Assembly (NCBI RefSeq): GCF_003725735.1
Contig: NZ_RJTM01000078.1
Span: 1-32,043 of the forward strand
Source of the DNA: Sinomicrobium pectinilyticum
Lineage (GTDB): Bacteria; Bacteroidota; Bacteroidia; Flavobacteriales; Flavobacteriaceae
Direction of reading: 5' to 3'
Length of the DNA stretch: 32,043 bases
Shown here: positions 1 through 32,043 of the stretch, piece after piece
Layout: every line of letters begins with the position of its first letter
Numbering within the stretch: the first letter of the stretch is position 1
The notes under the pieces: model-generated
Seen by the model: only the letters and a program-made list of their open reading frames with translations
Told to the model about the DNA's origin: nothing
The model's database searches: none
Program-made: the position numbers and the translations under genes

Positions 1-2
1 CA

Positions 3-89
3 CCTCAAAAAACACAAATACAAACACCTGAAAATCTAACTACTTTAAGAGACTATTTAAAGCAGGGACGAGTATTCGGCAGCATATAA
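3..89 (+). CDS. possible 3' end of a gene cut by the window edge, unknown
   Basis: An open frame enters from the left edge and ends at TAA (87-89) after 28 codons, closing with residues LKQGRVFGSI. The composition (Leu, Arg, Lys, Gly) looks like a plausible protein end, while the other two forward frames close sooner. I do not recognise the family. It could be chance. The only support is the open frame itself. Confidence 0.25.
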   Translation, partial: PQKTQIQTPENLTTLRDYLKQGRVFGSI

Positions 90-121
90 TATTTATGAAC
101 TCCTATAAAAATTGAACTTTT

Positions 122-171
122 ACCCGGGATAAGAGGTTCGAATCCTGATCAGATTCAATACTGCCCTGGGT
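122..171 (+). other. stem-loop upstream of the AraC gene
   Basis: ACCCGGG (122-128) can pair with CCC-T-GGGT (164-171, one bulged T), and inside it GAATC (140-144) pairs with GATTC (152-156) around a TGATCA-containing loop. No T-tract follows, so it is not a classic terminator. It may be a leader structure or the end signal of the gene to the left. The GGTTCGAATCC inside it resembles a tRNA T-arm but does not extend to a tRNA. Confidence 0.3.
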
Positions 172-220
172 TAGTATAAATTACATTTGGCCTATTTGAC
201 AAAATACCATTCATTTTTAG

Positions 221-232
221 AAAAGTCCTATT
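221..232 (+). promoter_or_regulatory. candidate AraC-protein binding site (autoregulation)
   Basis: The 12-mer AAAAGTCCTATT lies 58 nt before the start of the AraC-family gene and recurs exactly at 1175-1186, in front of the operon that follows that gene. A motif shared between a regulator and its neighbour operon is the usual sign of an operator. That this regulator binds it is inference. Confidence 0.4.
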
Positions 233-290
233 TTTTATCACTATTTTTCATGTTATTTACCAAGCCAGAACAATTGGGTTTTTATATAGA

Positions 291-1148
291 ATGGACGATA
301 TCCCTGTACGCTATATCACAGATAAAAAAACACGTTCGCACTTATGGGTACGTGAACTTGTCGACGTATTAAACGGAGGAGGCCTGAATAGTGATTTACA
401 CCGACACGATTTTTATTTTCTTCTTTTTTTAAAGCACGGAGCAGGTTCTCACCGTATCGATTTTAACGAATATAAAGTATCCGACAGGTCTCTTTTTATA
501 CTGAGACCGGGACAAATACATCAGTTACATTTAAACCCCGGTTCGGAAGGGTTTTTGATTCAATTTGGCAATAATTTCTATAAGCCCACCGATTCATACA
601 CTCAAAAAGCATTACGCTTTTGCGGGAAAAAGAACTTTTTTAAACTGAGCCCGGACCACTACAAATCAGTATTGAGCTATTGTGCAAATATTCATCAAGA
701 GTCTAAACATAAAGATGAAGGACGGATACAAAGTACTTTGGCATATCTGGATCTGCTTTTTATTTTTTTATACCGCAACTTCAATGAGAAGAAGGCCGCC
801 AACCCGAATACTACATATTACCAGGAACAGCTCGATATGTTGCTTGATGTTGTGGAAACTCATCTGAAAGAGATGAAACAGGTAAACGATTATGCCTCCT
901 ATTTGAACCAAACTCCGTATCAACTCAATAAGATTACCAAAACAACTTTAGGGAAAACATTTTCGGAAGTAATCGCTGATTCCGTTTTACTTGAAGCCAA
1001 ACGATACATTCTTGGCACTTCAAATCAAATAAAAGAAATAGCCTACCACTTGGGGTATGATGATGTGTCCTATTTTATCCGTTTCTTCAAGACCAACACC
1101 GGAAAAACACCGGAAGAATACAGACGCTCTAAATTATCTACGCGCTAA
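291..1148 (+). CDS. AraC-family transcriptional regulator
   Basis: This is a 285-residue protein of normal family length. The N-terminal half is a cupin-like ligand/dimerisation domain with an HRHDFYFLLF strand near residue 38 and a later RPGQIHQLHL strand, typical of AraC_binding domains. The last ~100 residues carry the double helix-turn-helix, including the second HTH with IKEIAYHLGYDDVSYFIRFF followed by KTNTGKTPEEYRR, the classic AraC/XylS signature. It should bind direct repeats as a ligand-responsive activator or repressor. The downstream genes 1385-4404 run in the same direction and share an upstream 12-mer with it, so they are the likely target. The ligand cannot be told. The ATG at 291 was chosen because it precedes the complete cupin domain. 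Confidence 0.9.
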   Translation: MDDIPVRYITDKKTRSHLWVRELVDVLNGGGLNSDLHRHDFYFLLFLKHGAGSHRIDFNEYKVSDRSLFILRPGQIHQLHLNPGSEGFLIQFGNNFYKPTDSYTQKALRFCGKKNFFKLSPDHYKSVLSYCANIHQESKHKDEGRIQSTLAYLDLLFIFLYRNFNEKKAANPNTTYYQEQLDMLLDVVETHLKEMKQVNDYASYLNQTPYQLNKITKTTLGKTFSEVIADSVLLEAKRYILGTSNQIKEIAYHLGYDDVSYFIRFFKTNTGKTPEEYRRSKLSTR

Positions 1149-1174
1149 CTCCTCCATACTTTTAACTTTTTTAC

Positions 1175-1240
1175 AAAAGTCCTATTCCATTTCAATTTCG
1201 TCCTACTATTGAGACCAGCCAAGATCCTACTTTTGTATCG
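1175..1240 (+). promoter_or_regulatory. operon promoter with three TCCTA-type boxes
   Basis: TACTTTTG (1228-1235) is a perfect Bacteroidetes -7 element (TAnnTTTG), which places transcription start near 1241. Upstream lie AAAAGTCCTATT (1175-1186), CGTCCTACTATT (from 1199) and GATCCTACTTTT (from 1223), three related boxes spaced about 20-23 nt, i.e. roughly two helical turns, as expected for AraC-type proteins. The last box overlaps the -7 element. Confidence 0.5.
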
Positions 1241-1278
1241 TAAGATTTTTGTTATTAACTCTTTAATTCCTCTTACCT

Positions 1279-1380
1279 ATGAAATGCCCAAGCGAAATTG
1301 TTATACCGCCCCATATAATTACTTCGGGCATTCCTCCCGATAAGTATCGGGACGACCTATTAAAAACAAATAAAAAATAA
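1279..1380 (+). CDS. possible 33-aa leader peptide ORF
   Basis: ATG at 1279 opens a 33-codon frame (starting MKCPSEIVIPP) that ends at TAA 1380, five bases before the start of the next gene. It lies inside the predicted 5' leader (transcription start near 1241). Part of it is built from the inverted repeat at 1335-1352, so it may be a chance frame through a structured leader. No homologue is recognised. Confidence 0.25.
   Translation: MKCPSEIVIPPHIITSGIPPDKYRDDLLKTNKK
1335..1352. repeat. short inverted repeat in operon leader
   Basis: TCCCGATA-AG-TATCGGGA is a perfect 8-bp inverted repeat with a 2-nt centre. Around it, AATGCCC (from 1283) can pair with GGGCATT (1327-1333), so the leader of the operon may be folded. 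It resembles the short GC-rich palindromes scattered in flavobacterial intergenic regions (from memory, not searched). Confidence 0.4.
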
Positions 1381-1384
1381 ACAG

Positions 1385-1615
1385 ATGAAAATGAAATTGA
1401 TTGCTTCGCTCAAAATATGGATTTTAATATATCCGTTGCTGACTCTTTTCCTCTATTTCTTTCAAGAAACATTGAGCGGAATCCCCATCTACCTGCGTAC
1501 GTTACTTATAACCCTGATCCTTGTTCCATTTTTGGTCTTTATTGGTCTGCCATCCTTAAATAGGTTATTGGAACGAATCAGTCCTAAAGACAATAATAGC
1601 TCTATAGATGTGTAA
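1385..1615 (+). CDS. small two-helix membrane protein, unknown
   Basis: 76 residues with two hydrophobic segments (about 9-27 and 35-58) separated by a short loop, ending in a charged tail (RLLERISPKDNN). This predicts a small inner-membrane protein with two transmembrane helices. It is the first full gene of the AraC-linked operon and abuts the next gene, whose ATG lies one base after this stop. No function is recognised. Small membrane proteins of this shape often accompany DUF2938 or efflux-type proteins, but that is only context. Confidence 0.7.
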   Translation: MKMKLIASLKIWILIYPLLTLFLYFFQETLSGIPIYLRTLLITLILVPFLVFIGLPSLNRLLERISPKDNNSSIDV

Positions 1616-1616
1616 A

Positions 1617-2135
1617 ATGAGGGCTATATATAATCTTTTAACCAGAATTGTTGTCATAGGTATAGGTGGGACTTTATGCATCGACCTTTTTACAACTGTA
1701 CTGGGCTTTTTCAAAGTGACTACCAATGGCCTTAGGTTTGTTGGCAGGTATATCGCTTATGCTCTTGATGGTGTTTATTCGCACGATATGATTATTCAGA
1801 CCAAAAGTGTCACAGGTGAACTCTTGTACGGCTATGCTGTACATTATATCGCTGGTATCTCCTTTGCATTTTTACTGCTATTGCTTTATAAAAAAGAATG
1901 GTTCTATAAACCTAAGTTTTTACCGGCATTCGTAGTTGGTCTCATATCTTACTTGCCTGCTTTATTTTTCATTCAGCCCTTGTTTGGCTTTGGGGTTGCC
2001 TTTTCGGAACTGGATAGACAAATATCCCTTTTATTTAAGACCTCGATTATTCATATTATCTATGGTGTAGGGCTTTACTGTACGGCAAGGTTTGTCCTTT
2101 TTATTAAAGGCACAAAACACGTTAAGATATCATAG
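1617..2135 (+). CDS. DUF2938-like integral membrane protein
   Basis: 172 residues from the ATG at 1617. An ATG nine bases earlier overlaps the previous gene and is less likely. Four hydrophobic segments are visible (about 7-28, 75-93, 104-124, 140-162), so it is an inner-membrane protein. The layout with YGYAVHYIAGISFAFLLLL in the second segment and a late HIIYGVGLY segment fits the DUF2938 family as I remember it. No biochemical role is known to me for that family. It is three bases from the following flavoprotein gene and is surely co-transcribed. Confidence 0.7.
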   Translation: MRAIYNLLTRIVVIGIGGTLCIDLFTTVLGFFKVTTNGLRFVGRYIAYALDGVYSHDMIIQTKSVTGELLYGYAVHYIAGISFAFLLLLLYKKEWFYKPKFLPAFVVGLISYLPALFFIQPLFGFGVAFSELDRQISLLFKTSIIHIIYGVGLYCTARFVLFIKGTKHVKIS

Positions 2136-2138
2136 CAT

Positions 2139-3158
2139 ATGGGAAACAATAAAAAAGGTATAAAGCGTAGGGACTTTATTAAAAATAGTGGGTTGGCACT
2201 CGTTAGCGTAAACCTACCCTGGCAAACAGTAAACTTTATAAATCAGAATACAATGAACGATACAAAATTTGATGTGATAATAGTTGGCGGAAGTTACGCT
2301 GGCCTGGCAGCAGCTATGGCCTTGGGACGTGCCTTAAGAAAAGTATTGATTATAGATAGTGGCAAACCTTGTAACAGGCAGACGCCACATTCCCATAATT
2401 TTATAACTCAAGATGGCAAAACACCCAAAGCCATTAGTGAGTTGGCAGCCCAGCAGGTAATGGCATATCCTACCGTTCATTTTTTGGACGGGTTGGTCGT
2501 TGACGGAAAAAAGCTTGACAACAGCTTTGAAGTCCGGACTAAAAAGGGCGAGCGTTTTAAAACGGCGCGCTTGGTCTTTGCTACCGGCATCTATGACGTA
2601 ATGCCTGACATTAAGGGATTTTCGGAATGTTGGGGCATATCCGTATTGCATTGCCCGTATTGTCACGGTTATGAGGTACGCTCCAAGGTTACCGGGATCC
2701 TTGGAAATGGCGATTTTGGCTTTGAGTTTTCCCGGTTGATTTCCAACTGGACAGATGACTTAACTCTATACACCAATGGTGCCTCTACCTTATCTGAAGA
2801 AGAGACCCAACTTTTAAAAAGTAGGAACATCAATATTGTGGAGGCAAAAATTAATGCACTTGAACATAATGAAGGTTATATCAATAACATCTTGTTTGCC
2901 GATGGCTCAACAATGGCTGTCGATGCGCTCTATGCCCGTTTACCCTTTAAGCAACATTGCACCGTACCTGAAACTTTAGGTTGCACCTTGGACGATAATG
3001 GCTACATCGTCATAGACGGGATGCAAAAAACCTCTGTTGAAGGCATCTATGCTTGTGGTGACAACACCACAAAAATGCGAACTGTGGCCAATGCCGTAGC
3101 TATGGGCACCAAAGCAGGAATGATGCTCAACAAAGAATATGTATTACAGAACTTTTAA
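2139..3158 (+). CDS. NAD(P)/FAD-dependent oxidoreductase, thioredoxin-reductase-like
   Basis: 339 residues. The FAD-binding fold begins with VIIVGGSYAGLAAA (GGSYAG, residues 50-55). A CPYCHGYE motif carries a CxxC pair (C172, C175), the position of the redox disulfide in thioredoxin reductases. YACGDNTT near the C-terminus is the second FAD motif. This combination is typical of small thioredoxin-reductase-like flavoproteins of bacterial operons with AraC regulators. The first ~38 residues are an unusual extension starting with KRRDFIKNSG (R10, R11), which resembles a twin-arginine signal followed by a short hydrophobic stretch. An internal ATG at 2253 (residue 39) would give the usual cytosolic form. 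Which start is used cannot be decided here. Confidence 0.85.
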   Translation: MGNNKKGIKRRDFIKNSGLALVSVNLPWQTVNFINQNTMNDTKFDVIIVGGSYAGLAAAMALGRALRKVLIIDSGKPCNRQTPHSHNFITQDGKTPKAISELAAQQVMAYPTVHFLDGLVVDGKKLDNSFEVRTKKGERFKTARLVFATGIYDVMPDIKGFSECWGISVLHCPYCHGYEVRSKVTGILGNGDFGFEFSRLISNWTDDLTLYTNGASTLSEEETQLLKSRNINIVEAKINALEHNEGYINNILFADGSTMAVDALYARLPFKQHCTVPETLGCTLDDNGYIVIDGMQKTSVEGIYACGDNTTKMRTVANAVAMGTKAGMMLNKEYVLQNF

Positions 3159-3170
3159 AATAGAAATAGA

Positions 3171-3767
3171 ATGAAAATATTACTTGTAGGTGCTTCCGGA
3201 ACCATGGGCTCCCATTTGGTAAATGCTTGGAAAAATGAGCACGAACTGATAACCGTTGGAACAAAATCCGGTGATATCAAGGCTGATATCACATCAGTGG
3301 ACGATATTAAGAAAATGTATGAATCCGTTGGCAGTTTTGATGCGCTTGTGTCCACAGCTGGTCCATCTTATGTTGGTCCTTGGAAAACCCTGACCCCCGA
3401 GGTTTTTAAAAATGGCTTGAACGGGAAGTTGTTGGGACAAATTAATCTTGTATTGCTTGGTCAGGATTATATCAACCCAAACGGGTCTTTTACCTTAATC
3501 ACTGGTGGACTTACCTATGAACCACAACACTTCTTTGCCAATGCATCTGCCGCCAATGGTGGTGTAGAAGCCTTTGTAAGAGCTGCCGCCATTGAACTTA
3601 AGAAAGGTGTTCGAATCAATGCCGTGAGTCCGACCGTGATTGAGAACTCGCCTCAGTATTTCGACTACTTTCCGGGCGAGATTCCAACAACAATGCGTGC
3701 ATTGGAATTTGGTTTTAGGAAAAGCGTTTTTGGTGCAAAAACAGGAGAAATCATTAAACTTTATTAA
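3171..3767 (+). CDS. short-chain dehydrogenase-fold protein lacking the YxxxK pair
   Basis: 198 residues. GASGTMG (7-13) is the dinucleotide-binding glycine motif and DALVSTAGPS corresponds to the NAG strand of SDR proteins. Where the catalytic Tyr-xxx-Lys should sit, the sequence reads ANASAANGGVEAFVRAAA, so both catalytic residues are absent, while the following RINAVSPTVIENS strand is normal. The protein is also shorter than classical SDRs (~250). It may be a reductase with another mechanism or a binding protein. It starts 12 nt after the flavoprotein gene and its stop is one base before the methyltransferase ATG. Confidence 0.85.
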   Translation: MKILLVGASGTMGSHLVNAWKNEHELITVGTKSGDIKADITSVDDIKKMYESVGSFDALVSTAGPSYVGPWKTLTPEVFKNGLNGKLLGQINLVLLGQDYINPNGSFTLITGGLTYEPQHFFANASAANGGVEAFVRAAAIELKKGVRINAVSPTVIENSPQYFDYFPGEIPTTMRALEFGFRKSVFGAKTGEIIKLY

Positions 3768-3768
3768 A

Positions 3769-4404
3769 ATGAAATCACAACAAAACAACGAATACAAAGC
3801 ATTTTGGGATGAGAGATATGCTGAAGTTGCTTATTCCTATGGTAAAGCTCCCAATGAATTTTTCAAACAGTGGATACAGAGATTTGAACCCGGCTCAATT
3901 TTGCTGCCTGCCGATGGCGAGGGACGTAATGGCGTTTTTGCCGCAAAACTAGGGTGGGATGTCACTTCAAACGATTTTAGTAAGGCAGCAGAAGAGAAGG
4001 CCCTTCAACTTGCCGAACAGGAACAAGTGTCCATAAACTTTATGGTAAGCGATATTGAAGAACTGGACTTACCAGATGGCAAGTTTGACGCCATAGCCTT
4101 GATTTTTGCACATTTTTCGCCTGAAAAAATTTCTTCGATACACAAGAAGTTGGTTAAAGCCTTAAAGAAAGACGGTATTATCATTTTTGAGGCTTACAGT
4201 AAAAATCATTTGGAGTATCGGGCAAGAAACCCAAAAGTAGGCGGGCCTGGTAACTTGGATATGCTTTTTTCCAAAGCTGATATAGAGAGGGATTTTGGAG
4301 GTTTTGAAATCATTCTGCTGGAAGAGGCCGAGACTGAACTAAATGAAGGGAAATATCACAAGGGTGTTGGTAGCGTGCTACGTTTTGTGGGGAAGAAAAA
4401 ATAG
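3769..4404 (+). CDS. class I SAM-dependent methyltransferase (TehB-like)
   Basis: 211 residues from the ATG at 3769, right after the previous stop. The frame is open further upstream, but that would overlap the SDR gene by over 100 nt. Motif I is ILLPADGEGRNGVFAA (DGEGRNG at 49-55), followed by an acidic SNDFS turn and a VSDIEELDLPDGKFDAI strand (motifs II-IV). It ends in a beta-rich section (VGSVLRFVGKKK). Similar proteins methylate small molecules or metalloids such as tellurite, as in TehB. The true substrate is unknown. It is the last gene of the AraC-linked operon. Confidence 0.85.
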   Translation: MKSQQNNEYKAFWDERYAEVAYSYGKAPNEFFKQWIQRFEPGSILLPADGEGRNGVFAAKLGWDVTSNDFSKAAEEKALQLAEQEQVSINFMVSDIEELDLPDGKFDAIALIFAHFSPEKISSIHKKLVKALKKDGIIIFEAYSKNHLEYRARNPKVGGPGNLDMLFSKADIERDFGGFEIILLEEAETELNEGKYHKGVGSVLRFVGKKK

Positions 4405-4626
4405 TTTTCCTGAACCAGGTAGACACTTTGTATATGTTCTTTTTGTTTTTGTAGACGTTCGGTAACATAAAAAGTAAAGGGCAAGGTTATCGATACCAGC
4501 GAGATGTGGCTCTCCCTTAAGTGTTGCTATGGAGAGCGGCATCGCCTCGGTCATGAAGAATGCCCCGGTGCAGTGGTTGACGACCTGACCTGATAAGGGG
4601 GTGTTTCGTCCTTTGTAAAAAAAAGA

Positions 4627-4653
4627 AAGCCTGCTCTTGTGAGCGGGCTTTTA
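4627..4653 (+). terminator. rho-independent terminator
   Basis: AAGCCTGCTC (4627-4636) pairs with GAGCGGGCTT (4641-4650) around a TTGT loop, ten pairs with one G-U, preceded by an A-run and followed by TTAT. It would stop transcription arriving from the AraC-linked operon or the fragment before it. Confidence 0.75.
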
Positions 4654-5014
4654 TGTTTGGCAGCATTGGCTTTATCCAGGCTCGAATGTGAAACCTATTC
4701 CTTAATTCGGATTAGTAAAATAGCGATGAATACTATTCAGTATCATATTTTTTATGAATGTACCATCCTTTGGTGAATATAATAAAGTTTAAAAACATAC
4801 GAATACACAAACTATTGGTTTGTAAATGGAGAAATAAATAAACCGCTGCGTCAAAATGATTTGTAGCAAACATTTACTGAATTTATTACAAAACAGGACT
4901 GTTTAAATGATGTAAAGTATCGAGAGTAAAATAAAAATTACAAGATGAAATAGAGGGATATATTGACAAAGTCGGGCCATCATGTTGTGTGCTTCCAAAA
5001 TACACCAACATACA

Positions 5015-5100
5015 TTTACTAATTTTATCACGGTTATATTTACTAATTTTAGTACATTTGATTTTGCTAGAATTGGCACAATAGAAAAAACTAATTTTAG
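5015..5100 (+). promoter_or_regulatory. Fic gene promoter with three repeated operator-like boxes
   Basis: TTTACTAATTTTA occurs at 5015-5027 and again at 5039-5052 (24 nt apart), and ACTAATTTTAG returns at 5090-5100. TACATTTG (5053-5060) is a perfect Bacteroidetes -7 element directly after the second box, giving a start near 5066. The third box lies in the untranslated leader. This arrangement suits repression by a DNA-binding protein, possibly the N-terminal region of the Fic protein itself. The binder is inferred. Confidence 0.5.
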
Positions 5101-5136
5101 CCCGAAAACAAAGATTGAAAAAGTAAATTCGACAAC

Positions 5137-6699
5137 ATGGCAACCCCCAGAGAACGATTCGCAGAAGCCCTTACCTTTCTGAAAGGGTTACAGGACCAGG
5201 ATATAGTAGGAATTCATACCGATGATATCCCTAATGTAAAACACCGTCAATTGCTTGTCAAAAATGGTTTTTTACGGGAAGTCACCAAAGGATGGTATAT
5301 TGTTACAGCCCCTAATGAGAAAGATGGTGAGACCACAACGTGGTATAGTTCATATTGGGAATTTATAGCACGGTTTCTTAACCGAAAATATGGAGATGAT
5401 TGGTCGCTTTCGGCAGACCAGTCCTTGTTGCTCCATGCCGGGAACCGGTCGGTGCCGCAGCAATTGCTTATACGGTCGCCCAAGGGCAATAACAAGCCCA
5501 CCCCGTTACCCCATAACACTTCCCTGTTCAATTTGAAGACCGATATCCCTCCTTCGGAACAGACCGTCATAGAAGAAGGCATCCGCATGTATAATTTACA
5601 GGCTTCCCTCATTTATGCAGGGGGATCGGTGTATACAAGCAATGCCATTGATGCGCGTACCGCGCTGTCGTTGATACGGGATGCTTCGGAATTATTGCCT
5701 ATACTATTGGAAAATGGGCATACCACATTGGCCGGCCGATTGGCCGGGGCTTTTCGTAACATTCAACGTGACAGAATAGCCGACCAGATTATGGAAACTT
5801 TCAAACAAGCCGATTATGACATTCGGGAGGAAGACCCCTTTGAAACCAGGTTGGAATTAAAATGGTCGGCAAGGGGACGTTCTCCCTATACCAACCGTAT
5901 ACGCTTGATATGGCTACAGATGCGTGGGGCTGTAATGGCCAATTTCCCCCAAGCCCCCGGTATACGGACCGACCACGAATCCTATTTGAAGGAGGTGGAC
6001 GATATATACATAACGGATGCCTACCATTCGCTGTCCATTGAGCGCTATCGGGTGACCCCTGAGTTGATTCAAAAAGTGAGTTCTGGCGAATGGGACACCG
6101 AGGAAAATGAAGGGGATAGGAAACAGCGGGATGCTATGGCAGCCCGGGGGTATTATCAGGCTTTCCAATCTGTAAAGCAGAGCATCAAAGCCATATTGGA
6201 AGGTGCAAATGCAGGAACACAGGTCGATAAAGACCATGCCGCATGGTACAGGCAGTTGTTCGACCCAAGTGTGGTGGCAGGCTTGTTGAAGGCTTCCGAC
6301 CTTTCCGGTTATCGCAATAACCAAGTGTACATCGGTAATTCCAAGCATGTTCCCCTAAATGTGGATGCCATGCGCGATGCCATGCCCATCCTATTTGAAT
6401 TGCTGGAGGAAGAGCCCGAGGCTTCGGTACGTGCCGTGCTGGGCCATTTTGTCTTTGTTTTTATCCACCCGTATATGGATGGTAACGGGCGTATGGGCAG
6501 ATTCCTGATGAACACCATGCTGGCCTCCGGTGGCTATCCGTGGACCGTAATTCCCGTAGAAAAGCGGGATGAATATATGCAGGCATTGGAAGAGGCCAGT
6601 GTAAGGCAGGATATCGGGCCGTTTGCAAAATTCCTTGGAGATTTGGTAGTCGAAAGAATGAAAGGTAAAAACGCAGCGGAACTGCCGAACAAAAAATAG
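5137..6699 (+). CDS. Fic family protein with N-terminal winged-helix-like domain
   Basis: 520 residues. HPYMDGNGRMGR (starting H444) matches the Fic active-site motif HPFx(D/E)GNGRxxR, with catalytic His and both Arg present, so it should transfer AMP (or another nucleotide group) to a protein hydroxyl. SLSIE in an ITDAYHSLSIERYRVT context, about 130 residues earlier, resembles the self-inhibitory helix motif (S/T)xxxE(G/N) with Arg replacing the last residue. Residues ~1-60 (FLKGLQDQDIVGIHTDDI, then LLVKNGFLREVTKGWYIV) look like the winged-helix start of AbiEi-type antitoxin/regulator proteins. No separate antitoxin gene adjoins it, so inhibitor and toxin may be in one chain. The start at 5137 is 37 nt after the last operator box. 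Confidence 0.9.
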   Translation: MATPRERFAEALTFLKGLQDQDIVGIHTDDIPNVKHRQLLVKNGFLREVTKGWYIVTAPNEKDGETTTWYSSYWEFIARFLNRKYGDDWSLSADQSLLLHAGNRSVPQQLLIRSPKGNNKPTPLPHNTSLFNLKTDIPPSEQTVIEEGIRMYNLQASLIYAGGSVYTSNAIDARTALSLIRDASELLPILLENGHTTLAGRLAGAFRNIQRDRIADQIMETFKQADYDIREEDPFETRLELKWSARGRSPYTNRIRLIWLQMRGAVMANFPQAPGIRTDHESYLKEVDDIYITDAYHSLSIERYRVTPELIQKVSSGEWDTEENEGDRKQRDAMAARGYYQAFQSVKQSIKAILEGANAGTQVDKDHAAWYRQLFDPSVVAGLLKASDLSGYRNNQVYIGNSKHVPLNVDAMRDAMPILFELLEEEPEASVRAVLGHFVFVFIHPYMDGNGRMGRFLMNTMLASGGYPWTVIPVEKRDEYMQALEEASVRQDIGPFAKFLGDLVVERMKGKNAAELPNKK

Positions 6700-6766
6700 C
6701 CACATGGTGTGGTGCATATGACCGAAATACAGAAGGAATTCCTTTAAGGATGACTATTTTGTAGTG

Positions 6767-6859
6767 ATGTATAATGTAATATTTTTTGCCATTTCAATCC
6801 TTCTTTTAATCATATTTATCGGAATTCAGGTATTCCAAAGTATTAAATCCAAAGGATAA
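6767..6859 (+). CDS. possible 30-aa single-helix membrane peptide
   Basis: The frame encodes MYNVIFFAISILLLIIFIG followed by IQVFQSIKSKG: one uninterrupted hydrophobic helix with a basic tail, a shape typical of real bacterial small membrane proteins and less likely by chance. AAGGAATT and AAGGATG lie about 15-35 nt before the start. It resembles KdpF in size only, and no kdpA follows. It could be co-transcribed with the Fic gene. Confidence 0.4.
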   Translation: MYNVIFFAISILLLIIFIGIQVFQSIKSKG

Positions 6860-6897
6860 TATGTTATCTATCTTTTAATATGTTTAACCAAAATTCC

Positions 6898-6918
6898 CCT
6901 CTCTGGAGGTTTTTTTTA
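6898..6918 (+). terminator. weak terminator-like hairpin
   Basis: CCTC-TCTG-GAGG followed by eight T residues. The stem is only 4 bp, so this is a weak call. Its position after the Fic gene and the small ORF fits an operon end. Confidence 0.35.
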
Positions 6919-7164
6919 TTCTTTTTTACGTCTTCCAAGTCATCTTACTACCCTGGGAAGCCGTGCCACATTATTGAATTGTTTTGAGTTTTTTAGTGTG
7001 TAAATACTACGAAAGTGATTGATTATTTTTGCACTGTCGTATTTTAATCTTTTTGATTTCAAAAATCTGTTTGCAAGGGAAAAATACGCTTAAAAAAGGG
7101 CAAAACAAACAGAAAATTTGCGTATTGCCCCTATATTTTACGTGTATCGTACAACGAAGAATAG

Positions 7165-7575
7165 CTATTTCTTGTACTCCTTCAGCAATTTTTCCAGGTA
7201 TTTTACTTTGTCTTTTTCAGCTTTAAGCAGTTCCTTGTAGAGTCTTTTGTTTTCTTCAACCACTTCCATAAGCTTGTCTAATGGATTAAAAGTGCAACCA
7301 TAATTTACTGCCGAAGAATTATCAACGTGATACGTATTTCCAATAATATTTAAAGCTTTATCTTCTGAAAAATTTTCAATAGCTTCTTTGGTAACTCCCA
7401 ATGCCTGGGCTACTTCTTTTAGTTTTTCGTCTTCCACGGTTTCACTTTGTTCTATACGAGATAAGGTCTGCTGGCTAATACCAAGTCGCTCCGCCAGGTC
7501 TAATTGTTTAATCCCTTTTAACTCACGGATACGGCCTATTTTTCTGCCAATATGATTTTTTTCTGCTGTATTCAT
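7165..7575 (-). CDS. XRE-family helix-turn-helix regulator
   Basis: 136 residues from the ATG at 7575; a longer open frame (to 7626) would run through the promoter. Residues ~9-64 form a Cro/C1-type HTH (IGRKIGRIRELKG, then LAERLGISQQTLSRIEQ and VAQALGVTKEAIENF). The C-terminal third (LDKLMEVVEENKRLYKELL and on) is a charged coiled coil for dimerisation. It is divergent from the block of unknown genes starting at 7735 and probably controls it as well as itself. The HTH makes the DNA-binding role firm; its target is inferred from position. Confidence 0.85.
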   Translation of the reverse strand: MNTAEKNHIGRKIGRIRELKGIKQLDLAERLGISQQTLSRIEQSETVEDEKLKEVAQALGVTKEAIENFSEDKALNIIGNTYHVDNSSAVNYGCTFNPLDKLMEVVEENKRLYKELLKAEKDKVKYLEKLLKEYKK

Positions 7576-7580
7576 ACTTC

Positions 7581-7588
7581 CAAAGATA
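7581..7588 (-). promoter_or_regulatory. -7 element of the XRE gene, nearly leaderless
   Basis: On the minus strand TATCTTTG (perfect TAnnTTTG) ends five bases before the ATG at 7575. Since transcription normally starts about 5-8 nt after this element, the mRNA would begin at or within a few bases of the start codon, with no room for a ribosome-binding site. Confidence 0.5.
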
Positions 7589-7654
7589 GCAAATCTTTCC
7601 CGAATTTTTATGCGTATCACACCCATTTTCGTGAGTAAAATACAACGGTCCGGA

Positions 7655-7665
7655 GGTATGATACC
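7655..7665. promoter_or_regulatory. candidate XRE operator palindrome
   Basis: GGTAT-G-ATACC is a perfect 5-1-5 palindrome in the divergent region between the XRE gene (start 7575) and the gene starting at 7735. XRE dimers usually bind short palindromes like this. Binding is inferred from position and symmetry only. Confidence 0.35.
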
Positions 7666-7734
7666 ACCTATTTGGGTACGGTACGCAACAAAGTCTTCTT
7701 TCCTTTATACCTATTAACCGCAAAACGTAAGGAT

Positions 7735-8856
7735 ATGGACAGAATACAATTCAGGGACTCTAAACTTTCCTTTTTAAAGAAGAAGGAAATATTAAACCCA
7801 TTTCTTGTACTGAAAAAAGCATTTAAGAAATACGCATCATGCGAGCCTGTACAGGATGAGTTTTGGGAATTGGTAACAGTAGCTTTTCGCAAAAATTATT
7901 GGATGAAATATAAATCGCCAAAAGTTATCTACCTAAAATACCTGAAAATGGTATGCCTTTATGAAGCGGCCTTTCTGATTGCAAAAATACGCCCGTCCTA
8001 TGTTGTAAAGCATCATGCTATCATAGAAAACAGGCACTTCCAGGTTAAACCGGGAAGTTTATCATCCCCAAAAGCTGTTACTTCATTAGAGGGGGCCTAT
8101 ACAGAATTATTGCAGCTTATTGGTAAGATGCGAGCGGATTCCATCCGATTTGATTTGAGCAACCTTTTATATCACGGACTGGAACCGACAGTTTATAAAT
8201 ATACCGATCTCTTGAGCGAAGCTGTTTACGATGCTTACAGGAATTTTAGCAGCTTAGTCCTGTCCTTATTTACGATCTATCAATCTGAGCGAAATCTAAA
8301 ACTCACCAAAGGGGATAAAAAAATATTAGGAAAGAGCCTGGGTGAAGCACTCGATTCGGATCATCCCCAGTTCGTATATTACTACCCCTTCGTTGGAGTA
8401 TATGAGGATTACACAGCTTCCAATTTATATGATGCTTTAAACTATCTGGGCAGGATATCTTCCAGCACTTCCTATTGGAATAGAAACGGCAATCCGGGAA
8501 ATGTGGTTTACTATTTCGATGAGTTGCTATTCCTATTGGAGTCCTTTTGGGTCTATTCCAGGGAAATCAAACCCAAAGCGAAAAAGGCTAAATGGAAAAT
8601 TCCTGAACAAACTATTTTGAATATCAAGTATTTGCCAACGGATCAATTGAAATTTCCCGTCTGTTACCTGGATAAAGAAATCAAATGCAAACCGCTGCAT
8701 ATTTGGCGCGACGAACTTGAATCATGGAAATTGGATGTTTTGGGTGGCATTCCGTTCAATGCTTCCAAGTATGGTGAGCTAAGAAAGCTCCTGTTTTCTT
8801 TAGCGGAATTTGCCAGCCTATTGGAATATGACCCTAAAAATGCAGTTGGTGAATAA
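7735..8856 (+). CDS. unknown 373-aa protein, first gene of the HEPN block
   Basis: I do not recognise this protein. From the ATG at 7735 (preceded by AAGGAT) it is 373 residues; the frame is also open upstream from a TTG at 7672. It is rich in Lys, Tyr and Leu, appears mostly helical, and has no signal peptide or transmembrane segment, so it should be cytosolic. An aromatic-rich stretch (DHPQFVYYYPFVGVYEDY, then YWNRNGNPGNVVYYFDELL) occupies about residues 203-270. It begins a run of six co-directional genes (7735-14439) and lies divergent from the XRE regulator with a palindrome between. A lysine-rich insert (KPKAKKAKWK) precedes the last ~90 residues. Confidence 0.75.
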   Translation: MDRIQFRDSKLSFLKKKEILNPFLVLKKAFKKYASCEPVQDEFWELVTVAFRKNYWMKYKSPKVIYLKYLKMVCLYEAAFLIAKIRPSYVVKHHAIIENRHFQVKPGSLSSPKAVTSLEGAYTELLQLIGKMRADSIRFDLSNLLYHGLEPTVYKYTDLLSEAVYDAYRNFSSLVLSLFTIYQSERNLKLTKGDKKILGKSLGEALDSDHPQFVYYYPFVGVYEDYTASNLYDALNYLGRISSSTSYWNRNGNPGNVVYYFDELLFLLESFWVYSREIKPKAKKAKWKIPEQTILNIKYLPTDQLKFPVCYLDKEIKCKPLHIWRDELESWKLDVLGGIPFNASKYGELRKLLFSLAEFASLLEYDPKNAVGE

Positions 8857-8950
8857 GTTATTCTTTATGCACATGCTTTTCGACAGATCAACATTAAATG
8901 CTAAAAACTACCTATATCATTAAAAAAATGAACCAATTAAAATCTGAATT

Positions 8951-10228
8951 ATGGACAACGCTTATTTAAAAAACCCAGAAGATCAATGGGATACCCAATG
9001 GTTTTTATTGCAGGGCGGGATTTATGAATCCTTCTGCTACGATACTTTTGAATCGTTTAATGCTAAACTTTGGCAATTAGTGGTGGCATTAACTTCAAGA
9101 AAGAAAAGGAACGATGAGGAAAAACAGCAGTTGACAAGGACGTTAGAAAAAATCGTATTGATGGTAAAGGGATGCCATTACTTTCTGCACCATAAAAAAC
9201 GCTTAAAATTCAAAGAAGACTGGATCGACATCAAATGGTGTAAAAATCCATATCGGTGCTTAAAAAAATACCGATCCAGGGAAGACAAAAAACTGAATCA
9301 TCATTTGGCACATTTCCAGGAGCCGTTTTCGATGCTTTCCCGGGAAGAAGCCCAGAATTTCACGATAGCTTTTAAGAACTTTTTCGCTGAAATGGACCTG
9401 TGTTCATGGCTTGATCTGCTGGACGATTGGAGGTCCTATTTGCAGCATGGTGAAAGCCTATTTGAGCTTATGGACTATACCCCTTTGAAGACTTACGAAA
9501 AACTAAGGACGCTGTATGAGGCCTGTATAATCAGCTATCATTGGGCTGAGATTAATTATCCGCCGCCCAATCACCATTTAATTGTGGATTACCTGTCATC
9601 GGAATATGTGGACGGCTATGGCAGTGCCAGTCCTTTCGACATGGCCGGGAGTGTGTTTTACGAGAAAAATTACGAGGATATCCGGCAGGACATCCTGGAT
9701 TTATATCCCTTATGCCCCTGTAAAAAGAAACAACTCAAGATAGAGGCAAATGATCTCCGGTCTACACTAAGGTGGTTACTGGAAACAGGGTGGTTGTTTT
9801 TGCAAACAGATTATTTCCCGAAAGACTGGTTGGACCCGGACAGCATTCACGCTTTGCATTGTCCGATTCCGGAAGCGGAATTGGAATACCACTGGATGCC
9901 TGAAAGTTTAAATTTCAAGGAACGAAAAAACCTTCGGAAGACCTTATCCAAACTGTATCACTTTATAGATGTACGGGAGGAAATACATGCTGTGGAAAGC
10001 AGGGTCATCCATCATTATTGTACAGATTCGCTGGAGGTGGAAATGGATGAGTACGATTTAAAAACCCGGAATCGGCTCCTGAAAATGCTGGATGTACTAA
10101 CCTTAATTGTTCTGGATTTACGAGAGCAGCGAACCAAGCCTGACGGTATATATTATCCGCCGAATACTGAAGATGCGGCAACACGAAAGGTCGAGGACAC
10201 AAGTCTAAACGAGGAAACATCATCATAA
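8951..10228 (+). CDS. unknown 425-aa protein of the HEPN block
   Basis: I do not recognise this protein. It has 425 residues, is cytosolic by appearance and very rich in Trp, Tyr, Asp and Glu, and is predicted mostly helical. A His/Cys-containing middle (YPLCPCKKKQLKIEANDL) and several HH pairs (LNHHLAHF, PNHHLIVDY, VIHHYC) are visible, but no known metal-site pattern. The C-terminal ~30 residues are a low-complexity acidic/Thr tail. The next gene begins 11 nt after this stop, so translation is likely coupled to the double NT-HEPN gene. It may be a partner of that protein; nothing in the sequence gives an activity. Confidence 0.75.
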   Translation: MDNAYLKNPEDQWDTQWFLLQGGIYESFCYDTFESFNAKLWQLVVALTSRKKRNDEEKQQLTRTLEKIVLMVKGCHYFLHHKKRLKFKEDWIDIKWCKNPYRCLKKYRSREDKKLNHHLAHFQEPFSMLSREEAQNFTIAFKNFFAEMDLCSWLDLLDDWRSYLQHGESLFELMDYTPLKTYEKLRTLYEACIISYHWAEINYPPPNHHLIVDYLSSEYVDGYGSASPFDMAGSVFYEKNYEDIRQDILDLYPLCPCKKKQLKIEANDLRSTLRWLLETGWLFLQTDYFPKDWLDPDSIHALHCPIPEAELEYHWMPESLNFKERKNLRKTLSKLYHFIDVREEIHAVESRVIHHYCTDSLEVEMDEYDLKTRNRLLKMLDVLTLIVLDLREQRTKPDGIYYPPNTEDAATRKVEDTSLNEETSS

Positions 10229-10239
10229 ATAGTTTTATT

Positions 10240-11952
10240 ATGGATAACATTAAAAACACTCCGGATGTCAAAGCAGTTATTGATGCCTTGACGACCAAAT
10301 TCAACATCGAGCAGATTTACCTGAATACCTACGACCAGGGAACTTCACCTTTCGAACTGGTCATCCTGGTATCGAGTAAATACATCAAAACGTTGGATGA
10401 TCTGGTTCCCAGGATTATGTATACCATCGGGAACTACCCGCAGTATAAGGTGATGTGTTACGTGGCCTTTCAGGCCAAGGATAAGATCAGGGAAGGAAAC
10501 CTGTATTTGTTTGCGTCCTGCCAGCCGCAGAAGCTCATTTACAAAAAGGAAGACTCTGAATTTGAGCCGATCCCCAAACAAATAGACCATGTAAAATGCA
10601 AAGAATTGGCTATTGCCCTACGTGACCGGGAACAACAGAAGATTGATGAATTTAAAGAAGGGTATTACTTTTTTAAAGAGAAAGAGAACTATGGACTGGC
10701 TTCATTTATGCTGCACCAGGCGGTAGAACTTACCTATCGGTACCTGGAGCTTCAACTTATTGCCAAAGAGCGCATAACACATTCTATTCGCGGCCACCAT
10801 CTGTATCTGAAGAGAATCAGTGCTGCGTATACAGGCATTTTTGATGAAGAAGACGACAATGATATCCTTTTGCTCCAGGTTTTGGATAACATCTATCGGT
10901 CGACGCGCTATGAAGATGATTTCCGGATTGATATCGACACGTTAAAACAGTTGGAATCAAAGATGGAAACATTACATACAAAAGCAGTGCAGGTTTTTGA
11001 GCATATTGTTGCTTCATTCGAGCAACAGCATGCAGTGGCACCGGTCCCAAACGATCAAAATGACGATTTACCCAACAAAACAAAAAGTATGAAACTGGAC
11101 GATAACAAATATTTGAAGGAGGCCATCGAGCAGTTAAAGGAGCGTATAAAAACACCTGTTGCGATTTACGTGTTTGGACATCGTGCACGGTCATTTTTTA
11201 TAGAAGGTATCAATGATACTGAAACCACCGGCATCCATGATGACCATTTCGATTTACTCGTGGTTAGTGAAACGTATGTAAGGGAAAAGGTAATGAGCTT
11301 ACAAGGCGAACTAAATAAACGGTTAGGGATTTCTTTATTGCTATTGTCCTATACGAAAGACCATATACAAAAGCAACTCGACAAGAACAATCCCTATTTT
11401 CATCGTGTACTGCAAAAAAAGGGTTCTTTACTATATGCGGGATTGGAAATCAACGATTGGTGTTTCCATGAGAACAATGGGGTCCGTACAGAAGAAGAGT
11501 TAAAAAAGTGTATGGCGAATTGGTATAAACGGGAAACTAATGCAAGCGGATTTTTTAATGGCGCGACGGCTATTGAAGATTCAGAGGAATTTGCGGTTAA
11601 AGTGCTTTTATACAACCAGGCCATGGAGCAGGCATCCCTGGGGTTGCTTGAGTCTTTTTACGGCTACACCCCGTACCAGCAAAACCTGAACCATTTGTAT
11701 AATCTATGTTGTAGCTTCTGGTATTTCCCTAATGACATCTTTCCCAGGTTTACTGAAGAGGACAAGAGGTTATTTAACGAATTTGCTCATGTGGTGAAGA
11801 GCGTTCTTTACAAAGGATTATCCTATATCGATTGGGATGAGGCTTTCCGGTATGAAGCAAGATGTGAACGGTTTCTTGAGGAATGCAGTACACTCGTCCG
11901 GGAAACTTTTTTGAAAAATAGCGAGCCTTTGCAGGATCCGGCGATCGTTTAA
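10240..11952 (+). CDS. tandem nucleotidyltransferase-like/HEPN-like protein, copy 1
   Basis: 570 residues in two similar halves. Half 1 (1-~265): an alpha/beta start (FNIEQIYLNTYDQGTSPFEL, then ILVSSKYI) like a degenerate MNT nucleotidyltransferase, then a helical HEPN-like part (YGLASFMLHQAVELTYRYLE, with YRSTRYEDDF near residue 222, comparable to the ...RYPD end of PF05168). Half 2 (~290-570): IYVFGHRARS (GHRAR, 313-317) and DDHFDLLVV (335-343) fit the nucleotidyltransferase GSxxR...DxDLLV pattern with the first Asp of DxD replaced by His, then a second HEPN-like helical part (LLYNQAMEQASLGLL, TPYQQNLNHLYNLC). MNT-HEPN pairs are known toxin-antitoxin modules. Here both are fused and doubled in one chain. 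Assignments are by eye. Confidence 0.7.
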   Translation: MDNIKNTPDVKAVIDALTTKFNIEQIYLNTYDQGTSPFELVILVSSKYIKTLDDLVPRIMYTIGNYPQYKVMCYVAFQAKDKIREGNLYLFASCQPQKLIYKKEDSEFEPIPKQIDHVKCKELAIALRDREQQKIDEFKEGYYFFKEKENYGLASFMLHQAVELTYRYLELQLIAKERITHSIRGHHLYLKRISAAYTGIFDEEDDNDILLLQVLDNIYRSTRYEDDFRIDIDTLKQLESKMETLHTKAVQVFEHIVASFEQQHAVAPVPNDQNDDLPNKTKSMKLDDNKYLKEAIEQLKERIKTPVAIYVFGHRARSFFIEGINDTETTGIHDDHFDLLVVSETYVREKVMSLQGELNKRLGISLLLLSYTKDHIQKQLDKNNPYFHRVLQKKGSLLYAGLEINDWCFHENNGVRTEEELKKCMANWYKRETNASGFFNGATAIEDSEEFAVKVLLYNQAMEQASLGLLESFYGYTPYQQNLNHLYNLCCSFWYFPNDIFPRFTEEDKRLFNEFAHVVKSVLYKGLSYIDWDEAFRYEARCERFLEECSTLVRETFLKNSEPLQDPAIV

Positions 11953-11969
11953 CCTAAAATCCTATTCCT

Positions 11970-13676
11970 ATGGAACTATCCGCACAACAAATCGTCAATA
12001 AGCTGATCCCCCTTATGGAAATCAGGATGATCTACCGCTCCGGGATTCAGCAGGAATTTTATCTTCAACCGGTGTTCATTATCCTGTTGGACAAGGATGG
12101 TACGGCACTGTCCCCGGAACTCCGGACTACGGTCGATAAAATATTCCGGGAGGAAAACGAATATTGCCTATACCGGGTATTCGCTTACGAATACACAGCA
12201 CAGCAATTAAAAGAGGAAAACCTGTTTTTTGTGTACGGCCTGAGAAAAGAAAATCTGGTCTACCGTAAACCCGGAATACCGGGTGATCCTTTCCCCGGAA
12301 TACCGGTAAATGAAGCCCTTTTCAGCCGGGTCAAAGACCGGTTAAAGCAGGAGTTCACCAAAACCGATCATTTTTGGGAAGGTGCTACCTTTTGTCTTGA
12401 AGACGAAGATCTTCGGCAAGCTGCCCTGATGTTCCACCAGCACATGGAATACGTATTCCGTATCATCGAACTTTTTGTCATGGGTAAAGAGATGGAAAGC
12501 CACAGTATCCGGGAACACCAAACCTACGTTGATGATTGTGTACCGGAACTCGGAGGTGTCTTTTTTGCGGAGATTGAAAATGAGCAAAAGGTATTGGACC
12601 TGTTGGATGAGGTTTATATTGCAGTAACGCACAGCAATAACTACCACATCAACCAGGAGCAGATCGATGTCATTAAGAGCAAAGCCGAATGGACTGCTAA
12701 TGCTGCGCGGAAGGTTATCAACCGCCAATACCATGCTTTGGAGTTGAAGCGCCTGGCGCCATCCGCTATGGTACATAAAGAATCTGACACGCAAAACGAT
12801 CCCAATAATGCAGCAAAGGAAACTGAAAAAGACCCGCTGTTAGAACAGGTTATTGAACTGTTGAAATCAAAAACAGACCTGCACTCGCTATATCTTATCG
12901 GCAAACAAAACAAAATTTCATCCCGAGAAACCTATGTAACTCCCACAGGTAAGGGGCATGAACAATCCGTAGCTTATACCTTGCTTATGGTCACCCATAG
13001 TCCTTTGCCCATACCGCTGTTTGAACTCACCGATGATATTTACAATCGACTGCCATGCCGGGTATATATTATTGACTATACGCTTGATGAGGTATGCTAT
13101 AAAGTAGACCGGGGCAGCAATTTCCTGGACCGTTTTTTAACGGAAGCCCTATTGCTGTTTGCTGAAGACAAGCGTCTGACTTCTTTAAACCGTACGCCTG
13201 ATTATCACGGAAAAAACTGGAAACGAATGCGCAAAGTTTGGAAAGCCCGGTCTAAGCGGGCAACCTACCTGCTCTCCATGCTGGTGGATGCGTACCAGGA
13301 AATGGACGAAGACCCCACGGTAAAAATGGGGATCATGCACTATGCGTTGGAACAGGTTTGTTTAGGATTGCTATACGTGTTCTGGGAGTTTAAGCCCGCT
13401 CATAATACCCTGTCTTTCCTGTTCCACTTATGCAACCATTTTACCAGTCTTCCCGATGACATCTTTTCCGGGGCTTCGCATACCAGGCATCATATGTATC
13501 ATCTCCTGTCCAATGCTCCCCACCAGATGCGGTTTAAATCCAAATCCGGCATTACCAAAAAAGAAGCTGAAAAAGCCTTTGTCCTCTGTAATGATTTTAT
13601 GGTACAGGCCCGGAAGGTGGCCGAAGCAGAACTCCAACGCCTAAAGCGGCTGCATTGTGTGGAAGCTGTTGTTTGA
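11970..13676 (+). CDS. tandem nucleotidyltransferase-like/HEPN-like protein, copy 2
   Basis: 568 residues, a paralogue of the preceding gene (17-nt gap) with the same two-half plan. Half 1: alpha/beta start (FYLQPVFIILLDKDG), ENLFFVYGLRKENLVYRK matching the copy-1 segment GNLYLFASCQPQKLIYKK, then a helical segment with AALMFHQHMEYVFRIIELFV and HSIREHQTYV (copy 1 has HSIRGHHLYL). Half 2: LHSLYLIGKQNK and AYTLLMVTHS, where the nucleotidyltransferase motif is fully lost (no GSxxR, no DxD), then MHYALEQVCLGLLYVFW and LFHLCNHF. The shared HSIR(G/E)HxxY motif is the most conserved piece and may be functional. Copy 2 looks like a non-catalytic partner; that is inference. Confidence 0.7.
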   Translation: MELSAQQIVNKLIPLMEIRMIYRSGIQQEFYLQPVFIILLDKDGTALSPELRTTVDKIFREENEYCLYRVFAYEYTAQQLKEENLFFVYGLRKENLVYRKPGIPGDPFPGIPVNEALFSRVKDRLKQEFTKTDHFWEGATFCLEDEDLRQAALMFHQHMEYVFRIIELFVMGKEMESHSIREHQTYVDDCVPELGGVFFAEIENEQKVLDLLDEVYIAVTHSNNYHINQEQIDVIKSKAEWTANAARKVINRQYHALELKRLAPSAMVHKESDTQNDPNNAAKETEKDPLLEQVIELLKSKTDLHSLYLIGKQNKISSRETYVTPTGKGHEQSVAYTLLMVTHSPLPIPLFELTDDIYNRLPCRVYIIDYTLDEVCYKVDRGSNFLDRFLTEALLLFAEDKRLTSLNRTPDYHGKNWKRMRKVWKARSKRATYLLSMLVDAYQEMDEDPTVKMGIMHYALEQVCLGLLYVFWEFKPAHNTLSFLFHLCNHFTSLPDDIFSGASHTRHHMYHLLSNAPHQMRFKSKSGITKKEAEKAFVLCNDFMVQARKVAEAELQRLKRLHCVEAVV

Positions 13677-13744
13677 AAAAAGGCTTCTCCGTTGAAAACT
13701 AAGAAAAATAGATCACAAAACCGATGAACCTAAAAACAGTCGTT

Positions 13745-14089
13745 ATGAACACCTATTAGAAAAAACTGATTGAAAGCCGGAAACATTATGCTAAAGATTA
13801 TCGCCCCATATTGCAACCGCCCTCCATTTTTAAAGATAAATTCCAAGTCAGCTATTTCTATGTCGAGGGTCATGCCGATCTGTTACTGACGGTCCGTGCT
13901 TTGATGTACTTATGCCAAAAAATCCGGGAACCGGGATTTTTCAAGAGCACTCCCTACGATGATGAAAAGAGATATATCCGGCAGGCCCTTGATATTGTCA
14001 ACCGTTTAATGCCTGTGGGAGAAGAATCCCTGATGGATCATCTTAACCGCTATTACAGGGATGAAAAACTAAGAGAAGGACTGGAATAA
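13745..14089 (+). pseudogene. small helical protein of the HEPN block, in-frame TAG at codon 5
   Basis: From the ATG at 13745 the reading is Met-Asn-Thr-Tyr-TAG and then continues open in the same frame (KKLIESRKHYAKDYRPIL, then QPPSIFKDKF and on to 14089). The post-stop lysine-rich stretch aligns with the N-terminus of the next gene (KKLKTLAKSTLVTLRPHPIY, then EDRF), so the original coding region runs through the stop. Translation could still begin at the TTG at 13811, leaving 92 residues. The body (YFYVEGHADLLLTVRALMYL, then IRQALDIVNRLMP) is paralogous to the following gene. It is either a recent nonsense pseudogene, or a truncated or recoded gene. Confidence 0.55.
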
Positions 14090-14109
14090 CTATTTTAAAC
14101 CTTAGGATT

Positions 14110-14439
14110 ATGAAAGCAAAAAAGGACAAATCGCTGAAAAAACTGAAAACATTAGCAAAGAGTACACTTGTAACATTACGCCCTCATCCGATTTATGAAG
14201 ATAGGTTTAGAGCTCCACTTTTAAGCTTTAAAGGGTATACAGACTTGTTTTCTACGATAGCATCTTTGATCAATGTAAGTATATTGGTTACACAGGAAGA
14301 TTGTTATACCCCTCCTTTTGTAAAATTCCCTTTTGAGGATATTCGCCGGACATTGGAACTCGCAAGCAAGCTTATGCCTTTTGAAGAAGGAGAATTTTTG
14401 GATGAAGTATATCGGTTGTTGGCCGAAAAGGAAAAGTGA
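14110..14439 (+). CDS. small helical protein of the HEPN block, paralogue of the preceding gene
   Basis: 109 residues, with a basic N-terminus (MKAKKDKSLKKLKTLAK) followed by PHPIYEDRFRAPLLSFKGYT, DLFSTIASLI and FEDIRRTLELASKLMPFEE. It shares the pattern (P)xPIxxDxF...F.G..DL..T...L and ...IRR.L.....LMP with the preceding 92-aa product, so the two are tandem duplicates. No known family is recognised. It is the last gene of the block, 20 nt behind its paralogue. No separate terminator of quality follows; CCC-TGAACCT-GGG-TTTT near 14448 is the only candidate. Confidence 0.65.
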   Translation: MKAKKDKSLKKLKTLAKSTLVTLRPHPIYEDRFRAPLLSFKGYTDLFSTIASLINVSILVTQEDCYTPPFVKFPFEDIRRTLELASKLMPFEEGEFLDEVYRLLAEKEK

Positions 14440-14598
14440 GAAAGACAGCCCTGAACCTGGGTTTTGCATAGCTTATTTTAATAATGCAAACCGTTTGTTT
14501 AAGCGAAATAGCCCCATACATCTTACCGAACTAATACTATTTTGCGCTGGTGATTTTTCTTGAAACGATGAGTATTTTTTAGGTACAGCGTTATTACT

Positions 14599-15189
14599 TT
14601 AACCATTCAGACCTAATTGGTTTTTTATATGATCCAGTTCTTCAGACCTGATTTCCAATTTAAAATACGGTTTTCCAAAACCACTGCGAATGGGTTTTAA
14701 TTTTCCCAAAATTTTTTCAAAGCGTTGTTTATTATCCGAAAGTTCTCCTTCCAAACGAGCACATTTGTTTCTATAATAGGTCATTTTTTCCTCGATTTCT
14801 TCCATTTCAAAATTGCTGTCCTTGAAGGATTTTTCAGCATATTTCCTTTCCCGACACCTGTTTTTCTCTTCTTTGGAATTGGTGGTAGGAAGATTTTCAA
14901 AAAGGGCCTGTAACATGGCTACGGTGGGTTTGGTCTGGTGTTTTTCCATATCCTTTATAATGGAAATCACTCCGTGAATACATTGTTTGATAAGGCTTTC
15001 CAGGGTTTGCATATTTGGCCCTATAGATTCTTCCGGAGAAATGCCATTATGTTCAAAAAATTCGATCATTAAAAGGAGGGTCATGGATTGAGACTTGGAA
15101 ATGGCCTTGCAAAACTTACGGAATTTCTTGACCACCGAAGCCTTTATGCTCAGACTTTCAAAACGTTCTTTTTCATATCCTTTATCCAT
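14599..15189 (-). CDS. BfmA/BtgA-type mobilization protein
   Basis: 196 residues. The N-terminus (YEKERFESLSIKASVVKKFR, KFCKAISKSQSMTLLLMIEF, FEHNGISPEES) and the following IIKDMEKHQTKPTVAMLQAL block match the BfmA/BtgA mobilization proteins of Bacteroidetes mobilizable elements as I know them. These are accessory relaxosome proteins that bind the transfer origin. Residues ~105-170 form a charged coiled coil. In mobilizable elements such genes are followed by a relaxase gene; here none follows, since the next region holds the unrelated HEPN block in opposite orientation. It is therefore probably a leftover of an element. An 11-bp inverted repeat lies ~95 nt upstream and could be its operator or part of oriT. 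Confidence 0.8.
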   Translation of the reverse strand: MDKGYEKERFESLSIKASVVKKFRKFCKAISKSQSMTLLLMIEFFEHNGISPEESIGPNMQTLESLIKQCIHGVISIIKDMEKHQTKPTVAMLQALFENLPTTNSKEEKNRCRERKYAEKSFKDSNFEMEEIEEKMTYYRNKCARLEGELSDNKQRFEKILGKLKPIRSGFGKPYFKLEIRSEELDHIKNQLGLNG

Positions 15190-15283
15190 TTTTCCGTGAT
15201 TTTTTTCCTGATTTTACCGGGCTGGCAGCGTTTTTCCGTGAAAAATTCCAGTAATACCAACCATATCGTTGCTTTCTTGTTTT

Positions 15284-15310
15284 ATAAACAACTGTATCAC
15301 AGTTGTTTAT
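15284..15310. repeat. 11-bp perfect inverted repeat upstream of the mobilization gene
   Basis: ATAAACAACTG (15284-15294) and CAGTTGTTTAT (15300-15310) are exact reverse complements with a TATCA centre. Located 95 nt before the bfmA-like start, it could be the dimer site of that protein, or an oriT arm. No T-run follows in either direction that would make it a terminator. Confidence 0.6.
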
Positions 15311-15580
15311 GAATTGATAGATATTGTAATGTCGCGTGAGCGCATTACCCTCTTGCTCTTCCTTCTCCCGCGCAGACGGGACTTTATCTTTTCATTACTG
15401 TTCTAAAAATTAATGGGACCCGAAAGGCGAAAAAAACCGGGGCAAAATTTTAAGATTTCGGAAAGCAGGGTTTTTAACGAACGGCCGGGAAAAGAAAAAA
15501 ATGTTGAGAATTATATAATGGTGTGAATGTGGCCGATGAAAAGAAAAATCCTTGTGCCGAAGTCCAAAGGTTTAAACAGG

Positions 15581-15667
15581 TCAACAAACAACTTCACTTA
15601 ATATCCCTTGATCTGTAAAGCTGAAATACCTGCCGTTAGGGGCCAGGATAATATAATCCAATAATTT
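15581..15667 (-). pseudogene. radC-like (JAB domain) remnant, 3' end only
   Basis: On the minus strand a frame reads KLLDYIILAPNGRYFSFTDQ and GIL, ending at a stop at 15581. This is the characteristic C-terminus of RadC/JAB-domain proteins carried on Bacteroidetes mobile elements (usual form LLDHII...YYSFADEG). Directly upstream the coding sense jumps frame (a CQLFLY-type strand in another frame) and then meets a stop at about 15695, and no HxH-containing catalytic part can be found. The gene is frameshifted and truncated, consistent with a decayed mobile element. Confidence 0.6.
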
Positions 15668-15879
15668 AATATAAAAACAACTGGCACACTGCGCTTAAAT
15701 TTTAAGGGGTGTTTGTTTGTCTTCCTGCGTGCACAGCACAATGAAAGAAGTGGGTTCTGTCCAGGCTTTCCGGTAGAAATCGGGAATGTCTGCAACGTCG
15801 TTTTTACCGAAGGGCTAAAAACAATGCGGTAGAAGCCCTATTTGTTCCGGAAACTTGTCTTGGCCTGGACAGGTTCCAT

Positions 15880-15976
15880 ATGGCATTAGGTCTGCTTTCT
15901 GACTCCTTGACGAGTAAGCGTACGGGAAGTTAAACGAGGACAGTCAAGATGTCCTGATTAGCAGGCCTTATGCCAT
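15880..15976. repeat. long imperfect inverted repeat enclosing two small hairpins
   Basis: ATGGCATTAGGTCTGCT (15880-15896) pairs with AGCAGGCCTTATGCCAT (15960-15976), 17 positions with two non-Watson-Crick matches. The 63-nt interior holds GACTC/GAGT and AGGACA/TGTCCT hairpins. A compact branched fold is possible. It may be an oriT-like site or a structured RNA of the element to which the mobilization gene belonged. No known RNA family is recognised. Confidence 0.4.
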
Positions 15977-16117
15977 GCCTGTTTTCCGTGGTCCCGGAAA
16001 ACGATAAAAGGCTTCATTTATTATAAACCCTTAAAATTTATGAGTTAATTTTTGTCACCCATTTTTGAAAAATTCTAATATATAAAATAGGGAATAAAAC
16101 TTGTTCCTTTTTGAGGG

Positions 16118-16141
16118 ATAAATAGGAGTACACCTATTTAT
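16118..16141. repeat. 9-bp inverted repeat
   Basis: ATAAATAGG-AGTACA-CCTATTTAT is a perfect 9-bp inverted repeat with a 6-nt loop, followed shortly by TTACGTTTTTTT. It is a possible terminator of anything transcribed from the left, or an operator for the RiPP operon 250 nt further on. Confidence 0.4.
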
Positions 16142-16387
16142 TTACGTTTTTTTAACCTTTAATTTTGAAATTCAACCTTTTGAGTAAGGAAAAAGTGAAA
16201 TATGAGATAAAAAAATCATTTTACAACCAATCGGAAAAGTTTAGATGAGTTCATTATAAAAAACATAACTCCCCAAATGTTTCATATACTTGTTTGATCG
16301 GATACATTAAAAATAAAAAGTTGCAACAAATAGGTGAAACCGAAAAACCTTAAATAGAGTAGGAGTAATATTAAAAAAGCAAAAATT

Positions 16388-16570
16388 ATGGAGTTGTCAA
16401 AATTTAAAAATTTAAAGTTAAAGGCCAATGAACTGTGTTCGGTTAAGGGAGGTACATCAACTACTTTAATGATTGAAGTTGGGGTTAGAGCAGAAAATGA
16501 ATACGAAGATACTAATGGTGATGGTAAGTTTGATAAAGACGATAAATTTATCAAAACTATTAATTACTAA
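16388..16570 (+). CDS. ribosomal peptide precursor with GG leader and EF-hand-like core
   Basis: 60 residues. The leader (MELSKFKNLKLKANELCSVKGG) has the short basic/Leu pattern and double glycine (G21-G22) of Bacteroidetes natural-product precursors. The core from T23 on is rich in Thr, Asp, Glu and Lys, the side chains used by ATP-grasp ligases to make ester or amide cross-links. Residues 41-52 (DTNGDGKFDKDD) fit the 12-residue EF-hand/dockerin calcium loop (D1, N3, D5, G6, F8, D12). A very strong terminator follows, expected to raise precursor over maturase mRNA. ATP-grasp and SPASM maturase genes lie downstream. Product structure is unknown; the precursor call rests on leader, size and neighbours. 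Confidence 0.75.
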   Translation: MELSKFKNLKLKANELCSVKGGTSTTLMIEVGVRAENEYEDTNGDGKFDKDDKFIKTINY

Positions 16571-16586
16571 AATAATTCACTGAATT

Positions 16587-16623
16587 AAATAGCTGTATTA
16601 AGCACTTAATACAGCTATTTTTT
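16587..16623 (+). terminator. strong hairpin terminator/attenuator after the precursor gene
   Basis: AAATAGCTGTATTAAG (16587-16602) is followed, after CA, by its exact reverse complement (16605-16620) and more T residues: a 16-bp near-perfect stem with a T-run. It should end most transcripts after the precursor gene and let only a fraction continue into the maturation genes. Confidence 0.85.
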
Positions 16624-16647
16624 GCCTTAAATTCTATTTAAATAGAT

Positions 16648-17268
16648 ATGAAATATCTTAAAGTAATTTTTATATTAATCTTTACCATCTCTATACTTTT
16701 TTTATTTCATAGTTGTATAGGATATAGAGAAAATGCTATTAGAGATATCCAAAAAATTAAACAAGATAGTTTAGCTTTCGAGCTATGCAAAATATATGGT
16801 TCAGACCAAGGGATTAGGGATATGAAGCTCATTAGTAGGAAGGAAACGGGAGCTTTAAAATTTTCCCCACACCTGGATTCTATAAATTTCTTTAAGATTG
16901 TAGATTTTGTAAAAAAAAATGGGATTCCTAATAAAAAGCTATTGGGAGAAGATAATTTTTCTTATGAATGTGTAGAAGGGGCCTTTTTTGCTGTTCTTCT
17001 GCACACCCCTCATATGCTAGTCAATAATAAAGAATATTTAGATGTGTTTTTGGAAGAAGTAAATAAAGGAAATCTGAAAATGGAAACCTTAATTACTATT
17101 TTAGATAAATACTATGTAATTAGAAAAGACGAATTTGGTAACAGAAAATTATTATATGGTTCCCAATTTGGAAAACCTTGTTTAAAGTACCGTAAACAAT
17201 CAGATTCTGTAAGAGCAGTAATTGGCTTACCTCCTCTAAAATTAAAGAAATTTAAAAAATGTGATTGA
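16648..17268 (+). CDS. lipoprotein of the RiPP cluster, DUF6624-like
   Basis: 206 residues with a lipoprotein signal: a hydrophobic N-terminus ends in FLFHSC (C23 lipidated). The mature part includes SDQGIRDMKLI, then HLDSINFFKIVDFVKKNGIP and a long helical middle, reminiscent of DUF6624 proteins (a DQ..R motif and repeated length), though I hold this family call loosely. It lies between the precursor and the ATP-grasp gene and shares their low GC. A surface lipoprotein in such a cluster could serve as immunity, peptide binding or an outer-membrane anchor; none is shown by the sequence. Confidence 0.65.
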   Translation: MKYLKVIFILIFTISILFLFHSCIGYRENAIRDIQKIKQDSLAFELCKIYGSDQGIRDMKLISRKETGALKFSPHLDSINFFKIVDFVKKNGIPNKKLLGEDNFSYECVEGAFFAVLLHTPHMLVNNKEYLDVFLEEVNKGNLKMETLITILDKYYVIRKDEFGNRKLLYGSQFGKPCLKYRKQSDSVRAVIGLPPLKLKKFKKCD

Positions 17269-17378
17269 ATATTGCTAAAAAATTATCATAATCTGGAAAC
17301 TAATAATTAAAAATAATAAAAATATCATTAATACGCGAAACAACTTTTACCACAGGTTTCTTAAATTGAGAACACAAT

Positions 17379-18368
17379 ATGATATTGGTTTTAACTACAG
17401 AGTGGGGAGATTATTCTCACCCAGCTTTTATTGATTGGTTAAAATATTACAAGGCAAATTATTTTATTTTATCCGGTGAAGGAATACATAATGGCCGTTA
17501 TGACATTTCTCTGAAAGAGAATCAACTTATAATTGACGGGATTAATTTTAATAAAGAGATTTCGGTTGTACTAAACAGACGTTTTTTAACGATTAATGAA
17601 ATTCCTGATCTATACGAAAGAGATAAAAAACTGAATACCGGTTTGAAGAAAAGAATTTCAGATGAACTATACGAATTTCGTAATTTTTTGCCATTTATTA
17701 ATAATGCTTATTGGATTCCTGATAGAAACAGTACCCATGTTAATAAACTAAATGTCTTAAAAAAAGCCATGGATTTAGGCATTAATGTGCCGGCATATTT
17801 AGTTACAAATAATAAAAGTGATTTAATAACTTTTAAAAAAGAATATGCTCAAATCATAACAAAAGCTATTGGCAACTTCCAACCTGTATTTTCAGAACAA
17901 CATCATACTGTAAATCCAATTTATACAAAAGTAGTAAGTGATGAGCTAATTAAAAAGTTGTCACAAAACTTTGCCTTGAGTTTTTTTCAAGAACTGATTA
18001 CTAAAAAATCAGAATATCGGGTGCTCTATTTCATGGGCAATTTCTTTACAGTTGAACTTTTATCTCAGGAAAATCAACATACTTCAATCGATTCAAGAGT
18101 TCAAAATGATAAAAATGAGAACTTACGTCTGGTTAAAAGTGACTTACCCTTATTTATAAAAAGTAGATTGAAAGGATTAATGGATGCCCTAAACCTTAAT
18201 ATAGGATGCATTGATCTTTTAAAAGATATGACCAATGAGTATTTTTTTTTAGAAGTAAATCCAGTAGGGCAAATTGGGGGATACTCCAAAAGAGCAAATC
18301 TTAATTTTGAAAAGTTTATTGTAGAAAAAATAATTGATATTGATAATCAATGGACAAAAAAACATTAG
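17379..18368 (+). CDS. gwsG: ATP-grasp peptide maturase (grasp-with-spasm type)
   Basis: 329 residues. The start (MILVLTTEWGDYSHPAFIDW) and the C-terminal ATP/metal-binding region NEYFFLEVNPVGQIGGYS (E292-V-N294-P) are those of RimK-like ATP-grasp ligases, close to the family of the grasp-with-spasm peptide systems. An earlier SEYRVLYFMGNFFTVELLSQ strand pair and GCIDLLKD support the fold. It should activate Asp/Glu side chains of the precursor core as acyl phosphates for ester or amide bonding. Its end overlaps the next small gene by 19 nt, which overlaps the SPASM gene by 14 nt, so the three are translationally coupled. The symbol follows the system name and is not proven by homology search. 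Confidence 0.8.
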   Translation: MILVLTTEWGDYSHPAFIDWLKYYKANYFILSGEGIHNGRYDISLKENQLIIDGINFNKEISVVLNRRFLTINEIPDLYERDKKLNTGLKKRISDELYEFRNFLPFINNAYWIPDRNSTHVNKLNVLKKAMDLGINVPAYLVTNNKSDLITFKKEYAQIITKAIGNFQPVFSEQHHTVNPIYTKVVSDELIKKLSQNFALSFFQELITKKSEYRVLYFMGNFFTVELLSQENQHTSIDSRVQNDKNENLRLVKSDLPLFIKSRLKGLMDALNLNIGCIDLLKDMTNEYFFLEVNPVGQIGGYSKRANLNFEKFIVEKIIDIDNQWTKKH

Positions 18369-18580
18369 AGGAACTGGTTAATGATTTAACTGTTAACGGA
18401 CAATTGCCATTACCTTACTATGGGGCTAAAATTGTAGAACAAAAAGCTAATAGAGTTAATTCTTATAATCATTTGAATAAAGAAATAGTCCTTTCGGCTT
18501 TTAATAATAAATATAAACAAGTTAAAGTAGCTAGTGGTTACTTAGGTAAATTAAACACAAAAATATATGATTTACACTAA
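18350..18580 (+). CDS. 76-aa small protein between the two maturase genes
   Basis: Begins inside the end of the ATP-grasp gene and ends inside the start of the SPASM gene, so it is a true coding gene of the operon. The sequence (MDKKTLEELVNDLTVNGQLP, LPYYGAKIVEQKANRVNSYN, IVLSAFNNKY) is soluble and shows no GG motif and no Cys. It is probably not a second precursor. It could be a small adaptor or recognition element of the maturation complex. No family is recognised. Confidence 0.6.
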   Translation: MDKKTLEELVNDLTVNGQLPLPYYGAKIVEQKANRVNSYNHLNKEIVLSAFNNKYKQVKVASGYLGKLNTKIYDLH

Positions 18581-19658
18581 TTTGTACGATTGTTGTTCAA
18601 TACAAGTTGGAAAAAACGCGGGAGCGATTTTTGATTTTGAAAAAGGTGTTTATGTTAGTTTGCCATTAGAGTTTTGTGAAATCTTCATTGACGAAATTAA
18701 TATAATTTTTGAAGATAAATTAAAATCATTTGATGAACCATCGAGGAAAATATTAATTAATATTTTAGATTTTTTAATTGAGAATGGTTTTATATATCAA
18801 TCAAATGATTTGATATATAAGCGATATATTTCTGAAGAGTATTATTCCCCATTTGATGTTGAAAGTTTTATTGTTGACTTTGATGATATCAGGAAAGCAA
18901 TAACTTATTTAAAAGAAATTAGAGACGTTCCAGATGTTGAGTCCGTACAAATTAGGGTATTTGATATTCCCCTTTATTCTAAATTAAAAACACTTATAGT
19001 TTATTTAAACAAATTTTCATCCCAGTCAATTGAACTTATTATAAGGCATAGTCCAGAAATTACGGTAGAAGATTATATTTATCTCATAAATGATAATCCA
19101 CATGTTTCTAAACTAGTTATATTAAACCACTCTGCTATGCAAGTATTATGTGATGATAAGTTGGTTTTGCTTACCGATACAGCCATTAATAAAAAAAGCT
19201 GTGGTAAAATATCGGAAGAACTTTTTCAGGTTAATAATAGAACAGAAATTACTTCTAAAACTCGGAATTCGTGCCTTAACTGTAAAATATCTGTTGATGT
19301 GGACGGCAATATCAAAAACTGTCCCTCTATGCCGGAAAGCTATGGTAATATAAAAGATACTACTCTTCAAGAGGTTCTTAACAAACCCGGGTTTAAAAAA
19401 TATTGGAACATAACCAAGGATCAGATAGAAGTCTGTAAAGATTGTGAGTTCCGTTATGTTTGTACTGACTGTCGTGCTTATACCGAGCGCACTCATTTTA
19501 ATAAAGATAATATGGATTTTTCCAAACCGTTGAAATGTGGCTACGATCCTAATACCGGAGAGTGGGCAAAGTGGAGCACCAACCCATTAAAGAAAAAAGC
19601 AATAGAATATTATGGTATGCAAGATTTGGTAGAAAAGTTTAAACGAGTTCGTTGTTAA
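18567..19658 (+). CDS. gwsS: SPASM-domain peptide maturase without radical-SAM CxxxCxxC motif
   Basis: 363 residues. The C-terminal part has a full SPASM cysteine set: C236, C239, C252, C290, C293, C299, C302 and C324 (NSCLNCK, KNCPSMPESYGN, EVCKDCEFRYVCTDC, LKCGYDP), able to bind auxiliary iron-sulfur clusters. The N-terminal 230 residues have only scattered Cys (C9, C10, C37) and no CxxxCxxC, so no radical SAM cluster is expected. From memory this is a property of the SPASM partner of the grasp-with-spasm system. It would assist the ATP-grasp enzyme in modifying the 60-aa precursor. Its stop codon lies 6 nt before the first (degenerate) CRISPR repeat on the same strand, with no terminator between. 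Confidence 0.8.
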   Translation: MIYTNLYDCCSIQVGKNAGAIFDFEKGVYVSLPLEFCEIFIDEINIIFEDKLKSFDEPSRKILINILDFLIENGFIYQSNDLIYKRYISEEYYSPFDVESFIVDFDDIRKAITYLKEIRDVPDVESVQIRVFDIPLYSKLKTLIVYLNKFSSQSIELIIRHSPEITVEDYIYLINDNPHVSKLVILNHSAMQVLCDDKLVLLTDTAINKKSCGKISEELFQVNNRTEITSKTRNSCLNCKISVDVDGNIKNCPSMPESYGNIKDTTLQEVLNKPGFKKYWNITKDQIEVCKDCEFRYVCTDCRAYTERTHFNKDNMDFSKPLKCGYDPNTGEWAKWSTNPLKKKAIEYYGMQDLVEKFKRVRC

Positions 19659-19664
19659 GTCTCG

Positions 19665-19710
19665 AAAAGTTTCAACTGATACGAATTTAGATTTACCTAG
19701 GATTCACAGG
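19665..19710 (+). repeat. degenerate first CRISPR repeat (oldest end)
   Basis: Aligned to the 46-bp repeat, the first 23 positions are mostly decayed, but positions 24-46 match at every base except 26 and 27 (TAGATTTACC against TACTTTTACC, then an identical TAGGATTCACAGG). It precedes spacer GACAAAGAGA... (19711-19740). The left half would be needed only for a crRNA upstream, which does not exist. The right half holds the predicted promoter for the first spacer and is preserved. Confidence 0.85.
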
Positions 19711-19740
19711 GACAAAGAGATTTTTTAGCTGATGAAACTA

Positions 19741-21982
19741 GTTGTGAATTGCTTTCAGAATTGTACTTTTACCTAGGATTCACAGGATAGACATGAAGAA
19801 GATACTTTTTATTATAGTTGTGAATTGCTTTCAGAATTGTACTTTTACCTAGGATTCACAGGTATTAAGTGTAAAAAAACACCCCGAAAGGTGTTGTGAA
19901 TTGCTTTCAGAATTGTACTTTTACCTAGGATTCACAGGAGCCTTAGTAGCCGAATAGCTTATAACCCCGTTGTGAATTGCTTTCAGAATTGTACTTTTAC
20001 CTAGGATTCACAGGTCGGTCCCGTCATACTCTACCACCAATCCGTTGTGAATTGCTTTCAGAATTGTACTTTTACCTAGGATTCACAGGAAATTAATATT
20101 TTGTTGAGAATTATTTACGGTTGTGAATTGCTTTCAGAATTGTACTTTTACCTAGGATTCACAGGGGCGCAGGGGCGTGTCCCGGTCGATACTGGTTGTG
20201 AATTGCTTTCAGAATTGTACTTTTACCTAGGATTCACAGGTCCTATGACCCGGATAATTTCACCGACACGGTTGTGAATTGCTTTCAGAATTGTACTTTT
20301 ACCTAGGATTCACAGGGACTTAAAAAACTGGAATGAGGGGTATCGGTTGTGAATTGCTTTCAGAATTGTACTTTTACCTAGGATTCACAGGTCTTGAAGG
20401 TTCATGTAATTAATTCCAGTGGTTGTGAATTGCTTTCAGAATTGTACTTTTACCTAGGATTCACAGGCGATCCTTTCTTCCGCACGAACGGTCACCAGTT
20501 GTGAATTGCTTTCAGAATTGTACTTTTACCTAGGATTCACAGGCCCTCCGGTTAACTTTGAAGGAGAAGCGGGTTGTGAATTGCTTTCAGAATTGTACTT
20601 TTACCTAGGATTCACAGGAAGTTGTATTGTCAGAATAGCTTCCGTATGGTTGTGAATTGCTTTCAGAATTGTACTTTTACCTAGGATTCACAGGGAATTG
20701 AAAGCAAATTGGTTTGTCGTTTAAGTTGTGAATTGCTTTCAGAATTGTACTTTTACCTAGGATTCACAGGAACAAATTATCAGCGATTAACGAAGAATTT
20801 GTTGTGAATTGCTTTCAGAATTGTACTTTTACCTAGGATTCACAGGTTTCTAAGTCACATTGTATCATTTCCCAGGGTTGTGAATTGCTTTCAGAATTGT
20901 ACTTTTACCTAGGATTCACAGGATCTTCTCCGATTAATTGTCTTTCTTGTTCGTTGTGAATTGCTTTCAGAATTGTACTTTTACCTAGGATTCACAGGCG
21001 ATCAATTCGGATTTACCTATACGGGTAAGTTGTGAATTGCTTTCAGAATTGTACTTTTACCTAGGATTCACAGGTTTGGCTGTAGTTTTTGACGCTCTTC
21101 TCTGTTGTGAATTGCTTTCAGAATTGTACTTTTACCTAGGATTCACAGGTGACAGGAAAATGTAAAGAAGATTTTGAGAGTTGTGAATTGCTTTCAGAAT
21201 TGTACTTTTACCTAGGATTCACAGGCGTCGGCGCAAATACCTAGTTCGCTTGCGGTTGTGAATTGCTTTCAGAATTGTACTTTTACCTAGGATTCACAGG
21301 TGATGGATTGTATTAACCTGCACCAGTCTTGTTGTGAATTGCTTTCAGAATTGTACTTTTACCTAGGATTCACAGGCTTGGGGTATCTTCGAATTTTTGT
21401 CCTTTAGTTGTGAATTGCTTTCAGAATTGTACTTTTACCTAGGATTCACAGGTTAGGCTTGGATATAATTGATTCTATTGCTGTTGTGAATTGCTTTCAG
21501 AATTGTACTTTTACCTAGGATTCACAGGGAAGTCCAATTATGCAATGCGCCTACAATCGTTGTGAATTGCTTTCAGAATTGTACTTTTACCTAGGATTCA
21601 CAGGTCGCCATCCCGCAAAGGTAACTTAAACGTAGTTGTGAATTGCTTTCAGAATTGTACTTTTACCTAGGATTCACAGGTTCATGCCGCAAATAGACGA
21701 TATCGCTGGTGTTGTGAATTGCTTTCAGAATTGTACTTTTACCTAGGATTCACAGGGCGATAACAATTACCGGATCGAACAATGCTGTTGTGAATTGCTT
21801 TCAGAATTGTACTTTTACCTAGGATTCACAGGTCGCTTTGTATTTGTCGTGGTCAAGAAGCGTTGTGAATTGCTTTCAGAATTGTACTTTTACCTAGGAT
21901 TCACAGGATAGATGAAAGAGCAGAAGAAGCCGGAGAGTTGTGAATTGCTTTCAGAATTGTACTTTTACCTAGGATTCACAGG
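19741..21982 (+). CRISPR. CRISPR array, 30 identical 46-bp repeats, type II-C
   Basis: Thirty repeats starting GTTGTGAATTGCTTTC and ending CTAGGATTCACAGG, all identical as read, separated by 29 unique spacers; with the spacer before the first full repeat there are 30 spacers (22 of 30 nt, 8 of 29 nt). Repeat ends carry a 7-bp inverted repeat (TGTGAAT/ATTCACA) and a CCTAGG palindrome at positions 32-37. The first half pairs with the tracrRNA at 28736-28760, which fixes the crRNA strand as plus, opposite to the cas genes, as in other II-C loci. The degenerate repeat at the left marks the old end; new spacers are expected at the right end near cas2. No spacer match inside this window was noticed. 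Confidence 0.98.
19742..19771 (+). promoter_or_regulatory. promoter-like element inside each CRISPR repeat (first full copy shown)
   Basis: Within the repeat TTG (positions 2-4) is separated by 19 nt from TACTTTTA (positions 24-31), fitting the Bacteroidetes -33 TTG and -7 TAnnTTTG with only the last G changed to A. Transcription would start around repeat position 36-38, just before the spacer, giving a short pre-crRNA per spacer. The tracrRNA promoter has the same TACTTTTACC. In Neisseria and Campylobacter II-C repeats, embedded promoters are established; here it is inferred from sequence. Confidence 0.6.
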
Positions 21983-22016
21983 ATACCCGTTGTAAAAAAC
22001 TGGTATCCTGTTTTTT
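21978..22016 (+). terminator. array terminator built partly from the last repeat
   Basis: ACAGGATACC (21978-21987) pairs perfectly with GGTATCCTGT (22002-22011) across a 14-nt loop, followed by a T-run (to 22016). The first five bases of the stem (ACAGG) are the end of the last repeat. It stops array transcripts before they run antisense into cas2. Confidence 0.8.
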
Positions 22017-22052
22017 ATGCTCTAAACCAGGATTAAAAAATAAGAAGGATTT

Positions 22053-22409
<357 letters not shown>

Positions 22410-22434
22410 TCACTTTTGTTTCTTATAAGCCGGG

Positions 22435-22643
22435 GTTTCGGTACATTCCGGTCGGAGACCGGAACACTCAACCGCCTCCGTGTTTTATAACTGAGGTTGC
22501 TGTGTGGCCAAGCAAAGCAAAGGGCGTTCCAAAGCAACTGACGTTTCAGTACAATTGTCTCTGGCAATCACTCAACCACTTCTCTATTTTCCGGACTGAG
22601 GTTGCTGAGTGCCCGAGCGAAGCAAAGGGTGTACCGAAGCAAC
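22435..22643 (-). repeat. tandem ~103-bp duplication between cas1 and cas2
   Basis: Two diverged direct copies, 22543-22643 (101 nt) and 22435-22538 (104 nt). On the minus strand each begins GTTGCTT(C/T)GG, continues CCCTTTGCTT(C/T)GCT, CAGCAACCTCAGT and GGTTGAGTG, and ends GTAC(T/C)GAAAC. Each copy contains a GTTGCT...AGCAAC inverted repeat; the second also has CCGGTC-TCC-GACCGG. They resemble short palindromic repeats dispersed in flavobacterial genomes and would be transcribed as a folded spacer between cas1 and cas2. Confidence 0.75.
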
Positions 22644-22656
22644 CGTTTCGATAATT

Positions 22657-23550
22657 TCAGAACTCCGGATAAAGCACTCTCCTGCTTATACCTGCGAAAC
22701 AGTCGTATAAGCTATTGGTCGTACGGCTCATGGCTACCATTAAAGGGCTTTTTTTGCCATCTATGCTTACGTCCATTGCCGGAATGGTCAATAGCATTAT
22801 TTTTATATCCCGGTTAAGTTCCATGTACTCCCCTTCCTCCACTATTTCCCTAACGAGGCCGTCCACAAAAGGCCGGTAAGGTTCCATAATATCATCAGCC
22901 AGGCAGAAAGCATTGTACTTGTTGCGATGAAAAATACCGACGGAAGGCAACATACCACTGCTTACCAATGCTCTGGCCGTCACGGCACGTAAAATGGCAT
23001 AACCGTAATTGAGCAGGTTATTGGGTGGTACTCCTTTCTGATTACGGCTGAACCCATCTATATCGGCAAAGAGGAGTTGAAAATAATACGCCGCGGCAAT
23101 GGCTTCGTGGTTTTCGGCATCCCCGCTTTTTACTTCCCCGGCCCACCGACGCAGTTTTTTAACATTATGCCCGTAGCCGGATAAATGTGCCGCCTGGTTG
23201 CTGATCTTTGCCGTGACCGTCTGCTGCCACAGGTTCTTCTTCAGGGGCAAACTGGCGTTAAGTTGGTGACGCATACGTTCCGTTTGTTCACTATGGCCCA
23301 CCAGCGGCTGCAAAAAAGAACACGGCAGATGTTGTTTATCACAGGTTATTACCGCGGTCTTGTTTTGTACCAGTTTCATCAATAAGCCATTGGTAATGGT
23401 TATCTGCGGGTCTTCCAGGACTATGTATCCCAGATCTTCAATGGGGATAGTTGCAGGGCTCTTTTCTTCCTCCGGAAAATTCACTACCAACTGTTCGTTC
23501 CTGGTGCTCAGATAGGCGGGATTGCCGAAAAAGAGAGTGCGCTTTATCAT
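22657..23550 (-). CDS. cas1: CRISPR-associated integrase Cas1 (type II)
   Basis: 297 residues, normal type II length. It starts MIKRTLFFGNPAYLSTRNEQ, the typical II-C N-terminus. Metal-site residues are visible: E149 (AENHEAIAAAYYF), H208 (GIFHRNKYN) and the acidic cluster D219/D220/E223 (CLADDIMEPYRP). Together with Cas2 it captures and inserts new spacers at the array end. It begins 22 nt after the truncated rhuM-like gene, hence is read from the same transcript as cas9 or from a promoter within that gene. Confidence 0.97.
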   Translation of the reverse strand: MIKRTLFFGNPAYLSTRNEQLVVNFPEEEKSPATIPIEDLGYIVLEDPQITITNGLLMKLVQNKTAVITCDKQHLPCSFLQPLVGHSEQTERMRHQLNASLPLKKNLWQQTVTAKISNQAAHLSGYGHNVKKLRRWAGEVKSGDAENHEAIAAAYYFQLLFADIDGFSRNQKGVPPNNLLNYGYAILRAVTARALVSSGMLPSVGIFHRNKYNAFCLADDIMEPYRPFVDGLVREIVEEGEYMELNRDIKIMLLTIPAMDVSIDGKKSPLMVAMSRTTNSLYDCFAGISRRVLYPEF

Positions 23551-23572
23551 CGGTTGGCAATTAGTTGAACGA

Positions 23573-24016
23573 TCAATTGAACATTACTGTTTTCTGCAAT
23601 TGTTCCAGCTTTTTTTGGTTTACTGTATAGCCCTTTACAAGGTGTTCTTTTAAGTGTTGTGTTGCCCATTGGCGAAATTGAGTACCGCGTTTGGAGTTCA
23701 CGCGATAACCTACGGATAGAATGGCATCTAAGTTATAATATTCGACCTGCCTGGTTTGTGTTTTTCCTTTGACCGCCCCGTGTTGAGTGGTCGTTGCATT
23801 TTTTGCAACAACCACTTCTTTCTGCAATTCACCAGAGTCAAAAATATTTTTAAAATGCCTTGAAATAATAGATTTATCCCTTTCAAAAAGAATAGCTATT
23901 TGATTAAGGGACAACCAAAAAGTTTCCACTTCAAATTGAACCTCTACTTGTGCTCCTTCTTCTGTTTTGTATATTGTCAATTCCCTTAACAACACGTTTT
24001 TTTGCAGAACAGGCAT
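23573..24016 (-). CDS. truncated RhuM-like protein inside the cas operon
   Basis: 147 residues. IYKTEEGAQVEVQFEVETFW, LSLNQIAILFERDKSIISRH, FKNIFDSGELQ, then VEYYNLDAILSVGYRVNSKR and GTQFRQWATQHLKEHLVKGY form the RhuM domain, containing a helix-turn-helix-like DNA-binding part. Full RhuM proteins are about twice as long; here the C-terminal half is missing and the protein ends (KKLEQLQKTVMFN) just before cas1. It sits 47 nt after cas9 and 22 nt before cas1 in the same direction. RhuM is not a known Cas protein. It may be a remnant left by an insertion, or a small regulator recruited to the operon. All of the conserved core is intact and open. Confidence 0.8.
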   Translation of the reverse strand: MPVLQKNVLLRELTIYKTEEGAQVEVQFEVETFWLSLNQIAILFERDKSIISRHFKNIFDSGELQKEVVVAKNATTTQHGAVKGKTQTRQVEYYNLDAILSVGYRVNSKRGTQFRQWATQHLKEHLVKGYTVNQKKLEQLQKTVMFN

Positions 24017-24063
24017 ACGCTTGTGGATTTTAAGTCTTCCATAATTATGCTTTAATTTTATAA

Positions 24064-27000
24064 CTATTTTTTAGCTTTTGAAATATTCCCCAATCTATCA
24101 ATCTTTAGTTTCCAACAAATTTCTTTAATCCTTATCTTATCAAAATCCATTGTGGTCTCAAGCTTATTTTGACTCGATAATTCACCCAATTTGGTTTTTG
24201 CATCATACTGTTTAATCAATTGAGCAATATCATGTCTAATAAAATAACATTCATTACCAGATGCTTTCTCCATCTTATATACTCTGTTCGTTTGCTCTTT
24301 ATTTAAATTCTCAAAATCTACTAAACTCGGATTTTCAATTTCTTCATCAGTGGGCACGTATACTAAATCATTGGGAGATAGCGTAAACATGAATTCTCCT
24401 TTTTCTGGTTTAGGTTGAATAGGTGTACGTTCCTCCTTTGGTAAATGAGCTACTTGTTTCTGATGTGCAATCACTTCATTTAAGGGAATCGTTTCAAAGT
24501 TTCGTTTTTGTTTTTCTTTATCCCAATAAACAGCGAAGAAAAGATTGGTTCCTTTTGCAGCTTCTACGTACTTTTTAGCATTGTTCCCCGTTTCTCCAAC
24601 CTGAAATTTACTTCCAATTTCAAACTGTTTGACTTTTCTTATTGGTTGATGATTTTTGCCTTCGTTAAGTTGTACGATATTTTTGTTCAAATCTTCTATA
24701 CCTTCTTCACTAAATGCTAAATCATACTGTGCCTTACGTTTTTCATCCAGATAATTCTTTAAATGATTGGGTAAAATCACTTCCCGAATTCTTTGGTCTG
24801 TAATTTTAGCCAATTGTTTTTCATTTTTAATTTCTGAAAGCGCAGTTCTGACAGAGGTTGCAATCTTTCCTTTCGGCGTGTCAATATTATATAATCCCGA
24901 AACGGTTTCTTTATGCAACGATTTCCGAATTGACCAACTATCTCCTTTGGTTTGTTTTCTCAATTTCTTTTTGGGTTTACCGTCTTTCCCTTTATTAAAA
25001 TTCCCGTTTTCACCCGTATACGACCAAAATTTGTTAATGGTCTTGTTAATCACTCTTGTATTTTGTTTGAAACTGACAACGGTTTCTTCCAACGCTTTTC
25101 TGACTTCTACAGGAAACCCAACCCAAGGCATTTGAAACGTCTTGGTATAATCGCCTTTTTCGTTCTTTATAAGCAGTTTATCTCTTAAGCCATAATTCTT
25201 GTTCTCTGCATTCAAAGCACTTAAATAATGTGTGTGGTTTCTTGTAGTACAGGCAACAACCAATGCATCTAAAGCGTGATGTCGATGGTCAATCCTTTTC
25301 TTGTTGAATCCTTTGCTGATTTCGTCCGGAACTTGAATCCGGAACGCATTGATTTCTTTATCCCAAAATCCGAATTTATCAGACTTGGTTAGTACATTTA
25401 ACCGCTTAAATCTCGGAGCAATAATTTCATTCCATTTATCATTTAATCCCCAGTCTTGTTTCAGCTTGGACGTTATCGTGCCGGTTACCGGAATTAATTT
25501 TTTAGAAGTTGCTTCCCGTTCATTTTGTTCTCGAACAATATTGCTCAATAAACCTTTTATCAGTTTACTAATATATCTGCTGTCATTCATCTGACGGTTG
25601 ATAAATCCTTCGGGAATATCTTCACTTAGCAGGTTTTTAAGTTTTAGTTTGTTATTTTTGAAATATTTGGAAACGTGAGACTCGAATTCTTCTAATTTGA
25701 ATAAGCGATGTCCATTAATAGATTCACCACCTTTTTCCTTTAAATATTCGTACGCTGTTTTGTTACCTTTATCGTCGTTCACGTCTCTCTCACAAATAAT
25801 TTTATTGCTTAATGAGTTGTCAAAATAACGGGATTGTGGAATAATATGTTCAATATCATATTCCCGGGTAAACAATTTTGATAACTGAATCGGCTTACCT
25901 GTATAGGGTGAGATATATCCCTGCTCCAGCCAAAGTTTATAACGAATAATGTCGTTTTTGGACGGATTGTTGTTCCTCCTGATTTTTTGAACTTCATCTT
26001 CACTTACTTTATCATATTTCACATCAGGATTCTGATATATGCCTTCTTCATATAATTTTAGCAAATCCTGTTGACTGGGTGAATAGGGCCTCACCTCTCC
26101 CTGTACTTCGGGATCGTTCATCAACTCTTGCAAAATTTCCTTGATGCGATAATTGGTATTTTCATTTTCCGAAATTCTTTGCGAAATCTGCTTCCGTTTA
26201 TCTGCCGGATTTTTCATTTCGCGGCCTAATTCTACGTGAATCTCCTCGAAGAACTTATGGTAACTTCTTACTTTTTTCTTTTTTCGCTCATCATATACCA
26301 TTTCATAGGGGACATTGTCCTTTTCTGCATAATACTCCCATATATCTTTGACAACCCGTAAAGTTTCTGTGACAATCTGTTCAACTATCGGATTACGTAA
26401 TGAGTGTTGCTTAAATTCATACAAATAATTTTGTATATCGTACGACATTTCCCATTGCTGGATTTCTCCGATTTCCGAATGCCGGTCATAAACGACATAA
26501 CTTGCTAGCCATAAAGGAAGTCCTCTGAAGTCTGATCTTTCACTTAAACTTATCGTTTTCTCACGAACACGGTTTTTGATTTTTTCATCATATTCCCCGT
26601 CAATTAGCTTTTGAATTCTATTACTTGTGTTGTCATCAATAAATACTTCATCCCAATATTTCCCCACTCGCATCAGCGGAAGTAGTTTTTCAATAGCCTT
26701 TTTGGAATAGCTTCCATAATCACTGTCAAACGGAGGAAATTTTATAAAATGTTCTACAAACGAATCTTCATTAATACTATGCTTTTGTGCAAATTTTTGA
26801 AGTGCGCTTTTGTATTCATTCAAATCTTTTACAGAATAAATAATATGCCATAATTGTTCTTCTCTGCTAATTAAAGGGCTATTTTCTTTCTTGCCAACCC
26901 GCGTTTTTTCTGAAAGAAAGTAGTTTGTATTCTCAATTCCTTCAACCTTATTCAATCGGCTGGTAAACTGAACCCTTGTTTCACAACAAGGGTATTTTTT

Positions 27001-28575
27001 TGATTCTTTCTTTTCTTCATCATAAACATAGTTCCAACGATAATTATCTTTATTCGCTTTATTCAAAGATTTCTTTTTGATAAAATAATCAATGATATGT
27101 TTTTGTTCTACTGTTTGTTTTGTAGTTAAAAAATCAAACAAATCTGTCCAGTCATCCTCTGTTTGTAGCAAATCCGCAGTGAGATCTTTTTCCTTTCCAT
27201 CAATAATCGTTTCCTTGTTATAAATTCTTAAGTTTTGCAGCCATTGCCATAAACGAAATTCCTGAAAAAGTGGATGCGATTTTGAAATAGCTTTAACAGG
27301 TTCTTTTACAATTTCTTCTTTTCTGGTTTTCTCGTTCTTCTTTTTATACTCTCTGAACTCAAATTGACAACCGGCAATATTGGATTTTTGACTCCTTAAC
27401 GGGCGTTGGTAAAAAAGAATGTCTTCTGTAAACAAATGTTCAAACCCCTTATCCTGAATACTTGTGCGATGTGCTTCATTTCTCGGGTAAAGCTCTTCTA
27501 TGCACTTTTCGTAAAGTTCCTTAGTAAATAATTCCGGCTGTAATTCTATTTGTCTAAATATGATTTTACGAAATTCCTCTTTATAGAATTTTCTTTCTAT
27601 AGTTTTTACCAGCTTTCCCCTTATTTTTTGTGTCGGGGTGTGGAGCAAGGTATCGTAAATATATTCTCCAATGGTTTTATCCGATTGATCAATATCCTGT
27701 TCGGTCTTTGCCTTGATGGCTATCCAATCTTTCTCCGAATCTACTGCTTTGTATGTTCTTTTGACTTCTCCACTGGTAAGTGTCTTCGTGGTCACTATAA
27801 ACTCTTTTGTTCTTCCCTCCCAACCCTCTACTTTGGTTATTTGTCTGTCATATTCCCATCCATTTTCAAAAATTACATTATACAATGTATTTCCTTTAAC
27901 TTTTTCCCCCGTGTCTAATACTTCTTTTACTTTAAGCTGTATAAATTGTTTATCCTTATCCTCGTCAATTTCCTCCCCTCGTAACTGATAATATCCACGT
28001 TTTTGATTAAAATTGAGAATAATCCACGCCAGTTCTTCCTTATCTATTCTTTGAGATAAAGCTTTTTTACGTAAATAGTAAATGGTCCAGTCATACGGTA
28101 TTTTTGTCTCCTGACCATTTGGTTTTACATAAAACAGCTGTGGCTGTTTTTGTTTAAAATCGCTTACCATTTCATTAAACGACCTCATAAAAAGAAACTT
28201 GTACTTCCCTGACTCATCTTGGCGATAGTTTATTTTTTCTTCTGTACCTGGTTTAAACTGACCTAAATTCCTTATAAAATCTATAGAATCAGCATAATGT
28301 TTTGGTAAAAACCCCAGAATATTCAAAACTCTATGTAAGCGTTCACGCCGCAAATTATCGCGTTGGTATAATCTTCTTACTCCTCTGTAACCTGTTCTTT
28401 CCTCAGTTTGCGAATGTGATAGTCCGGAATCAAACTTTCCTAATACATCCTGGCTCATAGGTATAATACGGCTTCCCAGACGAAGAATGCTCCCTTCCTT
28501 ATTATCAAAATCCTGTTCAATGAGCGCCCACCCTATCGAGTTTGTCCCCAAATCCAATCCTAAAATTCTTTTCAT
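24064..28575 (-). CDS. cas9: Cas9 endonuclease, type II-C (large Bacteroidetes form)
   Basis: 1503 residues, in the range of large Bacteroidetes Cas9 proteins. RuvC-I: MKRILGLDLGTNSIGWALIE with D8. Arg-rich bridge helix: GYRGVRRLYQRDNLRRERLH. RuvC-II: HVELGREM with E782. HNH: YDIEHIIPQSRYFDNSLSNK with H910. RuvC-III: RIDHRHHALDALVVA with H1100 and D1103. All nuclease residues are present, so it should cut both strands guided by crRNA:tracrRNA. The C-terminal ~350 residues form the PAM-interacting part, whose PAM cannot be read from sequence. No cas4 or csn2 is found, consistent with II-C. The coding sequence is AT-richer than the rhuM, cas1 and cas2 genes after it. Confidence 0.98.
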   Translation of the reverse strand: MKRILGLDLGTNSIGWALIEQDFDNKEGSILRLGSRIIPMSQDVLGKFDSGLSHSQTEERTGYRGVRRLYQRDNLRRERLHRVLNILGFLPKHYADSIDFIRNLGQFKPGTEEKINYRQDESGKYKFLFMRSFNEMVSDFKQKQPQLFYVKPNGQETKIPYDWTIYYLRKKALSQRIDKEELAWIILNFNQKRGYYQLRGEEIDEDKDKQFIQLKVKEVLDTGEKVKGNTLYNVIFENGWEYDRQITKVEGWEGRTKEFIVTTKTLTSGEVKRTYKAVDSEKDWIAIKAKTEQDIDQSDKTIGEYIYDTLLHTPTQKIRGKLVKTIERKFYKEEFRKIIFRQIELQPELFTKELYEKCIEELYPRNEAHRTSIQDKGFEHLFTEDILFYQRPLRSQKSNIAGCQFEFREYKKKNEKTRKEEIVKEPVKAISKSHPLFQEFRLWQWLQNLRIYNKETIIDGKEKDLTADLLQTEDDWTDLFDFLTTKQTVEQKHIIDYFIKKKSLNKANKDNYRWNYVYDEEKKESKKYPCCETRVQFTSRLNKVEGIENTNYFLSEKTRVGKKENSPLISREEQLWHIIYSVKDLNEYKSALQKFAQKHSINEDSFVEHFIKFPPFDSDYGSYSKKAIEKLLPLMRVGKYWDEVFIDDNTSNRIQKLIDGEYDEKIKNRVREKTISLSERSDFRGLPLWLASYVVYDRHSEIGEIQQWEMSYDIQNYLYEFKQHSLRNPIVEQIVTETLRVVKDIWEYYAEKDNVPYEMVYDERKKKKVRSYHKFFEEIHVELGREMKNPADKRKQISQRISENENTNYRIKEILQELMNDPEVQGEVRPYSPSQQDLLKLYEEGIYQNPDVKYDKVSEDEVQKIRRNNNPSKNDIIRYKLWLEQGYISPYTGKPIQLSKLFTREYDIEHIIPQSRYFDNSLSNKIICERDVNDDKGNKTAYEYLKEKGGESINGHRLFKLEEFESHVSKYFKNNKLKLKNLLSEDIPEGFINRQMNDSRYISKLIKGLLSNIVREQNEREATSKKLIPVTGTITSKLKQDWGLNDKWNEIIAPRFKRLNVLTKSDKFGFWDKEINAFRIQVPDEISKGFNKKRIDHRHHALDALVVACTTRNHTHYLSALNAENKNYGLRDKLLIKNEKGDYTKTFQMPWVGFPVEVRKALEETVVSFKQNTRVINKTINKFWSYTGENGNFNKGKDGKPKKKLRKQTKGDSWSIRKSLHKETVSGLYNIDTPKGKIATSVRTALSEIKNEKQLAKITDQRIREVILPNHLKNYLDEKRKAQYDLAFSEEGIEDLNKNIVQLNEGKNHQPIRKVKQFEIGSKFQVGETGNNAKKYVEAAKGTNLFFAVYWDKEKQKRNFETIPLNEVIAHQKQVAHLPKEERTPIQPKPEKGEFMFTLSPNDLVYVPTDEEIENPSLVDFENLNKEQTNRVYKMEKASGNECYFIRHDIAQLIKQYDAKTKLGELSSQNKLETTMDFDKIRIKEICWKLKIDRLGNISKAKK

Positions 28576-28723
28576 AATCTAAACGGTAAAATCAGTTAGT
28601 TAATAATCTCTAAACATTGCAAAATCCGGAAAAATTCTGGGGGCTTTTATTGGGTTTTTAAAAATAATTAAAAAAAATTGATCTGTTTTACGGGATCCCG
28701 CAGTATTTTATTTATTTTTTTTA

Positions 28724-28731
28724 TACTTTTA
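28724..28731 (+). promoter_or_regulatory. tracrRNA promoter -7 element
   Basis: TACTTTTA, followed by CC, gives the same 10-mer (TACTTTTACC) as found in every CRISPR repeat. It predicts a start at about 28736-28739, exactly where the anti-repeat begins. No clear -33 TTTG is seen; the upstream region is a T-rich tract. Confidence 0.6.
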
Positions 28732-28736
28732 CCATA

Positions 28737-28813
28737 CAATTTCTGAAAAGCAATTCACAATAAGGATTATTCCGTTGTGAAAACATTCAAGGCGGGGCAA
28801 CTCGCCTTTTTTT
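28737..28813 (+). ncRNA. tracrRNA
   Basis: ACAATTTCTGAAAAGCAATTCACAA (anti-repeat, about 28736-28760) is complementary to the first 26 bases of the repeat with two single-base bulges. Then comes the nexus-like TAAGGATTATTCCGTTGTG and the terminator hairpin AAGGCG-GGGCAACT-CGCCTT with a T-run. It pairs with the repeat part of the crRNA and is bound by Cas9; RNase III would trim the duplex. It is transcribed divergently from cas9, on the same strand as the array. Confidence 0.93.
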
Positions 28814-28889
28814 GTTTCATTGTTTTCTCGAATGTTTCACGAACACCGTTAAAAAACAATAAAAAAACTTGTGAGCTAAAACATTTAGT

Positions 28890-28916
28890 GCCTCGACTAT
28901 CTTCGGGGCTTTTTTT
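28890..28916 (+). terminator. second hairpin terminator downstream of tracrRNA
   Basis: GCCTCG (28890-28895) pairs with CGGGGC (28904-28909) including one G-U, followed by seven T residues. It could end a longer tracrRNA form or a separate small RNA starting after 28814. It is separated from the first terminator by ~75 nt. Confidence 0.6.
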
Positions 28917-28929
28917 GTTATAAATTTTA

Positions 28930-28986
28930 GCCACAAATACACAGATACATTAATAGTTATTTTAAAATTATTCGTGTATCTGTGGC
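28930..28986. repeat. imperfect palindrome, interspersed-repeat-like
   Basis: GCCACAAATACACA (28930-28943) and CGTGTATCTGTGGC (28973-28986) are reverse complements at 12 of 14 positions, spaced by 29 AT-rich bases. Such GCCAC...GTGGC palindromes are frequent in flavobacterial intergenic DNA as far as I recall. Function unknown. Confidence 0.5.
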
Positions 28987-29126
28987 AAACAGATTTTTCA
29001 GTCTTCCGGAAATCTATGGGTTTTTAATCCGTAATGGTTTATTCCCGCTTATCTTCTTCTTCCGGTATCTTTTGTTTTGCACTGTTTTAAAAATAAATGT
29101 ATATTGTACATCTAAATAAACAAACC

Positions 29127-31088
29127 ATGAATTACCCTACCAAAAAGCCACTTTTAAAAAGCTTTATATTTTTTCTTTTTGTTTGTATATTTTCCTGTTC
29201 AGAACAAAAAGACACTTTGGAAGTATTTACCGGCCCCGATCAAAATATCCGGGTGGAATTCGGATTATCCAAGGCAGATTCTCCGTTTTACAGGGTTATT
29301 TATGGCGATTCCATCGTCCTGGATACTTCCCGTCTCGGCGTAATCCGGGAAGACGGGGATTTTTATAACGGGCTTTCCCTGCGTTCCGTAACGGACGAAG
29401 GGCAGGTTGAAGATCATTATCAATTGGTATACGGTAAGGAAAAAGATATATCCTACAAAGCGCATCGCTATGTTGCGCACCTGGAGAACAAAGACGGGAA
29501 ACCTATGGATATCGAATTCCAGTTGTCCGATGACGGGGTGGCTTTCCGGTATTATTTCCCGGTTAACGGGGAAGATACCAAAACAGTGAAAAAGATAACC
29601 GAAGAAAAAACAACCTATCGCTTTCCCCCGGAAAGCCGGGCCTGGTTGCAACCTATGGCCAAAGCAAAAACCGGGTGGGAACGCTCCAATCCGTCTTATG
29701 AAGAAAATTACCTGGCGGAAGTCAGCCCGGACACCCCTTCCCCTATCGGTGAAGGCTGGGTGTACCCCGCGCTTTTCCGGAACGGGAATACCTGGGCGCT
29801 GGTATCGGAAACCGCGCCGGAACGCAGTTTCTGCGCTACCCGCTTACGGTACCACGAGGAAGAAAAGGCTTACCAGGTAAGCTTTCCGCAGGAGGAAGAA
29901 GTTTTTCCCGGCGGGGGACTGTTGCCGGAGTCAAGCCTACCGTGGTATACTCCCTGGCGCATTATCGCCATCGGGGACCTGGAGACCATCGCTCAGTCTA
30001 CGCTCGGCACTGACCTGGCGAAACCTGCACCGGAAGATACGGATACCTCTTTTATAAAACCCGGGGCGGCCTCCTGGAGCTGGGCCCTGCTGAAAGACGA
30101 ATCCATTACTTATGATATCCAAAAGGAATTCATCGATTATGCTTCGGAAATGCAATGGCCCTATTGCCTGGTGGATGTCAACTGGGACACGACCATCGGC
30201 TATGACAGTATAGCGGAGCTGTCCGGTTATGCACAGGAAAAGGGTGTAAAACTTATCCTGTGGTACAATTCGGCGGGAAGCTGGAACACCACGCCCTACC
30301 ATCCCCGGAACCAGCTACTGACCGCAGAAAGCCGGCAGGAGGAATTCCGGAAGCTCCGCGATATGGGGATTGCCGGAATTAAAGTGGATTTTTTCGGCGG
30401 TGACGGGCGATCCATGATCGCCTATTACCACGATATTTTCAAGGATGCCGCCGAATACCGGCTGATGGTCAATTGTCACGGCACTACCCTCCCCAGGGGC
30501 TGGCAACGGACCTATCCGCACCTGGTTACTATGGAGTCGGTAAAAGGTTTTGAGTTCATTACCTTCGACCAGAAAAATGCCGACCTGGCCCCGGAACATT
30601 GTACCATACTGCCTTTTACCCGGAATGTCTTCGACCCGATGGACTTTACTCCCATGTCCCTGACAGAGATCCCGGGTATAGACCGGAAAACCACCAAGGG
30701 CTTCGAACTGGCGCTTCCCGTACTTTTCCTTTCCGGTGTGCAGCATATGGCAGAGACCGCGGAAGGCATGTCGCAGGTACCGGATTATGTAAAAGGATAT
30801 CTCAAAGCCCTGCCGACAGATTGGGAAACCTCCCGGTTTATTGACGGGTATCCGGGGAAATACGCGGTATTCGCCAGGAAAAAAGGAGAAGACTGGTATG
30901 TATGCGGTATCAACGGGGAAGATTCGGAAAAAGAACTTGATCTCGACCTCTCTTTTATACATGCCGATGTCGGGTATATGATAACGGATGACAAAGAGGC
31001 GCAAGGTTTTACCAAAAGCGATCTTTTCCCCTCGGAAAAAGTTTCGGTCATCATGCAGCCCTACGGCGGATTTGTGATGAAATTTTAA
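29127..31088 (+). CDS. GH97 glycoside hydrolase, lipoprotein
   Basis: 653 residues from the ATG at 29127 (an earlier in-frame ATG at 29097 would add ten residues before the signal). A lipoprotein signal ends IFSC (C24), so it is anchored at the cell envelope. The N-terminal beta-sandwich is followed by a TIM barrel with PGAASWSWALLKDES, GIKVDFFGGDGRSMI and TMESVKGFEF, and a C-terminal beta domain (QPYGGFVMKF), the GH97 order. The Asp in GIKVDF (D421) lies where retaining GH97 enzymes (alpha-galactosidase type) carry the nucleophile, so a retaining alpha-glycosidase is more likely than the inverting SusB type. The substrate is likely a terminal alpha-galactoside or related sugar; this is inferred from the motif. 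Confidence 0.92.
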   Translation: MNYPTKKPLLKSFIFFLFVCIFSCSEQKDTLEVFTGPDQNIRVEFGLSKADSPFYRVIYGDSIVLDTSRLGVIREDGDFYNGLSLRSVTDEGQVEDHYQLVYGKEKDISYKAHRYVAHLENKDGKPMDIEFQLSDDGVAFRYYFPVNGEDTKTVKKITEEKTTYRFPPESRAWLQPMAKAKTGWERSNPSYEENYLAEVSPDTPSPIGEGWVYPALFRNGNTWALVSETAPERSFCATRLRYHEEEKAYQVSFPQEEEVFPGGGLLPESSLPWYTPWRIIAIGDLETIAQSTLGTDLAKPAPEDTDTSFIKPGAASWSWALLKDESITYDIQKEFIDYASEMQWPYCLVDVNWDTTIGYDSIAELSGYAQEKGVKLILWYNSAGSWNTTPYHPRNQLLTAESRQEEFRKLRDMGIAGIKVDFFGGDGRSMIAYYHDIFKDAAEYRLMVNCHGTTLPRGWQRTYPHLVTMESVKGFEFITFDQKNADLAPEHCTILPFTRNVFDPMDFTPMSLTEIPGIDRKTTKGFELALPVLFLSGVQHMAETAEGMSQVPDYVKGYLKALPTDWETSRFIDGYPGKYAVFARKKGEDWYVCGINGEDSEKELDLDLSFIHADVGYMITDDKEAQGFTKSDLFPSEKVSVIMQPYGGFVMKF

Positions 31089-31127
31089 GATGTGTTGTAA
31101 TTACGGGATGAAGCTTTTTTAAATACT

Positions 31128-31565
31128 TCAGTACTCATACAGCAGGGAGCCGTCCCAGTCGGATAAGAGCAATCCTATCCGGGAACTTCCTGCTGTCTGA
31201 AAAGCGGAAAGTTTAAAATAAAAGGTTTCTGCAACAAAGGCTTCGCACGGATCATTGTCTTCCAGCAGCAGGCGGATCTTCCGTCGCGGAGGATCGGAAT
31301 CCAGGACTTCTTCCATCCCCGCCAAACGGAGTTTTACTTCTCCGCACCCGCCACCGTAACGGATGCGTACTTCAAGGGAATCTCCCGTTATCCGGGCTTC
31401 TTCAAGATGAAAATCATCGCTCTCCGCTTCATGGTAAATATTACTGTCAATAAATATACTGGCATGATCTCCCATATCTTTTCCTTCATCATCATTGCTA
31501 CAGGCAAATAGCAATAAAAACATCCCGATGAGCCCTATAAAATTTTTTATTCTTCCGGTAGTCAT
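31128..31565 (-). CDS. small lipoprotein, unknown function
   Basis: 145 residues from the ATG at 31565; an open frame continues upstream but overlaps the GH43 gene and lacks sense. The N-terminal signal (FIGLIGMFLLLFAC) ends at lipid-bearing C22, followed by an acidic SNDDEGKDMGDH tether. The mature part looks all-beta (LEVRIRYGGGCGEVKLRLAG, then FYFKLSAFQTAGSSRIGLLL). Similar small lipoproteins occur in polysaccharide-utilisation regions of Bacteroidetes. It shares strand and position with the GH43 gene (94 nt downstream of its stop). Confidence 0.75.
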   Translation of the reverse strand: MTTGRIKNFIGLIGMFLLLFACSNDDEGKDMGDHASIFIDSNIYHEAESDDFHLEEARITGDSLEVRIRYGGGCGEVKLRLAGMEEVLDSDPPRRKIRLLLEDNDPCEAFVAETFYFKLSAFQTAGSSRIGLLLSDWDGSLLYEY

Positions 31566-31659
31566 AATTTGGATTGATTGATCTGTATATAAGACGAAAA
31601 AAGAACAAAATGGTTGCGTTGTATGGTTATTGTTTTCCGTAAAAAACAATAACCGGTTT

Positions 31660-32043
31660 TTATAACTTGTCCTTATCCACTTCCGGCCAGCCGTCTTCCC
31701 AGCGCACTTCCATAATCCGGAGTTTGGGACTGCCTTCGTCCGTACTGTCATAGGCATGAAAGACAAGGTAGTCCTTATCCTCAAAAGTATATATGCTGTT
31801 ATGCCCGGCCCCCGCCCAGCGATCGTTACCTTCTATGACGAGAGAGCCGCCCCCTGCCGTCATGGGGGTTCCCTCCTTATCGAGATAGGGACCTGTGATT
31901 TTTTCGGACCTTCCCACGACCACTTTATAGGTACTGTCTTCTCCCCTGCAGCAATAGTCGAAGGATACGAACAGGTAATACTGCCCGTTTTTCCTGAAAA
32001 TAAACGGGGCTTCTATAGCGGCATCCCCGGGATCTTCGCCCGC
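31660..32043 (-). CDS. GH43 family glycosidase (endo-arabinanase-like), 3' part
   Basis: The gene enters from the right edge; 127 C-terminal residues are visible. AIEAPFIFRKNGQYYLFVSF followed by DYCCRGEDSTYKVVVGRS contains the catalytic general-acid Glu of GH43 (IEAPFI) and the conserved CC segment of endo-1,5-alpha-arabinanases. ITGPYLDKEG, TAGGGSLVIEG, GAGHNSIYTFEDKDYLVFHA and the terminal LRIMEVRWEDGWP are the last propeller blades. It should hydrolyse arabinan side chains of pectin. The N-terminus and any signal lie outside the window. Confidence 0.9.
   Translation of the reverse strand, partial: AGEDPGDAAIEAPFIFRKNGQYYLFVSFDYCCRGEDSTYKVVVGRSEKITGPYLDKEGTPMTAGGGSLVIEGNDRWAGAGHNSIYTFEDKDYLVFHAYDSTDEGSPKLRIMEVRWEDGWPEVDKDKL

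Follow-up and report, generated by a model that had tools for sequence, protein, structure and literature searches.

Transcription of CRISPR arrays from promoters carried by the repeats is established for some type II-C systems. In Campylobacter jejuni, the repeats hold promoters and the RNAs start at spacer position five (PMC3656092), and PMC10309648 and PMC5006608 attribute repeat-embedded promoters to Neisseria meningitidis. The Bacteroidota promoter consists of a −7 element, TAnnTTTG, and a TTTG around −33, the latter not being identified in F. johnsoniae (PMC7366714). In Flavobacterium columnare, the TTG found 33 bp before each spacer has been interpreted as a putative repeat-encoded −33 element, and eight reads mapped to the array in the expected direction (PMC8092290); the same TTG proposal is followed for F. 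psychrophilum (PMC10309648). For Riemerella anatipestifer, the authors of PMC5006608 reported that they found no promoter in the repeats and that a neural-network tool was applied to the leaders. Feussner et al. 2025 observed that 60% of the extra repeats of II-C arrays carry mutations, which lie mainly within the first 15 nt and weaken tracrRNA pairing; they explain this by extraneous crRNAs, and their discussion mentions that the extra repeat must remain a promoter (PMC12080349). As a TTG repeat promoter (PMC8092290) and a promoter-retaining extra repeat (PMC12080349) are thus both in print, the proposal made by a first, sequence-only reading of the DNA described here, namely that each spacer is transcribed from its own repeat and that the promoter half of the terminal repeat is preserved, was already known in outline.

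The window, that is, the whole 32,043-nt stretch of Sinomicrobium pectinilyticum DNA analysed here, contains a type II-C CRISPR-Cas9 locus in which the cas genes lie on the minus strand and the array and tracrRNA on the plus strand. Profile matches among the ORFs of 22053-28575 identified cas2 (22053-22400, TIGR01573), a type II cas1 (22657-23550, TIGR03639) and cas9 (24064-28575, 1503 aa, TIGR01865), without a fourth cas gene in the operon. The sole further minus-strand ORF of at least 80 aa in this interval (23573-24016) lies between cas1 and cas9 and matches Virulence_RhuM (PF13310, E 1.2e-24, residues 69-140), an unusual guest in a cas operon; it is possibly truncated, because the match spans only profile positions 2-70 of 252. 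The array occupies 19665-21982 (+), from a degenerate repeat through the last intact one, and its direction of transcription was deduced from the anti-repeat. From the polarity of the array, the stretch between array and cas2 (21983-22052, +) is likely to be the leader (integration) side, and it resembles by eye the corresponding stretch of a locus from the same genus (L062). Immediately upstream of the array, 17379-19658 (+) encodes two maturases, an ATP-grasp and a SPASM protein, of a grasp-with-spasm peptide modification system, with matches to TIGR04192 (below its cut-off) and TIGR04193; the second of them stops 6 bases short of the degenerate repeat. Elsewhere in the window, three successive large ORFs fill 8951-13676 (+) and are possibly unrecognised defence genes; of these, the central ORF (10240-11952) matches HEPN weakly (PF05168, 25.1 bits for a cut-off of 22), and the two flanking it have no Pfam match.

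The intact part of the array (19741-21982, +) is made of 30 identical 46-nt copies of GTTGTGAATTGCTTTCAGAATTGTACTTTTACCTAGGATTCACAGG, the first at 19741-19786 and the last at 21937-21982, with 29 intervening spacers of 29-30 nt; one further spacer of 30 nt (19711-19740) precedes the first intact repeat. All 30 copies display the layout pointed out in the sequence-only reading: TTG at positions 2-4, a 19-nt gap at 5-23 and TACTTTTA at 24-31. The first complete promoter-like unit, TTG-N19-TACTTTTA, is located at 19742-19771 (+). Compared with TAnnTTTG, TACTTTTA agrees in T, A, T, T and T, and its final base is A where the consensus has G, as in 29 of the 54 unique box-bearing repeats of the survey described below. 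The TTG belongs to the common start of type II repeats and is for this reason not independent evidence for a promoter; its 19-nt distance from the box is the one at which the spacing of tracrRNA promoters peaks.

A promoter scorer was built from a box matrix of 49 tracrRNA promoters, that of the window being excluded, and gap weights from 50. Against 218,795 background sites, the intact repeat reached p=0.0003, with a slight bias in favour of repeats as their gap is the best of five, the degenerate repeat p=0.0019 and the tracrRNA promoter of the window p=0.0018. The TACTTTTA box alone stood at p=0.001 of the background. Moreover, 30 of the 35 best plus-strand sites within 19641-21990 fell at repeat position 24, and on the minus strand of the array a single site equalled the repeats (11.5 at 21623), the next best scoring 7.5.

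We then asked whether the box is conserved at a fixed offset in related repeats. Cas9 was searched for in 299 genomes from the family and 396 from the class, and 65 and 99 were over the cut-off. The regions taken numbered 158, of which 60 came from the family (60 of the 64 over the cut-off besides the window's own) and 98 from the class search, where G591 and G315 were left out and one genome below the cut-off, G656, was taken in; a single-protein scan for Cas9 relatives yielded one locus only. With the window and L001 added, 108 of the 160 loci scanned contained arrays, 113 in all. Setting aside four second arrays, a 30-nt repeat family in L137 and a repeat unlike II-C (L175) left 107 repeats, 83 of them long (45-47 nt) and 24 short (36-38 nt). 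The locus of the same genus, L062 (G288:C17), was not counted, fewer than three regularly spaced copies being readable beside its masked stretches; its box reads TATCTTGT, off consensus, and its leader is like that of the window.

The box was indeed conserved at that offset in many of the long repeats. TAnnTTT[AG] was found 18-20 nt past the TTG in 57 of 83, compared with a mean of 0.8 and a maximum of 6 in 1000 rounds in which the sequence after position 17 was permuted, and in 29 of 51 members of a non-redundant set (less than 85% alike), compared with 0.5. It was present in 31/35 family-level repeats, counting those of the window and L001, and in 26/48 from the class search; allowing at most one mismatch raised the count to 72/83, for 9.2 in shuffled repeats (maximum 17, 300 rounds). 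The gap between TTG and box among the 57 was 19 nt in 34, 18 nt in 21 and 20 nt in two, and the reverse-complement motif occurred in just one of the 51 non-redundant repeats. When 28 unique family-level repeats of 46 nt were compared at the fixed offset, whether or not they carried the box, the TA and TTT columns were conserved and the nn and neighbouring positions varied. By the scorer, 73 of the 83 long repeats ranked within the top 1% of the 218,795 background sites and 64 within the top 0.1%. A putative repeat-embedded promoter of the Bacteroidota type is well supported by these comparisons. Among the short repeats the exact box was found in 0/24. Fourteen of them presumably form a class that we call F. 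columnare-like, partly on account of their 36-nt length, and here the box was missing in all 14 even with one mismatch; four of the other ten carried a one-mismatch box. One genome of the class holds both a 37-nt repeat (L100, G382:C28), which we take to resemble Neisseria-type II-C repeats, and a 47-nt array of the Bacteroidota type (L101), pointing to transfer or contamination.

The tracrRNA genes provide an internal reference for what a promoter looks like in these loci. In the window, the tracrRNA (28735-28815, +; fold z-score −3.9, end placed by eye) comprises an anti-repeat that matches repeat positions up to 25, two hairpins and then a T-rich sequence. The anti-repeat begins at 28735, one base past the −7 box TACTTTTACC (28724-28733, +), which is the same 10-mer as repeat positions 24-33; no TTG is present at the usual distance from it. 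Anti-repeats were found in 99 of the 107 loci, including 79 with long repeats, and with nine of these excluded, which probably were remnants of arrays or lay next to Ns, 70 were usable. In 50 of the 70, TAnnTTT[AG] starts 4-15 nt upstream of the anti-repeat, compared with 2% at random places, and the tracrRNA therefore most likely starts at the anti-repeat. The most common distance from box to anti-repeat was 12 nt (18 loci); the box lay further upstream in one of the 70 and was not found in 19. For these 50 promoters, the gap to a TTG peaked at 19 nt (14), with five at 18 and six at 20. The 10-mer that repeat and tracrRNA promoter were said to share is thus present in the window. As a sign of linked control it was rejected: the nn bases were identical in 2 of 40 loci, compared with 3.6 after shuffling, and the common 10-mer is no general feature. 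Of the 18 usable loci with short repeats, ten have the tracrRNA box starting 16-26 nt before the anti-repeat, two have it nearer and six have none; in some of the short-repeat loci, such as L041, L042, L082 and L087, the 36-nt repeats are without a −7 box.

At its leader-distal, transcription-upstream end the array opens with a degenerate repeat (19665-19710, +). Aligned without gaps to the intact copy, it is identical at 5 of 23 positions in 1-23 and at 21 of 23 in 24-46, where the only changes are C to G at 26 and T to A at 27; its −7-like box, TAGATTTA, lies at 19688-19695 (+). The view that this copy keeps positions 24-46 apart from 26 and 27 is therefore correct, but not that it keeps exactly the promoter part, since positions 2-4 read AAA, the −33 TTG being lost, and positions 32-46, the 15 nt past the box, are perfectly retained. 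If a gap is allowed, the copy aligns as GAATT-TAGATTTACC with a single base absent and the match begins at position 18, which means that the pairing half may be partly preserved.

Terminal repeats were compared across long arrays with a gap-aware walk, one-base indels occurring in copies of L001, L070 and L088; 18 of the 83 arrays (contig ends, N runs) and L070, whose last step was judged spurious, were left out, leaving 64. The first repeat was intact in 16, had its junction 1-3 bases from the 5' side in 7 and had lost more in 41. One explanation for this 5'-side decay, to which we give slightly better than even chances, is that upon read-in this half would yield a useless, extraneous crRNA, so that loss of pairing is favoured or tolerated and the 3' part is mostly left unhit. 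The II-C extra repeats of PMC12080349, 60% of them mutated and mostly in the first 15 nt, fit this explanation, as do the 48 of 64 long arrays with 5' loss and with junctions variable between positions 1 and 28, whether or not the exact box is there. Indeed, 5' loss was also seen in 15 of 21 long arrays without an exact box at that gap (several with a one-mismatch box) and in 6 of 22 short arrays, and the loss itself is therefore not promoter-specific. In the window, a co-directional ORF (18567-19658, +) stops 6 bases before the degenerate repeat, and the only terminator-like site on the plus strand of 19400-19760 (19474-19490) lies inside this ORF. Taken alone, however, avoidance of extraneous crRNAs does not account for the finding that just 2 of the 64 junctions lie beyond position 24, nor for substitutions that avoid the TA and TTT positions. 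It is compatible with an embedded promoter and competes only with the part of the earlier claim that concerns the terminal repeat.

The box was retained in the terminal repeat of 38 of the 43 box-bearing arrays; it was lost in L077, L088, L090, L127 and L151, in three of them by a junction within or past the box. The junction lay at or before the start of the box in 30 of 33 cases (p=0.002 if junctions were spread uniformly over 34 positions). In the retained parts of 33 terminal repeats, from which positions removed by the junction are omitted (L077, L090, L151), substitutions numbered 1/158 at the fixed TA and TTT positions, 5/62 at nn, 13/340 before the box, 14/517 after it and 0/33 at the last base of the box, where the gapped alignment of L088 hides a lost base. 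The fixed positions differ from nn with p=0.007, or p=0.069 without the window, which prompted the question, gave two of the five nn changes and had its share per class entered by hand. Fixed positions plus last base (1/191) compared with the other retained positions (32/919) gave p=0.03, or 0.048 without the window, and the fixed positions compared with the part after the box gave p=0.21 in both cases. Selection on the box in the terminal repeat thus has modest support: substitutions avoid the fixed positions, less clearly so when the window is left out. The idea that selection has preserved the promoter half agrees with the contrast between fixed and nn positions; the variable junctions and the values without the window and for the part after the box weigh against it. 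Terminal repeats tend to keep the box, which is neither the full promoter nor the box alone. Re-creation of a TTG at the right distance upstream of shortened terminals (6 of 30, L070 among them, with 3.4 expected) was not clearly above chance. In L178, the upstream terminal repeat appears to be interrupted: a GC-rich palindrome (CCCGCCAGAGGCGGG) separates roughly its first 15 nt from the TATCTTTG half.

The conserved box could also serve another purpose. A reading that we hold to be unlikely is that the mid-repeat TA....TA is kept because it forms a small hairpin, pairs with tracrRNA or anchors Cas1-Cas2 integration from within the repeat, and not because it is a promoter. In its favour, the bases flanking the box can pair in 22 of the 29 unique TAnnTTTA repeats, compared with 14.5 after shuffling (fraction 0.0035), with a covarying closing pair; yet the box, complete with the consensus G, persists in the 25 unique TAnnTTTG repeats, where these bases pair in only three. 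A small hairpin may thus add a constraint in the A-ending class, and it leaves the G-ending class unexplained. As for pairing, local alignment without G-U pairs in the 50 usable box-bearing loci showed that 14 anti-repeat matches end before the box, 19 end within TA and 17 run further, five of these as far as TTT. As the match covers TA at least partly in 36 of 50 loci, pairing may add to the conservation of TA, but not to that of TTT in the 45 where it ends short of it, and tracrRNA pairing is insufficient as the whole reason for conservation of the box. The TTG-box spacing, which is the same as in tracrRNA promoters, also speaks against this reading. Finally, we regard it as very unlikely that the array is a single precursor made from the upstream gene or an external promoter, with the box as inherited baggage: the co-directional gene that stops at 19658 and the only eight reads mapped to the F. 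columnare array (PMC8092290) would suit it, but TAnnTTTG occurs within 150 nt upstream of long arrays about as often forward (10/62) as reverse (9/62), so by that test there is no conserved external promoter, and the box is conserved in 29 of 51 non-redundant repeats.

We therefore return to the repeat-embedded promoter. Judged from the sequences, it is quite probable that each 46-nt repeat of this array holds a complete promoter for the housekeeping sigma factor, and that the terminal repeat loses its 5' half and usually keeps the box. Points against this reading are the final A of the box, the TATCTTGT of L062, the five of 43 terminals that lost the box, and the exact box in just over half of the long repeats from outside the family. 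The TTG at positions 2-4 would lie near −33 and TAnnTTT(A/G) at 24-31 near −7, and both would be recognized by the housekeeping sigma factor of the Bacteroidota. If transcription starts about 12 nt past the start of the box, as it seems to do at the tracrRNA, we infer a start at about repeat position 36-37. The transcript would then take in ~10 nt from the end of the repeat, followed by the spacer and the next repeat. The first half of that next repeat would pair with the tracrRNA, itself starting at the anti-repeat from its own box, and the transcript would be trimmed. That each spacer is transcribed from its own repeat, as was suggested at the outset, is made plausible by the box at the right distance from the TTG in 57 of 83 long repeats, with a tracrRNA-like spacing. 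Because no spacer precedes it, the oldest repeat would be free to lose its 5' pairing half; as it usually keeps the box and the downstream part, spacer 1 could still be transcribed, probably more weakly without the TTG. In addition, the upstream gene ending only 6 bases away makes read-through possible, and a repeat without its pairing half may then give no extraneous crRNA. Retention of the promoter and avoidance of such RNAs can act together.

More generally, the sequences incline us, if only slightly, to the view that most 45-47-nt II-C repeats of the Bacteroidota are dual-purpose, one half being the crRNA handle and the other a full mid-repeat promoter read by the phylum's own sigma factor, and that their pre-crRNAs start inside the repeat. 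If so, the ~10 nt beyond the usual repeat length of 36 nt, which is also that of the C. jejuni repeat, would be the downstream sequence of the promoter, and the lineage with 36-nt F. columnare-like repeats would have lost the mid-repeat promoter or would never have had one. Spacer-by-spacer transcription would then extend from Neisseria and Campylobacter to the Bacteroidota, a major gut and aquatic phylum, with a promoter code of their own, and each stored viral memory could be turned on separately. This would explain the expression of Bacteroidota arrays that lack a 5' leader promoter and would predict the exact 5' ends of their crRNAs. We also speculate that a II-C repeat may lose its own transcription when transferred into a host that uses a different sigma factor.

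Compared with the systems described so far, the proposed arrangement is closest in principle to that of C. jejuni and N. meningitidis, in which every repeat starts the transcription of the next spacer from a −10-type element in the repeat (PMC3656092 for C. jejuni). The C. jejuni box, however, ends the repeat, whereas in Sinomicrobium a Bacteroidota-type box stands in the middle of repeats of a 45-47-nt class and the predicted start lies within the repeat. F. columnare and F. psychrophilum share with this locus the Bacteroidota II-C type, transcription toward the leader and the TTG as −33 element (PMC8092290, PMC10309648), but the accessible parts of these papers name only the TTG for the repeat and no −7 box, and the F. 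columnare-like repeats of our survey contain TAnnTTT[AG] in 0 of 14. Feussner et al. 2025 likewise describe an oldest repeat that decays mainly in its first 15 nt; the available text of PMC12080349 neither discusses the Bacteroidota box nor compares substitution counts within it and elsewhere. In the part of the literature covered, we found no published description of a TAnnTTTG box within long Bacteroidota II-C repeats. The idea of a repeat promoter is thus already known from other bacteria, and the present comparison adds a putative Bacteroidota −7 box common to many long repeats of related bacteria.
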